NCBI RefSeq assembly: GCF_010367455.1 | Contig: NZ_WRPR01000112.1 | Location: forward strand, 124,001-188,000 | Origin: Candidatus Laterigemmans baculatus | Lineage (GTDB): Bacteria; Planctomycetota; Planctomycetia; Pirellulales; Pirellulaceae | Reading direction: 5' to 3' | Length of the DNA stretch: 64,000 nucleotides | In this document: piece by piece, positions 1 to 64,000 of the stretch | Layout of the letters: every line of letters begins with the position of its first letter | How positions within the stretch are numbered: position 1 is the stretch's first letter | Notes under the pieces: model-generated | Databases searched by the model: none | Seen by the model: the letters and a program-made list of their open reading frames with translations, nothing else | What the model was told of the DNA's origin: nothing | Program-made: the position numbers and the translations under genes

Positions 1-15
1 GAAAGCCGATTTTCG

Positions 16-942
16 ATGGGTCTGTACGATCGCGACTACAGCCAGTTTGACGACGGAGGCGAGCCTCGCTTCGGAGGCCGGCTGGCGAGCCACCCCGCCT
101 GGTTGATCATCCTGGTCATCAACGTAGCGGCCTTCCTGATCAACGGGTTGTTCTTCAACCGCAGCGACTCGTTGACGACGACCCTCAGCGTCCACGACGA
201 GACGCTGTACCAGCCGTGGATGTGGTGGCGGTGGTTGACCTACGGTTTTGCCCACGGCGATTTGAATCACATCTTCTTCAACATGCTCGGGTTGTTCTTC
301 TTCGGGTCGGCGATGGAACGGCGCTTGGGGAAGGCGGAGTTCACTCGCTTTTATCTGTTGGCGATCGTCGCCGGCGGCGTCGTCTACTCGCTGCTGACCG
401 CTCTGGCAGCAGCCGGAGCCGATGCGCCTCAGGTCCGCTCGTTGATGCTCGGAGCCTCGGGAGCCGTGGCGGCCGTCACGATTCTGTTTTGCTTTTGCTA
501 TCCGCACGCCAAGATCCTGCTGTTCTTCGTACTCCCGGTCAAAGCCTGGATCGTCGGCGTGTTGTTCGTGGCGATGAACCTCTTGGGAGCCCTCGGGGGA
601 CGCGGCGAAGCCCAAGTCGACTCGACGGCGTTCGAAGTCCACTTGGCTGGGGTCGCATTCGCCGCGGCGTATTACCTCGGCGGCTGGAATCTCGGGACCG
701 CGCTGCCGGACTGGCTGGGAGGATCTTCAGGAGGTTCTTCAGGAGGGTTCGCTGGCGGGCTGCGGGACCGGTTCCGCTCGCGGCCCAAGCTGCGGTTGCA
801 CGACCCGGACAAAAAGCTCGCCAAGGAAGCGGCCGAAGCGGATCGCATCCTCCAGAAGATTCACGATTCGGGCGAAGCGAGTCTGACTGCCGCCGAGCGT
901 CGCCTGCTCGAACGCTACAGCCGACGCATTCGCGGGAAGTAA
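16..942 (+). CDS. Rhomboid family intramembrane serine protease
   Basis: 308 aa, polytopic membrane protein. The rhomboid hallmarks are present: an H-x3-N-type segment HIFFNM around residues 85-90, the serine motif GASG (Ser148) and the catalytic His209 in the segment EVHLAG. Family members cleave membrane-anchored substrates within the bilayer. The C-terminus (about 235-308) is a soluble charged tail reached through a Gly/Ser linker GGSSGGSSGG that is encoded by a short tandem duplication (about 719-745). The next gene starts immediately downstream, so the two may be co-transcribed. The ATG at 16 is the first in frame, and the gene lies very close to the window edge. The substrate is unknown. 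Confidence 0.93.
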   Translation: MGLYDRDYSQFDDGGEPRFGGRLASHPAWLIILVINVAAFLINGLFFNRSDSLTTTLSVHDETLYQPWMWWRWLTYGFAHGDLNHIFFNMLGLFFFGSAMERRLGKAEFTRFYLLAIVAGGVVYSLLTALAAAGADAPQVRSLMLGASGAVAAVTILFCFCYPHAKILLFFVLPVKAWIVGVLFVAMNLLGALGGRGEAQVDSTAFEVHLAGVAFAAAYYLGGWNLGTALPDWLGGSSGGSSGGFAGGLRDRFRSRPKLRLHDPDKKLAKEAAEADRILQKIHDSGEASLTAAERRLLERYSRRIRGK

Positions 943-944
943 GT

Positions 945-3377
945 TTGAATCCCCCCGACCTTCATTTTGCACCGCTCGCTCGCCTTGCCTATCAGGTCGA
1001 GCGGTCTCAGCAGCGCCGTCGGGCCCGCTCGCTCCGTCGGTTGCGGAGGCGCGGGGTCGCTCACTGGATCTGGATCGCCGCCGCCTCGCTGCTGCTCGTC
1101 GCCGCGGGCGTATTCGCGGATTACTGGCGGACGCTGCCGCCGGAGACGGTGGCGACCTACGTCGGCCGCTCCGCGTGCATCGATTGCCACCAGGAAGAGG
1201 CGGCCGCCTACGACGGTTCGCACCACGACCTGGCGATGGATTTGGCGACCGAGGCGACGGTCCTCGGAGATTTCAACGATGCGACGTTCGAGCATCACGG
1301 GATCGTCAGCCGCATGTTTCGCGACGGTGAGCGGTTCCTGATCCACACCGAAGGCCCCGACGGCGAGATGAGCGACTTCGAGATCAAGTACGTCTTCGGG
1401 GTCGAGCCGCTGCAGCAGTACATGGTCGAGTTCGATCGCGACGCTGCGACGCCCGAGAATGCCGACGCCCGCGTGCAGGTGCTGCGGATCAGCTGGGATA
1501 CCGAACGGGGCGAGTGGTTTTACTTGGCGCCTCCCGATGTCGATGAGAAGCTCGCCCCGGAGGACGACCTGCACTGGACCGGCATCGCTCAGCGCTGGAA
1601 CACGATGTGCGCCGACTGCCACTCGACGAATCTCGTGGCCGGCTTCGATCCCAAAGCGAACCGCTATCACACCACGTTTTCCGAGATCGACGTGAGCTGT
1701 GAAGCGTGCCACGGTCCGGGCAGCACGCACGTGACGCTGGCCCGCCGCAAATCGCTGTTCTGGGACCGGCACCTCGGCTACGGACTGGCGACGCTCAAGG
1801 GGGAAAGCAACGAGCCGCAGATTCAGGCCTGCGCCCCGTGCCACAGCCGGCGTGGGCCGATCGCTCCTGGTTTCCAGCCCGGCAACCAGTTCTGCGACTT
1901 CTATGATCCGTCGCGGCTCAGCGAGACGCTCTATCACGATGACGGTCAGATCTTGGATGAGGTGTATGAGTTTGGCTCGTTCACCCAGAGCAAGATGTAT
2001 CACAAGGGAATCCGTTGCAGCGATTGTCACGATCCCCACTCGCTCAAGCTGAAAGCTCCCGGCAACCAAGTTTGCACTTCCTGCCACCAGCATCCGGCCG
2101 GAAAGTACGACACCCCGTCGCACCACAAGCACGCTCCGGGGACTCCGGGGTCGGCTTGCGTCGATTGCCACATGCCCGAGACGACTTACATGGCCCTCGA
2201 CCGGCGGCGCGATCACAGCCTGAGGATTCCACGCCCCGACCTGTCGGTCTCGACCGGGACCCCCAACGCTTGTACCGGCTGCCACTTGGATCCCAACAAC
2301 GTCGACGCGGAGAAGCGACCCGAGCTGCGGGAGTACGCCGATTGGCAGCGGTTGGCAGCGGCCGGTGACGAGTCGGTGCAAGCGGAGATTGACCGTGTCG
2401 ACCGCTGGGCGGACGAAGCGTGCGACCGCTGGTATGGCGAGGAGCGACGCCGCGATCCGCATTTTGCTGAAGCCTTCGCCGCTTTTCGCCGCGGCGCGTC
2501 GGGGGGTGTCGACGCGCTCGCGCAACTGGCCCGCGAGGCGGCGAGCGTCCCGGCGATCGCCCGCGCGACGGCGCTCGACGAGCTGGCCCAAGGGGCCGAT
2601 CCGAGGACTGCCGCGGCTGGCGCTTCCGCGGCTCGAGACGCGCTGGACGATCCGCACCCGATCGTCCGCGCCGCGGCCGCTCGCGCTCTGGCCGGCGAGC
2701 TGGTTCGCCCCGACGGTGCGGAACGATTAGCCGACCGCCTGGGACCGCTGCTGGACGATTCCTCGAGGCTGGTCCGGGTCCACGCCGCTCGCACGCTGGC
2801 GACCACGCGAAGTTATGTCGGGCTCGATGCAGGCGAGCGTGTTCGGTTTGGACAAGTGATGGACGAAATCGAAGCGGGGCTGGGAGTGATCAGCGATCGC
2901 AGCGGAGCCCACCTCGACTGGGCGCTGCTCTGCGAAGCGACCGGCCGGATTGCGGAAGCCGTCGAATCGTACAAGACCGCGATCCGCGTGGAGCCGAACA
3001 CGGTCGGCCCGCGGAGCAACCTCGCCGGACTGCTCGAGAATCTGGTCGAGGGGCAGTTGGCCGCGGGCGAAGGGACGCCCGAGAGTATCGCTGCGACGCG
3101 AAAGGCAATTGCGGAACTGCGGCGACAGGAACTCCCACTGCTCGCCCGCGACGCTCGCCTCGCACCTACCAGCGCTCCGCTGCAGTACCGCCTCGGCTGG
3201 GCTTACTATCTCGACGGCCAGATGGACAAAGCGATGGAGCACCTTCAACGGGCGGCTTCGCTCGAGCCAGAGAACGAGGATTTCCAAACCGCCGTGAGAC
3301 TGCTCCGCGAAAAACTCGAGGGCTCAGCCGAGACACGCGAGGCGAGCCCGGGTGGCGGATCAGCCGCCAGCCCCTAG
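945..3377 (+). CDS. Membrane-anchored octahaem cytochrome c with HEAT-like and TPR repeats
   Basis: About 810 aa. After a basic N-terminus comes one hydrophobic segment (HWIWIAAASLLLVAAGVFA), which is an uncleaved anchor or signal. Eight CxxCH haem-binding motifs follow: CIDCH, CADCH, CEACH, CAPCH, CSDCH, CTSCH, CVDCH and CTGCH. The C-terminal half has Ala-rich HEAT-like repeats and a TPR region (segment YRLGWAYYLDGQMDKAMEHL). It should sit in the periplasm and carry electrons; the partner is unknown. The same frame is open from 216, but that part only shadows the rhomboid gene. There is no in-frame ATG before the anchor, so a TTG at 945, three bases after the rhomboid stop, is my best start. 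The last residues and stop lie in a family B repeat. Confidence 0.85.
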   Translation: MNPPDLHFAPLARLAYQVERSQQRRRARSLRRLRRRGVAHWIWIAAASLLLVAAGVFADYWRTLPPETVATYVGRSACIDCHQEEAAAYDGSHHDLAMDLATEATVLGDFNDATFEHHGIVSRMFRDGERFLIHTEGPDGEMSDFEIKYVFGVEPLQQYMVEFDRDAATPENADARVQVLRISWDTERGEWFYLAPPDVDEKLAPEDDLHWTGIAQRWNTMCADCHSTNLVAGFDPKANRYHTTFSEIDVSCEACHGPGSTHVTLARRKSLFWDRHLGYGLATLKGESNEPQIQACAPCHSRRGPIAPGFQPGNQFCDFYDPSRLSETLYHDDGQILDEVYEFGSFTQSKMYHKGIRCSDCHDPHSLKLKAPGNQVCTSCHQHPAGKYDTPSHHKHAPGTPGSACVDCHMPETTYMALDRRRDHSLRIPRPDLSVSTGTPNACTGCHLDPNNVDAEKRPELREYADWQRLAAAGDESVQAEIDRVDRWADEACDRWYGEERRRDPHFAEAFAAFRRGASGGVDALAQLAREAASVPAIARATALDELAQGADPRTAAAGASAARDALDDPHPIVRAAAARALAGELVRPDGAERLADRLGPLLDDSSRLVRVHAARTLATTRSYVGLDAGERVRFGQVMDEIEAGLGVISDRSGAHLDWALLCEATGRIAEAVESYKTAIRVEPNTVGPRSNLAGLLENLVEGQLAAGEGTPESIAATRKAIAELRRQELPLLARDARLAPTSAPLQYRLGWAYYLDGQMDKAMEHLQRAASLEPENEDFQTAVRLLREKLEGSAETREASPGGGSAASP

Positions 3378-3389
3378 CCCGGAATATTC

Positions 3390-3462
3390 ATCAGCCGCAA
3401 CGCGCTAGCGTCCGGTTCTCGCAGACGCCGTATTAACCGAACGCTAGCGCGTGGCGGCTGAT
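3390..3462. repeat. Family B palindromic repeat
   Basis: Inverted repeat with arms ATCAGCCGCAACGCGCTAGC and its near-complement ending GTGGCGGCTGAT, able to form a long hairpin. A half unit of the same family immediately precedes it and contains the stop codon of the cytochrome gene. It lies between convergent genes, so it could act as a bidirectional terminator. Confidence 0.85.
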
Positions 3463-3485
3463 TGGCGGATGATTGGTAGGCCAAC

Positions 3486-4427
3486 TCACCCTCCAACTCT
3501 CAGCACCAATTTGCCTCGCACTTGATGCTTTTCGCTGCGGCGGTGGGCTTCGGGGGCTTCGTGGAGCGGCAGAATTGCGTCGACGGTGATCCGCAATTGA
3601 TCGACCGTGTGGAGCCGGATGAGTTCGCCGAGGTCCTCGCGGCGGGACCGCGCGACCATGATGCGGCCTCGCTGCGAAGTGGTCAGCGTCGCGAGGCTCG
3701 TCAGCGCTCCGCGGAGGCTCGGCTCGGTGCTGACAAATCGGCCCCGGGGGCGCAGCACGCGGCGGGCTTCGTGGAACGAGCTTTTGCCGGCCGCGTCAAA
3801 GATCAAGTCCCAACGCTCGTCGGCCTCGCTGAAGTTCTGACGCTCGTAGTCGATAAATTCATCAGCCCCAAGCATACGGACATGGGCCTCAGCGCCCTCA
3901 CTGGCCACCCCCGTGACGTGCGCCCCGTAAGCTTTGGCGATTTGCACTGCATAACCGCCGACCGCGCCGCTGGCCCCGTTGATCAATACGCGATCACCGA
4001 GACACAGTTTGCCGTGGTCGCGGAGCGATTGCAGCGCAGTTGACCCGGCGAGTGGAAGCGCCGCGGCATCTTCGAACGAGAGCGAATCGGGGATCGGCGA
4101 TACCGCATGCGGCGAACAGACGGCCCACTCGGCATAGGCTCCGCCGTAGACCGAATCGAGAAAGGCCATCACACGCGCTCCGCGAGCCAGTCCCCATGGC
4201 TCGCCCCCCTCCTCGAGATAACCAGCCACGTCAAAACCCGGAATCCGCGGGAAGCCGCCAGGCAGTAAATACCGCATCTCCCCCTGACGCATCCGCCAGT
4301 CGATCGGGTTCACGCTGCTGGCGACGACTTGGATGCGAACCTGTCCGGAGTGCGGCTCGGGTGTGCGGAGGCTGCCGTAGCGGAGAACTTCGGGACCGCC
4401 ATAGTCTTCGTAGAAAACGCCCTGCAT
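3486..4427 (-). CDS. Zinc-type alcohol dehydrogenase/quinone oxidoreductase family protein (MDR)
   Basis: 313 aa from the ATG at 4427, where MQGVFYEDYGGPEVLRYG matches the usual N-terminus of NADPH-dependent MDR oxidoreductases. A GTG at 4496 would add 23 low-complexity residues. The Rossmann motif is GASGAVGGYAVQIAKAYGA, followed by a GADEFIDY segment typical of the quinone reductase/enoyl reductase branch. No structural zinc Cys cluster is seen, so it is probably a zinc-free reductase using NAD(P)H. Substrate unknown. It stands alone between repeat clusters, with no operon partner. Confidence 0.87.
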   Translation of the reverse strand: MQGVFYEDYGGPEVLRYGSLRTPEPHSGQVRIQVVASSVNPIDWRMRQGEMRYLLPGGFPRIPGFDVAGYLEEGGEPWGLARGARVMAFLDSVYGGAYAEWAVCSPHAVSPIPDSLSFEDAAALPLAGSTALQSLRDHGKLCLGDRVLINGASGAVGGYAVQIAKAYGAHVTGVASEGAEAHVRMLGADEFIDYERQNFSEADERWDLIFDAAGKSSFHEARRVLRPRGRFVSTEPSLRGALTSLATLTTSQRGRIMVARSRREDLGELIRLHTVDQLRITVDAILPLHEAPEAHRRSEKHQVRGKLVLRVGG

Positions 4428-4516
4428 CGTCTTGGGAGCAACAGCAAGCGGGGCTGGTGCGGCAGCGTCGAACGCGGCGGGAGATGCAGTCGTCACGGCA
4501 GCCTCAGGTTCGAAAA

Positions 4517-4748
4517 ATCAGCCGACACGCGGCAGCGTCCGGTTTTTTTACTGCGCCGAGGGAAACCGGAGGCTAGCGCCCGGCCGCTGTTGAGACGGGA
4601 GGGTTTTCCACAGCTCTATCAGCCGCCACGCGCTAGCGTCCGGTTCTTGCGGCATTTTCGAGAACCGGGGGCTAGCGCCCGGCGGCTGATGAATAATCCG
4701 GGCTAGCATCCGGTTCCGGAAACCGGGGGCTAGCGCCCGGCGGCTGAT
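4517..4748. repeat. Cluster of three family B palindromes
   Basis: Three hairpin units lie head to tail at about 4517-4589, 4618-4690 and 4691-4748. Each has GCTAGC-type cores and AACCGG arms; the first is degenerate. They fill the space between the MDR reductase start and the end of the repeat-protein gene. A T-run (about 4543-4549) is present in the first loop. Confidence 0.85.
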
Positions 4749-4778
4749 AGTTTCTGTCAGCCTGGGCGAAAATGAGAC

Positions 4779-6320
4779 CTACTTGCTGGTCTCTTTTTTC
4801 GCTTCGTTCTTGGCCGTTTCCTTGGCTTCGTTTTTGACCGCAGCCGCTTTGTCGGCGAGCTCCTTGGAGGTCAGTCCTTCCTCGTGCATCGCTTCCTTGG
4901 CCGACGCGGCCACTTTCTTCACGACGTTGCCGGCGTGATCGGCGAGTGCGGAGGGGGTCAGACCTTCTTCTTCGGCTTGCTCCATTGCGTGGGCGGCGGT
5001 CGCCGATACGACACTTTTGCCGCGTTTGACTGCTTCGTTGCCCATCTCGTAGCCGCGGTGGCGAACCTCCTCGGCAGTCTCACCAAACGCTTCATCCTCG
5101 CGGCGGGTCCGCGGCAACAGGAAGCCGGCGACCATTCCCAGTCCGAGGCAACCGAGGCCGACCAGGAGCGGATACTGCTCGGTTGCCTCTTTGGTAGCGT
5201 CGCGAGTGTAAGCCGCTCCGCGGTTGATCGCCCGGCCGCTGGCTCGCAAGCCATCGACGGTTGCTTCGCCCACCGTCGTCGCCCCGCGATAGGCCCCTTC
5301 ATAGGTGGCCGACGCCGCATGGCTCATCGAGCGACCGGTTCCTTGCATCGCTCCGTAGGTCGACCGTCCGGCGCTGGAGGCCGCGTGGCTGACCGACGAA
5401 GCGGCGTGTCGAGCGGCTTCGCTCATGCTGTGCCCAGCCGCCGAGGCGGCATGGCTCGCCGAGGAGGCAGCGTGGCGAGCCGAATCGCTCATCCGGTTCC
5501 CGGCAGACGAGGCTGCCTGACGGACAGAGGAGGCAGCGGAACCTGCCGCACCCCCAACGGCCGAAGCCCCTTCACTCGCCCGCTGGCCGGCTTTCGAAGC
5601 CAGCGATGATCCGTCGCTGCCGCTCCTCGCTTCCACTTCGGCCTGCAGCGGGTATTTGGGCGATTCGATATCCGATCCAGCAGGCAGAACGATCGACCGC
5701 TCGGCCGTCCCCGCCGGCTCACAAAAAACATCTTCTTCAGAAACCGGCTGAGGGGTGTAGCCTTGCATGATTAACCTCTCGGAGGAAATCGATTCCTCGC
5801 GGCGATCGCGGAGGAATTCGTTGTAAAGGAAATATCCCACACCGGCGCCGACCAGCGCCGAAGGAACGGGGTTACGGCGGATGCAATCGATCACCGCTTC
5901 GGTCCCCTCTTGGACCCCTTCGGAGATCGATTCACTGCCGCTACGCACCCCCGAGCTGACCGACGAGCTGACCGAATGGCCGAGCGCCGCGGCTTTCTCC
6001 GCTCCGGCGTGCATGCCGTGACGAACGCCCGAGCTCACGCTGTGGCCCATCGACGAGGCAGCGTGGCTAACCCGTTCGCGGGCTCGACTGCTGCCGGAAG
6101 AGGACGACGAGCGGAACGCGGCCCAGACGCCACGGAGCAATTCGGCCGGTTGCAGCCGAGCGGTCAGCTCGTCGATCGTCTCGTCCATCAAGCTCCGAGT
6201 CCGCTCGATGTCGCGATAGATCTCTCGGCTGTCTTCATGCTCGTAGTGGTATTCGGCCTTGGCGCGCGGGAGTCGATCGTTGGGAATCGGCTGCGGGTTC
6301 ATACTTTCTCGCGGATCCAT
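4779..6320 (-). CDS. DUF3618-like protein with long Ala/Ser/His repeat region
   Basis: 513 aa. The N-terminus (about 30-60) has the pattern EIYRDIERTRSLMDETIDEL typical of DUF3618 proteins. A long low-complexity region follows, with a recurring pattern like RHAASSASHAASAAGHSMSE, then a hydrophobic segment (YPLLVGLGCLGLGMVAGFLLP) near 390-410 and a charged Lys/Glu C-terminus. A second short hydrophobic stretch (NPVPSALVGAGVGYFLYNEF) lies near 155-175. This architecture recalls ElaB/YqjD-like membrane-tethered stress proteins; function unknown. The ATG at 6320 has AAGGAG eight bases upstream; the ATG at 6302 overlaps the upstream stop as ATGA and is a real alternative. Last gene of a three-gene operon. 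Confidence 0.8.
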   Translation of the reverse strand: MDPRESMNPQPIPNDRLPRAKAEYHYEHEDSREIYRDIERTRSLMDETIDELTARLQPAELLRGVWAAFRSSSSSGSSRARERVSHAASSMGHSVSSGVRHGMHAGAEKAAALGHSVSSSVSSGVRSGSESISEGVQEGTEAVIDCIRRNPVPSALVGAGVGYFLYNEFLRDRREESISSERLIMQGYTPQPVSEEDVFCEPAGTAERSIVLPAGSDIESPKYPLQAEVEARSGSDGSSLASKAGQRASEGASAVGGAAGSAASSVRQAASSAGNRMSDSARHAASSASHAASAAGHSMSEAARHAASSVSHAASSAGRSTYGAMQGTGRSMSHAASATYEGAYRGATTVGEATVDGLRASGRAINRGAAYTRDATKEATEQYPLLVGLGCLGLGMVAGFLLPRTRREDEAFGETAEEVRHRGYEMGNEAVKRGKSVVSATAAHAMEQAEEEGLTPSALADHAGNVVKKVAASAKEAMHEEGLTSKELADKAAAVKNEAKETAKNEAKKETSK

Positions 6321-6793
6321 TCCTTGTTCTCCTTCATAGTTTCGATGGTTCGTTCAGGAAGAGGCGAGGTCGACTGAATGGCGTTCTTGCCTTTCATGAC
6401 CAGCATCAAGCCGATCAAACTGACGACGCAGCCGACGATCAACGGAGCGATCCACATCCCGTGGTACTCCATGTCTGCCGCGACGAACGCGACATAGATG
6501 CCCGCGGTGATCGCGAGCAGCACGAAGATCAGGCCGGCAAAAGCGACCTGCGTTCCGCTGGCAAGATAGGCCGCATTGCGACCAATCTTGCTGATCCGCT
6601 CGCTCATTTCAGTCCGAGCCAGCGCGATTTCCTGACGGACGAGAAGCGTCGTCTCGTCGCGAAGTTCTTTCAGCAAAGTGCCGATGCCAGCGGCCGAATC
6701 TGCGGTTCGCCTCGGTTCGACGTAGTGCGGGTCGTCGCGAAAGCGTGGATCGGCCGTCTCAGCCCGACGCTGGCGATCCGTTGAATCGATCAT
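6299..6793 (-). CDS. Phage holin family (Actinobacterial holin superfamily III-like) membrane protein
   Basis: 164 aa. An amphipathic N-terminal region, LKELRDETTLLVRQEIALAR, precedes two strong transmembrane segments (about 80-105 and 115-140). That layout matches the holin-like family often found beside DUF3618 proteins in non-phage contexts. It is not evidence of a prophage: no phage genes are nearby. It probably acts at the cytoplasmic membrane in envelope maintenance or stress. It has a strong AGGAGG site. It overlaps the downstream gene and follows the 344-aa gene by 49 bases, so one transcript is likely. Confidence 0.82.
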   Translation of the reverse strand: MIDSTDRQRRAETADPRFRDDPHYVEPRRTADSAAGIGTLLKELRDETTLLVRQEIALARTEMSERISKIGRNAAYLASGTQVAFAGLIFVLLAITAGIYVAFVAADMEYHGMWIAPLIVGCVVSLIGLMLVMKGKNAIQSTSPLPERTIETMKENKEWIREKV

Positions 6794-6799
6794 GATCTT

Positions 6800-6805
6800 C
6801 CTCCT
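6800..6805 (-). promoter_or_regulatory. Strong ribosome binding site of the holin-like gene
   Basis: AGGAGG on the minus strand, seven bases before the ATG at 6793. It fixes that start and is stronger than most sites in this window. Confidence 0.8.
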
Positions 6806-6842
6806 CGGAAGCGGTATTTAGGGAGATGGGTCGAAGTCGCAC

Positions 6843-7877
6843 TCAGCGGGGCCGCGGAGCGGAGCCGCCCGAATTTCGATCGCCGCTCTGGCTGGGCTGC
6901 GATTGGTTTCCTCGAGAGCTATTTCCCGCGGGAGTGGAGCAACTAGGGGACTGATCCGTCGACGGTTTAGGACTGGGCGAAGCACCGCTCCGCGGAGCAC
7001 TGGTGCCAAGTGGCGACCCGGTCGCCGGCGGGGTCGTCGGCGGCGTTGCCGGGCGGCCCATGCTCGCTTGTCCGAGGCTTCCCTGTCCGGGTTGAGCCAT
7101 TCCCGCCGAACCGGCCGCAGCCGGATTGCTGCCGACGGTCAATTCATGGTCGTGCGGCAACGGCGGAACCGGGCCCCGCTGCGCGCTGGGGTTCGCTCCA
7201 GTGGGCCTGCCCGCCGGCCCGCCGGCCGGCGGTTGGAAGCCGGCACTCTGATAGCGGGGCGGGCGGGCTTTGAGGAAGCGCGCCAAGGAGAGGCCGGCGA
7301 CGAACAAGCCGCCGAGCACGAGCGTGGGATTGCGACGAACGAAGTGTTCAGCGTCCTCGAGCAGATCTTGGACCTGCGAGTCGCGAAGGTGGTTGCCCAT
7401 CCCCTCGATCCGCTGAGCGAGCGAACGAGCCTGGGCGGCGAGCCGAGGATCATGGTGCTGTTCGAGGTCGTCGGCCGCACGCTGCAAGGCGCTGCTGACA
7501 TCGCAGATCTTGGTCGCAAAACCGTTCTTCTGGGAATCGACCTGCTCGACCACCCGGTGCTTGACCATTCCGGCTTGCTCGATCGCCTGCTCGCGAACGA
7601 GCTCCGCGGTTTCCCGCGTCTGCCGGCGAACTCGCTCTCCTGCTTCAGCCGCCGAGCGTCGAACCTGATCACCGGCATGGGCAGCCTGCTGCCGGACGTG
7701 ATCCTGCTCAGCCTTGGCTCGCTCGGTCGCGCTGCGAGCACCACCGTTTTGGTCAGCCTTGCCTTTCTCGATCGTCGTGGTGGTCGTTTCCAGTTCGATG
7801 TTGGTGCCGGCCGCTGGGTGCGATTGGTTCGTAGCGCGCGACTGGAAATCGTCCCGGTCTCGTGACGTCCCGTTCAT
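6843..7877 (-). CDS. Hypothetical membrane-tethered protein, coiled-coil plus low-complexity tail
   Basis: 344 aa. Residues about 45-120 form a charged coiled coil with repeated RRSAAEAGERVRRQTRETAE-like heptads. A helical region then leads to one hydrophobic segment (NPTLVLGGLFVAGLSLARFL, about 185-205), followed by about 130 residues rich in Pro, Gly, Ser and Gln. The order coiled coil, RRNP-type turn, TM resembles ElaB/YqjD/DUF883-like proteins, but the disordered C-terminal half does not. First gene of the operon with the holin-like and DUF3618-like genes; a joint envelope or stress role is inferred. The start is set by AGGAGG nine bases upstream of the ATG at 7877. Confidence 0.78.
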   Translation of the reverse strand: MNGTSRDRDDFQSRATNQSHPAAGTNIELETTTTTIEKGKADQNGGARSATERAKAEQDHVRQQAAHAGDQVRRSAAEAGERVRRQTRETAELVREQAIEQAGMVKHRVVEQVDSQKNGFATKICDVSSALQRAADDLEQHHDPRLAAQARSLAQRIEGMGNHLRDSQVQDLLEDAEHFVRRNPTLVLGGLFVAGLSLARFLKARPPRYQSAGFQPPAGGPAGRPTGANPSAQRGPVPPLPHDHELTVGSNPAAAGSAGMAQPGQGSLGQASMGRPATPPTTPPATGSPLGTSAPRSGASPSPKPSTDQSPSCSTPAGNSSRGNQSQPSQSGDRNSGGSAPRPR

Positions 7878-7885
7878 CTGCCTTT

Positions 7886-7891
7886 CCTCCT
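7886..7891 (-). promoter_or_regulatory. Strong ribosome binding site of the first gene of the holin operon
   Basis: AGGAGG on the minus strand, eight to nine bases before the ATG at 7877. It supports that start and high translation of this operon. Confidence 0.8.
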
Positions 7892-7989
7892 GAGTGTGTA
7901 AATGGATGCGGCCTGACTCGTGGGCTCGCGTGTTCGGTCATTTACATGGGGAAAGTACAAATCCCGCGCCAAAAAGATCTGACCGGGAG

Positions 7990-8150
7990 TACAACCACAA
8001 AGTGCACGAAGGAAAGTTGAACCACGGACGACACGGATTGTGGGCTTTCGGACTCCCCCTTCATCCGCGTTCTCCGTGCTATCCGCGGTCCCACTCCTTT
8101 CCGTGCTTTTCCGTGTCCTTCCGTGGCCACCCTTCGTGCGCTTCCTGGTT
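7990..8150. repeat. Degenerate CACGGAAG/CTTCCGTG inverted repeats in a gene-free stretch
   Basis: The 7878-8284 interval holds no gene. It contains purine-rich copies (CACAAAGTGCACGAAGG, CCACGGACGACACGG) facing pyrimidine-rich copies (CTTTCCGTGCTTTTCCGTG, TCCTTCCGTGG), forming a loose inverted repeat. The same motif recurs at 10742-11065 and, as CACGAAGGG, at 60768-60836. Confidence 0.65.
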
Positions 8151-8220
8151 GCACCCCCGGCCCGATCCGGACATGGACTCCGTGAGAGTCAGTAGATGCG
8201 CGGGGCGGTGGGAGCGCATG

Positions 8221-8255
8221 AAAAAACCCCACGGCGAGAGCGGCTCGCCGTGGGG
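8221..8255 (-). terminator. Rho-independent terminator of the DUF1559 gene
   Basis: A perfect 12-bp stem (CCCCACGGCGAG at 8227-8238 with CTCGCCGTGGGG at 8244-8255) and a 5-base loop, followed on the minus strand by six T. It lies about 30 bases past the stop of the minus-strand DUF1559 gene. Confidence 0.9.
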
Positions 8256-8284
8256 TCGCAGAAAAGTTCGGAGTGCTGTCGCGA

Positions 8285-9373
8285 TTAGAGCGCGTCGCCA
8301 GCCGGCACGAACTCTTTGAACGGCACGCTGCTGCTCTTGCCGCGGAGGGTCAGGTAGGCCTGATAGACGCGATAGTCGATCGACTCACTCACCCACCGGC
8401 TCGCGCCATCGGCAAAGCCGGCATTGACCCCGCCGTTGTGAGCCGAGGAGGGACGGGCCCACAACGGAGCGTCGGCCGACGTCATCTGTCCTTCCATCGC
8501 TTGCCAATTGATCTTCATGACCGATTCCGGTGCGGGTGCCAGCGTCGTGCCTTCGCTTTCGTCGCGGAAGTGGAAGACCATCCCCTGCATCACCTTCGCA
8601 TTGGCTGCAGTCGTGCTCGAGCCCAGAGTCCAACGATTCCACGGTTGAGCCTGAAGGCTTTCGCTGAACAGGATCGTGTTGTTGCCGCCATCCTTGAAAT
8701 CATCCATGCGGATCGTGGGCCCAACGGGACCGAGGGCCTCAGCCTTGTTATTGAATGCGCCGTTCGCCTTCGTCTCGACGTTCTTCAATTGAACTGCCGT
8801 CACTGCTCCATAGGTCGCAGGATCTCCAGCGTCGGTGCCATTTGCAGCCTCGGTGGGCCAGAAGCCGTTGTTCGAGATGTAGGTGTTCTGCGCAGCCTCT
8901 TGCGAGTCGAATGCGACTCCCGTGGCGCTTGCACAGACGAAGATCGGGATGTTCGGCACCGAGTTGATGTGCCAGCCGCCCACCGCGTTCGGCGTGTCGG
9001 TCGCATACAGCGGGTACTTGTCTTCGTTGTACCGCTCGTAGGTCGCTTGGGCGCCGAGGTTCGGCATCAGGGCGACGTGCCAGGTGCCGTACTTTTCGTG
9101 TGCGGTGGTGTAGGTGTTGTCCGGATCGCCGGGGTCGTTGGCACCGCTGAACGAGCCAAAGTGATTGATGTACCCGGGCAGCTTGCGATTGGTCGTCTCG
9201 TACGTCACCGCGGCCAGGGCGAGGTTCTTGACGTTGTTTGCGCACTCGGTCCGCCGGGCGGCTTCACGGGCGGCTTGGACCGCTGGAATCAAGAGGCCCA
9301 TCAGGACGCCGATGATGCTGATAACGACCAGCAACTCGACTAAGGTGAAACCAGGACGAGAGCGTTTAGACAT
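8285..9373 (-). CDS. DUF1559 domain protein with prepilin-type N-terminal methylation site
   Basis: 362 aa. The N-terminus has the type IV prepilin-like signature [20 protein letters not shown] followed by [11 protein letters not shown]. The C-terminus carries the H-x9-DG motif (His of AHNGG to Asp-Gly of FADG). Both define the DUF1559 family, which is greatly expanded in Planctomycetes; its members are presumed pseudopilin-like surface proteins of unknown role. Prepilin peptidase would cut before the Phe of GFTLVE. An in-frame TTG at 9400 exists, but the ATG at 9373 has GGAG seven bases upstream and gives the usual short leader. Monocistronic, with its own terminator. Confidence 0.93.
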   Translation of the reverse strand: MSKRSRPGFTLVELLVVISIIGVLMGLLIPAVQAAREAARRTECANNVKNLALAAVTYETTNRKLPGYINHFGSFSGANDPGDPDNTYTTAHEKYGTWHVALMPNLGAQATYERYNEDKYPLYATDTPNAVGGWHINSVPNIPIFVCASATGVAFDSQEAAQNTYISNNGFWPTEAANGTDAGDPATYGAVTAVQLKNVETKANGAFNNKAEALGPVGPTIRMDDFKDGGNNTILFSESLQAQPWNRWTLGSSTTAANAKVMQGMVFHFRDESEGTTLAPAPESVMKINWQAMEGQMTSADAPLWARPSSAHNGGVNAGFADGASRWVSESIDYRVYQAYLTLRGKSSSVPFKEFVPAGDAL

Positions 9374-9380
9374 CGCACCA

Positions 9381-9384
9381 CTCC
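9381..9384 (-). promoter_or_regulatory. RBS deciding the DUF1559 start
   Basis: GGAG on the minus strand, seven bases from the ATG at 9373. It favours that start over the upstream TTG at 9400. Confidence 0.6.
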
Positions 9385-9520
9385 GAAGAACTTGAGACAA
9401 GAAGGGACGGCCGGGGATGTGGGGCTGCAGAGCATCCCACCGCCAGAGGATTCGCCCCTAGTATGACACAAGCTGCTTCGCAAAGTCCAGCGTTTTCGCC
9501 CGAGCTGTAAACGTGCGCGA

Positions 9521-9760
9521 TACCCTCCCCCCGGGCATTGGTCTCTACACAAGTCCAAGGGCTAGAAAAGGCACAGCCAATACCCTCCCCCCGGGAGGGT
9601 CGCGAGGAACGAGCGGGGAGGGTTTCCGCGACGGTGAGTTTCACTTGGGGCTATCGGTAGGGATCGCCCTCCCTCCCCTCGCTGACGCTCGACCCTCCCG
9701 GGGGGAGGGTGATGACAGGTCGTGCGACTTGTGTAGAGACCAGTTCCCGGGGGGAGGGTG
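9521..9760. repeat. Nested family A palindromic repeats
   Basis: The inner unit, 9581-9710, is a 130-bp family A element: it opens TACCCTCCCCCCGGGAGGGT and closes CCCGGGGGGAGGGT. It is enclosed by a second inverted pair, GGTCTCTACACAAGTC (9540-9555) with GACTTGTGTAGAGACC (about 9726-9741), whose outer ends again read TACCCTCCCCCCGGG and CCCGGGGGGAGGGT. This looks like one element inserted in another. The 9401-9789 interval holds no gene. Confidence 0.85.
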
Positions 9761-9789
9761 ATGGTGTGTGACCCGGGCTTTGGCTAGAG

Positions 9790-10608
9790 CTAGGCGGCCG
9801 CGGGCATGACTTCGTACTGCACCGCCTCGACGAGCTCGGCGGAAATCTGCTTCGCTTGCTCGCCGGCTCCCGCCAGCAAGGCCAGGTCGGCCAGCCGGGC
9901 GATGGTCCCCACGCGGCCTTCGGCGAGCTCGTGCAGTCGCACGATGGCCGCGTCCTTGAAAACTTCCTCGCGGGCGCCCGCTTGCGCCAGAGCGTGGCGG
10001 ATGTATCCCGCCGTATCGGCCAGGTCAAATGGATCGAGATCGATCCGCAGCGGGCAGCCTCCCACGGCCGCGGCGAGCGACAATGCATCGTGCGGCGAGC
10101 AGCCGATCACGGCGGTGAACCAGGGCGTTTCCGCAGCCAGTGCCCCGGCCGTCTCCGCGGCCAGCGTCGTCGCATCGTCGAGCAACCAGACGGTGCGGAC
10201 ACTTTGGCGAGCCGAGGCGGCGATCCGCTCGGAGACTTGACGGTACACGTCCCCCAGTCGACCGCTTCCCAGTCGCCCGCTCCCGAAGTGCGTGACTCCG
10301 AGATGCGTGACTCCGAGCCGCTGCGCCAGATGGACCAACAACTCCTCGGCCGAGCGATTGCGGGCCCCGGTGCGAACCATATCGACGGCCGTGTCCCCGA
10401 AGCCCGCCGAGACCGCGATCCGGTGGAGCAGCATCGTCCGCCCGGCGCCGGCCGGGGCGATCAGCAACCCGCTGCTGCGGCCCCCCGAGATCAGATAGTC
10501 GAGCCGCGCTAGCGCTTCCCGCTGCGGGCGACCCGCAAAAAAGTCATCGGCCAATTCCGGTCGCCCAAAAGGCATCCGGTGCAGTGACCAGTAGGCGTAG
10601 TGGGACAT
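9790..10608 (-). CDS. ExeA/GspA-like AAA ATPase with arginine in the Walker A motif
   Basis: 272 aa from the ATG at 10608. MSHYAYWSLHRMPFGRPELA matches the N-terminus of ExeA-type ATPases (short aromatic motif, then PF). The nucleotide site reads APAGAGRT, with Arg where GKT/GKS is expected, and the Walker B-like strand is VWLLDDA. A tandem duplication gives LGVTHLGVTH and GSGRLGSGRLG near residues 110-130. ExeA-like ATPases usually serve secretion or DNA transactions. The Lys-to-Arg change may weaken ATP hydrolysis. The reading frame extends upstream to 10839, but only through tandem repeat DNA, so I exclude that part. Confidence 0.78.
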   Translation of the reverse strand: MSHYAYWSLHRMPFGRPELADDFFAGRPQREALARLDYLISGGRSSGLLIAPAGAGRTMLLHRIAVSAGFGDTAVDMVRTGARNRSAEELLVHLAQRLGVTHLGVTHFGSGRLGSGRLGDVYRQVSERIAASARQSVRTVWLLDDATTLAAETAGALAAETPWFTAVIGCSPHDALSLAAAVGGCPLRIDLDPFDLADTAGYIRHALAQAGAREEVFKDAAIVRLHELAEGRVGTIARLADLALLAGAGEQAKQISAELVEAVQYEVMPAAA

Positions 10609-10741
10609 TTGCGAAAGCACCAGTACGAGTCGCCACCGAAGGCGCGGATCGAGCCAAGACGCGGAAAGACCGCGGCATAACTCCGACAATCGGCACGTCC
10701 CGCACGCCGCCTTGAAGGAAAGCCGGGGCCTCGAGGTACGG

Positions 10742-11065
10742 GTGAGCCACGGAAGGAAATACGGGTGAGCCACGGAAGGAAATGCGGGTGAGCCACGGAA
10801 GGAAATACGGGTGAGCCACGGAAGGACACGGAAGGTCACGGAAGAAAAGGAAAGAGGGAAGAGAAGAGGAGCGGCAAGAGGTGACGGCAGGAGGTGACGG
10901 CAAGAGGTGACGGCAGGAGGTGACGGCAGGAGGTGACGGTGATTGCTAGCTCCCTCTCCAGCCCGCTTCTCGCTGCTCCCCGCCCCTTCCTTGCTTCCTT
11001 GCTTCCTTGCTTCCGTGCTTCCGTGCTTCCGTGCTTCCGTGCTGTTCCGTGTCTTTCCGTGGCTC
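10742..11065. repeat. Three adjacent tandem arrays with 23-, 13- and 8-bp units
   Basis: About 10742-10831: nearly four copies of a 23-bp unit starting GTGAGCCACGGAAGG. About 10879-10940: five copies of the 13-bp unit AGGTGACGGCAGG. About 10986-11060: seven or more copies of an 8-bp unit GCTTCCGT/GCTTCCTT. The CACGGAAG core of the first array is complementary to the CTTCCGTG of the last, so the block is a loose inverted repeat. It fills the gap between the divergent ATPase and DUF4105 genes; no gene is seen. Confidence 0.85.
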
Positions 11066-11144
11066 CTCTCCGCTCCCTACGCCTCCCGCTACCTCCTGTT
11101 GGGGTTGACTCGCAAGGCTCGGAATTGCGACTGGAAGCGGCGTG

Positions 11145-12104
11145 ATGAACCCGTCCCGCCTAAGCCTCTGCCGCCGCTGCGTCAACTTCGCCTGGCTCTG
11201 CTGCGCGGTCGGGCTGGTTGGGTGCATGCTCGGCGGCTGCGCGCAAGTTCCCGCCGGTAACTCGCTGCTCGATGGGGCGCTGCTGGAGAGGACGGCCGCG
11301 GCGGGCGAGGCGGTTCTCGAGGTTCCGGTCCCGTCGCACGAGCGGCTGTGGCGGATCGAGCAGGCGGTGCTGCCGTATGTCGAGTGGGATCAGCGACGAG
11401 TGACGGTCCGCAATGTCCGCCAATGTCGCTGGCGGAGCGAGGAGTCGAAGGAGGTCCGGCACGCCGACTGGCAGTTCGCTTGGGGCGATGTGCAGGGAGT
11501 TGATTTCGTCGTCGCTCCGTTTCGCGACATGCCGCTGCTAGCCCACACGATGCTCAGCTTCCGGCTGGCCGACGGTCGCTGCTTGGGGCTCTCGGTCGAA
11601 GCTCGCCTGGAGCGGGGCGAGACGTACTCGGTCGTCGCCGGAGCGGCTCGCCAGTTTGAATTAATGTATGTGCTGGCCGACGAACCCGACCTGTACGGGC
11701 TCCGCGCCGAAGTCCGCCGCGACGACCTGTACCTCTACGAGACTCGCGCCACGGGAGCGGCGGCCGCCCGCTTGCTCCGCGATGTTTTGCAGCGCGTCGA
11801 CCAGCTGGTCGCCGAGCCCGAGTTCTACGATTCGCTGTCGAACAACTGCACGACGAACCTCGTACAACACCTCAACCGCACGCAGCTGGGGCAAGTGCCG
11901 GCTGATTGGCGGAGTCAGTTGCCCGGTCAGAGCGATCGGCTCGCCCACTCGCTCGGGCTGCTGAAGACGACGCTTCCGTTCGAAGAGGCACGGCGGCAGG
12001 CCTGGGTCTCCAGCCGCGTCCGCCAGCATTTAGGAGCCCCCGAGTTCTCGCAGAAAATCCGCCAGAGTTCCAACGCGGCTATTGCATCAGCCGCCGGGCG
12101 CTAG
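11145..12104 (+). CDS. DUF4105-domain lipoprotein
   Basis: 319 aa. The N-terminus has a signal with the lipobox LGGC, so a lipid-anchored periplasmic protein is likely. The central part has the DUF4105 pattern, with YVLADEPDLYGLRAEV and the conserved NNCTTNL segment. DUF4105 is a papain/NlpC-like fold domain of uncertain activity; Cys and His residues are consistent with a cysteine hydrolase, but I cannot prove catalysis. The ATG at 11145 follows GGAAG at seven bases. A GTG directly before it also reads in frame. The last residues (ASAAGR) and stop are encoded by a family B repeat. Confidence 0.85.
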   Translation: MNPSRLSLCRRCVNFAWLCCAVGLVGCMLGGCAQVPAGNSLLDGALLERTAAAGEAVLEVPVPSHERLWRIEQAVLPYVEWDQRRVTVRNVRQCRWRSEESKEVRHADWQFAWGDVQGVDFVVAPFRDMPLLAHTMLSFRLADGRCLGLSVEARLERGETYSVVAGAARQFELMYVLADEPDLYGLRAEVRRDDLYLYETRATGAAAARLLRDVLQRVDQLVAEPEFYDSLSNNCTTNLVQHLNRTQLGQVPADWRSQLPGQSDRLAHSLGLLKTTLPFEEARRQAWVSSRVRQHLGAPEFSQKIRQSSNAAIASAAGR

Positions 12105-12159
12105 CCCCCGGTTTCTAAAAAACGCCGTGACAACCGGACGCTAGCGCGTGGCGGCTGAT
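12087..12159. repeat. Family B palindrome overlapping the end of the DUF4105 gene
   Basis: Arms ATCAGCCGCCGGGCGCTAGC and GCTAGCGCGTGGCGGCTGAT. The stop codon TAG at 12102-12104 is the core of the left arm, so the hairpin is both coding end and likely terminator. Confidence 0.88.
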
Positions 12160-12299
12160 GAGCTGGACATTGCTGAAGAAGTTCTGAATCACGAAAGTTG
12201 CGTGAAGATGCGGGCGGTTTTGCGTTTCGCTCTTGACGGCTCCTTTGCAAAGATTATCAAACAAGTGTCTCGATCGACTTGGCTCCCTTGATTGCTCCC

Positions 12300-12815
12300 A
12301 TGCAGCTGTTTGCCGCCCGCATCGCCCTCCTCGCCTATCTGGTTGGTGGCTTAGCCATCCCAGCGGCGCACCAGTATGGGTGGGTGCACGCGGCGGCGGG
12401 AGTTCCGCATCAGGGCCATGCACACGGAAGCCACTTCCACGCGGGCCACTCGCACGCGGGCCACTCGCACGAAGCTCCCTGCCACGATCAGGCGTCAGCG
12501 ACGGCCAGTGATGGTGCGGCCAGTGATGGTGCGGCGGAGTCCTCGGCGACTCGTGACTGCTGCCCCACGGCGAGCGATCGAGACCACTGCTCAGCGATTG
12601 CGGCAACCGTCCCTCAAGACGCGGCGTGCGGCGACGACTGTGCCGTGTGTGGCTTTACCGGGTCGGCTCAGACGCCGCTGGCCGAGCCGCTGCCGATGCT
12701 CCCTCCGGTACCGCAGCTTCAGGCGGCACTGGCTGCGAGCGGCCCTGGGTTCAGTGCCGCGGATCTCCGTGGGGACCGGCTGCGGGGCCCTCCTGGCGAC
12801 GTGATTTTGGTTTAG
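12300..12815 (+). CDS. Exported histidine/cysteine-rich protein, possible metal binder
   Basis: 171 aa from the ATG at 12300; an in-frame TTG at 12279 is weaker. A hydrophobic signal-like N-terminus (residues 1-25) is followed by a His-rich stretch with GHAHGSHFHAGHSHAGHSH, then Cys pairs (CC, and CGDDCAVCGF) and a Pro-rich end. Two 15-bp tandem duplications encode HAGHSHAGHSH and SDGAASDGAA. It resembles small periplasmic metal-binding or DUF2946-like proteins but I do not assign a family. It lies 36 bases upstream of a DUF1559 protein that also carries a His/Asp-rich insert, so the pair may handle zinc, copper, nickel or cobalt. Confidence 0.7.
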   Translation: MQLFAARIALLAYLVGGLAIPAAHQYGWVHAAAGVPHQGHAHGSHFHAGHSHAGHSHEAPCHDQASATASDGAASDGAAESSATRDCCPTASDRDHCSAIAATVPQDAACGDDCAVCGFTGSAQTPLAEPLPMLPPVPQLQAALAASGPGFSAADLRGDRLRGPPGDVILV

Positions 12816-12851
12816 TCCATTCGTCTTTCCAAATCACGTGAGTTTCCTGAG

Positions 12852-13811
12852 ATGTCTGTACGCCGAGTTTCTGCGCGCCGCGCCTTTACGCTGGTCGAGT
12901 TGTTGGTGGTGATCGCCATCATTGGAGTGCTGGTCGGATTGCTTCTGCCAGCGGTGCAAGCGGCTCGCGAAGCCGCCCGCCGGATGAGTTGCCAGAGCAA
13001 TCTGCGGCAACTCGGAATCGCCCTGCACAACCACCATGACACCTACGGCTACTTTCCCGATGGCTGGGATGCGATCGACGAGCATCATGAGCCCGGCTGG
13101 GGCTGGGCCGCGGGCTTGCTGCCGTTCATGGAGCAGCAGCCGGGGCACGATCTGATCAACTTCAACGAGCCGATCGAGACGCCCGAGCACAGCCCGGTGC
13201 GGACGATGACGGTTAGCAACTTCATGTGCCCGAGCGACATCGGGCCGAGCATTTTTGCGATCGCCGAGGGAGACGGGCTGCACGGCCACGGTCACGGTCA
13301 CAGCGGGATCGGGTCGCTCGAAGACGACGACCACGACGACCACGATCACGAGCACGGACCCTCCCACGCCGACGAGGGGCTCCACCCGCTGTTCGAGATC
13401 GCCAAGTGCAACTACTCGGGCGTGTTCGGCACGTTCGACCTCCATGAAAATCCCTTCAAGGGCGACGGGCTGTTCTACGCCAACAGCCAATTGCGGATGC
13501 GGGACATCGTCGACGGCACCAGCACGACGCTGATGGTCGGCGAGCGGAGCAGTCGCTTGGGAGGCACGATCTGGCACGGGGCGATCCCCGAAGCGAACGA
13601 GTTCGAAGCCCGGATCGTCGGCGTCACCGACCACACGCCGAACCATCCGGTCGGGCACTTCGAGGACTTCAGCAGCTACCACCGAGGCGTCACCGGGTTC
13701 GTGATGGGCGACGGTTCGGTCCGGCACTTGAGCGACAACATCGACCTGGCGGTCTACAAGGCGCTGGCCACCCGCCAAGGCTCGGAAGTGGTCGACAGCA
13801 CGAAGTACTGA
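12852..13811 (+). CDS. DUF1559 protein with His/Asp-rich insertion
   Basis: 319 aa. Prepilin-like N-terminus [20 protein letters not shown] and [12 protein letters not shown]-terminal H-x9-DG motif (His of SYHRG to MGDG). Unlike the first DUF1559 protein, it has an internal insert of about 35 residues containing [21 protein letters not shown] and further His, which could bind divalent metal. It follows a His-rich exported protein in the same direction, suggesting one operon. Surface or periplasmic location is expected from the prepilin signal. Family function is unknown; the metal link is my inference. Confidence 0.9.
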
Positions 13812-13910
13812 GGACTGCGTGCTGCGTACTGGCAGGGCTGGTTGCAAACCTTTCTCGCGGGGCTATCTTCGACCGCTTGTTCGAACGTCACCCGCGAGGA
13901 AGCAAAGATC

Positions 13911-14900
13911 ATGAGTCAGGCGTATGGCAACGGAAAGCCGGGAGTAGCCGCTTTCCTGGAGCATCATTACCGGCATTTCAATGCTCGGGAAACGATCGAC
14001 GCAGCCCGCGGCTATCGCCAGTTCATCGACGAGGGAGGCAAGATGCTGGTCAGTTTGGCGGGCGCGATGAGCACCGCCGAACTGGGGCTGTCGCTCGCCG
14101 AGATGATTCGCGCGGGACTGGTGCATGCGGTCAGTTGCACCGCCGCCAACCTGGAAGAAGACATCTTCAACTTGGTGGCTCATGACGAGTACCGGATCAT
14201 CCAGGACTGGCGGGCGCTGTCGGCCGAGGACGAGGTGAAGCTGCTCGAAGAAGGCTTTAACCGCGTCACCGATACCTGCATCCCCGAAACGGTCATGCGG
14301 AACATCGAAGCCCGCTTGCTGAAGCTGTGGATCGAAGCCTGCGAGCAGAATGAGCCCAAGACGCCGGCCGAGTTCATGTTCCGCTTGCTCGACGATCCCG
14401 AGCTCGAACAGCACTTCCAGGTCGACTCCTCCGCCTCCTGGGTGCTGGCGGCCAAGGAAGCCGGCATTCCCGTCTTCGTCCCCGGATTCGAAGATTCGAC
14501 GCTCGGCAACATCTTCGCCGCCCGCGTCTACGAGGGGGTTGTTCCCTCGCACAGCGCGTACATCAGCGGCACCGGACAGATGGAGCGGCTGATTCGTTGG
14601 TATCGCGAGACGAGCGACGAGTCGAAGATCGGGTTCTTTCAGATCGGCGGCGGGATCGCGGGCGACTTTGCCATCTGCGTCGTCCCGCTGCTCAATCAGG
14701 ATCTCAAAGCCGACATCCGGATGTGGAGTTACTTCTGCCAGATCAGCGACGCGGCGACCAGCTACGGCGGCTACAGCGGGGCGGTCCCCAACGAGAAGAT
14801 CACCTGGGGCAAGCTCGACGCCGAGACGCCCAAATTCATGATCCAGAGCGACGCCACGATCGTCGCGCCACTGATCTTCGCCTACCTGCTCGGGTGGTAG
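13911..14900 (+). CDS. Deoxyhypusine synthase family protein
   Basis: 329 aa from the ATG at 13911. The C-terminal half has the family core, including YGGYSGAVPNEKITWGKL; the Lys of WGK corresponds to the catalytic lysine that forms the enzyme-imine intermediate in eukaryotic DHS. SDATIVAPLIFA follows, as in DHS. An N-terminal LAGAMSTAELG segment also fits. In archaea and eukaryotes the enzyme transfers aminobutyl from spermidine to eIF5A. Bacteria lack that substrate, and bacterial relatives are thought to make homospermidine or another polyamine, so the substrate here is open. It stands alone. An 8-bp tandem repeat starts at its stop codon. Confidence 0.9.
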   Translation: MSQAYGNGKPGVAAFLEHHYRHFNARETIDAARGYRQFIDEGGKMLVSLAGAMSTAELGLSLAEMIRAGLVHAVSCTAANLEEDIFNLVAHDEYRIIQDWRALSAEDEVKLLEEGFNRVTDTCIPETVMRNIEARLLKLWIEACEQNEPKTPAEFMFRLLDDPELEQHFQVDSSASWVLAAKEAGIPVFVPGFEDSTLGNIFAARVYEGVVPSHSAYISGTGQMERLIRWYRETSDESKIGFFQIGGGIAGDFAICVVPLLNQDLKADIRMWSYFCQISDAATSYGGYSGAVPNEKITWGKLDAETPKFMIQSDATIVAPLIFAYLLGW

Positions 14901-14926
14901 GTAGCAGGTAGCAGGTAGCAGGCACG
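14899..14926. repeat. 8-bp tandem repeat at a stop codon
   Basis: About three copies of GTAGCAGG begin at the stop of the DHS-like gene. Confidence 0.8.
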
Positions 14927-14937
14927 CGGTTCCCATT

Positions 14938-15088
14938 CGTACTCGTACTCGTACTCGTACTCGTACTCGTACTCGTACTCGTACTCAGCGGAGCGGTACT
15001 CGTACTCAGCGCAGCGGTACTCGGAGGCAGCCCGGACAAAGGATTCGAGTACGAGTACGAGTACCGCTGCGCTGAGTACGAGTACGAA
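14938..15088. repeat. GTACTC hexamer array with a 24-bp perfect inverted repeat
   Basis: Eight tandem copies of CGTACT/GTACTC at 14938-14985, followed by copies broken by AGCGGAGCG and AGCGCAGCG. A perfect 24-bp arm at 15000-15023 (containing CTCAGCGCAGCGGTAC) is repeated inverted at 15058-15081. The block lies between convergent genes and could end transcription from both sides. Confidence 0.85.
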
Positions 15089-15128
15089 AAGAAAGTTCTG
15101 CCCGTAACCTGCTCCCTGAACCCTCTCC

Positions 15129-17066
15129 CTAAGCTTTCCGGATGAAGTGTTCGGCGTAGCTGCGGACGTGGGTTCCGTTGAGCACGTGGACCATCCGCAG
15201 TTGGCTGACTTCGGCGTCGCTGAAGGCGCTCAGCGGGACGTGGACCAGTTGTTTGCGGAAGCGGCGGGCGAGCCTCCGCCAGCCGGCTCCCGGCGGCAGC
15301 CAGCTGAGCAGCGCGACTTGCCGGCTACGGCCATGCATGCAGGCGGCCGCCAGGAGCCGTTCCTCAAGCGTTTCGGCGAAGTCGAGCCGCCGGTCGTTCC
15401 AGATGTCGTGGATCATGCGGGGCGGGTAGAGGAACATCGCGCCCCCGTAATTCGCCAGACAGATCCCTGGGCCGACGACCTCGCGGCGGAAATCGCTGGC
15501 GTAGAAGGCGAGCGTCGATTCCTCCTCGTGCTCGGCGAACCAGGTCGTCCGCCAGGGATAATCGCGGGGGTCGGCGGGGCTGTCGAAGAGCATCACGCAG
15601 GCGTCGAGCGAGCCGCGGTCGGGCGGGATGACTTTGACGTAGATCTCCCCTTCGTACCAATGCCGCAGCGTGTCGCGGATGTCGATCCCGTCCTTGACGC
15701 TGGTGGTGAACTTCTCGGTCCGCGCCAGGTCGGCTCCGGTGATCGCTCTCGCGCGGTCGAAGACGCGGGTCCGAAATCGCTCGATGCGACTGTCTTCGGG
15801 CGGGTAGCTGCACTGGCCGAGCGGGTTCCACTGGTACCGCCAGCGACGCTGCTCGTCGCTCGTCGGTCGCCGCTGCAGCTCGACCGTTTGCCAAGTCGTC
15901 GCCGGGCCCGCTAGGCGGCTGACCAGCGGCACGATTTCACCATCGGGCAGCCGCGCTTGATCGATCCCGAGCGTCACTCGCGGCGCGTCGAGCGGAGGTT
16001 GTTCATAGGGATAGCTCCGCGCAGTCTCGACGACATGCAGCGCGAACTGGTCGCCGAGAATCTGTTTGCTGGCGGTCACGATCGTGTACAGATCGGGCGT
16101 CATCCGGCGATGCAGCAGCGACAGGTTGCGGATGTACTTGAGGCACTGCGAGAGCAGCAGCGGCGTGATCCGCCGAGCCCGCTTGCCGAGGTCGGCTCGA
16201 TAGGCATCGCGGGCGGCCACGAGCAATTCCTTGACGCCGTCGACCGAGAGGTTCTCGTCATCCTCGAGCTCCGCCCGCGCCCGCTCATACAAGCCGGTGA
16301 TGAATGGCAGCTCGCCAAACAAAAACATCAGCGAGCGGGGAGCAAGCTCGTACGCCACCGGTCGCTCGACCGGATCGGGCTCCGGACAAGCCTCCGCGCC
16401 CCGCAGTGCGTCCGCTTCGCGATACGCCTCTCGCAGCCAAGGCCACTGCAGAACGCTGCTGATCACCAAGATCCGCGCGTGCGTTTTCTCTAGCTCTCGG
16501 AGCTGCCTCGCCATGTAGACAATGCGATCGCGCGATTGGCGGTCCGGCGGCTTGGGGATTCCCGGCAGCAGCGCCGCGGCAAACCGCTCGGGGGAAACCT
16601 GCCGCAGCGCGTAGGGATCGGGCATCGAGGCCGAGAGGGGCAGAAACCGATCGGTATCCAGATCGATGTACGCCCGCGGGATGTGCTCGCCCATCGCCGC
16701 GCGGATCCCCATGATCACCGGCTGGCAGGGATCGATCGGCACATAGCTCAGCGGCAGCGAGTCGCGTTCATCCTCCTCGTCCTCCTCGTCGTACTCGCCC
16801 CCCATCCCCGTCGCCGGCTCCCCGTTCCACTCGCGATACTCGATCTCCGCTCGCCCCGGCTGGATCACGATCGAGGGATTGGGGAGCTCGAGGACCGCCT
16901 GCTCGACCGGCTCGCGAAACGACTCCGGCAGCGGGACCGCCACGCAGTCAAAGTCGTGCTCGAGCATCCAGCGGCGGACGAGCAGGGCGCATTGACCGCT
17001 GCCGTGAATGATCGGCAGCGCCGTAATCCGCGGGCTGATCTTCAACAATGGAGGAGTGCGGTGCAT
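15129..17066 (-). CDS. Conserved-looking hypothetical protein, 645 aa
   Basis: I do not recognise a family. No signal peptide or membrane segment is visible, so it is probably cytoplasmic. The N-terminus (SGQCALLVRRWMLEHDFDC) has the alternating pattern of a Rossmann-like or hydrolase strand-helix start, vaguely like the opening of DUF5682-type proteins; this is weak. There is an acidic linker EYDEEDEEDERD near residues 90-100, and a C-terminal region rich in Arg and Trp. The intact 1.9-kb frame with planctomycete-like codon use argues for a real gene. It is convergent with the DHS-like gene across the GTACTC array. Confidence 0.75.
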   Translation of the reverse strand: MHRTPPLLKISPRITALPIIHGSGQCALLVRRWMLEHDFDCVAVPLPESFREPVEQAVLELPNPSIVIQPGRAEIEYREWNGEPATGMGGEYDEEDEEDERDSLPLSYVPIDPCQPVIMGIRAAMGEHIPRAYIDLDTDRFLPLSASMPDPYALRQVSPERFAAALLPGIPKPPDRQSRDRIVYMARQLRELEKTHARILVISSVLQWPWLREAYREADALRGAEACPEPDPVERPVAYELAPRSLMFLFGELPFITGLYERARAELEDDENLSVDGVKELLVAARDAYRADLGKRARRITPLLLSQCLKYIRNLSLLHRRMTPDLYTIVTASKQILGDQFALHVVETARSYPYEQPPLDAPRVTLGIDQARLPDGEIVPLVSRLAGPATTWQTVELQRRPTSDEQRRWRYQWNPLGQCSYPPEDSRIERFRTRVFDRARAITGADLARTEKFTTSVKDGIDIRDTLRHWYEGEIYVKVIPPDRGSLDACVMLFDSPADPRDYPWRTTWFAEHEEESTLAFYASDFRREVVGPGICLANYGGAMFLYPPRMIHDIWNDRRLDFAETLEERLLAAACMHGRSRQVALLSWLPPGAGWRRLARRFRKQLVHVPLSAFSDAEVSQLRMVHVLNGTHVRSYAEHFIRKA

Positions 17067-17558
17067 CGGCGAGTCCGCTGAAAATCAAGCGGCGCCACAT
17101 CTCGAGGCGCCGAAGCGAGGGTCGCTGGCGAGCTTCCGGACAGCACGAGCGGAGGCGACGGCAAATGCCAGCGACGAAAATCGATGGAGCCAGTGTATCG
17201 TCTTCTCCGAGCAAGCGACCAGCCGCCCGGCTTGCCCCCTCCGCACGAAGGGTGAGATCGGCGTCTCAAGATGAGACACTGCGGCCCCTGCCGCTCTCTA
17301 GCATCCACCACGAGCGACTCGCTCCAGCCAGCCGATGTGGGAGAGCAGGTGTGGGAGTGCGGGAAGCGTTGCGGAAACGTTTTGCCAGCATTCTACGGCT
17401 CCTGCCTTCCCCTTCCCCCCGCCAGCACTGAGCGGCTGCCGCTTCGCAGGTCTGCCTGCTCGTCCGATGGCATGATCCTTGCATTTACTACACTCCGCAA
17501 TTAAATCGAAACTGTATCCGGCGTGGCAGATAACCCAATCATGGCAGGGACCAAGGCG
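17067..17558. other. Gene-free interval
   Basis: About 490 bases between the divergent 645-aa gene and the secreted-protein gene. Only scattered short frames in both directions; no clear repeat, hairpin or RNA gene seen. It must carry both promoters. The AT-richer stretch around 17480-17520 (CATTTACTACACTCCGCAAT) is the likeliest promoter zone for the plus-strand gene. Confidence 0.4.
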
Positions 17559-18425
17559 ATGAACTCTCTCTTCCAGCGATCGACGGTAGGTGCCGCCTTG
17601 ATGGTGGCCATGGCGATTCCGGCCTCGGCTCAAGAGGCTGCTCAACCCGCCCCGCCTCCCCCGCCCCAGCCGGCTGCGGCCGATGGAGTGGTCCCGGCGG
17701 TGCCTGAAGCAGCGGCACCCCTGCGGCGGGACCGGCGAGCTCAGGCAGCGGCAATCGCGGCCGAAGCTGGCTACGCCCCCGCAATCCGCTACCCGGATCA
17801 GTCGATGAGCTTTCTCGACCACAGCAGCACTTTTGCCGAGGGTTATCTGCGAGGGGCGGGTCAGTTGGCGCGAGGCCTAGGAGCGGCGAACCTCGACAAC
17901 TCGCTGGCCGCCATGAACTATCAGGAGGCCTATCGGCGGTCGCTTGAAAATTCGCTCCGCTACGCCGAGACCTACTATGCTCGCCGTGACCTGTGGTTCG
18001 ACTACCAGGAGGCGACGCGGCGAGAACCGCTCTCGATGGAAGGCTATCGCCGGATCGCCGAAGCGGAAGGCGCGGATCGCCTGACGGCCGAGCAAATTGA
18101 CCCGGAGACGGGCAAGATTCGTTGGCCGGCGCTGCTCGAAGCCGACGTTCTCGAGCCGTACCGGGTGACGGTCGAAGAAGCCCTGGCGAACCGCTCGGTG
18201 AATGAAGTCGGACTCGGCAGCCGCACCTATGAACGCGTGCGGCGATCGGTCGAAGCGATGCGGTCGATCCTCGATCGCAACAAAAAGTCGCTCCCGAGCC
18301 ACCTGTATGTGAACGCGACGCAGTTCCTCGACAGCGTCCAGTTCGAGTCGCGGTTCGCCCCGCCCGGCGCTGAAAACACCGCTGCCGAGGACGTTCCCCC
18401 CGCGACCCCGCCGCGACCCGAGTGA
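17559..18425 (+). CDS. Secreted hypothetical protein
   Basis: 288 aa from the ATG at 17559, which has an AAGG close upstream; an ATG at 17541 and a GTG at 17523 are in frame. A signal peptide ends near ASAQ (residues about 20-25), followed by a Pro/Ala-rich linker and a helical, charged body with many Arg, Glu and Tyr (segment YRRSLENSLRYAETYYARRD). No catalytic motif is recognised. The exported body may be structural or a periplasmic helper. It is monocistronic and followed by family A and B repeats. Confidence 0.75.
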   Translation: MNSLFQRSTVGAALMVAMAIPASAQEAAQPAPPPPPQPAAADGVVPAVPEAAAPLRRDRRAQAAAIAAEAGYAPAIRYPDQSMSFLDHSSTFAEGYLRGAGQLARGLGAANLDNSLAAMNYQEAYRRSLENSLRYAETYYARRDLWFDYQEATRREPLSMEGYRRIAEAEGADRLTAEQIDPETGKIRWPALLEADVLEPYRVTVEEALANRSVNEVGLGSRTYERVRRSVEAMRSILDRNKKSLPSHLYVNATQFLDSVQFESRFAPPGAENTAAEDVPPATPPRPE

Positions 18426-18460
18426 TCCGCGGAGCGTCGGCTCAAGCGCCCCTTGCATAA

Positions 18461-18591
18461 TACCCTCCCCCCGGGAGGGTCGAGCGTCAGCGAGGGGAGG
18501 GAGAGCAATCCCACACGATAAGCCCCGAGTAAAATCCGAGGTTACGGATACCCTCCCCGCTCGTTCCTCGCGACCCTCCCAGGGGGAGGGT
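18461..18591. repeat. Family A palindromic element
   Basis: 131 bp. Left end TACCCTCCCCCCGGGAGGGT, then CGAGCGTCAGCGAGGGGAGGG; right end CCCTCCCCGCTCGTTCCTCG then CGACCCTCCCAGGGGGAGGGT. The two halves are imperfect inverted copies around a short middle (AGCAATCCCACACGATAAGC). Confidence 0.9.
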
Positions 18592-18613
18592 GTTGTTGCG
18601 GGTTTTCTGAACG

Positions 18614-18636
18614 AACGCTAGCGCGTGGCGGCTGAT
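18614..18636. repeat. Half family B repeat
   Basis: Single right arm AACGCTAGCGCGTGGCGGCT plus GAT, without its partner, directly after the family A element. It may be a remnant. Confidence 0.75.
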
Positions 18637-18666
18637 AAATGTTTCGCACGCCCGCGTCGACTCCGC

Positions 18667-19506
18667 TCAGCACGCCACGGGTGCTGCCCAGGGATTCTTC
18701 CAGTCGCCCCAGCCGGCTAAATAGCGCGAGTAGGCTTCGCTCTCCGCAGCCCGGTCGCTGATCCACTCCTTGCACTGGGCGACTAACTCATGCTCGCGCT
18801 CGAGCGTCAGTTCGCCTCGCAGGACCGCGCACCGCAGAAAGACGAAGTAGGTGTCGAGGACGTCGCAGCGGCAGTAATCGCTGATGCCTTGGCGGTCGCC
18901 GTCGTTGTGCATGTCCTGCACCATGTGGCCTTCGACGCACATCTTGCCCGGCTTGCCGATCAGCTCCGCGGCCAAGTTCAGTCCGCCGGTGAACCGCGTC
19001 GCTCCGCAATTGGTCAGCACGTCGAGCAGATCGAGATGGCAGTGGGAGTTGAAACGATTGCGAGGTTGGTCGAACGATTTGGCTTTGGGCCGGAACCAAT
19101 TGGGGAGCGAGCAGCCATAGCGGAAGGCAGCGAGCTCCATCAGCGGCATGTCGAACGTGCGGCCGTTGAACGAGACCCAGGTCGGCTGGTTGTAGGCATC
19201 CCAGCCTCGCCAAAACTGCTGGGTCATGACGTGCGAGCGGAATTGCGGTTCGTCGAGCGAGACGAGATCGAGGAAGCGAAAGTCGGAAGCCACCTTGGCA
19301 ACCACGATCGCCACGGGGACCTGGAAGGTGTAGGGAATGAAATCCCGCTTGCCATCGGACTCGGCCAGCAGATCGGCGCGATACCGCTCGATCGCTTCAG
19401 CCGGTTGCAGGTCGTCTCCCGGATAGCGGATGTTGGCGATCAACTCGCCGTCCGCCGCGCTTTCGACGTCGAAGACAAAGTAGCTCACGTCGTCACACTG
19501 GCTCAT
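18667..19506 (-). CDS. Predicted 3'-5' exonuclease related to the PolB exonuclease domain
   Basis: 279 aa. It has the three DEDD exonuclease motifs: FDVES near residue 12 (Exo I, Asp and Glu), WVSFNGRTFDMPLM near 115-130 (Exo II) and YCRCDVLDTYFVFLR near 215-230 (Exo III). This matches the family of stand-alone PolB-like exonucleases. It should degrade DNA or RNA 3'-5' with two metal ions; the biological role is unknown. No polymerase domain follows. It is divergent from peptidase T, about 60 bases apart, so the promoters are shared or back to back. Confidence 0.9.
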   Translation of the reverse strand: MSQCDDVSYFVFDVESAADGELIANIRYPGDDLQPAEAIERYRADLLAESDGKRDFIPYTFQVPVAIVVAKVASDFRFLDLVSLDEPQFRSHVMTQQFWRGWDAYNQPTWVSFNGRTFDMPLMELAAFRYGCSLPNWFRPKAKSFDQPRNRFNSHCHLDLLDVLTNCGATRFTGGLNLAAELIGKPGKMCVEGHMVQDMHNDGDRQGISDYCRCDVLDTYFVFLRCAVLRGELTLEREHELVAQCKEWISDRAAESEAYSRYLAGWGDWKNPWAAPVAC

Positions 19507-19568
19507 CGGACACGGGGCTCCGCGGATTTCAAAAGTCGTGGATAATCAGTTGGCGTGAATCTGGTCCA

Positions 19569-20975
19569 GTGATTGTAACAGCGTCTCGATTGGAGCCCGA
19601 TGTGGCTAGCACTCCCGAATCCGCCCGCACTTCCAATTCTGCCCCACTCTCTGAATCTCCCCGCCCGGCGATCAACCGCCAACGGCTGTTGGAGAATTTT
19701 CTTCAGTACGTGCGGGTCGAATCGACCGCCAATCCGGATGCTAGCGGTTATCCGAGCAGCCCCGGGCAACGGGAGCTGGGGCGGCTGTTGGCCGAACAGC
19801 TCGCCGAGTTGCCGCTGGAGGATGTCCATCAGGACGAGCATGGTTTGGTCTGGGCCACGATTCCCGCCACCGCGGGCCGAGCGGGCGGGCAAGCAGCGGG
19901 CGGACCAGCAGCGGGCGGACCAGCAGCGGGCGGGCAAGCAGCGGGCGGCAGCGGGCCGGCGACCGTCGCTCTGATCGCCCACCTCGACACTTCCCCCGAA
20001 GCGGCTGGCAAGAATGTTCGCCCGCAGGTGATCGAGTCGTACGCGGGAGGCGATATCGAGCTCGAAAGCGGAGCCAAGATCGCTGTCGACGCCGCACCCG
20101 AGCTTCGGGAGCTCGTCGGCCACACGTTGATCACCAGCGACGGCACCACGCTGCTCGGTGGCGACGACAAAGCGGGAGTGGCGATCATCATGGAGCTGGC
20201 GCGGCACCTGAGCGAACATCCCGAGCTGCCGCACGGTCCGGTGAAGATCCTGTTCACCTGCGACGAGGAGATCGGTCGCGGGACTGAAAAGATCGATCTG
20301 CAGAAACTGAACGCCACCGTCGCCTACACGATCGATGGCGGCGGAGCTGGCGAGCTGGACGTGGAAACGTTCTCGGCCGATGCGATGAAAGTCGCGTTCA
20401 CCGGCCGCAACATCCATCCGGCGATCGCCAAAGACCGGATGGTCAATGCGCTCCGAGCGGCTTCCGAGTTCGTAGCCTCTCTCCCTCGCGATCGCCAAGC
20501 TCCAGAGGTCACCGACGGGCGGGACGGGTTCGTCCACCCCTATCACTTCGAAGGCGGAGTCGGTCGTGCCGAAGTTCGCTTGCTGCTGCGGTCCTTTGAT
20601 ACGGCCGAACTCGAGCGGCAAGCGGCCGAGGTCCGCGCGGCGGTCGACCGCACCCAACAAGCGTTCCCCGGCCTCGACTGCCAGATCGAGGTCACGCGGC
20701 AGTATCGCAACCTCAAGGAGGGACTTCAAAAACTCCCCGAGGCGGTGCAGCTCGCCCGACAAGCGATGTTAAATCTGGGCCGCAAGTGCGAAGAGACAAT
20801 CATTCGAGGTGGGACCGACGGCTCGCAGTTGACCGAGAAAGGGCTGCCGACGCCGAACCTCTCCAGCGGTCAGCACAACATCCACTCGCTGCACGAATTC
20901 GCCAGCCTCGACGAAATGGTCGCGGCCGTGGAGCACCTGGTCGAACTGCTCCGCCTCTGGAAGACGGAGTACTGA
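19569..20975 (+). CDS. pepT: Peptidase T (tripeptide aminopeptidase, M20 family)
   Basis: About 468 aa if the GTG at 19569 is used; TTG at 19590 or GTG at 19602 are alternatives, and there is no ATG before the conserved start. Zinc ligands and active site are visible: AHLDTS, GGDDKAG, DEEIGRGTE, the Asp of YTIDGGG and the final HNIHS. The enzyme removes the N-terminal residue from tripeptides in the cytoplasm. An unusual insert of about 25 residues, with the repeat GGQAAGGPAAGG, sits at about 100-125, before the first zinc His. It is encoded by four to five 15-bp tandem copies (about 19886-19945). The fold predicts a surface loop there. Confidence 0.93.
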   Translation: MIVTASRLEPDVASTPESARTSNSAPLSESPRPAINRQRLLENFLQYVRVESTANPDASGYPSSPGQRELGRLLAEQLAELPLEDVHQDEHGLVWATIPATAGRAGGQAAGGPAAGGPAAGGQAAGGSGPATVALIAHLDTSPEAAGKNVRPQVIESYAGGDIELESGAKIAVDAAPELRELVGHTLITSDGTTLLGGDDKAGVAIIMELARHLSEHPELPHGPVKILFTCDEEIGRGTEKIDLQKLNATVAYTIDGGGAGELDVETFSADAMKVAFTGRNIHPAIAKDRMVNALRAASEFVASLPRDRQAPEVTDGRDGFVHPYHFEGGVGRAEVRLLLRSFDTAELERQAAEVRAAVDRTQQAFPGLDCQIEVTRQYRNLKEGLQKLPEAVQLARQAMLNLGRKCEETIIRGGTDGSQLTEKGLPTPNLSSGQHNIHSLHEFASLDEMVAAVEHLVELLRLWKTEY

Positions 20976-20998
20976 GTACTGAGTACTGAGTACTGAGT
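20966..20998. repeat. 7-bp tandem repeat over the pepT stop
   Basis: Four to five copies of GAGTACT(GAGTACT); the pepT stop TGA is inside. AGTACT is itself palindromic. Confidence 0.8.
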
Positions 20999-21002
20999 CG
21001 GC

Positions 21003-21875
21003 CTACGGTAGCCAGAGGGCTGGTCCGCTGCCGCGACGGCGGGCTTTGATTCGCACGTAGGGAGCGATGTAGCGGGCGCGGTCGGCAAACGAACCGTGCT
21101 CGGCGTCCTCTTTGGCGTGCACCGGTTCGACCAAGTCCTCAATGACGAATCCCGCTCGGCAGATGCCCCCGATGATCTGCTCCCAGCGATGCAGGAATTC
21201 GGTCGCTCCCGATTCGCGCAGCCTGGCCGCCGAGCTGCAACTCTCGGTCGGCGGCGGAACCGGCGCTTCGCGGTAGTAAGTGTGCCGTAGCTGGTAACCG
21301 CCGGTGGGCTGGGGATCGATCGAGGCCTGCAGGCTCACCGGCTGCTTGTGCTGGCTGACGTACAACCCGCCAGGACGCAAAACGCGGGCGACTTCGGCGA
21401 ATACCGGGGCGACGCGGCGGACGTAACAGGTGCTGACCGGGTGAATCACCAGATCGAATTCACCGTCCCGCAGCATCGGCAGATCGTCCATCGTTCCGCG
21501 TATCGCACGGATCGATAGCGAGCGCTCCTGGGCCACGGCGCGGTCCAGTTCCAGCATCGCCGGACTCAGATCGACCACCGTCACTGCGGCACCGGCGGTC
21601 GCATAGAGCGCACTGTGGCGACCACCTCCCGCAGCCAGGCAGAGGACTCGCCAGTTGCGGATGTTTCCGCCGAGCCACCCTAAGGGATCGACATGCGCCA
21701 GGGGGTCTGCCAGTTCGGCATCGCTAGCGGGCTGGCAGAGCGGCCGCCGCTGTTCGACCATCCGGTCCCACGCTCGCCGGTTCGCCTCGAGCACCGCCGC
21801 ATCCGGAGCGGAAGCATCGGGCGAAGAAGCATCGGGCGAAGAAGCATCGGGTGGCGCTGGGTGGTCGGGATTCAC
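21003..21875 (-). CDS. Class I SAM-dependent methyltransferase
   Basis: 290 aa from a GTG at 21875. Motif I is VLCLAAGGGRHSALYA, followed by VTVVDLSPAML (SAM ribose binding) and VLRPGGLYV (motif III/IV region). The N-terminal tail SSPDASSPDASAPDA comes from a 15-bp tandem duplication (about 21795-21850). It methylates an unknown small molecule or protein. It is convergent with pepT across a 28-base gap, and no partner gene indicates a substrate. Confidence 0.88.
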   Translation of the reverse strand: MNPDHPAPPDASSPDASSPDASAPDAAVLEANRRAWDRMVEQRRPLCQPASDAELADPLAHVDPLGWLGGNIRNWRVLCLAAGGGRHSALYATAGAAVTVVDLSPAMLELDRAVAQERSLSIRAIRGTMDDLPMLRDGEFDLVIHPVSTCYVRRVAPVFAEVARVLRPGGLYVSQHKQPVSLQASIDPQPTGGYQLRHTYYREAPVPPPTESCSSAARLRESGATEFLHRWEQIIGGICRAGFVIEDLVEPVHAKEDAEHGSFADRARYIAPYVRIKARRRGSGPALWLP

Positions 21876-22098
21876 GCCGGCGATTTTGTAAAAACGAGAT
21901 TAAGTTTGCAAGCGACGAGCAAACTGCTCTGGAGCGCGCCGCAGGGTCAAAGCGGAGCGCCGGGCACAACTGTGCGTCGCGGGGCTGCGCTACCATCAGG
22001 AGCGAAACGCAAAACGGCTCGTGAGCCGCCCTCGGGTGAGGGTGCTCCGAGCCGTCGCTGCGGATGGTCATCGGGTCGCTAGTTCCAGAAAGTAGGAC

Positions 22099-22326
22099 TC
22101 AGGCTGCGTGTCCGCCGCACAGGGCTTCGACCAGGTTCTCGAAGCGGTTCTGAGCTTCGCGGCGACGTGCGATCCGCTCTTCCAAACCCCAGGACGCCCG
22201 AATTTCGCGGACGCGGCGATAGATTTCTTCCGGGCTCGGCCCGCAATCCCCACTCCCCTCGCGGAGGCTCTCATAGTGAGACGGAACGGTCGTGAAAGAG
22301 ACAGCGGTGGGGGTGGTGGTCAACAT
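22099..22326 (-). CDS. Small conserved-looking protein, 75 aa
   Basis: Short ORF with good support: AGGAAG seven bases before the ATG at 22326, and a compact charged helix pattern with SPEEIYRRVREIRASWGLEE. No signal peptide. I recall similar short proteins with an SPEEI...IRASW pattern in planctomycetes, but function is unknown. It could be a small regulator or binding helix protein. Other frames here are shadows. Confidence 0.7.
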   Translation of the reverse strand: MLTTTPTAVSFTTVPSHYESLREGSGDCGPSPEEIYRRVREIRASWGLEERIARRREAQNRFENLVEALCGGHAA

Positions 22327-22466
22327 GGCATTCTTCCTGATTTACCAGAGCAAAGGGGGATAATCTCGGCCTGTCCAATCTCCAGTGGACCGGTGGGACT
22401 GACGGCGAGCCGCCGAGGTGGGCGGTCCTGTCAGTCACCTCCCCCATCAAGCAACGGTTATGCCAA

Positions 22467-22850
22467 TTAATTCGGCTGCGCGGGTTTTCCCCAGATTTCT
22501 TCCTCAAAGCCTCGCTGGTCCCACGGCTCGCGGTGCGGCAAGCGGAGGATCGACAGCTCGTCGTTCCGCTCCCCGACCAGGATCGAAACCAGTTCCCGCC
22601 AGACGTGCCGCGGGCAGCTCCCCTTGAGATCCACGTACTGAATCTGCGGGCCGAGATCGTAGAGCATCCCGTCGAGCTGCCATCGGCCAGCTCCTTCCCC
22701 CTGCTCCCGGTGCTCGCCGCGCCAGGCGAACGAGCCGTCCCACTCAAAGTGCAGTCGCTCGATCTGCTCGAGCCGCACCGCCACGTCCTCAAAGCGACTC
22801 GGCAGGGGGCCGCCGCCGGGCCCGTAGAGATAAATCGCGAACGGCTTCAT
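22467..22850 (-). CDS. Hypothetical protein, 127 aa
   Basis: Mixed alpha/beta-looking cytoplasmic protein, no motif recognised. It starts MKPFAIYLYGPGGGPLPSRF and includes RPHVW-like and WDQRGFEEEIWGKP segments rich in Trp. It is 15 bases downstream of cutA, in the same direction, and is probably the last gene of the nfeD-cutA unit. A role linked to those genes is only positional inference. Confidence 0.75.
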   Translation of the reverse strand: MKPFAIYLYGPGGGPLPSRFEDVAVRLEQIERLHFEWDGSFAWRGEHREQGEGAGRWQLDGMLYDLGPQIQYVDLKGSCPRHVWRELVSILVGERNDELSILRLPHREPWDQRGFEEEIWGKPAQPN

Positions 22851-22865
22851 CGTCCCTCTCCCCGC

Positions 22866-23234
22866 TCAGCGATCCGCATCCGAACCATTTGCTTCGGAAC
22901 CGGCCGCATCGGCGTCCACTTCAGCAGCCAGCCAGCGAAGGTAACCGTCGCTGCCGCCAGCGACCGGGATCATCAGGATCTCCGGCTCGTCGTAGGGATG
23001 CGCCTCGCCCAGGTACGCGATCGCCTGCCGAGCGGCGGCCGCGGTCGTCTTGAGGGTCAACCGGAACTCGCTCGCCTGTTCGATCTCGCCCGCCCAGCGG
23101 TAGACGCTCGCGAGCGGGCCATCGATCTGCACGCAGGCAGCCAAGCGACGCTGGACGAGCCCCTGCGCGAGCGTCTCGGCGGCAGACTTTTCCGCGACCG
23201 TCGTGACGATCTGAACGGCGTCGAGGTGAGTCAT
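22866..23234 (-). CDS. cutA: CutA1-type divalent-cation tolerance protein
   Basis: 122 aa from the ATG at 23234. The upstream in-frame ATG at 23240 sits directly on the AAGG, so the second ATG has the better spacing. The family signature AHPYDEPEILMIPV is intact, with IVTTVAEKSAAETLAQGLVQ at the N-terminus. CutA1 is a small trimeric cytoplasmic protein whose link to copper tolerance is historical and not proved biochemically. It follows the nfeD-like gene by 19 bases. Confidence 0.93.
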   Translation of the reverse strand: MTHLDAVQIVTTVAEKSAAETLAQGLVQRRLAACVQIDGPLASVYRWAGEIEQASEFRLTLKTTAAAARQAIAYLGEAHPYDEPEILMIPVAGGSDGYLRWLAAEVDADAAGSEANGSDADR

Positions 23235-23253
23235 GGTCATCCTTTCCAGTGCG

Positions 23254-24912
23254 TCAGGCGGAGCGGACCGTCAGCCGCATGCCCTGTTTTTTGATCACGC
23301 GGACGGCCGCATCGGCGGCAATGTATTCCCCTTCGGTCGTGACGTCGACGACGTCCTCGGCGAACTCCGCTTTGCCGCTCGGTCGCAACGGCGAAACCGT
23401 ACGCCCGAGGTCGCCGACGCCGATCCGTTGCCAGGCGGGGGGCATCGCGGTCGGCTCTTTCTTGTTGCCACTCTCGAGCCACTCGCTTTCGGCTCCGGAG
23501 TCGCTGGCCGCGGGGGTGCCTTGCGGCGCGGGCGGTTCGAGCACCAGCCGCCGAAACAACGGCAGCGAGGTGAGCGAGTCGGCGGCAAGGAAGGCAACCA
23601 CCACCGCCCCCAGCAAGGCTGCACACACCGCCACGACGGTCGTGGCCAGGTCAAACCAGTCTTGCCCGGACTGCGGCAGCAGCACCCGTCGCGAAGCCAT
23701 CACCAGCGAAAAAGCCAGCAAGCCGATGCCCGCGATTCCCGCCACTCCGAACCCGGGAAACACGAACACTTCGGCAGCGAGGAAACCCAGGGCCGCGAGG
23801 AACAGGATCACCTCCAGCCAACCGGCGGTGCCCCCCAAAAACCGGCTCCAAAAGAACAGCGCAAAGCAAAGTGCGGAGACGAGGCCACCGATCCCCAGCC
23901 CCGGAGCCCAGAGCTCCACCCCGAGGGCGATCAGACCGATCAGGATCAGCAGCGCGGCGACCCAGCCCGAGTTGAGCAGATCGACCGTCCTGTCGACCCA
24001 GGTCCGCTCCAGACGCGTCACCGGGCGGACCGCGTTGAGCCGGTCGAGGGTCTCGTCCAGCCCTTCGCTGGTCGCCTCCGCCAAACCCAGCTCCACCGCT
24101 CGCGAGCCGCTGACGGTCAGGAAGGTCCCCTCGCGCGATTCGAACACCGGTGGCCCCCGCCGCCACTGCTCTTGGTCGGCCATCGATTCCCATTCGGCTT
24201 CGGTAACGTACCGCTGGCGGCCGTCCTCGAGGTGCGTTAGCGAATAAACCGTGACGTCTTTGTCGACCATCGCTTCGGCCAGCGCCGCCGGTCGCCCCTG
24301 GGCTTCGGCGAGCGTCCGGATCGAGGCGACGACCGGACTCCGCTGCTTCTCTTCGACGTACTGGAAGGGAGAGAAGGGACCGCCGATGATCACCCCCACG
24401 TCGCCGAGCTGAGCCTCGGGATGCATCTCGATGCGATCGCAAGCCAGCGCGATCATCGCCGCCCCGCTGTGCGCGTTCTGGCGAATGTAGGCCACCGTCT
24501 CGACATCCTCCGCCTCGCGGATCAGGGTCACGATCTCAAACGTCGTATCGAGCCGTCCCCCGGGACTGTCGATCTCCAGCACGATCAACTCCGCTCCCGC
24601 TTCCCGGGCCTCGGCGAACTTTCGCTCCAGAAATCCCCGCAGATTCGGCTCGATCACCCCCTCGAGCGGAATCACGAACGTTTTCGGGCGAGCCATCGCC
24701 CCGGCGGCCGGCGGGGCAGCCTCGGCAGCGGCCGGTTCCGCAGCAGCGGCCGATTCCGCAGCAGCGGCCGATTCCGCTGTGGGGGCCGGTTCCGCTGTGG
24801 GGGCCGGTTCCGAAGCAGGGGGCTGGGCCGCAGCGGGGGAAGACGAGCTGCACGCTGCGAGGATGGCGAGGGCGAACAGCAGGCACGGCGAGAGCCGGAA
24901 AGCGAGCAGCAT
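23254..24912 (-). CDS. NfeD family protein with ClpP-like serine protease domain
   Basis: 552 aa. N-terminal signal with lipobox LAAC, then an Ala/Pro/Glu-rich linker expanded by tandem duplication (PAPTAEPAPTAE, SAAAAESAAAAE; about 24733-24805). The ClpP/SppA-like domain has LEIDSPGGRLDT and NAHSGAAMIALACDRI, whose Ser is the expected nucleophile. Several transmembrane segments follow (about 300-440). The C-terminal NfeD OB-fold-like part ends with KKQGMRLTV. Long NfeD proteins are membrane serine proteases partnered with stomatin/SPFH proteins; no SPFH gene is seen here. It lies upstream of cutA in one transcript and 48 bases downstream of the trkH-like gene. Confidence 0.9.
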   Translation of the reverse strand: MLLAFRLSPCLLFALAILAACSSSSPAAAQPPASEPAPTAEPAPTAESAAAAESAAAAEPAAAEAAPPAAGAMARPKTFVIPLEGVIEPNLRGFLERKFAEAREAGAELIVLEIDSPGGRLDTTFEIVTLIREAEDVETVAYIRQNAHSGAAMIALACDRIEMHPEAQLGDVGVIIGGPFSPFQYVEEKQRSPVVASIRTLAEAQGRPAALAEAMVDKDVTVYSLTHLEDGRQRYVTEAEWESMADQEQWRRGPPVFESREGTFLTVSGSRAVELGLAEATSEGLDETLDRLNAVRPVTRLERTWVDRTVDLLNSGWVAALLILIGLIALGVELWAPGLGIGGLVSALCFALFFWSRFLGGTAGWLEVILFLAALGFLAAEVFVFPGFGVAGIAGIGLLAFSLVMASRRVLLPQSGQDWFDLATTVVAVCAALLGAVVVAFLAADSLTSLPLFRRLVLEPPAPQGTPAASDSGAESEWLESGNKKEPTAMPPAWQRIGVGDLGRTVSPLRPSGKAEFAEDVVDVTTEGEYIAADAAVRVIKKQGMRLTVRSA

Positions 24913-24960
24913 GGCGGAAGCTCGTGAAGGGGTGACGGTGAGCGGGCGGTTGGCCGACGC

Positions 24961-26613
24961 TCAGTGGCGTCGCCAGAACACCGGGAAGATCAGCACGAGG
25001 ATGCTGAACACCTCGACGCGGCCGAGCATCATCAGCCACACGAACCACAGTTTGGCTCCTTGGCTGAACCCGGCGTAGTTCCTGGTTCCTCCCACGACCC
25101 CCAGTCCGGGGCCGACATTGTTTAATGTAGCGGCCACCGCGCTCGCCGAGTCGAGCAGTTTTTCGCCGAGCATGCTGCGGATCATCTCCCGCTCGATCTC
25201 CACCGCATGCGCTTCGGTCGGTGCGGTGGGGGTGATCAGCGTCAGCTCGCCGGTGTCGTCGCGGGCCACGCCCCACGTCGTATCGGGCTCAAACGTGATC
25301 AGCAGCATCCAGGAGGCGATGAAGATTGCCAGGATCAAACAGAAGTAGACCAGGATGTTCCGCGTCAGATCGGGATCTTCGACCGGCTGGCCGCCGACCC
25401 GCAGCAGGCGACGGACGCGCGGGTGGTGAGCCTGCTCGATCTCGAGCCGGAGGATTTTATAAAACAGCACATGGCGGATGACCTTCATTCCCCCCCCGGT
25501 GCTGCCCGCACAGCCGCCGATGAACATCAGCAGCAAGAGTGCGCCGCGGCCAAAATTGTTCCAGACGTCGAAGTCGGCCGTGCCATAGCCGGTCGTCGTC
25601 AAGATCGACACGACCTGGAACAATCCGAAGCGGAGGGCCTCGGTGGCGTCGCCAAAATGGGGATCCCCGTACCGCATTCCAAAGAACATGATGCCGATCG
25701 TCACCACGACGATGATCCCGATGTAGGTCTGGAACTCGACGTCGCGGAGCAGCCGCATCGGTTGGCCGACGGCGGTCAGATAGAGCAACGTAAAGTTCGT
25801 CCCCGCCAGGACCATGAACACGATCGTGGTGTATTCGATCAGCGGACTATTGAAGGCACCCAGGCTGAGGTTGTAGGTGCTGAAGCCGCCCGTGGCCATC
25901 GTGGCGAAAGCGTGGCAGATCGCGTCGAACCCGGTCATGCCCTCGAGCCGGTAAATCGCCGAGAGAACGATGTTCAGGCCGATGTAGATCGCCGCGAAGA
26001 CGAGCGCGGTGTGCTGCATCCGCGGCATGCTCCCTTCCTTGGTCGGACCGGGCATCTCGGCCCGCATCATCGCTTTTCCCGCCGAGCCCTGGCCGAGAAT
26101 CGCGACGAACAACACGACGATCCCCAGCCCGCCGAGGAAGTGCGTGCTGCTCCGCCAAAACAGGATGCAGTAGGGGACCAGGTCCGGATTCTCTAAATCG
26201 GTCAGCACCGTCGCCCCGGTGGTGCTAAAGCCCGACTGCGATTCGAACAGCGCCTCGATGATCGTGATCGGTCGCTGTTCGGCGACCATCGTCCCGCTCA
26301 GGTAGTAGGGAAGCCCGCCGAAGATCGTCGCCAGCACCCAAGAGAGTCCGACCACGGCCATCGCTTCCTTGCGATACAGCGGCCCCCGAGCCGCTCGCCC
26401 GGTCCACCAGAGAGTTCCCCCGACCATCCCACAGATCGCCATGCTGCCGAGCAGCCCCAGGACGCCGGCCCACTCCACATGCTCGTTGGGGAGCGGTGCG
26501 GCGAGCGTGCGGTTGGAGAGCGCCGGATGGGCCCAGGGGAGGCTGAACACCATCGAGCCGCCGATCAAGAGGCAGACGATCCCCACCAAGCGGCTGAGCA
26601 GCAGATAGTTCAT
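24961..26613 (-). CDS. TrkH/KtrB family potassium uptake membrane protein
   Basis: 550 aa, polytopic. Four pore-loop signatures fit TrkH: SGFSTTGATVL, FATMATGGFSTYN, SILTTTGYGTAD and TLNNVGPGLG. The Gly of each selectivity filter is present. The protein imports K+ (or Na+), usually with a TrkA/KtrA regulatory subunit, which is not encoded nearby. The C-terminal extension near 440-480 is polar and has VEIEREMIRSMLGE. It is upstream of nfeD by 48 bases and may share its promoter. Confidence 0.93.
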   Translation of the reverse strand: MNYLLLSRLVGIVCLLIGGSMVFSLPWAHPALSNRTLAAPLPNEHVEWAGVLGLLGSMAICGMVGGTLWWTGRAARGPLYRKEAMAVVGLSWVLATIFGGLPYYLSGTMVAEQRPITIIEALFESQSGFSTTGATVLTDLENPDLVPYCILFWRSSTHFLGGLGIVVLFVAILGQGSAGKAMMRAEMPGPTKEGSMPRMQHTALVFAAIYIGLNIVLSAIYRLEGMTGFDAICHAFATMATGGFSTYNLSLGAFNSPLIEYTTIVFMVLAGTNFTLLYLTAVGQPMRLLRDVEFQTYIGIIVVVTIGIMFFGMRYGDPHFGDATEALRFGLFQVVSILTTTGYGTADFDVWNNFGRGALLLLMFIGGCAGSTGGGMKVIRHVLFYKILRLEIEQAHHPRVRRLLRVGGQPVEDPDLTRNILVYFCLILAIFIASWMLLITFEPDTTWGVARDDTGELTLITPTAPTEAHAVEIEREMIRSMLGEKLLDSASAVAATLNNVGPGLGVVGGTRNYAGFSQGAKLWFVWLMMLGRVEVFSILVLIFPVFWRRH

Positions 26614-26696
26614 GCGGCCAAACGGGAGCGGGAGGGGGAAGGAAACTGCAGATGTTGTCGGTCTTCCTCCGGTTCCGATCTAGGGGGGACCCTTCG

Positions 26697-28211
26697 CTAC
26701 CGCCCGAGCTCCACCGGGTCTGCCTCGACCGGATTCGACCCGGCGAGCCCCCAGCCGAGCACGAACCCGAGCCCGCTGGCCACCGTCGCCGCCAATTCAT
26801 GCGGCAGCGGAACTCCCCGCGGCTCGAGCCACGGCTCGAAGAAAATCTCCCAGCCGAGCAGCATGTGCAGGCTCCACAGCCCGATCCCAAAAATCATCGA
26901 AAGGATCGCCGCGGTGGCCGGTGCACGGCGGGTCCGCAGCCCCACCAGGAACGGCACGAACAAACCCACCAAGGCCATCGAATACGAGCCCTGGACCAGC
27001 TCATACGCTCCTTCGCCGCTGTACGAGAGCCACGCCGAGGCGATGGCGACCGCGAGGATCGAGGCACGCTGCAGCAGCAACAGTGACTGCTCCGACGGTT
27101 TTCGCCCCAGCTGACGGCGCAGCAGCGGCTCGACCAAGTTGTGGGCCATCACCGCCGACGGAGCGAGCACGGCGCTGACGATCGTCGAGAGCACGGCCGA
27201 GACGATCGCGAGGAAGAACACCAGCAGCAGCAAGGGGCTCAGCAAGCCGCTGGCGACGACCATCACCACGTCTTCCAGCTCCCCGGTCGCCTCCGGCAAC
27301 AGCAGGTGGGCGGCCATCCCCGTCCCGACCGGCAGCACGCCCATCAGCAGATAGCCGCCGCTGGCCCAGAGGCACGCCTTGGCGGCGATGCGGTCCGAAC
27401 CGGCCGAGAAAATCCGCTGCATCAAATCCTGCATCGGCAGATTCCCCAGAGCCCCAATCGCTAAAGCCGAGAGGGCGGTCAGCGTGTCCCGCCAAAACGT
27501 CTCGGGATCAGCGATCCGCCACCGCTCCTCGGCGGTGTCATTCCACAGCCGGTCGACCCCGGAGAGCGGTTGCCCGCTGCCGAGCTCGACCAGCACCGCC
27601 CACCCCAGGATCAGCAAGCCGAGCAGGATGAAACCGATCTGCACCGCGTCGGTCCAGGTGATCGTCCACATCCCGCCGAGCAACGTGTAACCGGTGCCGA
27701 ACAGGGCGACCAAGCCGATCCCCACCTCTTTGGGAATGCCAAAAAATGTCTCGAGCAGCTGAGCCAGGGCGACGAACTGGGCTGCGACCCAGCCGAAATA
27801 ACTCGGGACCAGGATCAGCGAGGAGACGATCTCGGCCCGCTTCCCAAACCGACGGAAAAAAAAGTCGGGGACCGTCAGCAGGTTCATCCGCCACATCGGC
27901 CCGGCCACGAACAGCCCGGCGAGCAGCAGGCAGAGGGCGATCCCGAGCGGGTCGAGCATCGCTTTGCGAAGACCCTCGTTGCCCACCTCGTCGGCGGTCG
28001 TCATCAGCGATTCGGCACCGAACCACGTCGCGATGATCGTGATCGTCGCCAGCGAGACCGGGAGCCGCCGTCCGGCGAGCACGAAGTCCTCGACGTTGCG
28101 AATCCTCCGCTGTGCCAGGTAGCCGATGGCATACATCGCGAGCAAATAGAGCAGCAACGCACCGGCGAAGACGGAAAGCATCGTTTCCGACAGCGGGGAA
28201 GTAGCGTGCAT
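26697..28211 (-). CDS. Sodium:solute symporter family (SSF) protein
   Basis: 504 aa with about thirteen hydrophobic segments. SSF-type features include DFVLAGRRLPVSLATITI at the N-terminus (about 40-60), WFGAESLMTTADEV in TM2-3 and GYTLLGGMWTITWTDAVQ. SSF proteins couple Na+ entry to uptake of sugars, amino acids or organic acids; the substrate cannot be read from sequence. It is 83 bases upstream of the trkH-like gene in the same direction, so Na+/K+ transport genes cluster here. Confidence 0.9.
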   Translation of the reverse strand: MHATSPLSETMLSVFAGALLLYLLAMYAIGYLAQRRIRNVEDFVLAGRRLPVSLATITIIATWFGAESLMTTADEVGNEGLRKAMLDPLGIALCLLLAGLFVAGPMWRMNLLTVPDFFFRRFGKRAEIVSSLILVPSYFGWVAAQFVALAQLLETFFGIPKEVGIGLVALFGTGYTLLGGMWTITWTDAVQIGFILLGLLILGWAVLVELGSGQPLSGVDRLWNDTAEERWRIADPETFWRDTLTALSALAIGALGNLPMQDLMQRIFSAGSDRIAAKACLWASGGYLLMGVLPVGTGMAAHLLLPEATGELEDVVMVVASGLLSPLLLLVFFLAIVSAVLSTIVSAVLAPSAVMAHNLVEPLLRRQLGRKPSEQSLLLLQRASILAVAIASAWLSYSGEGAYELVQGSYSMALVGLFVPFLVGLRTRRAPATAAILSMIFGIGLWSLHMLLGWEIFFEPWLEPRGVPLPHELAATVASGLGFVLGWGLAGSNPVEADPVELGR

Positions 28212-28394
28212 CCGCGTCCCACCATCTCAGGAGCCAGGAGATAAAACGCGCCAGCCGGTACCCGACTCGCCGCTTTCGACGCCCTGGCACCGCCCACGCG
28301 AACCGCAAAATAGTAACGAAACTCTAGCCGCTGCCGAGCCCAAACCGGCCGCGGTTCGAGAGCGGACGAGCCCACCGGTTCGTATCGAGCAACG

Positions 28395-28526
28395 ACACCC
28401 TCCCCCCGGGAGGGTCGAGCGTCAGCGAGGGGAGGGGGAGCAATCCCTAACGATGAGCCCCAAGTGAAATTCAGCGTTGCGGATGCCCTCCCCGCTCGTT
28501 CCTCGCGACCCTCCCGGGGGGAGGGT
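28395..28526. repeat. Family A palindromic element
   Basis: 132 bp, same ends and middle (AGCAATCC...CGATGAGCCCCAAGTG) as the 18461-18591 copy. It lies in the 358-base gap between the NFGAH-like gene and the SSF gene, which contains no other recognised feature. Confidence 0.9.
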
Positions 28527-28570
28527 GTTGGTGAGGTGCCGGTTTGCTGACAGAGATCACCGCCCGTCGG

Positions 28571-29320
28571 CTAATGCGTCATCCGGGCCAGCGTTCCCGC
28601 GAGGGTTTGGCGGAGTCGGCTCCAAGCGGCCCGCGGGCCGGCGACGATGCCCTGGTTCACTTCCAGCTCGATTCCTCGGTAGTGCTCGATTCCTCGGTAG
28701 TGCTCGGGGGCGAAGCGGCGACGCAGATGGGTGGTCAACCCGTCGGCGACGCCCCGGTAGGGATGGTTCATCCGCACCCGCAGCCCGGGCTGTGCCTCTT
28801 CGAGCGCTCGCTTCCAAGCCCCGCAAAAAGCTCGTTCGCCGTTTCGCCGGGGGTCGTACAGCAGCCCGATGTCGACCGCTCGCTCGCTGCCGTTCCAGAC
28901 CGGTGTGAACGAGTGCACGGATATATGCAGCACGGGGACATGCAGCACGGGGACATGCAGCACCGACGCGGCGCGGGCTGCCGCCTCCGCGACTGCCTTG
29001 CCGACCGCTTCTTCCACCCGTTGGCGATAGGGATGGTAGTGCTCGCGGAGCAACCGCGCGCGGTCTTCCGGGCGCAGGTCGCGGGACCACTCGGAGAACA
29101 ACGAGCGATTGGAGAGCGAGCGGTTGAGGTCGACCAACAACCGCGTGACGGTCGCCGAGTACAGCGGAGCATCGAGCCGCCGAGCCAGTTGGCGAGCGAG
29201 CTGGAGCGCCCCGGGATCGAACCCGCGGTGGCTTTGCAGCGCCTCGCTGGCCGAAGCGAACCGCTCGGCCCAAGCGGGCGGCAATCGGTTGCCGCCATGC
29301 TCGCAGGTAATGATCCTCAT
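28571..29320 (-). CDS. N-formylglutamate amidohydrolase family protein
   Basis: 249 aa from the ATG at 29320. The frame runs further upstream but that part only shadows the next gene. Family features: CEHGGNRLPP at the N-terminus, HSFTPVWNG near 135-145 and a MNHPYRG motif. The family hydrolyses N-acyl amino acids with a metal; here the operon partners suggest a peptide-like or amide substrate instead of histidine breakdown. Two tandem duplications are coded: VLHVPVLHVPVLHI (15-bp units) and HYRGIEHYRGIE (18-bp units). ATGA overlap with the upstream GCS2-type gene implies coupled translation. Confidence 0.88.
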   Translation of the reverse strand: MRIITCEHGGNRLPPAWAERFASASEALQSHRGFDPGALQLARQLARRLDAPLYSATVTRLLVDLNRSLSNRSLFSEWSRDLRPEDRARLLREHYHPYRQRVEEAVGKAVAEAAARAASVLHVPVLHVPVLHISVHSFTPVWNGSERAVDIGLLYDPRRNGERAFCGAWKRALEEAQPGLRVRMNHPYRGVADGLTTHLRRRFAPEHYRGIEHYRGIELEVNQGIVAGPRAAWSRLRQTLAGTLARMTH

Positions 29321-30570
29321 GGGATGAAGAGCTGGTTCTCCGCCAGGCGGTCGCACAGATGGGCGTACACGGTGCGAAGGTGGTTGGGCGAAAAATCGTC
29401 CCCGACCGCCTGCAGAATCCGCGACGCCAAGGTTCCCGAGTGAACCAGTTTCTCGGCGACCGGTTTGAGCTCCGCCGGGAGCGCTTCGGCCCCCGATTGG
29501 TCGCTCCAGGAGAGCAGATGTTTCCAAAGCTCTCCGGCTGAGACCGAGGGCTGAGCCGGCGAGAGCGTGATCCCAAAATGAGCCAAGTAGGCGGCGTCGG
29601 TGATCTCCGCCGCTTCCCCCTCGCGGACCGTCTGCCGGAACAGCTGGCGCAGCGATCCGCTGTCGACCGCTTGCTGCTCGGCCGTCGAGGTGTGGATTTG
29701 CTCGACCAATCGCCGCACCACGCTGGTCGTCAAACCGGCGATCGCCAAATCGGCCGCCGGACATTCCTGCACGTCGATCACGCGGATCTCCAAGCTCCCC
29801 CGCTGGAAGCGGGCGATCGCGCCGCGGGAATTGAGGAACTCATCCTGCAGGACGCCATCGGGATCGTGCGGAGCGAGGTCGCGGTACATCGGCTCGAAGA
29901 TCGCTCTGCGGTATTCCGCTTCGCTGTAGACCGGCTCGGGGATCACCCCGCCGCAGACCGACGGAATGCGGTCGCAGTTGTGCTCGTAGACATTCAGCCG
30001 GGTGTCGAGATACTCCGAGCGGCGACCGTCGACGATCGGCGAACTGGCGGCCAGGGCCGGTAGGATGGGGAGCACCAGCCGCACCGCCGCATGCAGCCGC
30101 CCGAATTCCTCATCGCCGTCGAAGGGCAGGTTCAGGTGCATGCTTTGGACGTTCGACCAGCCATGCCCGGTGCAGTCGAAGATCCGGTTGAACGTCTCGT
30201 AGATCTCGCTCGAGTCGCCCAGCCACAACTGGGTCTCCCGCGCGGGCTGCATCCAGGGGTGCATCGCCGTGGGCATCAAGCGAGCCCCGAAAGCGGCCAG
30301 GCGTTTGTTGGCCGCTTTGACATTCTGGTGGAAATGCTCGGAGAGGCCGGCCAGAGACGGAGCCGGCTCGCTGGTCTTGAGCTCGATGACGTGATTGACG
30401 AGCTCGTTGGACCAGACGATCGCACCGCGCCGCAGGTCCGACACGGGATCGCCGTCGCGATCGACCAGAATGCGGTCGGCGACCGGTCGCACGTTCATGC
30501 GTTTCGCATCGATGATTCCATATTCGATCTCGATGCCCAGGGCGGAGAACAGGCCCAGCGTCGTGTTCAC
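29317..30570 (-). CDS. Glutamate-cysteine ligase family 2 (GCS2-like carboxylate-amine ligase)
   Basis: 417 aa from a GTG at 30570 that overlaps the upstream stop as GTGA. GCS2-type features: GIEIEYGIID near 12-20, MPTAMHPWM, a segment NVQSMHLNLPF and RGSLEIRVIDVQECP near 255-275. Such enzymes join an amino group to the gamma-carboxylate of glutamate using ATP. The preferred amine is unknown. It is sandwiched by a RimK-like ligase and an amidohydrolase in an overlapping operon, which argues for synthesis of an unusual gamma-linked or capped peptide. Confidence 0.88.
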   Translation of the reverse strand: MNTTLGLFSALGIEIEYGIIDAKRMNVRPVADRILVDRDGDPVSDLRRGAIVWSNELVNHVIELKTSEPAPSLAGLSEHFHQNVKAANKRLAAFGARLMPTAMHPWMQPARETQLWLGDSSEIYETFNRIFDCTGHGWSNVQSMHLNLPFDGDEEFGRLHAAVRLVLPILPALAASSPIVDGRRSEYLDTRLNVYEHNCDRIPSVCGGVIPEPVYSEAEYRRAIFEPMYRDLAPHDPDGVLQDEFLNSRGAIARFQRGSLEIRVIDVQECPAADLAIAGLTTSVVRRLVEQIHTSTAEQQAVDSGSLRQLFRQTVREGEAAEITDAAYLAHFGITLSPAQPSVSAGELWKHLLSWSDQSGAEALPAELKPVAEKLVHSGTLASRILQAVGDDFSPNHLRTVYAHLCDRLAENQLFIP

Positions 30571-32042
30571 GCGGATTCTCCATGAACCGATTTGCGTTGC
30601 TCAATCCGCTTCAGAAAGACTTCCATAATTCTTCGATACAATTCGTCTCGGAGGATTTGATCTTCGTAACCCGCGTCTAGATTCGGATTGTCGTTGACTT
30701 CGATCACATAGAAATTGCCATCCGACTCTTTTACATCCACGCCATACAAACCATCGCCAATCAGGTTGGCCGCTTTGAGCGCCACGGCGACCGCTTTTCG
30801 CGGGGCGAGCTCGACGGGGATCGTTTCGCTTTTGCCGTATTTTCCGTTCCCTTCGGCCGATTGCTGGATGATTTGCCAGTGTCCCGGCGCCATATAGTAC
30901 TTGCAAGCGAAGAACGGTTTGCGGTCGAGGATCCCGATGCGCCAATCGAAATTGGTAGATAGAAATTCCTGAGCGACGAGTAAATCGGACTTGCTAAAAA
31001 ATTCGTCCAGACGCGTCTTGAGTTCTTCGGGCGTCTTGACCTTGACCACGCCTTGCGAAAAAGCGCTGTCAGGTTTCTTGAGCACGCAGGGAAAGCCGAG
31101 CTGTTCGCCAATCTCCTCCGCATTGTTGCGGTGCACGATCAACGTCTTTGGCGTGGCGATCTTATGCCGCTGCATCAACTCCGCCAAATAGACCTTGTTG
31201 GTGCAGCGGACAATCGATTCGGGATCATCGATGACCACCAGACCTTCGCTCAGCGCGCGGCGGGCGAAGCGGTAGGTGAAATGGTTGACCGAGGTCGTCG
31301 CGCGGATGAACAGCGCGTCGTATTCGAGCAGATGGGCGGCCTGGTCTTTGGTGATTAGATCGACCGCAATCCCCAGCGACTCGCCCGCTTTGGCAAATTT
31401 CTTCAGCGCCGACGAGTTCGACGGCGAGTCATCCCCGGCCTGCGGATCGTGGAGGATCGCGAGATCGTACCGCATCCGCGGACGCTTTCGGCCGGCCGGC
31501 GACCGCCCGGCAAAATGCTTGTCCGCCGACTCGAGCACGAACGGCCAGTGCGAGGGAGGAATTTCGCGGCAGCCGATCGCTTTGATCGCGCGGAGCCGCC
31601 AGCGATCGCTCTTCGAGAAGCGAAACCGCAGCAAGGGGGCCGGGAAGATGTTGAACAATTGCCGGCTGAGCCGCTCGTAACGCGCCGCCGTGTTGCGTCC
31701 AAAGTAGACGCTCAGCGTGAAGTTCTCCGACTGCAGGGGCTTGAGCGATTGCTGGATCAGCTCGTCCAGTTCGTCGCTGACCAGCCGCAACATCGACGGC
31801 GACTGGATGTCCTGCAGCGTGATGATACTCGGGACCGGCTTGTGCCCCCGCGCCTCGGCCAAGAGCGAGACGTAGTAGCCGGTCGTCTGGTACTGGTAAC
31901 TGCTGCAGAGATTGAAGACGCGCGAGTGCCGCCGCTGCTGAGGCATGTCGGGGGCTAAGTAGGACCAGGCGTCGCAGACGTCGACGCTGGTGTTTTCCAG
32001 CGGCCAATCTTCCGCTGAATCAGAGACAATGAGCGCCGGCAT
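30567..32042 (-). CDS. RimK-like ATP-grasp ligase with N-terminal accessory domain
   Basis: 491 aa from the ATG at 32042; the frame runs upstream but the extra part shadows the peptidase gene. Residues 1-190 form a separate alpha/beta domain (VFNLCSSYQYQTTGYYVSLL, then RLRAIKAIGCREIPPSHW) like the RLAN domain that commonly precedes RimK-like ATP-grasp. The ATP-grasp core has FPCVLKKPDSAFSQGVVKV, the segment VAQEFLSTNFDWRIGILDRK and the metal-binding EVNDNPNLDAGYED. RimK-type enzymes form amide bonds between a carboxyl group and an amino acid. It is 29 bases downstream of the peptidase and overlaps the GCS2-type gene. Confidence 0.9.
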   Translation of the reverse strand: MPALIVSDSAEDWPLENTSVDVCDAWSYLAPDMPQQRRHSRVFNLCSSYQYQTTGYYVSLLAEARGHKPVPSIITLQDIQSPSMLRLVSDELDELIQQSLKPLQSENFTLSVYFGRNTAARYERLSRQLFNIFPAPLLRFRFSKSDRWRLRAIKAIGCREIPPSHWPFVLESADKHFAGRSPAGRKRPRMRYDLAILHDPQAGDDSPSNSSALKKFAKAGESLGIAVDLITKDQAAHLLEYDALFIRATTSVNHFTYRFARRALSEGLVVIDDPESIVRCTNKVYLAELMQRHKIATPKTLIVHRNNAEEIGEQLGFPCVLKKPDSAFSQGVVKVKTPEELKTRLDEFFSKSDLLVAQEFLSTNFDWRIGILDRKPFFACKYYMAPGHWQIIQQSAEGNGKYGKSETIPVELAPRKAVAVALKAANLIGDGLYGVDVKESDGNFYVIEVNDNPNLDAGYEDQILRDELYRRIMEVFLKRIEQRKSVHGESA

Positions 32043-32071
32043 CGGCGGGGGATCCTCGCGGGAAAAAACGC

Positions 32072-32797
32072 CTAGGACTGCGGTGGATGGAGGATGAGCA
32101 AATTGGCGTCGTAGGTCACGACTCCGAGCATAATCGATGCGAACACCCGGTCGATGCCCACAGCGTATTTGCGGTCCCGCGAGAGCGGGTTGCGTTCGAG
32201 CGGATCGGCCACGATCGCCTCCCGCCGCTCCGCATCGTAGCCGCACAGGACGACGAAGTGCCCGGCCGGAGAACCGCCGATGTCGTCCGGGACGACGGTG
32301 ACGCCATGGACCGGCTTCTCCAAGACCCGCTCCCGCGCTTCGCCGTACAGGAACGTCGCACTCAGGCCCGTCAGAATCGGCACGCCGGCCCGCAGATAGT
32401 TGCGGAGGAGGCTGATCGAAAATGTCTCCATCCGAATCTGGCCGCCGAGCTCCAAGTATTCCAGGTACGCGTCGGTCGCCACGCGGAGCTTGGGGATCGC
32501 TTTCCTCTCCCGCTGAGTCCGCAGTTTGTCGACGAGATCGACCCCGTGGTGAAACCAAGTCGGGTCGAAGACCTGTAAATTATACGTGTAGAGGGTCGAG
32601 GTGTAGCCGCGCGAAAGCGCGTGGCAGCCAAGCAGCACGGCGAGCGTGCCCCCGTCCTCGAGACGCCCCACTTGCTCAATCAATTCGGAGAGCTCGATGA
32701 CGTCGCCGTAGTAATCGTAGACGGCGTGCAGGCAGGTTGGGCCGCAGGTGGTGTCGTCGGGCTGGGCCAGCATTTCCAGATGCAAATGCTTGTTCAT
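32072..32797 (-). CDS. C39-like cysteine peptidase, first gene of an amidoligase operon
   Basis: 241 aa from the ATG at 32797. Papain-like/C39-type catalytic pattern: Cys in DDTTCGPTCLHAVYDYYG, His in GHFVVLCGYD and Asp in IVADPLERNP. No signal peptide is seen, so it is probably cytoplasmic, unlike ABC-fused C39 exporters. A leader-peptide cleavage or transpeptidase role is a guess based on the following RimK-like and GCS2-type ligases. First gene of a four-gene run ending with the amidohydrolase. A longer in-frame start upstream (32854) adds 19 residues without family support. Confidence 0.85.
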   Translation of the reverse strand: MNKHLHLEMLAQPDDTTCGPTCLHAVYDYYGDVIELSELIEQVGRLEDGGTLAVLLGCHALSRGYTSTLYTYNLQVFDPTWFHHGVDLVDKLRTQRERKAIPKLRVATDAYLEYLELGGQIRMETFSISLLRNYLRAGVPILTGLSATFLYGEARERVLEKPVHGVTVVPDDIGGSPAGHFVVLCGYDAERREAIVADPLERNPLSRDRKYAVGIDRVFASIMLGVVTYDANLLILHPPQS

Positions 32798-32939
32798 ACG
32801 GCAGTGGCCGCGCGATGCACGGAGAGGCACCCCCAGGGACGGAACCAAACGCACAAAAAGGTTGCGCGAGAATCGTCGCCGGGCCCGGTGGCTTTGGCAA
32901 GATCAAGTTTGCCGATTTTGCCCCGCCGCAGTCCGATGC

Positions 32940-33329
32940 CTAGGAAATGTGGCTGGCCGACCACTCCGTCGCGGAATCGGTCAGCGGCACCGCGACCGGA
33001 CGGCGGTCCTGAGGCCGCCGCCGGGCTGCCAAGCCGCTGCCGGCCGCGCTCCCGCTCGAAGAACGAGCCTTGCTGGCCGCTGCTCGGGCCGGTCGAGCTT
33101 GCAAGGCCGGTCGAGCTTGCGAGGCCGGTTGCCCTTTTGAAGCCGCTCGGTCGTCCGAGGCACGCGTGGCTCCGTCCCCCTCGAACGCCAGTTCGCCGCG
33201 GCGGATCGCAACTTCTTGCGGAGCGTCGATTCCAATGATCACCCGGTTGCCCGAGATCCGCTGGACCGAAACCACGATGTCGTCGCCGATCCGGATCGTT
33301 TCACTCGCGTGGCGGCTGAGAACCAACAT
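32940..33329 (-). CDS. csrA: CsrA carbon storage regulator with long C-terminal extension
   Basis: 129 aa. The first about 55 residues are a full CsrA fold: MLVLSRHASETIRIGDDI, then VSVQRISGNRVIIGIDAPQEVAIRR. CsrA binds GGA motifs in mRNA leaders and controls translation or decay. The other about 75 residues are an Ala/Arg/Ser/Pro-rich tail with an internal duplication (QARPALQARPARA); usual CsrA is about 60-75 aa. AAGGGA lies seven bases before the ATG and contains a GGA, so autoregulation is possible. No flagellar genes are adjacent. Confidence 0.9.
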   Translation of the reverse strand: MLVLSRHASETIRIGDDIVVSVQRISGNRVIIGIDAPQEVAIRRGELAFEGDGATRASDDRAASKGQPASQARPALQARPARAAASKARSSSGSAAGSGLAARRRPQDRRPVAVPLTDSATEWSASHIS

Positions 33330-34155
33330 TGCTGAATCCCTTCAAGAATGAGTCGCAAGGAAAGGCCGTAAGGCCCGGAAGTCCCGAGACGCCCCGGAGA
33401 GGAGCCCCTAAACGGGAGCTAAAATCTTGTGGACTGGGGGTCTCAGCCGGTGATGCCTTGCGGCAGCGGCGGGCCCCACAGCCCGATGATCGTTAATCGC
33501 GTCCAGAAGCGATTGACGTGCCAAAGCTCGAGCGTGCTGGCGAAACATTTCAAGTTTTTAGAGGGAAGCCGCGCTTGCTGCGGCTGCCGATCGCCGCCCT
33601 CGAGGAGCAAAGGCCGCCATCCAGCGGCCGTCAGGCACCGAGAACGCGACGAAAACGAGACGGAAACGCGCGAAATCGTCGCGAAACCCTAGGAAAACCC
33701 AACTGAGCAGCGTGGGCCACTGAGGAGCCGCCCCCATGCCGCCATCGCGAACCGGAGAGACCGCCGCTTTGTCCCTGTGGGGGGCTGGAGGCGCGCTCGT
33801 GGAGGCGGTGCGGCTCTGGAGCGTCGGCTACAGTGGTCGCTGAGCAATCAGTGGTCGCTCGCCAGCCTCTCCAGAGGGGTGGCAAACGGTCGCGCAGCGC
33901 GCAGTTGCCAAGGGAAGAAGATGCCGAGGCACGACACTAAGGGGGCATTACCGGCGGTGAAACTGCCGCTACCGCGAACAGCGGAAATCCGCAGCAGCAA
34001 TTCTGAAAACTGCCTGAGATGCAATTGCGGAAATTGCGGATTTCTTCTTTGATTGGAGCTTCTTCTGGCGAATTGCTTCGTCCGCTGGCACGGTCGCCAG
34101 CCTTCCTCACCCTGGGCTTTGTGGTCAGCGCCGCGCACGCTGCCGGCACACTTTC
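33330..34155. other. Gene-free interval of about 825 bases
   Basis: Between csrA (minus) and the MFS gene (plus). Short open frames exist in both directions but none has family motifs, a good RBS and a sensible length together. It contains the csrA leader, the inverted repeat listed below and otherwise unremarkable GC-rich DNA. It could hold an unrecognised small RNA. Confidence 0.4.
33984..34044. repeat. 10-bp inverted repeat followed by a T-rich run
   Basis: GAAATCCGCA (33984-33993) and TGCGGATTTC (34035-34044) are perfect complements, separated by 41 bases, with TTCTTT after the right arm. It might end a plus-strand RNA, or be a decayed repeat. The loop is long for a terminator. Confidence 0.45.
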
Positions 34156-35616
34156 ATGTTGGCACCTTCGAAGATCTATCGCCGTCCGCAGGACGGGATT
34201 AGCACGCGGTCGAACCTTCGCGCCAGCACGGCCGATGGGGCGGCATTTGGCGTGATGGTCGGGCTCGGCGAAACGTTTTTGGCCGCCTTCGCGCTGGCCG
34301 TTGGGATGAGCGAGGTCGCCGCCGGTCTGGTCTCGAGTCTGCCCTTGCTGGCGGGCGGCTTGCTGCAACTGGTCTCGCTGTGGGCGGTCCGCCTGGTCGG
34401 TTCGGAGAAGCGGTGGGTGATCGCCTGCGCGACGCTCCAGGGGCTGGCGTTCGTGCCGCTGGTCATCGCCGCCTGCTACGGCTCCATTCCGCTCGCCGCG
34501 CTGCTCTTGATCGCCTCGGTCTACTGGGGCTGCGGACTGGCCTCCGGGCCAGCGTGGAATACCTGGATGCAGGGGATCGTCCCGGCGCGGTTGCGGGCGA
34601 CCTATTTTGCCCGTCGCACGCGGGCCAGTCAGCTGACCACGTTCGTTAGCTTCCTGCTCGGGGGCCTGCTGTTGGAGTGGGCCCGGCGAAGCGGGACGGA
34701 ATTGACGACCTTCGCCCTGCTGTTTCTCGGTGCCGGACTGTTCCGTCTGATCTCGGTCGCCTGTCTCGTGCGGCATCATGCGCTGCCGCCGGGCGACCGG
34801 CAGCCTCTCGCTCCGCCGCGCACCGCGTTGTCCCTGCGGGAGACCGCGGCGGCGGGCGGCCAAGCCAGGGCCAGCGCCGCCTCGGCCACGCTCTCGGCCA
34901 GCGAGTTTTCCGCGACTGGGCGGCGGTTGCTGGTCTATCTGGTGGTGGTCCAGGGGATGGTGCAGATTTCCGGGCCCTACTTTACGCCGTTCATGCTCGA
35001 GCAGCTCGATTACTCCTATAGCCAATTCGTCACGCTGACCGCCGTGGCGTTCGCCGCCAAGGGCGTGGCGCTGGCCGTCTGGGCTTCGCTCGCGCGACGC
35101 CGCGGGGCGGCGTGGCTGCTCTGGGTTGGGGGCTGCGGAATCGCCCCGATGTCGCTGCTGTGGGTGGTCTCTCAGAATTTCTTCTGGTTGGTCGCCGTGC
35201 AGATCTTCAGCGGTGCCCTGTGGGCGGCCTACGAACTGGGCTTCTTCCTGCTCTTCTTCGAGACGCTGCCGCTCCGCGCGCGAACCAAGATGTTGACCCT
35301 GTACAACTTGGGGAACACCTTTGCCTGGTGCGGAGGCTCGCTCGTCGGGGCCGCTTTGCTGTCGCACTTCGGGGCGTCGCACGGAGCCTACATGCTGCTC
35401 TTCACCCTCTCGTCGGTCGGTCGGATCTTGGCGATCGGACTGCTGATGCGAACCTTGCCGATCCGGCTCCCGATCCGTATCCCGGTCGTCGGGATCGGGA
35501 TCCGAATGCATGGCGTGCGTCCAGGCGGAAGCGGGGTCGACGTGCCGATCCTGCCCAGCATCCCGGCGACTCCCAACATGCCGGCAAGTTCGAGCGCCGT
35601 CAAAGCCGCAGGTTAG
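34156..35616 (+). CDS. MFS transporter
   Basis: 486 aa with about twelve hydrophobic segments in two halves split by a cytoplasmic loop rich in Ala and Arg (about 210-255). The first half has ADGAAFGVMVGLGETFLAAF and VGSEKRWVIACATLQGLAF. A segment ARLRATYFARRTRASQL lies after TM4-5. This looks like a permease-type MFS protein of unknown substrate. The C-terminal tail carries a duplicated-looking IRLPIRIPVVGIGIRM segment. The ATG at 34156 is the first in frame; no RBS is obvious. Confidence 0.88.
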   Translation: MLAPSKIYRRPQDGISTRSNLRASTADGAAFGVMVGLGETFLAAFALAVGMSEVAAGLVSSLPLLAGGLLQLVSLWAVRLVGSEKRWVIACATLQGLAFVPLVIAACYGSIPLAALLLIASVYWGCGLASGPAWNTWMQGIVPARLRATYFARRTRASQLTTFVSFLLGGLLLEWARRSGTELTTFALLFLGAGLFRLISVACLVRHHALPPGDRQPLAPPRTALSLRETAAAGGQARASAASATLSASEFSATGRRLLVYLVVVQGMVQISGPYFTPFMLEQLDYSYSQFVTLTAVAFAAKGVALAVWASLARRRGAAWLLWVGGCGIAPMSLLWVVSQNFFWLVAVQIFSGALWAAYELGFFLLFFETLPLRARTKMLTLYNLGNTFAWCGGSLVGAALLSHFGASHGAYMLLFTLSSVGRILAIGLLMRTLPIRLPIRIPVVGIGIRMHGVRPGGSGVDVPILPSIPATPNMPASSSAVKAAG

Positions 35617-35670
35617 GGTTGAGACTTGCCCTGCCCGGGGTGCATCGGGACGGGACCTACGACTTGCCTT

Positions 35671-35714
35671 CACCCTCCCCGCTCGTTCCTCGTGACCCTC
35701 CCGGGGGGAGGGTG
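35671..35714. repeat. Half family A repeat
   Basis: Right half only: CACCCTCCCCGCTCGTTCCT, then CGTGACCCTCCCGGGGGGAGGGT. It lies between convergent genes. This copy shows that halves can exist alone. Confidence 0.85.
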
Positions 35715-35738
35715 GCGTAGCAGCTTGCTCCCTAGCGC

Positions 35739-37064
35739 CTACGGCTCGACGATTTCGCGGATGTCGAGCAGGTGCAGTTGGCGACCGTGCTCGGCGGTCG
35801 GGGCATCGATCACCAGCATTGTTCCATCGGGGCTGTGCCGTGGATGGGTGTCGCACCGCCACTCGCCGGTGTAGGCCTTGGGGAGCAGGAAGCGGCCCAC
35901 CTCGATCCGCCGCCTGCTCGGGACGTGGTACAGGTAAACGGTTTGATAGCGGTCGCGGTCGGGATAGGTGTCGTTGACGATCCAGTCCCGGTTGGGCAGA
36001 TAGGTGCAGTGACCATCGCGCGGCATCGCCTCTTGGCCAACGACCTCGACCGCTCCCTGCGGGGCGTCCTCGAAGAGATAGAAAGCGTCTCCGTGCGATG
36101 GCTGCCGCGACCAGGCGAGCAGATGCTGGGGGTCCCGCCAGATGAAGTGCGAGGTCATCCCGTTGTCGTCGATCACGCGGACATCCGAGCCGTCGGGGTT
36201 GGCGGTCAGCATTCGCGTTTTGCGGCTGCCGTCGGGGTATCGCCAGCGGTGCAGGAAGACGAATCGCGACCCGTCGGTGTTGAAGAGCAGGTGATTGAAG
36301 TAGTGCTTGACCTGCGAATTTGAGTTGGGCGGGTCGGGGCTGGGGATTTCTCCGAATTGGGCGATCTCGGCTAGCGAAATGATCGGTGTTACCTCGCCGG
36401 TTTCCAAGTCGATCGCGTCGATGCCCGCACCGCGAGGAGCCAACTCATCGGCGTGAGGATCGGGCAGCCCCACGTAGCCATAGCCCGGGCGGACGTCGTT
36501 GATGCGGCGGAAGTCGGCCGTGACCGCGGTGCGTCCATCGGGGCTGACGGCGTAGATCGGTGAGGGAATCGTTTGCTGCTCGCCGCTGTGAACGTCCAGG
36601 ATGCGGCTGACATACCGCTTTCCGTCATCGCTGCGGTCGTTCCAGATGATTTTCGTGGCCGAGCCCGGCAGCCACTGCAGCATGCATCCCTGCTGCCATC
36701 CCCAGGCAGTGCTCTCGCCGAGCTCGATCCAGCGATCGTTGTCGCCGAGGTCGACCATCCCGATCCGGATCCGATCTTCGGCCGTGGGGGAGCGATGCTC
36801 GAAATCGACTTCCATCCCCAGCAGGTACCGCTGCGAGGGATCGAACTGCAGTTTGTCGTAGTAGCCGAACCAGTGGTGCCGCGGCCCCCGCGTGACGACT
36901 CGCACCGGCACGGGAGGAGCTCCGCGGTTCGTGACTGCGGGTGGCTGGGCTGCGGGTGGCTGGGCTGCAGCCAGTTGGGAAGGCCCCTGCCGGCTGCTCC
37001 AGCCGAGCAGTAGCGAAGCTCCGCCAGCCGCTTTCATCCAAGTTCGTCGGGAGTAGTTCGTCAT
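35739..37064 (-). CDS. Tat-exported beta-propeller protein (TolB/oligogalacturonate-lyase-like)
   Basis: 441 aa from the ATG at 37064; an ATG at 37079 adds five residues. A twin-arginine signal, YSRRTWMKAAGG, is followed by a hydrophobic stretch, so a folded protein is exported. A Pro/Ala/Gln linker with AAQPPAAQPP comes from a 15-bp duplication. The body has WD40/TolB-like blades with repeated SPDGRTAV, NTDGSRFVFLHRW and SPDGTMLVIDAP. HHWFGYYDKLQFDP and DTHPRHSPDGT resemble oligogalacturonate lyase-like propellers; activity is uncertain. The last residues EP and stop lie in a family B sequence (GAGCCGTAGGCGCTAG). Confidence 0.82.
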   Translation of the reverse strand: MTNYSRRTWMKAAGGASLLLGWSSRQGPSQLAAAQPPAAQPPAVTNRGAPPVPVRVVTRGPRHHWFGYYDKLQFDPSQRYLLGMEVDFEHRSPTAEDRIRIGMVDLGDNDRWIELGESTAWGWQQGCMLQWLPGSATKIIWNDRSDDGKRYVSRILDVHSGEQQTIPSPIYAVSPDGRTAVTADFRRINDVRPGYGYVGLPDPHADELAPRGAGIDAIDLETGEVTPIISLAEIAQFGEIPSPDPPNSNSQVKHYFNHLLFNTDGSRFVFLHRWRYPDGSRKTRMLTANPDGSDVRVIDDNGMTSHFIWRDPQHLLAWSRQPSHGDAFYLFEDAPQGAVEVVGQEAMPRDGHCTYLPNRDWIVNDTYPDRDRYQTVYLYHVPSRRRIEVGRFLLPKAYTGEWRCDTHPRHSPDGTMLVIDAPTAEHGRQLHLLDIREIVEP

Positions 37065-37108
37065 CGGAGGCTCGTTCATCCGGAGGGAAGCGCGAAGGGA
37101 GGTCGCGA

Positions 37109-40100
37109 CTATCTTAGCCGCCCGGGGGGAAGCGGTGCCGCGAGGAGCCGCGCGAAGGCCGCCGGAGCGTGGACCCCCTGGGCCGCCAGGTAGGCTTCCA
37201 GCCGAGGCTGGCTGCTACCCTCGCTCGCGGGCTCGGCGGCGAGCGCCGCCAAGCGATCCTCGGCGGCGAGTCGGTGGAGTTCGAGCTGTTGGCGAGCTGC
37301 GGAGCGGGATGCAGCTTGATAGGCGGCTCGGGCCGTTCCAGGGTCTCCTCGGAGTTCGGCGAGCTGACCGGCGGCGAATTCGCTGAGCGTCGCGGCGAAC
37401 TCCATCGGCTCGCGGCGGAGCTGGCGGAGCCACTTCTCGGCCTCCCGCACCCAACGCTCGACTGGGGGCGAGGCAGCAGGAGGCGAGGCAGCAGGGGGCG
37501 AGGCAGCAGGGGGCGAGGCAGCGGGGGGCGGGATCGCTGCGAGGGAGGTCGCTGCGAGGCAGGTCGCGGTGTGGAGGTGCATCCACTGCCAGTGGACGCG
37601 GATGATCTGCAGCCTGGAGAAAGCGCTGCGGCGGTAGGCCCGCTCGTGAGCCTGCAGCCGTCGCCACGCCGCCTCGAGCCGTCCCGAGTAGCAGTCGAGC
37701 ATCGTTGCGCTGATCAGCCGCAGCATGTGGATCAGCTGAAAGCCGAGGCCGCGGTAGTGGGCGCGAAAGCGGCGGTCGGCCGCGCGGAACTCGGCGACGC
37801 GATCCGCCGCCAAACCGCCGGCCACCGAGTTTCCGCAGACCGACGTCAGCCATGCCAGCGAGTCGTCGCGGTCGAGGGCATCCTGCTGGATCCAGTCGCG
37901 GGTGCGGACCATTTCTGGAATCCGCCCGAGGAAGAACTGTGCCCACACCGCCTGCCAGTGCAGGTGCACCGATTCGAAGATGCAGCCCGAGCATTCCGTG
38001 CGGTAGATCCGGTGAGCAGTGAGCAGCGGTTCGAGCGCCTCGGCCCAGCGGCCTTGGGTGAAATGGACGGCTCCGGCGGCCGAGAGCCCGTCGGCGATGA
38101 GTTTCCGGTCGCCGAGCTGTTCGGCGGTTTGCAGGATTCGCGGGATCAGGCGGTTGGCTTGCTCGCGACCTCGCCCGGCGTCATAGCTGCTGATGACGGC
38201 AAAGGCGACCGAGGCATGCAGCATGCGGGGGCGATCGCCGTGGCGGGCCGCGAGCAACATCCCCGAAGTGATCAGGCTGCCGGTGTAGAGGCTGTCGAAC
38301 ATCGACATCGCGCGGCAGAGGTTCAATTGGGTGTCGATCCGCTCGAACTGCCGCGGATCGACCGAGCGACCTTCGGCAGCCGGGTCGATCGGTCCGAGCA
38401 GCCGCAACCGCGAAAGATTCCAGAGGATCTCCAGCTTGGTCCGGAGGGGGGAGTGGAACCGCGGCAGCTTCAATCGCGGTGCCACTTCGGCGATCGTGCG
38501 TCGCGCTTCGGCCAGCTCGCCGCTGCAGATGTAGTGCTCGGCCGCGAACCGGCGAAACCGCAGCTCGTCGTCGCCGCTCGACTGTTCGGCCAACCGTTCA
38601 AACAGCCCGGCAGCGCGGCCGCTGCGTCCGCAGTGCGCGTAGCAGTCGGCGGCTCTCTGCAGCAATTCGATCGCTGAGGGGAGCTCCGAGCGGGCCGATG
38701 ATGCTTCGGACGAGCGGGGCCAAGTCGCGGAGACTTCCTCGACGTGCTCGGCAGCCCAGGCATACCAGCGGGCCGCATCGGCAAAGGCCAGCCGTTCGCG
38801 AGCCGCTTCGGCGGCGCGGATCGCCGGTTCGACCGCCGCGGCCGTCCGCCCCCCAGCGATCCAGTGGCGGGCGAGCTCGGCACTCGACAGGTCCGCCTGC
38901 TTCGCCAACCAGCGGGCCCAGCGGCGATGGTGACCGCGGCAAGTCCGCGGCCCCGCCGTCCGCAGGACCACATCGCTGATCCGGTCGTGGTACATCTCGA
39001 CCGTCTCGGCTTCGGGCCCGTAGTCCCGCGCCAGCATCTCGTGCCGCAGTTCCGCAAGCGCCGCTGCCGGAAGCGAAGCGGCGGCGGGGTCCGCGGCAAA
39101 ATCCTCGCTCGCTAGTCCCCCTCCCTCGAATCCCCCTCCCTCGAATCCTGGCGCAGGCGTCCCGGTCGCATCGGAATCGTCGGGCGAGAGGGGTTTGTCC
39201 GGGACCAGCTCTCCGGCTGCGGCGGCTTGGGCGATCGCCAGCAGGTGGCCGACATCGACCGGTTTTCCGGCGACCGCGAGCAGTTCGAGCATGAGTCGGG
39301 CCAGCGGGGTCAGCCGCCGCCGCCGAAGGGCCCACAGCGACCCGAAATCGGTGGTCTGCGCGCCGTCCGCACCGAGCAGGTCGCCGATGTGGGTCAGCAA
39401 ATACGGATTCCCCTCGGCAGCCTTGGCCAACTCTCGCACCCGCGGCTCGGGAAGCTCGACGCCGCGGCGGCGGGCCCGGTTGCAGATGATCGCCTGCGCC
39501 GCCGCCGGAGAAACGCCCGAGAGCTCGATCCGCTGGTCGAGCGGGAGATCGCGAGCGGCGAACTCGGGCCGGCTGGCGGTCAGAATTCCCAGCCGCCGCG
39601 GAGGGTTGCTCAGCAGCCGCCGGAGCAGCGCGATGCTGTCGCCGTCGGCCCACTGCAGGTCGTCGATCACCAGCAGCATCGGCGTCTGCTCACACAGCGC
39701 CGCGAAAAGCCGCACGACCGCTTCGAGCGCTTCCTGACGCCGCAGCGCCTGGTCGCTCAGCCCCTCCAGCGGCTCGGTCACCAGGAGCTCCGTCGAGCTC
39801 CAGTCGCTTGGGGGAGGGACCGTCGGTTCGGGTTCCGCCCCGGCCAGTAGCGCTGGGGCGAGGACGGGAAAGAGGTCGGCGACCGACCGCCGGGTGGCCT
39901 GGCTCAACCGCAGCGGTCCGCAGCCGCCGCTGGCGATCCAGCGGGCGATCCCGTTGATCGCTTCATCGAAAGCCCGCAGCGGAAGCGCTTCGCGCTGCCG
40001 GCAACGGGAACGGTAGACCTCGATCCACTCCGAGCGGGCAGCCTGGACGACTTCGCCGAGCAGGACCGTTTTGCCGATTCCCGAGGGACCGCTCAGGTGC

Positions 40101-41146
40101 ATCGCTCCGCCTCGCCCCCGCACCACGTCCTGGATCCAGCGGTGCACGGTCGCCATCTCCGCCTCGCGTCCGATCAGCGGGAGCGGGTGATTGCGGACCC
40201 AGGCGGGCAGCGCACCCCGCTCGGCATCCTGCTGGCCAAACCGCTCCAGATCCCACGCCGTGGGCCGCTCGAGCGGGTCGAATTCGAGCATCGCCGCGCA
40301 CAGCTCACGCAGCTCCGGGGGCAATTCTCGAGGCAACCGCCCGCCGTTCTGACGCTCCCATTCCTGCGGATCCTCCCCCGCCTCGCGGTCGGTCGCTGGC
40401 AGCTCGCCGCAGAGCAGCGCCAGGACCACGCGGCCGACGCTGTAGATATCGCTGGCCGGCGGATACGTCCGCTGGGCGAGTACCTCGGGAGCCATATAGG
40501 GAAGCGTGCCAGCCACATAGTTTGACTCCGGCTCGGCCGCGAACCAGGGCTCGAAGGAGCCGAGCAAGCCGTAGTCGAGCAACCGCAAGCGGCCGCTCGA
40601 GTCGATCATAAAGTTGCTCGGCTTGATGTCGCGGTGGACGAGCGAGCGGGCGTGCAGGGCCGAGAGCGCCGCGCCGATCTGGCGGATCAGCTTCGCGAGC
40701 CACTGGAAATCGTCCTCGGCCGACCGTTGCTGATGGGCGAAGCTGACGAGATCCGAGCCGTGGATCCGCTCCATCGTGATGAACCAAAAACCGGCCTCGG
40801 GGGGACTCGACGGTTCGCGGACGAGCGACGCGAAGTGCAAGCGGTCGAGGCTGACGAGGTTGGGATGGTAGAAGTCGGCCAGGGCTCGGAATCCGCGTTT
40901 CAGCCGGTCGATGCCGAGCTCGTTGGGGTTGAGCAGCACCTTGAGCGCGTAGGAAGTGCCGGAGGAGACTTCGACCGCGTCGAACACCAGGCTGCTTCCT
41001 CCCTCGCCGATGCGGTCGAGCAGTCGGAAGCCGCCGAGCTGGTCTCCGGGGCGCGGCGACAAGCCGGCCGGAGCGGCGCGGCGCGCTCGATCGGTGGAGC
41101 CGCTCCCTCGGCTGCCATGGCTCCTGCGTCCGTCGTCGCTTTGCAT
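37109..41146 (-). CDS. Large PknK-like serine/threonine kinase with AAA ATPase and TPR-like region
   Basis: 1345 aa. Kinase domain about 38-300: IGEGGSS (P-loop), Lys69, HRDIKPSN (Asp173, Asn178), DYG at 191-193 in place of DFG, and APE at 219-221. An ATPase module begins LIGREAEM at about 325, Walker A GPSGIGKT at 353-360, Walker B LLVIDDLQWAD. The rest is helical and TPR-like. This layout matches PknK/AcoK-type sensors, where a kinase and a STAND ATPase are joined. It probably senses a signal and phosphorylates partners. Internal Pro/Ala duplications (PPAASPPAASPP, about 37470-37530) and a 15-bp duplication (about 39115-39150) occur. No downstream regulator is adjacent. Confidence 0.92.
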   Translation of the reverse strand: MQSDDGRRSHGSRGSGSTDRARRAAPAGLSPRPGDQLGGFRLLDRIGEGGSSLVFDAVEVSSGTSYALKVLLNPNELGIDRLKRGFRALADFYHPNLVSLDRLHFASLVREPSSPPEAGFWFITMERIHGSDLVSFAHQQRSAEDDFQWLAKLIRQIGAALSALHARSLVHRDIKPSNFMIDSSGRLRLLDYGLLGSFEPWFAAEPESNYVAGTLPYMAPEVLAQRTYPPASDIYSVGRVVLALLCGELPATDREAGEDPQEWERQNGGRLPRELPPELRELCAAMLEFDPLERPTAWDLERFGQQDAERGALPAWVRNHPLPLIGREAEMATVHRWIQDVVRGRGGAMHLSGPSGIGKTVLLGEVVQAARSEWIEVYRSRCRQREALPLRAFDEAINGIARWIASGGCGPLRLSQATRRSVADLFPVLAPALLAGAEPEPTVPPPSDWSSTELLVTEPLEGLSDQALRRQEALEAVVRLFAALCEQTPMLLVIDDLQWADGDSIALLRRLLSNPPRRLGILTASRPEFAARDLPLDQRIELSGVSPAAAQAIICNRARRRGVELPEPRVRELAKAAEGNPYLLTHIGDLLGADGAQTTDFGSLWALRRRRLTPLARLMLELLAVAGKPVDVGHLLAIAQAAAAGELVPDKPLSPDDSDATGTPAPGFEGGGFEGGGLASEDFAADPAAASLPAAALAELRHEMLARDYGPEAETVEMYHDRISDVVLRTAGPRTCRGHHRRWARWLAKQADLSSAELARHWIAGGRTAAAVEPAIRAAEAARERLAFADAARWYAWAAEHVEEVSATWPRSSEASSARSELPSAIELLQRAADCYAHCGRSGRAAGLFERLAEQSSGDDELRFRRFAAEHYICSGELAEARRTIAEVAPRLKLPRFHSPLRTKLEILWNLSRLRLLGPIDPAAEGRSVDPRQFERIDTQLNLCRAMSMFDSLYTGSLITSGMLLAARHGDRPRMLHASVAFAVISSYDAGRGREQANRLIPRILQTAEQLGDRKLIADGLSAAGAVHFTQGRWAEALEPLLTAHRIYRTECSGCIFESVHLHWQAVWAQFFLGRIPEMVRTRDWIQQDALDRDDSLAWLTSVCGNSVAGGLAADRVAEFRAADRRFRAHYRGLGFQLIHMLRLISATMLDCYSGRLEAAWRRLQAHERAYRRSAFSRLQIIRVHWQWMHLHTATCLAATSLAAIPPPAASPPAASPPAASPPAASPPVERWVREAEKWLRQLRREPMEFAATLSEFAAGQLAELRGDPGTARAAYQAASRSAARQQLELHRLAAEDRLAALAAEPASEGSSQPRLEAYLAAQGVHAPAAFARLLAAPLPPGRLR

Positions 41147-41301
41147 CTTGCACCTAATCCGCCACGTTTCCCCGGCAGGTTCGCCTGCCGGTGGCCGCTG
41201 GCCCCGCCAAGAGCCCCATCGTAAGCCACGCCCTGTGCCACGTGGGGAGGGGAACGGTGAAGAGCTGGTGAATCTTGCTCACCCAGGCCCGCAGTGTGGG
41301 A

Positions 41302-41406
41302 CATCAGCCGCCACGGGCTAGCCCGGATTATTCATCAGCCGCCGGGCGCTAGCCCCCGGTTCTCGAAAACTCCGCAAAAACCGGACGCTAGCGCGTGGCG
41401 GCTGAT
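41302..41406. repeat. Family B palindromes, half plus full unit
   Basis: A half unit with GGGCTAGCCCGGATTATTC at about 41302-41332 is followed by a full hairpin 41333-41406. The spacing word ATTATTC recurs as ATATTC at 3385 and, inverted, at 4690 and 41483. The 41147-41637 gap holds no gene. Confidence 0.85.
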
Positions 41407-41482
41407 TTAACACACTGTTCTGTCATGGTCTGTCGCAACTTCCAACGCCACAAGAACTTGCGACACATCTACCCAAACGCAT

Positions 41483-41515
41483 GAATAATCCGGGCTAGCA
41501 CCCGGCGGCTGATGA
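41483..41515. repeat. Half family B repeat
   Basis: GAATAATCCGGGCTAGCACC followed by CGGCGGCTGAT: the inverted counterpart of the half unit at 41302. Together they bracket the full hairpin and about 75 bases of unique DNA. Confidence 0.75.
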
Positions 41516-41637
41516 GGAATCCGGCTGGAGGCTTCGGGGGGGCGCTTTGGGGCCGCCTGTCGAGGTTGGGGAGGCGTTGCTAGGATGGCTCGAGTCGCGC
41601 CCGAGTCTTCCTTTCTTGCTTCACCGAGCCCTGGCGA

Positions 41638-44073
41638 ATGTTCCTGTTGGTCCTAGCCGGCTTCCTGGTTGCCGCGATCGCGCCAGGTGTCGAACGCGTC
41701 ACCGGCCGCTTGGCTGGGGTCGTGCTCGCGGCAGCACCACTGACACTCTTTGCGATGCTTCTGAGGCGCGCGGAACTGCTCGAGCCCGGCGGGCGGATCG
41801 AAGCGGGGGGAGCGATCCGCGAGACGCTCCACTGGGCGCCCCAGCTCGGCGCCCAGCTCTCGTTCCGGCTCGATGGGCTCAGCTTGCTGTTTGCGCTGCT
41901 GATCACCGGCATCGGCGGTTTGATCACGCTCTACGCCGGGAGCTATCTCCAGGGGCATCCGGCGCGCGGCCGGTTCTTTGCCTGGCTGATGGTGTTCATG
42001 GCATCGATGCTGGGGTTGGTGCTGGCCGACAACGTGATCAGCCTGATCGTGTTTTGGGAGCTGACGAGCATCAGTTCGTATTTTCTGATCGGCTTTGATC
42101 ACGCCCGCGAAGCGGCGCGGCGGGCGGCGCTCCAGGCGCTGCTGACGACCAGCGCCGGCGGGCTCGCGATGCTCGCCGGGCTGGTCGTGATGGCGGTCGC
42201 CGGTGGCAGCTGGGAGATTTCCGAGCTGCTCGAGCAGGGCGAGACGCTTCGCGGCCACTCCCTCTATCCGGCGATGTTGCTGTTGATCCTCGCCGGCTGC
42301 TTCACCAAGTCGGCTCAGTTCCCGTTCCACTACTGGTTGCCCAACGCGATGGAGGCGCCGACTCCGGTCAGCGCCTATCTGCATTCCTCGACGATGGTCA
42401 AGGCGGGAATCTACCTGATGGCCCGGCTCAGTCCCGCGCTGGGCGGGACGCAGTTGTGGTTCGCGATCCTCGCGATCGTGGGGGGCGCGACGATGGTGAT
42501 CGGGGCCTACCTGGCGATCCGCCAGACGTACTTGAAGCGGATCTTGGCCTACTCGACGATCAGCGCCTTGGGAGTGCTGACTTTTCTGCTCGGGCTGGGG
42601 GCTGCCGGAGGGGAAGCTGCCGCCGGGGGAGCGGCTCCGGTCGAGACGGAGATCGCGGTCTACGCGGCCCAGGCCTTCACCGTCTTTCTGCTCGCCCACG
42701 CGTTTTACAAAGCGACGCTGTTTTTAATCGCCGGCTCGGTCACCCACGCGGCGGGCACAGCCGACGTGCGGCGGCTCGGGGGGCTGGCCAAAGCGATGCC
42801 GCTGACGGCCCTGGCCGCCGGGTTGGCCGCGTTTTCGATGGCCGGTTTCCCGCCGTCGTTTGGTTTTCTCAGCAAGGAACTGTTGCTCGAGGCGACGCTC
42901 AAGCAGCCGAGTCTCGCGATCCTGACGACCGCTGCCGCATTGCTCGGGGGGATCCTGTTCATCGTCGTCTCCGGACTGGTCGCCTTTGGACCCTTCTTCG
43001 GCCGCCGCCAAACGGAGAGCCCGCCAGCCGATGCTTCGTCGCCGACCGAGGCTTCGCCGCATGAAGTGTCGTTCCCGATGTGGATCGGACCGCTGCTCCT
43101 GGGCGGAGCCGGATTGGTCTGCGGGGTGCTTCCCCACGGGATCGGCGAGCACGTGGTTGCTCCGGCGGTTACGGCGGTGCTGGGAGCGGACCAGCTGGTG
43201 CCGATCGAGTTGGCGCTCTGGCACGGCTTCAATCTGCCGTTGCTGTTGAGCACGATCGCGATTCTCACGGGGGTCGGGCTGTACGTGCTGCATCCTCAGG
43301 TCAGCCGCCTGCTGCAGAGCGGCGATGCGGCCCATCGGTTCGGACCCGAGGCCTGGTACCACGGGGGGCTCGAGGGGCTGTTGGCGGTCGCCCGTTGGCA
43401 GACGGGGCTGCTCCAGAACGGCTCGCTGCGGGCTTATTTGCGGACCGTGCTGCTGACGGCGATCGGGCTGCTCGGCTGGACGCTGCTCCGCGTCGACTCA
43501 CTGCCGCTGGGAATCGGACCGTGGCCGGAAAAGCCCGAGGAATGGTTCTATGCGAATTCGTATCGCTTGGCGGTCGCCGGGATGATTTTGCTGGGAGCCG
43601 TCGGGGCGGTGCACTCCGGTTCGCGGCTGACGGCGATCGCTTCGCTCGGCGTCGTTGGCTACGGCGTCGCTCTGATCTACGCTCTCTACGGGGCGCCCGA
43701 TTTGGCGATGACGCAGTTTGTCGTCGAGACGCTGACGGTGCTGCTGTTCGTGTTCGTTTTTTACTACCTTCCCAATTCGCCTCGCCAATCGACTCCCGCC
43801 CATCGACTTCGGGATCTATTGATCGCCGTAGCCGCGGGGGCCGTGATGAGTCTGCTCGTGTTGGTGGCGGCGCGGGTGCAGATCGATGGCAGGATCTCGG
43901 GATACTTTGCCGCCAACAGCGTCGACGTGGGGCATGGGCGGAATGTCGTCAACGTCATCCTGGTCGACTTCCGAGCCCTCGACACGCTCGGCGAGATCAC
44001 GGTCTTAGCGGTTTCCGCTCTGGGCGTCCTGGCGCTGCTCAAACTGCGGCCGCGGCGGGAGAAACTCTCATGA
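41638..44073 (+). CDS. mrpA: Mrp-type Na+/H+ antiporter subunit A
   Basis: 811 aa, the usual length for MrpA with its fused C-terminal part. It has the proton-translocating NuoL-like core, with [16 protein letters not shown] near 140-155, [20 protein letters not shown] near 235-255 and a TM-rich extension to the MrpB-like end (residues about 650-805, e.g. [20 protein letters not shown]). It is a pump subunit in the cytoplasmic membrane exchanging Na+ for H+, for salt or alkaline pH tolerance. First gene of mrpABCDEFG, all overlapping or nearly so. Confidence 0.95.
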
Positions 44074-44486
44074 CCTCGACGATTCTCCGCTCCTCGACGC
44101 GGTACCTGTTTCCGGTGATCGCGCTGTTCTCGATCTTTTTGCTGCTCCGCGGCCATGACGAGCCTGGAGGCGGATTCGTCGGAGGCCTGCTGGCGGCGCT
44201 TTGCTTTGCCCTCTACGCCCTGGCCGACAGCGTGGAAGCGGCGCGGCGGTTGTTGCGTGTCGAAGAGCAGCAGTTGATCGGGATGGGGCTATTGCTGGCG
44301 GCCTGCAGCGGGCTGCCTGGACTGCTCGCCGGCGAGCCATTTCTCACCACCTACTGGACCGAGCAGTGGGTGATTCCGACGGTTGGCAAATTGAAGCTGG
44401 GAACTCCCTTGTTATTCGACGTCGGGGTCTATCTGACCGTCGTGGGAGTGGTGCTGATGATCCTCTTTCCGCTTGCCGAGGAGTAA
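44070..44486 (+). CDS. mrpB: Mrp-type Na+/H+ antiporter subunit B
   Basis: 138 aa, four hydrophobic segments. Signature near the N-terminus: [20 protein letters not shown], followed by [17 protein letters not shown]. The start overlaps the mrpA stop (ATGA), implying coupled translation. Required for the assembled antiporter complex. Confidence 0.95.
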
Positions 44487-44493
44487 CCGCACG

Positions 44494-44841
44494 ATGGAAT
44501 GGATCATCTCGATCGTCGTCGGGGGGCTGTACGCCGCGGGGTTCTATTTGCTGATGCGGCGGAGTCTTGTGAAGGTCGTGATCGGATTGGTGCTGCTCTC
44601 CCAGGCGGCGAACCTGCTGATTTTCACCGCCGGCGGTCTCCGCAGCAGTCAGGCTCCGCTGGTTCCCGAAGGAGCGAAGGTTCCGCCGGAGGGATTTGCC
44701 GATCCTCTCCCTCAGGCGCTGATTCTGACGGCGATCGTGATTGGCTTTGGCGTGATCGCGTTCACCCTGGCACTGTTCCAGGTCGCCTACAAACGCGTGG
44801 GTACCGATGACCTCGACCAAATGAATTCGACCGACACATGA
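44494..44841 (+). CDS. mrpC: Mrp-type Na+/H+ antiporter subunit C
   Basis: 115 aa, NuoK-like with three hydrophobic segments. The pattern [20 protein letters not shown] and the segment [20 protein letters not shown] are typical. The ATG at 44494 follows GAGGAG; upstream in-frame residues are in the mrpB end. It is seven bases after mrpB. Confidence 0.95.
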
Positions 44842-46406
44842 ACTGGCTCCTGACGCTGCCCATCTTGCTACCGATGTTGGTCGCCAGCGGAATGATGCTG
44901 TTGCGGCGGCGGCCCATGGCGCAGCGTCTGGTCAGCGTCCTCGGCATGCTCGGCTTGCTGGCCACGGCGATCACGCTGCTCGTCACGGTCTACCGCGACG
45001 GCGTGCTGGCGATTCAGCTCGGCGGCTACGCGGCTCCCTATGGAATCTCGCTGGTCGCCGACCTGCTGGCCGCGATCATGGTCCTGTTGGCCGCGATGAA
45101 AGGAACGGCGGTCGTGATCTATTCCACGGTCAGCATCGACGCGGAACGCGAGGCCTACGGATACCATCCGCTACTGCACGTGTTGTTGATGGGAGTCTGC
45201 GGGGCGTTCCTGACCGGCGACCTGTTTAACCTGTACGTTTTCTTTGAAGTGCTGCTGATGTCCTCGTTCGTCCTGCTGACGCTGGGCGGCGAGCGGGGGC
45301 AGGTCGAGGGGGCGATCAAGTATGTGACGCTGAACCTGATCAGCTCCGCATTATTCCTCGCTGGGGCGGGAATTCTGTATGGGGTGACGGGGACGCTGAA
45401 TATGGCCGACTTGGCGATCAAGCTGCCGGCCGCCGGGCAGCCGCAAGTGGCGAATATGCTGGCCATGATCTTCCTGTTAGCCTTCGGGATCAAAGCGGCA
45501 ATCTTTCCACTCTTCTTCTGGTTGCCCGCTTCCTACCACACCGCTCCGGCGGCAATCTCAGCGATCTTTGCCGGGCTGCTCACCAAGGTGGGAGTTTATG
45601 CGCTGCTCCGAGTGTTCACCCTCGTATTCGTGCATGATATCGGGTTTACCCACGGCCTGATTTTGATGCTGGCGGGGTTCACCATGGTCACTGGTGTCCT
45701 CGGGGCCGCCGTGCAGAGTGAGTTTCGGCGGATCCTCTCCTTTCACATCATCAGCCAGATCGGTTACATGCTGATGGGGCTCGGCTTGATGGTCGTGCTG
45801 GCATGGTCGGACACCGAAGCCACACGAGCGGCCGTCACGATGGGGCTCGGGGCCACCGTCTTCTATATTGCCCACCATATCGTGGTCAAAACGAACTTGT
45901 TTTTGGTCAGCGGAGTGGTCGAGCGGTTGCAAGGAACCGGCCGGCTCGATTCGCTGGGCGGGTTCTATGCCTCCCGTCCTGTGTTCTCGTTGCTGTTTTT
46001 AGTTCCCGCGCTGTCGCTCGCCGGAATCCCTCCCTTGTCCGGTTTCTGGGCAAAGCTAGCGCTCGTCCAGGCGGGGCTGAGGCTTGAGCAGTATGGGATT
46101 GTGGCGATCGCGCTGGCGGTCGGCGTATTGACGTTGTTCTCCATGACCAAGATTTGGGCAGCCGTCTTCTGGGCGCCCGATCCTGCCGAGCGGCCAGCCA
46201 GTGAGGAGCGGCCAGCCAGTGAGGAGCGGCTATCGAAGGAGAAGGGGTTGGCGATGATGATCGGCCCGATCGCCGGACTCGCTGGGATCACGCTGTTGAT
46301 CGGTCTGGCAGCGGGGCCAATCTTCGAAGTGGCGATGCAGTCGGGGGTTCAATTGCTGAATCCGCAGATCTATATCGACGCGGTGCATCCGGTGGTGAGC
46401 GAATGA
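44838..46406 (+). CDS. mrpD: Mrp-type Na+/H+ antiporter subunit D
   Basis: 522 aa, NuoM/NuoN-like proton channel subunit. Features: [20 protein letters not shown] near 130-150, [20 protein letters not shown] near 220-240. The start overlaps the mrpC stop (ATGA). Near residue 450 the protein has [14 protein letters not shown] from an 18-bp tandem duplication (about 46188-46225), in a loop between the last segments. Confidence 0.95.
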
Positions 46407-46879
46407 GACTCTTTTTGGGTAACCTCCTGCTGGCGTTCGTGTGGTCGCTGATGATCGCCGAGTTTTCGGTGGCCAGCCTGATTATGGGATTCGCGTTTGG
46501 CTTTCTTTTGCTGTGGCTCTTCCAACCGCTTGTTGGCGGGTCGAGCTATTTTGGCAAGGTGCGGCAGATCGTTCGCTTTTCGCTGTTCCTAGCCAAAGAA
46601 ATTGTGCGGGCAAATTTGCATGTTGCCTGGCATGTGATCACCCCCTCGAGCTTTTTCAAGCCGGGAATTATCGCCGTTCCACTCGAACCCCAAACGGATT
46701 TCGAAGCCACCTTGCTGGCCAATATCCTAACGCTGACTCCCGGATCCTTTTCGGTCGATATTTCCACGGACCGGCGGGTGTTGTACGTGCATGTGATGGA
46801 CGTAGAGAATGCGGAGCGAACGCGTTGGGAGCTGAAAGAGCAGTATGAGACGCCGCTGTTGGAGATTCTCCGTTCATGA
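46403..46879 (+). CDS. mrpE: Mrp-type Na+/H+ antiporter subunit E
   Basis: 158 aa. Two or three N-terminal hydrophobic segments, then a soluble tail with [19 protein letters not shown], the family signature. ATGA overlap with mrpD. The subunit is needed for a functional complex and has no counterpart in respiratory complex I. Confidence 0.95.
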
Positions 46880-47163
46880 CTCTCTATGGCTATCCTGTCG
46901 TCGCGGTAGTGTCTCTGTTAGCGATGAATCTGCTGGTGGTGGCGATATTTTTTGCGGTGGTCCGACTGCTGCGAGGGCCGAGTTTGTCGGACCGCGTCGT
47001 GGCGCTCGACTTGGTCGGTGTGCTGGCGGTGGGAATGATCTCGGTGCACGCGGTTTTCACCGGCCAGCCGATGCTCCTGCGGGTTGCGATTCTGCTGGCG
47101 CTCGTAGCGTTCGTGGGCACGGTGGCATTTGCGTTTTTCCTGGAGAAGCGAGGCAGAGAATGA
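46876..47163 (+). CDS. mrpF: Mrp-type Na+/H+ antiporter subunit F
   Basis: 95 aa, three hydrophobic segments with the signature LLRGPSLSDRVVALDLVGVL. ATGA overlap with mrpE. Confidence 0.95.
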   Translation: MTLYGYPVVAVVSLLAMNLLVVAIFFAVVRLLRGPSLSDRVVALDLVGVLAVGMISVHAVFTGQPMLLRVAILLALVAFVGTVAFAFFLEKRGRE

Positions 47164-47552
47164 TGGCGCACCTCAACGACCTGCTGGTCTGCCTGTTCAT
47201 GCTCGCCGGCGCGATTTTTTGTTTGATCGCCTCGCTCGGCGTGTTTCGGATGCCCGACCTTTACACGCGGATGCAGGCAGCGGCGAAGTCGAGCACGCTG
47301 GGCGTTGTGTGCATCATTCTCTCGGTCGCGATTCACTTTGGCGACGCGGGAGTCACGACGCGGGCGATGTTGGTAATCGTGTTCCTGTTCTTGACGGCGC
47401 CGGTGGCCGCGCACATGGTGGCGCGTGCCGGGTACATCAGCAACGTTCCGCTGTGGCATCGTTCGGTGGCCGACGAGCTTCGCGGCCAGTACGATGCGGC
47501 GACCCATGAATTGGCCAGCGGCCGCCCATCCGCGGAGGATCCCCGCGGCTGA
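47160..47552 (+). CDS. mrpG: Mrp-type Na+/H+ antiporter subunit G
   Basis: 130 aa, three hydrophobic segments with LGVFRMPDLYTRMQAAAKSS and TAPVAAHMVARAGYISNVPL, as in MrpG. The ATG at 47160 overlaps the mrpF stop (ATGA); a second ATG follows at 47163. It ends the seven-subunit operon, but the next gene follows 11 bases later and is likely on the same mRNA. Confidence 0.95.
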   Translation: MMAHLNDLLVCLFMLAGAIFCLIASLGVFRMPDLYTRMQAAAKSSTLGVVCIILSVAIHFGDAGVTTRAMLVIVFLFLTAPVAAHMVARAGYISNVPLWHRSVADELRGQYDAATHELASGRPSAEDPRG

Positions 47553-47563
47553 CCGCGGCTCCC

Positions 47564-48346
47564 ATGGAACGCTCCTCCGCGGACCCGTCACCGCCCCCTG
47601 CCCCGCCCGATCCGGGCTCAAATAGCGGCGGTTTGTCGAGCCGAGCGAAAATCACCATCGCCGCGGGGCTCGTGGTCGCACTGGTCGGCCTTTCGCTGGT
47701 CCTCCGCGATTGGGTTTCGCTGGCGGTGCTGCTCGATTGGGAGCAGCAACTGCGGGAGTGGCAGGAATCGCATCCGCTGTGGGTTTATATTGCCGCGTTC
47801 GCGCTGTACGTGCTGGTCACCGGAGCGTCGCTGCCGGGAGCGGTTCCACTGTCCGTGGTGTATGGATGGTATTTTGGGTTTCTCCCGGCGGTGGTACTGA
47901 TCAGCTTTGCGTCGACCAGTGGTGCGACGCTGGCTTTTCTCAGCAGCCGATATCTGCTTCGCGATGCCGTCGAGCGTCGTTTTGGGGCGCGCCTGCGGAG
48001 CATCAACGACGCGATTCGCCGCGAAGGGGTGTACTACCTGATCACCGCTCGGCTGATTCCTGGGGTTCCCTTCGTCGTCATCAATCTGGTGATGGGACTC
48101 ACGCCGATTCGCGTGGGTACGTTTTGGTGGGCCAGCCAGTTGGGGATGCTTCCCGGCACGCTGCTGTACGTGTGGGTGGGGTCCGCTTTTCCCGATCTCC
48201 AGACGCTCGTCGACCGCGGCGTTGGGAGCGTGGTGACGGCGGAGATCGTGGCCGCGTTCTTGTGCCTGGCCCTGTTTCCGCTGGCGATCCGGCAGCTGGT
48301 GGCGTATGTCCGCCGTCGGCGAGGCCGGGGGCTTTCTGAGCCGTAG
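47564..48346 (+). CDS. TVP38/TMEM64 family (VTT domain) membrane protein
   Basis: 260 aa. A short Pro-rich N-terminus is followed by about five hydrophobic segments. The VTT/SNARE-associated signature includes TGASLPGAVPLSVVYGWYFG and ITARLIPGVPFVVINLVMGL. DedA/VTT proteins act on membrane lipids or as proton-linked transporters; the specific role is unknown. It is 11 bases after mrpG, so co-expression with the antiporter is likely. The last codons and stop (EP, TAG at 48344-48346) lie in a family B sequence. Confidence 0.9.
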   Translation: MERSSADPSPPPAPPDPGSNSGGLSSRAKITIAAGLVVALVGLSLVLRDWVSLAVLLDWEQQLREWQESHPLWVYIAAFALYVLVTGASLPGAVPLSVVYGWYFGFLPAVVLISFASTSGATLAFLSSRYLLRDAVERRFGARLRSINDAIRREGVYYLITARLIPGVPFVVINLVMGLTPIRVGTFWWASQLGMLPGTLLYVWVGSAFPDLQTLVDRGVGSVVTAEIVAAFLCLALFPLAIRQLVAYVRRRRGRGLSEP

Positions 48347-48459
48347 GCGCTAGCCTCGGGCGTCGCGTCCCGAAACCGTGTGTCAAATCAGCCGCCACGC
48401 GCTAGCGTCCGGTTCCGCTGCGAAAAAATTGACCGGGGCGCTAGCCCGTCACTGCGGCT
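48338..48459. repeat. Family B repeats between convergent genes
   Basis: One arm, CTGAGCCGTAGGCGCTAGCC, contains the stop of the TVP38-like gene. A second hairpin begins at 48387 (ATCAGCCGCCACGCGCTAGC) and ends in GGGGCGCTAGCCCGTCACTG near the end of the nitrilase gene. They could end transcription from both directions. Confidence 0.8.
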
Positions 48460-49276
48460 CGCTGAGTTTGCCGTAGAACTCGGGGCGGCGGTCGGCGAAA
48501 CGATCGATCACGTGGCTCCCTGGCGTCCGCTCGATGCGTTTGTTGCGGGCCGCGGCGAGATCGATCTCGGCGACCAGCAGGGTCTCTTCGTCGGAGACCG
48601 CACGGGCCAGTTCGACGCCATCGGGGCCGCAAATCGAGCTCAGTCCGCAGAAGTGAAAGCTCCGCTCGCGGCCGATCCGGTTGGCGGCGATGAAATAGAG
48701 GTGGTTCTCCATGCTTCGCGCCGGGGGGACGATCTCGGCGGTCCGCCGGGCGGCGACCGGCCAATTGGTCGACAGCGCGATCACATCCGCCTGTTCGAGT
48801 CCGAGCACCCGCATCGGTTCGGGGAACGAGCTGTCGTAGCAAATCGCCAAGCCCACCCGCATCTCACCCGCTTGGTACACCGCATAGGGACGTTGGCTGC
48901 AGTCGACGAATCGATCGACGCCGAGATGGGGCAGATGAATTTTTCGGTAGCTGCCGAGAACTCCTGCGGGCCCGACCAGAGCCGAAGCGTTATAGAGGCA
49001 CTCGCCGTCCCGTTCGAGAAAGCCGATCACGGCAAACCGATTTCCCCCTGCACCGCAGGCCTTGCTGATCCGTTGCCACAAGGGATCGTCGATCGCCCGC
49101 GCATGCGGCAAAGCCTCCTCGCGGCTTTCAAAGCAGTAGCCCGTCAGTGCGCACTCCGGGAGCACGACCAAGTCCGCTCCGGCCTCGGCCGCTCGGCCGA
49201 TCCAGTCGACCGCGGCGGCCAGATTGGCTTCCACCTCTCCGAGCTTCACATCGATCTGAGCGGCGGCAACGCGCAT
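48449..49276 (-). CDS. Carbon-nitrogen hydrolase (nitrilase superfamily)
   Basis: 275 aa. The catalytic triad is visible: Glu of LPECALTGY near 42, Lys of YRKIHLPH near 112 and Cys of ICYDSSFPE near 148. This matches amidase/nitrilase-superfamily enzymes that hydrolyse C-N bonds of amides or carbamoyl groups. Substrate unknown. It is alone, divergent from the transhydrogenase gene, with 18-bp tandem copies in the shared 158-base promoter gap. Confidence 0.92.
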
Positions 49277-49289
49277 CGGGTTCTCCTGG

Positions 49290-49371
49290 GTTGTCAGGAC
49301 AAAGGGGTTGTCAGGACAAAGGGGCTGTCAGAACAAAAGGGGGCGTCAGAACAAAAGGGGGCGTCAGAGCG
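49290..49371. repeat. Tandem array of about 18-bp units in a shared promoter gap
   Basis: Four to five copies of GTCAGAACAAAAGGGGGC and close variants (GTTGTCAGGACAAAGGGG). It lies between divergent genes, so it may affect promoter spacing for both. Confidence 0.85.
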
Positions 49372-49434
49372 ATCGGATCGGTAAGTCGGAAGAATGGTCT
49401 ACCGGCGGCGCCCATTCTCGCGATAATTACTCGC

Positions 49435-50826
49435 ATGAGCGAATCAAAATATGACTATGACGTCGTGGTGATCGGGACCGGTCCGGGGGGCGAGGGGGCT
49501 GCGATGCAAGCGGCCAAAGGGGGCGCTCGCGTTGCCGTGGTCGAACGATACACGCAAATCGGTGGCGGTTGCACCCACTGGGGAACCATCCCCAGCAAAG
49601 CGCTGCGGTACAGCATCAGTGCGATCACGCAGGCGATGAACAACCCCACGGTCCGCGAGATGGGGATCCACGTCAGCCCCACCATGGATCAACTCCGCCG
49701 CAGCAGCCAAGCGATCACGAACAAGCAGGTCGCGATGCGGCAGTCCTTCTACGATCGCAACGGAGTCCCGATCCTCCAAGGCGAAGCTCGGTTCGTCGAT
49801 GAACACACGATCGAGATCGACGGCGATCGGCGGGTGAGTGGCGAGCGGTTTGTGATCGCCACCGGCTCGCGCCCCTACCGGCCGCCGGGAGTCGATTTCA
49901 GTCATCCGCGGATTTTTGACAGCGACACGATCCTTGGGATCCCCGAGAAACCCTACTCGATCACCGTCTACGGGGCGGGCGTCATCGGTTGTGAATACGC
50001 TTCGATGTTTCGCAACTTGGGGATGAAGGTCAACTTGGTCAACACCCGCGAAAAGTTGCTCGAGTTTCTCGACGACGAAGTCATCGACGCCCTCTCCTAC
50101 CATCTCCGTGACCAGGGGGTGCTGATTCGACACAACGAGGAGATGGAGCGGGTTGAAGGTCGCGATGACGGAGCGGTGTTGCACCTCAAGAGCGGCAAGC
50201 GGCTGAAGACGGATGTGTTTCTGTGGGCCAACGGCCGCCAAGGCAATACCGCGGCGCTGGGGCTCGAGAAGATCGGCATCGAGCCCAACAACCGCGGCCA
50301 GCTCGAAGTCGACGACCAGTTCCAGACGGCGCTCGAGCATATCTATGCCGTCGGCGATGTGATCGGCTACCCGTCGCTGGCCAGCGCCGCGTACACCCAA
50401 GGCCGCGCCGCAGCGATGCACATTCAAGGCGCCAAGGATGGAAACCTGCGGCTCTATGATATTCCCACCGGTATCTATACCAGTCCCGAAATCAGCTCGG
50501 TGGGTAAAACCGAACGCGAATTGACCGCCGCCTGCATCCCCTATGAGATCGGCTTCAGTCAATTCAAGAGCCTGGCTCGCGCCCAGATCACCGGGCAGAC
50601 GACCGGCATGCTCAAGCTGTTGTTTCACCGCGACACGCTGGAGATCCTCGGCGTCCACTGCTTCGGCTCGCAAGCCGCCGAGATCATCCATATCGGCCAG
50701 GCGATCATGAGCCAGCCGCCCGGGCACAACACGTTGGAATATTTCTTCGAGACCACCTTCAATTATCCAACGATGGCCGAAGCCTACCGAGTGGCCGCGC
50801 TCAACGGGTACAACCGTTTGTTCTAG
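49435..50826 (+). CDS. sthA: Soluble pyridine nucleotide transhydrogenase (SthA type)
   Basis: 463 aa from the ATG at 49435. The N-terminal FAD motif is [19 protein letters not shown]. The active-site region reads [16 protein letters not shown], where the second redox Cys of lipoamide dehydrogenase-like enzymes is replaced by Thr, as in SthA. The NAD(P) motif is [12 protein letters not shown] and the C-terminal dimer motif has [19 protein letters not shown]. SthA converts NADPH and NAD+ to NADP+ and NADH, balancing the pools in the cytoplasm. The reading frame continues upstream to 49147 without family support. Confidence 0.94.
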
Positions 50827-50858
50827 CGGGATTGTCAGCGGCGCTCGGTCCAAAAAAA

Positions 50859-50939
50859 CTGAGCCGACGGCGCTAGCCGCGGGTTCTGCACCGGAAAACC
50901 CGGGACGCGCGTGGCCCGAGGCTAGCGCCTACGGCTCAA
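50859..50939. repeat. Family B hairpin
   Basis: Arms CTGAGCCGACGGCGCTAGCC and GAGGCTAGCGCCTACGGCTC. Between convergent sthA and the CCA/poly(A) gene. The GAGCCG arm type is a sub-family shared with 48338 and 52792. Confidence 0.85.
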
Positions 50940-50952
50940 AAGATAGGATTGC

Positions 50953-52242
50953 TCAGTCCCTCTGCCCCTTGAGCCACTGTTCGGCTTGCTCGCCGGTGGT
51001 CAGCTCTCCGTCGAGCTGGGCGTCGCGGACTCGCTGCAGGATGACTCGAAACTCGGGGCCAGGCCGCATTCCAATCCGCTTGAGGTCTTCGCCCGAGAGC
51101 AGCGGAGGCGGGTTGAGTTGCTCGGGCGGCCAGGCCATTCGCTCGCGGACCAGGGCAAGCGGGGCATCGTCGTGGCGGTCGGCACGCGCGATCGCAGTGG
51201 CCAGCGCGACGACCGCCGGGGCGTGTCGCTGGACCAGCAGCGGCTGCAGGCGGGACCAGGGGAGTTGGTCGGCGCCGAGCAATTCGGCGTGGTCCCGCAG
51301 CGCCGCGCGGGCCGCCTCGGCTTCGGCCGTGGAGAGTTTCCAGCCGGTGACGATTTCCTCCAGCGCCTCGGTGGCCGAGGAATCGCAGCAGAGGGCCAGC
51401 GCCGCCAGGCGGGCTCCAAAACTGGTCCCCTCAAAATTCGCTAGCCGAAGTTGCAACTCCCGCAACGTCGCCGCGTCGGCCAGGGCCGCATCGACTCGAG
51501 GCATGATGGCGGCCGATAAGCGGCTGTCATAGAGCAGCGCGAGTCCCTCCCCGGCGGCCGGGTCTCGCAGCAACCGGCGCATCTCGGCCGCGATTCGCTC
51601 GCCGCTGCAGACCGTCACTTCGGCGGCATGCACGAGCACCGCATCCCACGTCACCGGCTCGATCTCGAGTCCATAGCTGGCGGCAAAGCGGACGGCCCGC
51701 AACAGCCGGAGCCGGTCCTCTTGGAACCGCGCATGCGGATCGCCGATAGCTCGGATCCGTCGGCCTTCGAGGTCCTGGCGGCCGCCGATGAAGTCGATCA
51801 CCTGGTGTTCGGTCGGATCATAGAACAGCCCGTTGATGGTAAAATCGCGCCGCTGGGCGTCTTCGGCCGGCGTGCTGTAGCAAACCGTGTCGGGGCGACG
51901 ACCGTCGGTGTACGGTCCATCGCTGCGGAAGGTGGCCACCTCGACCGGCGCTTGTCCGGCTCGCTTTTTCCCGAGCACGTTGATCACCCCGAACGCGGCT
52001 CCGATCGGCAGCGTGCGGCGATGACCGAAGATGCTGCGGATCCGCTCCGGGTGGGCGTCGGTGGCGACGTCGTAGTCTTTGGGCGTTAGCCCCAGCAGCC
52101 CATCGCGGACGCAGCCTCCGGCCAAGTAGGCGAGGTGGCCCTCGGACCGCAGACGCTGGATAATCTCCAGCGCCAAGACGGCGTTGGGATCGGTCGCGAT
52201 CGCCAGCTCGATCGACTGCACAATATCGTTCATCAATTTCAT
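50953..52242 (-). CDS. CCA-adding/poly(A) polymerase family nucleotidyltransferase
   Basis: 429 aa. Class II nucleotidyltransferase head: YLAGGCVRDGLLGLTPKDYD gives the GG and DxD catalytic elements, followed by RRDFTINGLFYDP and EDRLRLLRAVRFAASYGLE. The C-terminal half is helical. The enzyme adds CCA to tRNA 3' ends or poly(A) to RNA; the two cannot be told apart here. No HD domain is seen. The ATG at 52242 is 22 bases from the divergent NUDIX start; an ATG at 52233 is also possible. Confidence 0.88.
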   Translation of the reverse strand: MKLMNDIVQSIELAIATDPNAVLALEIIQRLRSEGHLAYLAGGCVRDGLLGLTPKDYDVATDAHPERIRSIFGHRRTLPIGAAFGVINVLGKKRAGQAPVEVATFRSDGPYTDGRRPDTVCYSTPAEDAQRRDFTINGLFYDPTEHQVIDFIGGRQDLEGRRIRAIGDPHARFQEDRLRLLRAVRFAASYGLEIEPVTWDAVLVHAAEVTVCSGERIAAEMRRLLRDPAAGEGLALLYDSRLSAAIMPRVDAALADAATLRELQLRLANFEGTSFGARLAALALCCDSSATEALEEIVTGWKLSTAEAEAARAALRDHAELLGADQLPWSRLQPLLVQRHAPAVVALATAIARADRHDDAPLALVRERMAWPPEQLNPPPLLSGEDLKRIGMRPGPEFRVILQRVRDAQLDGELTTGEQAEQWLKGQRD

Positions 52243-52250
52243 TTCAATTC

Positions 52251-52255
52251 AGGAG
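52251..52255 (+). promoter_or_regulatory. RBS deciding a GTG start for the NUDIX gene
   Basis: AGGAG nine bases before the GTG at 52265. It sits just upstream of the divergent gene's start codon. Confidence 0.7.
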
Positions 52256-52264
52256 ACAGCATCG

Positions 52265-52741
52265 GTGACCGATCCCGCTCAGGAGCAGTCGAGTGATCCG
52301 TCGTTCGGAGGACTCCACGTTCCCAAAGGCGCCAAGGATCCGCGCGGGCGGCGAGGGGTGGTGGGTGTCATCATGCGCGACGAAACGTTTCTCGTCATCC
52401 GCCGTTCCCAGCGGGTCGCTGCTCCCGGCCTGTTGTGCTTCGCCGGCGGTGGCATCGAACCGGGAGAGAGCGAGCCCCAAGCCCTGATTCGCGAACTGCA
52501 AGAAGAACTCGCCCTGGAAGCCGAGCCGGTCGCCTGCGTGTGGCGGAGCGTCACGGCCTGGGGAACCCAGCTGGCCTGGTGGACCGCGCGGATCGAAGCC
52601 GATGCCGAACCGGTTCCGAACCCGGCCGAAGTCGAAGCCTACATGTGGATGCGCCGCGAAGAACTCGAGATCGCCGCCAAATGCCTCCCCAGCATGCCCC
52701 AGTTCCTCTCGGCCTGGGCCCAAGGGGAGATCGAGCTGTGA
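52265..52741 (+). CDS. NUDIX hydrolase
   Basis: 158 aa from the GTG at 52265, which has AGGAG upstream. The NUDIX box is GGIEPGESEPQALIRELQEE followed by LAL; the usual Gly near the end is Ala. Family enzymes hydrolyse nucleoside diphosphate linked to another group, with Mg2+. The short N-terminal addition and WWTARIEADAEPVPNPAEVE suggest a MutT/8-oxo-dGTP- or dinucleotide-like member, but specificity is open. It starts 22 bases from a divergent gene. Confidence 0.9.
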   Translation: MTDPAQEQSSDPSFGGLHVPKGAKDPRGRRGVVGVIMRDETFLVIRRSQRVAAPGLLCFAGGGIEPGESEPQALIRELQEELALEAEPVACVWRSVTAWGTQLAWWTARIEADAEPVPNPAEVEAYMWMRREELEIAAKCLPSMPQFLSAWAQGEIEL

Positions 52742-52791
52742 ACAGGTCACCAGCCGCCGTGCTTCGTGCGTCCGGTCGCATCGTTCGAAGC

Positions 52792-52925
52792 CTGAGCCGA
52801 AGGCGCTAGCCTCGGGCCCAGTCCGGTCCGCGGCGTGGGAAAACTTTGCGCTGGAGCGACGTTTAGTCACGCGTTCGATCCGCCTAGCGGCCCGGCGGAA
52901 CCCGAGGCTAGCGCCTGCGGCTCAA
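52792..52925. repeat. Family B repeat with wide spacing
   Basis: Arms CTGAGCCGAAGGCGCTAGCC (52792) and GAGGCTAGCGCCTGCGGCTC (about 52905). The spacer is about 80 bases, longer than other copies. It lies between convergent genes. Confidence 0.8.
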
Positions 52926-52942
52926 CGGAGGGGGCCGGAAGG

Positions 52943-55900
52943 CTACCGCGTCATCCCGGGGAGCGCTCCGACGGTGGCTCCTTGAACCATCGCTTCGACC
53001 TCGAGCGTTTCGGAACGCAACGTGATGACCTCGAGCTGGAAATTGAGCAGCTGCTGACCAGTGGGGCTGGTTTGGCGGACGACCGCGGCCCGCTGGGGCG
53101 AACCTTCCAAGACGAATAGATCCCCGCCAGCGTCGTACGCGATCCGCGTCGCGGTGCCGTCGATTAGGCCCCGCGGACTCATCATCCGAAAGGCCACTCC
53201 GCCGAGCGCCTGCATTTCCCAGGGTACGCGGGAACCACCGCGACCGCTGGCGAAGTTTGTGCCGGTGGCTCCTGAGTGGGGCGCGGTCCCGATCCGCAAC
53301 CGCTCGCAATCGACCGTACCTTGATTCAGCTGCAGCTGGGTCATCGTCGCCGCGTCGAGCTGCTGGTCCCAGCCGGAGACCGTGCCGAGGCCGATCCGCA
53401 CGCCGCGAACGAACTCGATCTGCTGGCGGGAAAGATCCCCCTCGATCCCGCCGTTGTAGATCAAATGCGTGCTCAGCAACGATCCCGGCGGAGCGATCGA
53501 CCGCAGCGGCGTCTTGCTGTCGGTCGCCGCCCAGCTGCGATACCACCCGGGGCCGGCTCCCTGCAGCTCGCCGCTGGCAGCGAAAAAGTCCAGTCGAGGA
53601 TTGCTCAGCACATGGCGGCTCTGCGGCACGCCCCCCGCATCGAGCTTGGTCGCCGTCACCAGCACGTCCTGATCGAGCCCAAGCAGCGAGACGCGTTCGA
53701 CGCCCGCGGCGCGGGCTGCGGTCGGCTGCATCACTTGAACGCCCCGGTCGAGCGTCATCTCCAGCTTCGGAGCGGTGGCCAGCACGTCCCACAGGTCGGC
53801 CGCGTCCCCGACCTTCATCCGGGCCGACAGCCGCACTTGGTTGCCGATCTCGACTTTCTGGCCGTCGAAGGTCAACTCGCCGCGGAACTCGCACCGCGGC
53901 GGACCGGCCCACTGCATCGCGCCGGCAGCTTCACCGGCAGCTCCACTGGCAGCTCCACTGGCAGCTCCACTGGGAAGCACGGCCGAGGGCATTTGAAAGG
54001 TCCCCGAATCGCGGATCCAGACGCGGTTTTGCGTGCCGCTGATCAGCACCAGCGGACCTTCGAAGTAGCCGTCCCCGAGCGCCAGCCGCGCCGGCCGGCC
54101 CGCGATCTGAATCAAGTCTTCGCCGTCTCCGGTCTTCAGCCGCAGCGAATCCCCCGTGTAGACCAGCGGCAGGCGGCCCGTCTCGGTTTGCAGCTCGTGC
54201 TCCAGTCGAACTTCTTTCACGACGCTCATGTCGCGAGCAACCACCTCTCCTTCGCGAAGCACGAGGTTGGCCTGGATCGTGTGTCCTTGGAGCTTGACGC
54301 GCGGCCCGGCCAGCGGTGCGACCGCGCTGCCGTCGCTGCGCCCATCGGGCCCGGTGACCCAGAGTCGCAGCGGCGTGCCGGTGGCCGGATTGAGTCCGAG
54401 CCTCGGAGCCGGCGGGGCGGCGTTGGCGGGAGCCGGGTCCAAGTGCTCAAACCAAACCTGCAGCAGCTCGGCCTCGGCCGAGAGCATCGAGGTATCGAAC
54501 GATACATTGCCGCTGATCCGCAGCTGCTCGGGCCGCAGGCCTGCGAGCGCCCCACCCGCCGGTTCGCCACCCGCTGCGTCGCTGCCCGCTGAGTCGTCAG
54601 CGGGCAATTGAAAGGTCAGCAGCACCGAATCGGCGCCGGCCGATCCGCCGTCGCTGGTGTTCGCCCGAATCTTCCCGGCTGCCCAGAGATGGTGTCCTTC
54701 GCTGTCGTGGAGCAGCTGCAGCGTTTCCTGCCAGGAGACGCTGCGGACCGGCAGCTCGGGGTCGGTCATCCGGAGCATCCCCGCTCCCCGGGTCACGAGC
54801 GTGCCGAGTTGTTCGGGATGGGCCAAGTCGATCTGGTAGGTCAGCTCGGGGACGGTGAACTGAAAGCCGCGATGGGCCAGTTCCACGTCGGCTTCGGGAG
54901 TCCCGGCGACGCGGAGCGAGCCGCGGGAGACGTCGACCACCAGCTCGGCTGCCTTCACCCGGCTGGCCAGCGAGGGAAGATTGGCGTCGAGCGGAGTTCC
55001 GCGAGCTTCAATTTTGCGGATCGTCGCCGCGGCCTTCATGGCACCTTCAGCGCGCTCGCGGTCGAGGCTGGCCGTGCGGCTGAAGGGATCGACCAGCTGG
55101 ACCGACAGCTCGCGGCAGCGAAACGTATCGTCGGCCACCAGCCCACCCTGGTGCCGGACTTCGACGCCATCGCCGAGCCGCAGGGTGTAGTCGGTAAAAT
55201 CGAACACGACTCGGCCCCCGCAGCGAACCGAGAGCTTGCCGGCAGGGGCTGTGGGGAGCGCCGCTGCGGGTCCGTTCGGTAGCGTCCGCGTCGAGCGGGC
55301 GGGCTGGGGCCGGGGCTGGGGTTGGGGCCGGGGCTGGGGCTGGGGCTGGTTCGCGACGACCTCGGGCAACGGTTCCCAGAGTCCCCCATCGGGCAAGGGG
55401 ACGCTCAAGTCGTCGAGATAGATCAGTTCCATCGAGTCGAGGACCGCCAGCGGTGACTCGCGGTTGCCGGTCGGGATCGTGCCGCCGCCGGCCAAATGGA
55501 TCGTCAGGTCGCGGCCCGAGATCCGGGCTCCACTGATGCGGAGATCGATCGCTTCGACGGTGCGGATCTGTCGGCTGTCGATCCGCACGTTTCGGGCCCG
55601 CAGGTCGAGCGCCTCGTCGGCGTACTCGGGCGAGGGTTCGTTGTAGATGTGGACTTCTCCGACCAGCTGGCCTCCTTTGATCGGAGGGGATCCGCCGGAG
55701 AGCATGTTCAGGGGCTCGGCGAATTCGATGATCGCTCCGTCGGGCGCGTCCATGATCACGGTGCTGCCGTCGCGAGGCTGTTCGGCGGCCGCGGCCGGGA
55801 GCATGCTGGAGGCGAACCCTTCGTCGTCATTTTCGCGGCTGAGGACGACCGAGACCGGCTTGACCTGCCAGCGATCCGGCGCGATCTGTTCCCAGTGTTC

Positions 55901-56134
55901 GAACAGCAACACCCCCCAGCTGGCCTGCAGCACTTTGGGGCGTCCACGCTGCCAGGAATCGGCTGGAAACACGCCCGACATATCGGGGCCAGCGATCTCG
56001 TCGCTGGCGTCGTCGACCGTCACGACTTCGCCGACTTCCGGGCGAAGCAGGGGAACCACGGTCGCGCGATACGCGATTGCGGCGCCCAGGCAGACAGCCA
56101 GGGCGATCAGGTAATCCACAATCGGTCGAGACAT
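52943..56134 (-). CDS. Very large LptC/LptA-like protein downstream of kdsC
   Basis: 1063 aa. One N-terminal anchor (residues 7-25) and then a long beta-rich body with no cytoplasmic-type motif, so most should lie in the periplasm. Position and layout match LptC (single TM plus beta-jellyroll); repeated segments such as LEVEAMVQGATV and LAVLDSMELIYLDDL may be OstA/LptA-like strands. In Gram-negatives lptC and lptA follow kdsD-kdsC. The size is about five times LptC. It has two Pro/Gln/Arg (PQPQPRPQPQPRPQP) and Gly/Ala/Ser (GAASGAASGAAG) linkers made by tandem duplication. The lipid-transfer role is inference from context. Confidence 0.7.
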   Translation of the reverse strand: MSRPIVDYLIALAVCLGAAIAYRATVVPLLRPEVGEVVTVDDASDEIAGPDMSGVFPADSWQRGRPKVLQASWGVLLFEHWEQIAPDRWQVKPVSVVLSRENDDEGFASSMLPAAAAEQPRDGSTVIMDAPDGAIIEFAEPLNMLSGGSPPIKGGQLVGEVHIYNEPSPEYADEALDLRARNVRIDSRQIRTVEAIDLRISGARISGRDLTIHLAGGGTIPTGNRESPLAVLDSMELIYLDDLSVPLPDGGLWEPLPEVVANQPQPQPRPQPQPRPQPARSTRTLPNGPAAALPTAPAGKLSVRCGGRVVFDFTDYTLRLGDGVEVRHQGGLVADDTFRCRELSVQLVDPFSRTASLDRERAEGAMKAAATIRKIEARGTPLDANLPSLASRVKAAELVVDVSRGSLRVAGTPEADVELAHRGFQFTVPELTYQIDLAHPEQLGTLVTRGAGMLRMTDPELPVRSVSWQETLQLLHDSEGHHLWAAGKIRANTSDGGSAGADSVLLTFQLPADDSAGSDAAGGEPAGGALAGLRPEQLRISGNVSFDTSMLSAEAELLQVWFEHLDPAPANAAPPAPRLGLNPATGTPLRLWVTGPDGRSDGSAVAPLAGPRVKLQGHTIQANLVLREGEVVARDMSVVKEVRLEHELQTETGRLPLVYTGDSLRLKTGDGEDLIQIAGRPARLALGDGYFEGPLVLISGTQNRVWIRDSGTFQMPSAVLPSGAASGAASGAAGEAAGAMQWAGPPRCEFRGELTFDGQKVEIGNQVRLSARMKVGDAADLWDVLATAPKLEMTLDRGVQVMQPTAARAAGVERVSLLGLDQDVLVTATKLDAGGVPQSRHVLSNPRLDFFAASGELQGAGPGWYRSWAATDSKTPLRSIAPPGSLLSTHLIYNGGIEGDLSRQQIEFVRGVRIGLGTVSGWDQQLDAATMTQLQLNQGTVDCERLRIGTAPHSGATGTNFASGRGGSRVPWEMQALGGVAFRMMSPRGLIDGTATRIAYDAGGDLFVLEGSPQRAAVVRQTSPTGQQLLNFQLEVITLRSETLEVEAMVQGATVGALPGMTR

Positions 56135-56150
56135 TCGGGAGCTTGGATCC

Positions 56151-56684
56151 TCAGGGATTGTTGACGAAATCTTCCCACTGCGATTTCGCCTTCAGCAACC
56201 GTTCGATCAATTCGCGAACCGCGCCGTGACCGCCGGGCAACCGCGTGGTCCACCGCGCCGCTCGGCGAACATCCTCCGAGGCGTCGGCCACAGCCACCGG
56301 CAAGGCGACGCGCCGCATCACGGCCAGATCGGGAAGGTCATCGCCGATGTAACAGACTTCCTCGGGAGTCGCCTCGAGCGATTGCAAAATCTCGATCGCC
56401 GCGGACCACTTCTCGGGCACTCCCTGGCGAACGACCCGCACGCCCAGTTCCGCCGCCCGTGTCCGCACAACTTCGCTGGTCCGGCTGGTGATGATTCCAA
56501 ACTGGTAGCCAGCCCGCTGCCAGAGCTTGATCCCGAGCCCGTCGCGAATGTGAAAGCACTTGGTCTCCACACCGCTGTTGTCGTAGATCACTCGGCCGTC
56601 GGTCAGCACGCCGTCGACGTCCGAGAGGATCACGCGGATCGGGCCGGCCAGGCTTTGGTCGGAGCGCAAATCGTCGGAAAACAT
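56151..56684 (-). CDS. kdsC: 3-deoxy-D-manno-octulosonate 8-phosphate phosphatase (KdsC type)
   Basis: 177 aa. HAD phosphatase motifs: LSDVDGVLTDGRV (nucleophile Asp), ITSRTSEVV (motif II), Lys near VPEKW, and GDDLPDLAVM (motif IV). These match KdsC, which removes phosphate from KDO-8-P in lipopolysaccharide core synthesis. It is 10 bases after the kdsD stop and 16 bases before the large LptC-like gene. kdsA and kdsB are not in the window. Confidence 0.92.
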   Translation of the reverse strand: MFSDDLRSDQSLAGPIRVILSDVDGVLTDGRVIYDNSGVETKCFHIRDGLGIKLWQRAGYQFGIITSRTSEVVRTRAAELGVRVVRQGVPEKWSAAIEILQSLEATPEEVCYIGDDLPDLAVMRRVALPVAVADASEDVRRAARWTTRLPGGHGAVRELIERLLKAKSQWEDFVNNP

Positions 56685-56694
56685 GGGGCAGCGC

Positions 56695-57768
56695 CTACGC
56701 CTTGCGGAGCGGAACCGTGGGGGGATCGACCTCGCTCATCGAGACGACGTCGGTGATGTCGAGCAACCCGATCGGGCGTCCGCCAGCGTCGAGGACCGGC
56801 AGTTCGCTGATCCGGCGGCCCGCCAAGATGCTGATCGCATCGCCCAGCAGCGATCCCGACAGCACCGTCTGCACGTCGCGAGTCATCACCGCGGCGATGG
56901 GGCCATCCAGGGCCTCGTCGCGGCGAAGTTCGAGCAGACGCACCAGATCGCTGTCGGTGAACAACCCCGCCAAGCGGCCCTCGTCATCGACCAGCATCAC
57001 CGCACCGCTGCGGCGGGCCGGGCAGGTCGTCGTGCTGAAGACCTCGCGGACGCTGGCCGCCGCCGAAGCGACCCGGCACTGCGGGCGGGGACGCATCCAG
57101 CGATCGACTTTGGAAAGTTTGCGGCCGAGGCTCCCCCCGGGGTGGAAGCGGGCGAAATCGTGGGCCGTGAAGCCGCGGATCCGGCTGGCCAGCAGAGCCA
57201 CGGCATCGCCGGTGCTGAGCATCAGCGTGGTGCTGGTCGTGGGGGCCAGTCCCAGCGGGCAGGCTTCCTCGACATGCCCGATCTCGATCCGCCAATCGGC
57301 CCACTTGCCGAGCGGGTTTTCGGCGTCGGCCGTGGTCGCCAGAATCCCCGCCGATTGCCGCCGCAGGGCGGGCAGCAGCCGGACGACTTCCTCGCTCTGA
57401 CCGCTGTGGGAAAAAACCCACACCAGATCGCGGGAGGTGACGCGGCCCAGATCGCCGTGGATCGCTTCGGAGGGGTGCAGGAAATGGGCGGTCGAACCGG
57501 TGCTGGCGAGCGTGGCGACGATTTTCTGCGCGACCAGCCCCGCTTTGCCGATCCCGGTGACGACGATCGATCCGCTGCACTCGACGATCCGTTCGGCCGC
57601 GACCACGATCTGCGGCCCGACCGCGTCGATGATCTGCTCGATCGCCGCGGCTTCGCTCCGCATCACGTCGCGGGCGAGCCGGAGCCGTTCGAGAGGCGTC
57701 AGCGGCGGAGTGGAAGCCGCCTGATCGAGCAAGGGGCGGGCTGGGGACATTGGGAGTCTCGCATCCAT
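56695..57768 (-). CDS. kdsD: Arabinose-5-phosphate isomerase (KpsF/KdsD), SIS plus tandem CBS
   Basis: 357 aa. The SIS domain (about 50-190) has IVVTGIGKAGLVAQKIVATL and HPSEAIHGDLGRV; then two CBS domains (about 215-340), with VDDEGRLAGLFTDSDLVRLL and LDAGGRPIGLLDITDVV. This is the standard length and order for the enzyme that interconverts ribulose-5-P and arabinose-5-P, the first step to KDO. First gene of kdsD-kdsC-LptC-like operon. Confidence 0.93.
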   Translation of the reverse strand: MDARLPMSPARPLLDQAASTPPLTPLERLRLARDVMRSEAAAIEQIIDAVGPQIVVAAERIVECSGSIVVTGIGKAGLVAQKIVATLASTGSTAHFLHPSEAIHGDLGRVTSRDLVWVFSHSGQSEEVVRLLPALRRQSAGILATTADAENPLGKWADWRIEIGHVEEACPLGLAPTTSTTLMLSTGDAVALLASRIRGFTAHDFARFHPGGSLGRKLSKVDRWMRPRPQCRVASAAASVREVFSTTTCPARRSGAVMLVDDEGRLAGLFTDSDLVRLLELRRDEALDGPIAAVMTRDVQTVLSGSLLGDAISILAGRRISELPVLDAGGRPIGLLDITDVVSMSEVDPPTVPLRKA

Positions 57769-58011
57769 GCGGAACCTTTCCGGCTCCCGTCGCGAGAGCC
57801 GGCAAAAGACGATTCGCCGCCGAGCTTACTGGCCAAGCGGCCGCCGCCGCAACGCGAGAAAATCGGAGACCCGTGACCGGATAGTTCGCGGCTGCCCGGT
57901 TCGGCGCTGCGGATGCCCGGTTTGCAGGATTCGCTCGAGGCGGAACAATTCGGCGGTGCGGCGTTTCCAGCCGCGGTTTGCCCTCGCTCGCCCTTGATCA
58001 CAAAACCGACC

Positions 58012-58974
58012 ATGCGTGTCCTCTCCGGGATCCAACCGACCGGCCGCCCTCACTGGGGAAACTTTTTTGGGGCCATTCGCCAGTACATCAGCCTGCAGGA
58101 GGAGCACGATGGGTTTTACTTCATCGCCGATCTGCACGCCCTGACCACGGTTCGCGACGCATCGGCGCTCCGCCAGAACACGCTCGACGCGGCCCTCGAT
58201 CTGCTCGCCCTCGGACTCGACCCGCAGCGGGCGACGCTGTTCGTCCAGTCACGCGTCCCGGAAGTCTCCGAGCTGTGCTGGTTGCTGATGACCGGCGCGG
58301 GAATGGGGCTGCTCGAACGCTGCCACGCTTACAAGGAAAAGAAAGCCAAAGGTCTGCCGGCCGACGCGGGGCTGTTTACCTATCCGGTGCTGATGAGCGC
58401 CGACATCCTGGCCTACGATGCGGAACTGGTCCCGGTCGGGCAGGATCAAGTCCAGCACGTCGAGGTGTGCCGCGATTTGGCGGGAAGCTTCAACCACACC
58501 TTTGGCGACGTCTTCAAGCTTCCCAAAGCGCAAGTGATGACCGATGCGGCCAAAGTTCCCGGGACCGACGGCCAAAAGATGAGCAAGAGCTATGACAATA
58601 CGTTGCCGCTGTTCGGTGACGAAAAGCAGATCCGCAAAATGATCATGCGGATCGTCACCGACAGCCGCCCCATGGAGGAGCCCAAAGTGCCCGAGGACGA
58701 CCACCTCTTCCAGCTCTACCGGCTCGTCGCACCGCCGGCGGACGTCGAGGCGATGGCGGAGAAGTACCGCCGTGGGGGCTTCGGTTACGGAGAAGTCAAA
58801 AAGGGAGTCGCCGACGCCAGCGAAGCGTTTTTTGGAGCGGCTCGGCAGCGGCGGAGGGAACTGGAGCAGAACCTCGACTACGTCACTCAAGTCCTCGACC
58901 AGGGGGCCGAAAAAGCGCGCGGCGAAGCGGCGGCCGTGCTGCTGCGAGCTCAAAAGGCGTGTGGGCTGCGGTGA
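58012..58974 (+). CDS. trpS: Tryptophanyl-tRNA synthetase
   Basis: 320 aa from the ATG at 58012; the upstream frame lacks homology. Class I signatures: PTGRPHWGN (HIGH) near 10-18 and KMSKSYDNT near 190-200. Contains [16 protein letters not shown] as in TrpRS. It charges tRNA-Trp in the cytoplasm. It is divergent from kdsD with about 240 bases between, where no other feature is seen. Confidence 0.95.
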
Positions 58975-59055
58975 GCGGCAGCGGGGCTGCGGCAGGTGGG
59001 GCTGCGGCAGGTGGGCGATTGGACTTTTCTTCGGCCGAGAGCAAAGCGGGATTCG

Positions 59056-59436
59056 ATGGGGATTATTGGCATCGGCACGGACATCGTGGAATGCGTTCGC
59101 GTTGCCAAAATGATCGAGCGGCACGGCGAAATCTTTCTCAAGCGGGTCTACACTGAGAACGAGATTCTGTACTGCAGTTCGCGGAAAGCGGCGACGCAGC
59201 ACTATGCCGGACGTTGGGCCGCCAAAGAGGCGGTCCTCAAAGCGCTCGGCACCGGATGGTCACAGGGGATCCAGTGGACCGATATCGAAGTTCGCAACGA
59301 ACCGGGGGGGCGACCGCGAATCGCCTTCGGTGGCAAGGCGTGCGAGCTGTGCCGGGAGCTGGGGATCGAGGAAATGCATATCAGCATCTCCCACTGCCGC
59401 AGCCACGCCACCGCCTACGCGCTCGCTTCGGGATGA
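59056..59436 (+). CDS. acpS: Holo-[acyl-carrier-protein] synthase
   Basis: 126 aa from the ATG at 59056. The 4'-phosphopantetheinyl transferase signatures are intact: IGIGTDIVECVRV at the N-terminus (Asp for Mg2+), RWAAKEAVLKALGTG (Glu and Lys) and HISISHCRSHATAYAL. It activates acyl carrier protein. Just upstream, a 15-bp direct duplication of GCGGCAGGTGGGGCT lies at about 58976-59020. It overlaps the next gene by ATGA. Confidence 0.95.
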   Translation: MGIIGIGTDIVECVRVAKMIERHGEIFLKRVYTENEILYCSSRKAATQHYAGRWAAKEAVLKALGTGWSQGIQWTDIEVRNEPGGRPRIAFGGKACELCRELGIEEMHISISHCRSHATAYALASG

Positions 59437-60743
59437 TCGCCGCCATGCTCCTCCATCGCCGCTCGTGGTCTTCGCTTGGGATCGGCGGCTTGATGCTGTG
59501 GGCCGTCGGGTTCCTTTGGGCTGGGGCGAGTCCCGCGTGGGCTCAAGAACTTCGCCAGCTCGAAGGCCGGTATGTGCGGATCGTGACCGACATCCGCTCG
59601 ACTCCGGCGATCGACGAGTTGCCCCGGGCCTTTGACGCCGCGGTTCCGCTGTGGTGCCAGTTTTGGGAGCTGCCCGCAGCGGAGGTCGAAGATTGGCGGG
59701 TGACGGCTTACCTGATGAGCGACCGGGAATTGTTTCGCGAGCGGGGGCTGATTCCCGACTCGCTCCCCGACTTTCCTCACGGCTACCAGTGGGGCGATTC
59801 GGCCTGGGTTCAGCAGCAGCCTTCCGACTACTACACCCGGCATCTGCTGCTTCACGAGGGGGCCCATGCGTTGGCGTCGCATGCCTTCAGCGGCGCCGGC
59901 CCCCCTTGGTTCATGGAGGGGACAGCCGAGCTGCTCAGCACCCACCGCTGGGACGGGGAGCGGATGGAGTTGCCGATCGTGCCCGAGTCGAAAGAAGCCT
60001 TTCCCTACTGGGGCCGCTTCAAGTTGCTCGACCAACGGCGGCAAACCGGCGGCACGCTCTCGCTCGTTTCGGTGCTCCGCTACAGCGACACGTCGCATCG
60101 CCAAGTCGAACCCTACGCCTGGACCTGGGCCGCCGCGATCCTGTTCGAGATGTACCCCGAGTACCGCACGGCGCTGCTCGCCGCGGCCCGCGAGGGGAGG
60201 GACGCGACGCCGAACTTTACGCGCCAGTTCGTGGCGGCGCTGGGGGACCAGTGGAAGGTGGCCCAGGCCCGCTGGCGGGTGCTGATCGACGGGCTCGATT
60301 ACGGCTACGAGTGGGATCGGCATCGGCTGGAGATCGCCGCCGACGATCCGCTCTGGGATGGACGGCCAGTCGAACGGGTGGTGGCGGCCGATCGAGGCTG
60401 GCAATCGGTGGGGGTCCGGATTCCGGCTGGGACTCGCATCGCGATCGCCGCCGACGGGGAGTGCGTCATCGGACGGGAGCCCAAGCCGTGGATCACGGAG
60501 CCTGAAGGGGTGACGGTTCGCTACCACCGCGGCTGGCCGCGAGGCCGGCTGTTGGCGACGTTGCTCCCGACCGCTCCGGTCAGCGACCCCAAGCTGGAGC
60601 CGCTGGAAGTCGTGGGGATCGGCCGCCAGGGAGAGCTGACCGCGACGAACGAGAGCTGGCTGTTGCTGCGAGTGGCCGACGAGGTGGGAGAGTTAGCCGA
60701 CAATTCCGGTGGTTTTGGGGTCACGCTCCGGGGTGGCGAATAG
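59433..60743 (+). CDS. Secreted zinc-metallopeptidase-like protein (HExxH)
   Basis: 436 aa from the ATG at 59433 that overlaps the acpS stop (ATGA). A signal peptide ends near AWAQ (residue about 35). The gluzincin-like motif HEGAH is in LLHEGAHALASH, with Glu of WFMEGTAELL 19 residues later as the likely third ligand. This matches DUF1570/peptidase-MA-like secreted proteins common in planctomycetes. Substrate unknown. The C-terminal third (about 290-436) is beta-rich and may bind substrate or wall. Translational coupling to acpS is odd for a secreted protein. Confidence 0.85.
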   Translation: MIAAMLLHRRSWSSLGIGGLMLWAVGFLWAGASPAWAQELRQLEGRYVRIVTDIRSTPAIDELPRAFDAAVPLWCQFWELPAAEVEDWRVTAYLMSDRELFRERGLIPDSLPDFPHGYQWGDSAWVQQQPSDYYTRHLLLHEGAHALASHAFSGAGPPWFMEGTAELLSTHRWDGERMELPIVPESKEAFPYWGRFKLLDQRRQTGGTLSLVSVLRYSDTSHRQVEPYAWTWAAAILFEMYPEYRTALLAAAREGRDATPNFTRQFVAALGDQWKVAQARWRVLIDGLDYGYEWDRHRLEIAADDPLWDGRPVERVVAADRGWQSVGVRIPAGTRIAIAADGECVIGREPKPWITEPEGVTVRYHRGWPRGRLLATLLPTAPVSDPKLEPLEVVGIGRQGELTATNESWLLLRVADEVGELADNSGGFGVTLRGGE

Positions 60744-60767
60744 AACCTCTGGGGACGGTGGGGGAAA

Positions 60768-60836
60768 ACCACGAAGGGCACGAAGGGCACGAAGGGCACG
60801 AAGGGCACGAAGGGCACGAAGGGCACGAAGGAAGGG
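60768..60836. repeat. 9-bp tandem repeat (GGGCACGAA)
   Basis: Six to seven copies of GGGCACGAA. The CACGAAG core matches the CACGGAAG family at 7990 and 10742. It lies between the peptidase-like and TPR genes. Confidence 0.9.
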
Positions 60837-60991
60837 GTGGGGAGCTGAACAGGAATTGCAAGCTAGACTGGAGGCAGCGACCGGTCTCGGCTTGCGGGGT
60901 TGCGTTTGACCCAGCGAGGCGGGACCTTGAAAAATAGAGAGTTGACCTGCACCGGGTCGGAAGATCCTGCCGAGGACCGAGCCTTTCACTG

Positions 60992-61882
60992 ATGTCCCGA
61001 TCGGAGACGCCTGCCGACGCCGCGGAGCGCCCCCCGCTCAGCCCGCTCGAGGGGGGACGCTGGCGACCGGTCCGTCCTGAAGAACTGCTCCGCCGCGAGG
61101 AGGTGAGCGAGGCCGGTGGTTCGCGGGAGCTCCCTCGAGCCCCTTCGCTGGAGCGCCGCCAGGAGCTCGAGCGGTATCTGCGCGATCGGCCGGCCGATAT
61201 CGAGGCCTACCTCGAGCTGGCCGCGATCTATCGCCAGGCGGGCCGCTCGGTCGAGGCGACCCGCGTGCTCAAGCAAGCCTTGGAGAGCGAACCGGAGGAG
61301 CCGCGCGTCCTGTGGCAGCTGGAAGAAGCCTCGCTGGCCCGCGCCCTGCAACAACTGCAGGATGTCCGCCAAGTGGCTCAGCGGTTGCATACGCCCGAAG
61401 CCGACCGGGAGCTCGAGCGAGCTCAAACCGACTGGGCCTGTCGCCGCGTCGAGGTTTGCCAATCGCGTCTGCAGCGCGACGCCTCGCAGGACCACTTGCG
61501 GGTCGTGCTGGCCGAGGCGCTGCGAGATCTCGGCCGCTACGACGAGGCGATCGAAGCCCTCGGCCCGGCGCTGCTGGTCGATCGCGAAGCACCGCTGGCT
61601 TACCTGATCCTCGGCCACTGCCTGCAGGCGGTCGGTCGCGACTTGGAAGCGCTGGCCGCGTGGCGAGCCGCGGCCCTGCGGCGAGCGGTCCCCGCCCCGC
61701 CGCGAATTCGCCTCAATGCGATGCAGGCAGCCGCGGATGTCGCCGAACGACTGGGGCTGAGCGGGACGCTGCCGCTGTATCGCCAAGCCCTGCGGCAGGC
61801 GCAGGCCGACGCCCCATCCGAAACCGCACCGCCACCCCCAGCCCCATCGGCTACAGGCCCCTCTCCCCCAGGCCCCCCATGA
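60992..61882 (+). CDS. TPR-domain protein upstream of a WXG100-like gene
   Basis: 296 aa. TPR-like helices at about 65-110 (AYLELAAIYRQAGRSVEATR) and 160-225 (VVLAEALRDLGRYDEAIEAL, LILGHCLQAVGRDLEALAAW). The C-terminal tail is Pro-rich. No signal, so cytoplasmic. ATGA overlap with the 89-aa WXG100-like gene indicates co-translation, so it may act as a chaperone or scaffold for the small secreted protein; this is inference. Confidence 0.82.
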   Translation: MSRSETPADAAERPPLSPLEGGRWRPVRPEELLRREEVSEAGGSRELPRAPSLERRQELERYLRDRPADIEAYLELAAIYRQAGRSVEATRVLKQALESEPEEPRVLWQLEEASLARALQQLQDVRQVAQRLHTPEADRELERAQTDWACRRVEVCQSRLQRDASQDHLRVVLAEALRDLGRYDEAIEALGPALLVDREAPLAYLILGHCLQAVGRDLEALAAWRAAALRRAVPAPPRIRLNAMQAAADVAERLGLSGTLPLYRQALRQAQADAPSETAPPPPAPSATGPSPPGPP

Positions 61883-62148
61883 ACCAAGCCATCGTCGATC
61901 CCGAGCAACTGCGGCGGTTTGCCAGCAACCTGAAAATCTTCACCGAGGAGTTGCAGCAGCGAAGTGCGGCACTCGCCTCGCAAATGAACCAACTGGAGCA
62001 GAGTTGGCGGGACCAGCAGCAGCGGAAATTCAGCCAAGAATTCGAAGACCAGATGCGGCAGATGAACCGTCTGCTCGAAGCCTCGCGGCAGCACGTCCCA
62101 TATCTGCTCCGCAAAGCCGAACAGGTCGAACAGTATCTGCACGGCTAG
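61879..62148 (+). CDS. WXG100-like small helical protein (ESX-type candidate A)
   Basis: 89 aa, two-helix protein with no signal. The turn has LEQSWRDQQQRKFSQEF, a W-x-D variant of the WXG motif, with long amphipathic helices on either side (LRRFASNLKIFTEELQQRSA and PYLLRKAEQVEQYLHG). Length and layout fit WXG100 effectors of type VII-like secretion. A second small protein downstream (62955) has the same W[RK]D-x3-R-x-F-x2-E-[FY] pattern. The start overlaps the TPR stop. Confidence 0.8.
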   Translation: MNQAIVDPEQLRRFASNLKIFTEELQQRSAALASQMNQLEQSWRDQQQRKFSQEFEDQMRQMNRLLEASRQHVPYLLRKAEQVEQYLHG

Positions 62149-62170
62149 GATCGGTCGGAAAACCCGACCG

Positions 62171-62298
62171 ACACCCTCCCCCCGGGAGGGTCGCGAGGAA
62201 CGAGCGGGGGGGCGACGCGCCACGTAGACCTCTGATCGTAGCCTGGATTCAGCGGTCCCTCCCCGGGCCTAAGAGCCCGACCCTCCCGGGGGGAGGGT
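62171..62298. repeat. Family A palindromic element inside the WXG100-like locus
   Basis: 128 bp. Both ends are family A (ACCCTCCCCCCGGGAGGGT and CGACCCTCCCGGGGGGAGGGT), but the middle differs from the other copies (GGGGGGGCGACGCGCCACGT). It separates candidate A from the next gene and may have been inserted into the operon. Confidence 0.85.
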
Positions 62299-62307
62299 GA
62301 CGGGGAA

Positions 62308-62958
62308 ATGCAGTTTTCTGACAGAGCGATCGCCATGCACGCCCACATCCGTTCGATCGACGCGCTCCGCGAGCTTCGCGCTGCGGTGCTGGAGTGGGGA
62401 TCGCGATTGGACGACCAGATTTTCACGCTCCGCAGCGAGGCCCGGCGGGCGCTCGAGTGGGCGGCGGTCGAACAGCCCCGCTACTGGAGCCATCAGGTGG
62501 CGGTGGCCGAGCGGGGGCTGCAAGACGCGACCGCCCGGCTCGCCGCACTGCAGACGACTTACGGCGGACGCGATCGACCCCGGGCCACCGAAGCTCGCAA
62601 CCGCGTCAACGAGCTGCGGCGCCGGCTCCGTTTCTGCCAGGAGCGGGCGGCCGCCTGCCGCGGGTGGGCTGCCGAGATGGAGCGGGCCGTCGACCAGCTG
62701 ATCGCCGCTACGTCGGGGCTGCAGCAGCACGCCGAAGCGGGCTTACCGACCGCGGCCGCCCAGCTCGCCCAGTGGATCGACGCCCTCGACCGCTACGCCG
62801 ACTCGCTCCCCTCGCCCAACGCCGCTCCGCCAACCAGCACTGACCAGCCGCCCCCACCGACGAACCGCCCCCTTTCGAACCGCCCACTGTCGAGTAACGA
62901 CGAGCCCCTGCCGAGTAACGACGAGCCATTGCCGAGTAACGACGAGCCATTGCCGTGA
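62308..62958 (+). CDS. Coiled-coil protein of the WXG100-like locus
   Basis: 216 aa from 62308; the ATG at 62335 (MHAHIRSIDALRELRAAVLE) is also plausible and has better homology-like shape. Long helices with QPRYWSHQVAVAERGLQDAT and RNRVNELRRRLRFCQERAAA, then a low-complexity tail with three 21-bp tandem copies encoding SNDEPLP. I recall similar coiled-coil proteins near FtsK-like genes in planctomycetes. Possible role: component or substrate of a type VII-like system. It overlaps the next gene by GTGA. Confidence 0.78.
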   Translation: MQFSDRAIAMHAHIRSIDALRELRAAVLEWGSRLDDQIFTLRSEARRALEWAAVEQPRYWSHQVAVAERGLQDATARLAALQTTYGGRDRPRATEARNRVNELRRRLRFCQERAAACRGWAAEMERAVDQLIAATSGLQQHAEAGLPTAAAQLAQWIDALDRYADSLPSPNAAPPTSTDQPPPPTNRPLSNRPLSSNDEPLPSNDEPLPSNDEPLP

Positions 62959-63203
62959 ATCCTCCCCGCAGCGGCGCTTTCCATGATGCCGAGAACCAAC
63001 TTCGCCGTGACTGGTTGAGCTTCACCGCGGTCTGGCAACGTACCGCCGAGCATTGGAAGGACGCGCGGCGGCGGCAATTTGAAACCGAGTACTTGGCCGA
63101 GTTGCCCGGAGCGATGAGCCACACGGCCGCCGAGATCGTGCGGTTTCGCGAGACGTTGCAAAAGGCTCTCCGCGCGCTTTCCGATGACGAGACCCCAGCG
63201 TGA
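62955..63203 (+). CDS. WXG100-like small helical protein (candidate B)
   Basis: 82 aa from a GTG that overlaps the upstream stop. Two helices joined by TAEHWKDARRRQFETEYL, which matches the turn of the 61879 protein (W[RK]D-x3-R-x-F-x2-E-[FY]). No signal. Short length and pairing with a second WXG-like protein are typical of heterodimeric ESX substrates, though the exact WXG is replaced by WKD. The stop overlaps the next start as GTGA. Confidence 0.78.
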   Translation: MNPPRSGAFHDAENQLRRDWLSFTAVWQRTAEHWKDARRRQFETEYLAELPGAMSHTAAEIVRFRETLQKALRALSDDETPA

Positions 63204-64000
63204 TCCAACCCAAACGTGCCACCGATTCCCCCGACACGGATTCCGCTGCCGATGATTCTGCCGCCGACGACGCAGCCGCCGACGATGCAGCTCGTTCCGG
63301 CCCGTCGCCGCAGCTCTCACGCCGCGACCCACAACTTCGCCCTGGGCAGGGGTTGCCGGTTCAGAAACTCCACGGCTTGGGGTTGCTGACCCCGGTCCGC
63401 CAAGCTCGCCTGTTGCGAGGCCTTGCCGGGCGATTTCGTCAAGGAACTCGCGTCCGCGACCAGCTGAGCGACGCGCACCAACGTCAGCTTGAAGCGCTCG
63501 ACCAAGAGTTGGCCGACGCCTTGGAGAGGACCACAGCGGAATGCCGAAGCGAACGCCGCCGCACCTTGGAGGCATGGGATCAGCTCGACGAGCAGACGAT
63601 CGCTGGGTACGAGCAGGAAACGTTGGCGGCGCGGCATGAGCGGCACCATGCTCTGGCCGCCATCCGCCGCGGGCGCCGGCACGATGTCAGCGAGGAGGAG
63701 CAGGCGTTCGACAGTCAGAAGCAGCAGATTCAAGCCCGCTACGCGCGCGAGAAACCCAAAGCTGCGGCGGTCCAGAAGAATGAGTATGCCCAGCTGGCGA
63801 CCGCGATGCGGCGGATGCACGCCTCGCTGACCACGGCCCGCGAGCTGACGATGCAGCGGTGCGGAGGTCCCGAGCAGCTGGCCGCGCTGATTCCCGCCGA
63901 CACCACCAGTGCCGACGACACCACCAGTGCCGACGCCAGCACCTCTGGCGAAGCCGAGGCGAATGCGTCAGCGCCGCCGCCGGACGATCGACGAACGGTT
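63200..64000 (+). CDS. Partial protein of the WXG100-like locus, cut by the window end (possible FtsK/SpoIIIE-type ATPase)
   Basis: The frame is open from a GTG at 63200 for 267 codons to the window end. The N-terminal region is acidic and Ala/Asp-rich, then a long charged coiled coil with LERTTAECRSERRRTLEAWD and ARHERHHALAAIRRGRRHD. An 18-bp tandem duplication encodes DTTSADDTTSAD. No ATPase motif is in the visible part. The start overlaps candidate B. Comparable planctomycete loci often place an FtsK/SpoIIIE-like secretion ATPase here, but this cannot be confirmed within the window. Confidence 0.6.
   Translation, partial: MIQPKRATDSPDTDSAADDSAADDAAADDAARSGPSPQLSRRDPQLRPGQGLPVQKLHGLGLLTPVRQARLLRGLAGRFRQGTRVRDQLSDAHQRQLEALDQELADALERTTAECRSERRRTLEAWDQLDEQTIAGYEQETLAARHERHHALAAIRRGRRHDVSEEEQAFDSQKQQIQARYAREKPKAAAVQKNEYAQLATAMRRMHASLTTARELTMQRCGGPEQLAALIPADTTSADDTTSADASTSGEAEANASAPPPDDRRTV

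Follow-up and report, generated by a model that had tools for sequence, protein, structure and literature searches.

Two putative amide-bond-forming ligases and two hydrolases in a conserved four-gene neighbourhood of Candidatus Laterigemmans baculatus, a candidate small-peptide pathway

The operon and its four protein families

In the window, i.e., the whole 64,000-nucleotide stretch of Candidatus Laterigemmans baculatus DNA analysed here, positions 28571-32797 of the minus strand are occupied by four genes, all read in the same direction and encoding in order (i) a C39-like papain-fold cysteine hydrolase of 241 aa (32072..32797), (ii) a ligase of 491 aa with an RLAN domain and a RimK/LysX-type ATP-grasp domain (30567..32042), (iii) a putative GCS2-type gamma-glutamyl (carboxylate-amine) ligase of 417 aa with a GTG start (29317..30570), and (iv) an N-formylglutamate-amidohydrolase-like (FGA; FGase) hydrolase of 249 aa (28571..29320). 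The first two genes are separated by a 29-base gap. The tight operon reported in the initial annotation, with its last three genes joined by overlaps, is borne out by the sequence, namely a GTGA shared by the ATP-grasp stop and the GCS2 start (30567..30570, minus strand) and an ATGA shared by the GCS2 stop and the FGA start (29317..29320, minus strand). No known RNA regulator was found in the window by Rfam at gathering scores. The four families named in that annotation (PF13529, PF14401, PF04107 and PF05013) all score above their Pfam cut-offs, and its description of the set as two amide-bond formers accompanied by two hydrolases agrees with the family matches, the conserved residues and the predicted folds. 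The proposal of a cytoplasmic pathway holds alongside these assignments, the absence of a signal peptide from the C39-like protein (P0001, N-terminus MNKHLHLEML) being judged by eye only.

The C39-like protein matches PF13529 with 44.9 bits (cut-off 24; E 2.3e-11) and also passes PF03412, the model of the classical C39 leader peptidase, with 27 bits against a cut-off of 22, over residues 9-56 only. Q12, C18, G19, H180 and D198 are invariant in 34/34 sequences, the window's included, and Gln12, Cys18, His180 and Asp198 presumably form the expected catalytic set, their roles being assigned from family knowledge. While the classical C39 leader peptidase is fused to an ABC transporter, the present protein stands alone without such a fusion; near RLAN genes, an ABC ATPase-like cluster was met in only 6 loci and at scattered distances.

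In the second protein, the RLAN domain covers residues 27-169 (31536..31964, minus strand; PF14401, 158.8 bits, cut-off 25, E 1e-46), and the RimK-like ATP-grasp domain lies C-terminal to it, at residues 282-456 (PF08443, 47.6 bits, cut-off 21, E 1.9e-12). Four ATP-grasp residues, K322, D436, E448 and N450, are invariant in 49/49 sequences and presumably serve in binding nucleotide and metal. A fold search with the AF2 model (pLDDT 88.4) returned LysX (3vpd, Z 28.1), ArgX (27.8) and RimK (7qyr, 26.8), aligned over about residues 189-485 and thus leaving RLAN outside, with glutathione synthetase (1gsa) at Z 22.2. The protein nonetheless falls below the models of RimK itself, with 72.8 of 143.4 bits for TIGR00768 and 26.4 of 331 bits for PRK10446. 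In the Pseudomonas aeruginosa RimK, R64, R189 and N262 contact poly-glutamate and K141 contacts ATP, S68, E178, S7, R8 and S14 being further contact residues (PMC10092738). In a hand-counted alignment, R64, R189 and N262 correspond to R247, R368 and N450, all invariant in the RLAN ligase, and K141 to the invariant K322; S68 falls on a non-conserved position and E178 on a non-invariant one, S7, R8 and S14 being outside the alignment. The RLAN domain may serve in substrate recognition.

The third protein matches PF04107 with 93.2 bits (cut-off 21; E 2.5e-26), and N55, E56, E63, R257 and E261 are invariant in 56/56 sequences. Its AF2 model (pLDDT 95.3) is nearest to YbdK-type ligases (1tt4, Z 38.5, rmsd 2.6, 347 aligned; 1r8g, Z 38.1), then to plant glutamate-cysteine ligase (2gwc, Z 33.3) and to bifunctional GshAB (3ln7, Z 24.4), with the PafA/Dop proteins at Z 15-20 (PafA 19.4 and lower). 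Nine NCBIfam models of glutamate-cysteine ligase, EgtA or YbdK were matched, none over its cut-off; the best score was 65.9 of 176.4 bits (TIGR02050), that for EgtA being 13 of 370.8. From family and predicted fold, we infer a putative gamma-glutamyl ligase.

The fourth protein scores 75.3 bits with PF05013 (cut-off 28.9; E 1e-20) and aligns with Atu2144 (2odf) at E 3e-16, and E7, H8, H136, E218 and E220 are invariant in 24/24 sequences. With the equivalog model of the HutG N-formylglutamate deformylase (TIGR02017) it reaches 18.4 of 278.75 bits, below the cut-off. Its gene carries two in-frame tandem duplications on the minus strand, one of 15 bp immediately before His136 (28925..28963) and one of 18 bp immediately before Glu218 (28666..28706), neither present in the 14 other homologues compared.

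Conservation of the neighbourhood

A GCS2 protein of this type occurs in 70/392 genomes of the window's phylum, with a patchy spread. Once the second piece of a split gene (G247) was dropped from the 72 match rows, 67 of the 71 matches directly followed a co-directional RLAN gene. Using one RLAN row per genome, RLAN is present in 67/70 genomes with this GCS2, which is itself absent from 26/93 RLAN genomes. Among named genomes, 40/80 loci under 12 phylum labels hold all four genes, these loci being the 80 top-ranked among 585 confirmed matches, so that close relatives are favoured. Thiobacillus thioparus (L101) and Pontibacter ruber (L103) are examples with the complete set. The doubt attached to the initial annotation, that homologues of the four genes might never be found together, is dispelled by these counts.

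Leaving aside the window's own genome, 92 genomes have an RLAN gene, and for 56 of these longer pieces of sequence (5-18 kb) were taken into the set of loci. Across the RLAN loci examined, the genes are adjacent, in order and no more than 400 bases apart in 102/103 cases for C39-RLAN, 108/113 for RLAN-GCS2 and 67/69 for GCS2-FGA, and no reversed order or opposite strands were seen among the adjacent pairs checked. The eight exceptions comprise five gene fusions, one contig with an inserted gene counted twice (L038 and L150, the latter being kept in both the locus and the adjacency counts) and one wide gap (L057). In the fusions, RLAN-ATP-grasp and GCS2 make up a single protein by Pfam in four loci (L070, L075, L077 and L080) and one reading frame in a fifth (L078). 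Locus counts, GCS2-RLAN adjacency and pair order together rule out chance clustering of the four genes. These are, on the other hand, not one indivisible unit: FGA was seen in 70/113 GCS2 loci and C39 in 101/113, and since they are missing at 43 loci (in 7 of which the stretch ends less than 2 kb past the RLAN stop) and at 12 loci, respectively, both hydrolases seem non-obligatory beside the ligases.

Where all four proteins had good coverage (60 loci, L150 left out), their distances correlate (r 0.44-0.74), and for none of the 6 pairs did any of 500 permutations reach the observed value; the permutation tests, like the Fisher tests, ignore shared ancestry. A tree of 125 of the 137 RLAN rows (selected by length, L150 excluded) was built by a quick method, with flags on its long branches. 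Mapping the label "with GCS2" onto it takes 10 changes against a shuffled mean of 18, which implies more than one gain or loss of the module.

When neighbouring ORFs of at least 80 or at least 90 aa were clustered, no other family was common to most loci, shadow frames of the core genes aside, and the largest non-core cluster reached 16 loci. Neighbours in the window were considered as parts of the system by tblastn (E 1e-4 or better) over 136 loci: csrA, TrkH and NfeD were rejected with no match each, CsrA misses being possible because the query is short (60 residues), as was the sodium:solute symporter, with weak matches in 2; the MFS gene has matches in 6. Elsewhere in the genomes, we observed the co-occurrence with the module, new here, of a GNAT-nitrilase fusion protein, found in 39/70 genomes with this GCS2 vs 24/322 without it (six nitrilase-only rows of 69 genomes having been dropped beforehand). 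Its gene is mostly unlinked to the module, although in Rhodopirellula baltica (L147) it follows it, and no flanking family recurs in over 4 of the 20 loci compared, shadow frames aside; the protein may be a fifth component. RLAN genes also occur in another type of locus, where RLAN has no GCS2 nearby but a GNAT gene beside it (10/137 loci). These GNAT genes all belong to a single sequence cluster, and four of the ten are fused to a DUF3335-like C39-type domain, as detected by Pfam for three and by a custom profile for the fourth.

A predicted peptide pathway and its alternatives

On balance, we favour by a little the view that the four genes make up a cytoplasmic pathway for the synthesis and turnover of a small glutamate-containing peptide, following the logic of glutathione synthesis. 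A small peptide of this kind is suggested by the same order of the four genes being kept in many bacterial phyla. In the first step, GCS2 would use ATP to activate glutamate at its gamma-carboxylate, which it would then link to an acceptor amine; in the second, the RLAN ATP-grasp ligase would couple a further amino acid through another amide bond to a carboxylate of this compound, probably that of a glutamate residue; in the third, amide bonds would be cut by the two hydrolases, C39-like and FGA-like, so as to trim, transfer or recycle the product. The GNAT-nitrilase protein, encoded elsewhere, may contribute an additional step (capping or amidase). Families, conserved residues, gene order and the fusion of the ligases in some loci are observed, and substrates, step order and product are predicted from them. 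Weak support comes from genes that cluster with a class-II glutamine amidotransferase (identified by Pfam on one of them); they lie near the module in four loci, which form two related pairs.

In a broader and more tentative form, which we regard as possible but doubtful, about eleven phyla would share such a glutathione-like peptide, made by GCS2 and the RLAN ATP-grasp ligase, matured by C39 and FGA and processed by the mostly unlinked GNAT-nitrilase protein; there would then be two versions of one chemistry, i.e., a gamma-glutamylation cap set by GCS2 and an acetylation cap in the GNAT-DUF3335 loci. Patchy as its spread is, the order of the module is kept across about eleven phyla and its ligases are fused in some genomes, which makes a part in the basic physiology of the carriers more likely than a local curiosity.

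Against a free peptide speaks the company of the ligases in structural comparison: by analogy, the nearest ATP-grasp enzymes would point to protein substrates, LysX and ArgX acting on LysW and RimK on ribosomal protein S6, and the predicted GCS2 fold is common to the protein-tagging pair PafA/Dop, at lower Z. The module could as such modify proteins, with RLAN recognising the protein, the RimK/LysX-type ligase adding amino acids, GCS2 gamma-glutamylating or working in the manner of PafA, the Pup ligase, and the two hydrolases as erasers. RimK likewise has a protease partner, RimB (PMC10092738, PMC12239564). We consider this reading rather unlikely: PafA (Z at most 19.4) is a far more distant match of the GCS2 model than YbdK (Z 38.5) and the glutamate-cysteine ligases, the ligase fusion in five loci would go well with consecutive reactions on a single small substrate, and beside the module no conserved small protein or target appears among neighbouring ORFs of at least 80 or 90 aa, the size range that was clustered.

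It is less probable still that the product is an N-capped di- or tripeptide osmolyte comparable with N-acetylglutaminylglutamine amide (NAGGN), whose amine would be capped by GCS2, or by GNAT in the other type of locus, and whose peptide bond would be made by the ATP-grasp ligase. Both the GNAT genes beside RLAN and the co-occurring GNAT-nitrilase protein fit this idea, as do carriers such as Pontibacter, Marivirga and Rhodopirellula, which are halophilic or marine genera, but Thiobacillus thioparus, Nitrosomonas and groundwater MAGs are among the carriers as well; in the open-licence PMC literature, no paper joining N-acetylglutaminylglutamine with ATP-grasp was found. The sodium:solute symporter gene of the window starts about 360 bases downstream of the module on the same strand. 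Salvage or detoxification, in which the hydrolases would be the main enzymes and the ligases would re-form or conjugate glutamyl compounds, is the least probable reading, since the two unrelated hydrolases, the membership of FGA in the family of the N-formylglutamate deformylase of histidine breakdown (though far under the equivalog cut-off) and this symporter are set against ligases forming the most constant pair, hydrolases each often absent and a symporter that is not a conserved neighbour.

Should the favoured small peptide be made, it would be a widely shared metabolite awaiting identification, to which the genes offer a direct route, and the GNAT-nitrilase fusion protein could then be placed in a candidate pathway.

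Relation to known systems

Iyer et al. 2009 (Mol Biosyst 5:1636) reportedly predicted amidoligase pathways combining ATP-grasp and GS-fold ligases with peptidases, and the four-gene set is probably among them. Searches of the open-licence PMC literature returned no paper joining RimK with formylglutamate or with RLAN, nor one joining amidoligase, ATP-grasp and N-formylglutamate amidohydrolase; among the matches listed there, judged by title and start of abstract, none was recognised as an experimental study of the set. A fusion of the DUF3335 and GNAT domains is noted in a later paper (PMC10318531, citing Iyer 2009). The loci with RLAN ATP-grasp and GNAT-DUF3335 resemble the present one in that the RLAN-ATP-grasp enzyme is the same and again has a C39-like papain-fold protein as its neighbour, but differ in that GNAT replaces both GCS2 and FGA.

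With S6 glutamylation by RimK/RimB, the module shares an ATP-grasp enzyme of the RimK clade, several of the nucleotide- and glutamate-contacting residues and the pairing of ligase with protease, but it has an additional N-terminal RLAN domain, a ligase scoring only about half of the RimK family cut-off, and GCS2, C39 and FGA as partners instead of the RimB retropepsin. The carboxylate-amine ligases of the YbdK family are the best structural match of GCS2, yet at 16-17% identity and far under their family cut-off, and the present GCS2 adjoins RLAN. As regards glutathione biosynthesis, the differences lie in a GCS2 that is nearest to YbdK and scores far under the threshold with each glutamate-cysteine ligase model matched, in an ATP-grasp domain that is RimK/LysX-like rather than GshB-like (Z 28 vs 22), in the presence of two hydrolases and in fusions with ATP-grasp first and GCS2 second. 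The likeness is nevertheless one of logic, a GCS-fold ligase being paired with an ATP-grasp ligase and the two being fused in five loci, as in GshAB (3ln6/3ln7, Z about 24), which we take to be a GCS domain joined to an ATP-grasp domain.

Gene content and protein features of the operon

At positions 28571-32797 of the window, four tightly packed genes lie on the minus strand, namely (i) a C39-like papain-fold hydrolase (32072-32797), (ii) a RimK-like ATP-grasp ligase with a fused RLAN domain (30567-32042), (iii) a GCS2 ligase (29317-30570), and (iv) FGA, an N-formylglutamate-amidohydrolase-like protein (28571-29320). The initial annotation had named these four families from the sequence alone, and each protein indeed scores above its Pfam family cut-off; the GTGA and ATGA overlaps it described are present, and 29 bases separate the C39-like gene from the RLAN ligase gene. 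As no NCBIfam model reached its cut-off for the four proteins (among the 25 matches listed out of 44 for the ligase, and among all matches for the others), this resource names no specific known enzyme. On the same strand, 142 bases upstream of the operon, lies a CsrA gene (32940-33329), with a Pfam match over residues 1-48 of 129; CsrA is not a conserved neighbour, a 60-residue query giving matches in 0 of 136 loci. Also near the operon, an MFS transporter gene (34156-35616, plus strand) has homologues around RLAN in six other loci, five titled planctomycetes and one from the phylum of the window, and might be a product exporter or reflect mere synteny.

The predicted GCS2 structure (pLDDT 95.3) best matches the YbdK-type ligase 1tt4 (Z 38.5, rmsd 2.6, 347 aligned residues, 16% identity), ahead of plant glutamate-cysteine ligase (Z 33.3), the bifunctional GshAB enzymes (Z about 24), and PafA and Dop (Z 15-20). 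For the RLAN ligase (pLDDT 88.4), residues 190-485 match LysX, ArgX and RimK (Z 26-28 for most), with glutathione synthetase below them (Z 22.2). Conservation is strict at Q12, C18, H180 and D198 of C39 (34/34 sequences), at E7, H8, H136, E218 and E220 of FGA (24/24), at N55, E56, E63, R257 and E261 of GCS2 (56/56 proteins), and at K322, D436, E448 and N450 of the RLAN ligase (49/49); from family knowledge, we take the conserved C39 and FGA residues to be catalytic. The contacts described for Pseudomonas aeruginosa RimK include R64, R189, N262, S68, S7, R8 and S14 for poly-glutamate, and K141 and E178 for ATP (PMC10092738). Placed on the RLAN ligase by alignment and counted by hand, the glutamate contacts R64, R189 and N262 fall on the invariant R247, R368 and N450, whereas the position matching S68 varies and S7, R8 and S14 are outside the aligned region. 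For ATP, K141 corresponds to the invariant K322 and E178 to a non-invariant position.

Of note, exact tandem duplications (12-24 bases, most often 15 or 18) are abundant in this genome. The 64 kb window has 20 of them (e.g., at 12502, 21811, 28666, 28925, 46188, and 62909), and in 17 the period is a multiple of 3; five triplet shuffles gave 0-1. Elsewhere in the genome, ten stretches (144 kb) gave 17, 12 of them with such a period, and five of these stretches had none; ten stretches of relatives (190 kb) gave 4, and 13 loci of relatives (230 kb) gave 0. The pattern suggests a duplication process specific to this lineage, with a filter that favours preservation of the reading frame. Two of these duplications, at 28925-28963 and 28666-28706, sit within the FGA gene directly before the conserved residues H136 and E218, respectively, and both are missing from the 14 other homologues compared.

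Conservation of the neighbourhood

Across 392 genomes of the window's phylum, RLAN is present in 93 and the module-type GCS2 in 70; both occur together in 67 genomes, and 26 have RLAN without this GCS2. The gene set described in the initial annotation is a recurring neighbourhood, since 67 of 71 GCS2 matches follow an RLAN gene on its strand at a distance of up to 3 kb (the remaining four have no RLAN match on the same contig and strand) and, among adjacent pairs, order and strand are kept within 400 bases for C39-RLAN in 102/103, RLAN-GCS2 in 108/113 and GCS2-FGA in 67/69 (median gaps 1, -4 and -1 bases, respectively). These pairs come from 137 RLAN loci, named and unnamed, of which 113 have GCS2, and of these 101 have C39 and 70 FGA. 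One adjacency is missed through a single wide gap (L057), and in L038 and L150, which are one contig, a GNAT-nitrilase gene is inserted before FGA. As L038 comes from a genome of the window's phylum and L150 from a named planctomycete, this phylum is probably Planctomycetota. The remaining misses are five loci (L070, L075, L077, L078, L080) in which the RLAN-ATP-grasp protein is fused to GCS2, the domain order being Pfam-checked in four.

Among the best 80 of 585 matches from a scan of named genomes, 40 loci have all four genes, under 12 phylum labels plus one unlabelled. The Acidobacteriota label is doubtful because its locus (L094, WYBR01000028.1), titled Vicinamibacteraceae, adjoins a genome of the window's phylum (L052) in the RLAN protein tree; the label or binning of this MAG may be wrong, so that eleven phyla are left, provided that the remaining record titles are correct. 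Between the four proteins, distance matrices correlate over 60 loci (r 0.44-0.74), a level reached in none of the 500 permutations run for each pair, shared ancestry being ignored. Ignoring ancestry likewise, the presence of GCS2 requires 10 changes on a quick-method RLAN tree of 125 rows, at least four changes being forced by starred branches, against a shuffled mean of 18; the module was therefore gained or lost several times. Close to complete modules, a second RLAN-like reading frame is seen in L144 (11828-12199) and L077 (1200-2552). Four loci, in two closely related pairs, have a minus-strand class-II glutamine amidotransferase-type gene close to the module (L052, 11401-12288; L094, 10436-11521; L106, 1265-2134; L112, 5208-6122; Pfam on L112 only).

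Variant loci and a possible fifth component

In 10 of the 137 RLAN loci, GCS2 is absent and RLAN has a neighbouring GNAT gene, all ten belonging to a single sequence cluster; 13 have neither, one of these with C39, and one further locus ends too early to be classed. In four of the ten, GNAT is fused to a DUF3335-like domain, i.e., another C39-like fold (L031, L073 and L079 by Pfam, L037 by our own profile), so the combination of RLAN ligase and C39-like partner is a wider theme. GCS2 and GNAT thus look like alternatives, and both may cap an amine. In five genomes of the window's phylum (L071, L072, L073, L074, L081; three in the genome family f14), the RLAN and ATP-grasp domains occupy separate reading frames, adjoined by GNAT genes in four.

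A possible fifth component is a protein in which a GNAT domain is joined to a carbon-nitrogen hydrolase, as assigned by Pfam for one member. Seven loci, six of which are independent, carry its gene at a midpoint distance of no more than about 4 kb from RLAN, five of the seven copies being on the RLAN strand and two (L049, L143) on the opposite one; matches spanning the GNAT part occur in 39/70 genomes with the module GCS2 versus 24/322 without (odds ratio 15.6, uncorrected for ancestry). Against this role, 31 of the 70 module genomes have no match, 16 genomes carry the fusion but have neither RLAN nor GCS2, and RLAN-only genomes show a weak excess (8/26, p 0.049). Around 20 GNAT-nitrilase genes, no neighbouring family was common to more than four loci, and in the window's genome the gene is on another contig (C70, 32102-33646; 63% identity).

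Proposed function and known systems

Most likely, the module repeats the logic of glutathione synthesis, where a GCS-fold ligase likewise works with an ATP-grasp ligase, and would form two amide bonds in turn. The fusion of GCS2 with the RLAN ligase in some genomes suggests that both ligases share one substrate: GCS2 would form a gamma-glutamyl bond to an acceptor, the RLAN ligase would lengthen the resulting compound at one of its carboxylates, probably that of a Glu residue, and the C39-like and FGA-like enzymes may trim, transfer or turn over the product by cleaving amide bonds. Protein modification is the main rival because the substrates of LysX, ArgX and RimK are proteins, but no conserved target gene was found near the module among ORFs clustered from about 80-90 aa up.

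The amidoligase survey by Iyer et al. in 2009 reportedly named RLAN and probably listed this four-gene set. By title and start of abstract, no experimental study of the set was recognised among the literature matches listed. Considering this together with earlier predictions on GCS2-like neighbourhoods, the module is therefore placed in a known, uncharacterised kind of system: Iyer et al. (2008; PMC2588565) describe two further families of GCS2-like ligases whose conserved gene neighbourhoods lack a Pup-like gene, and argue that these make glutathione-like or related peptides.
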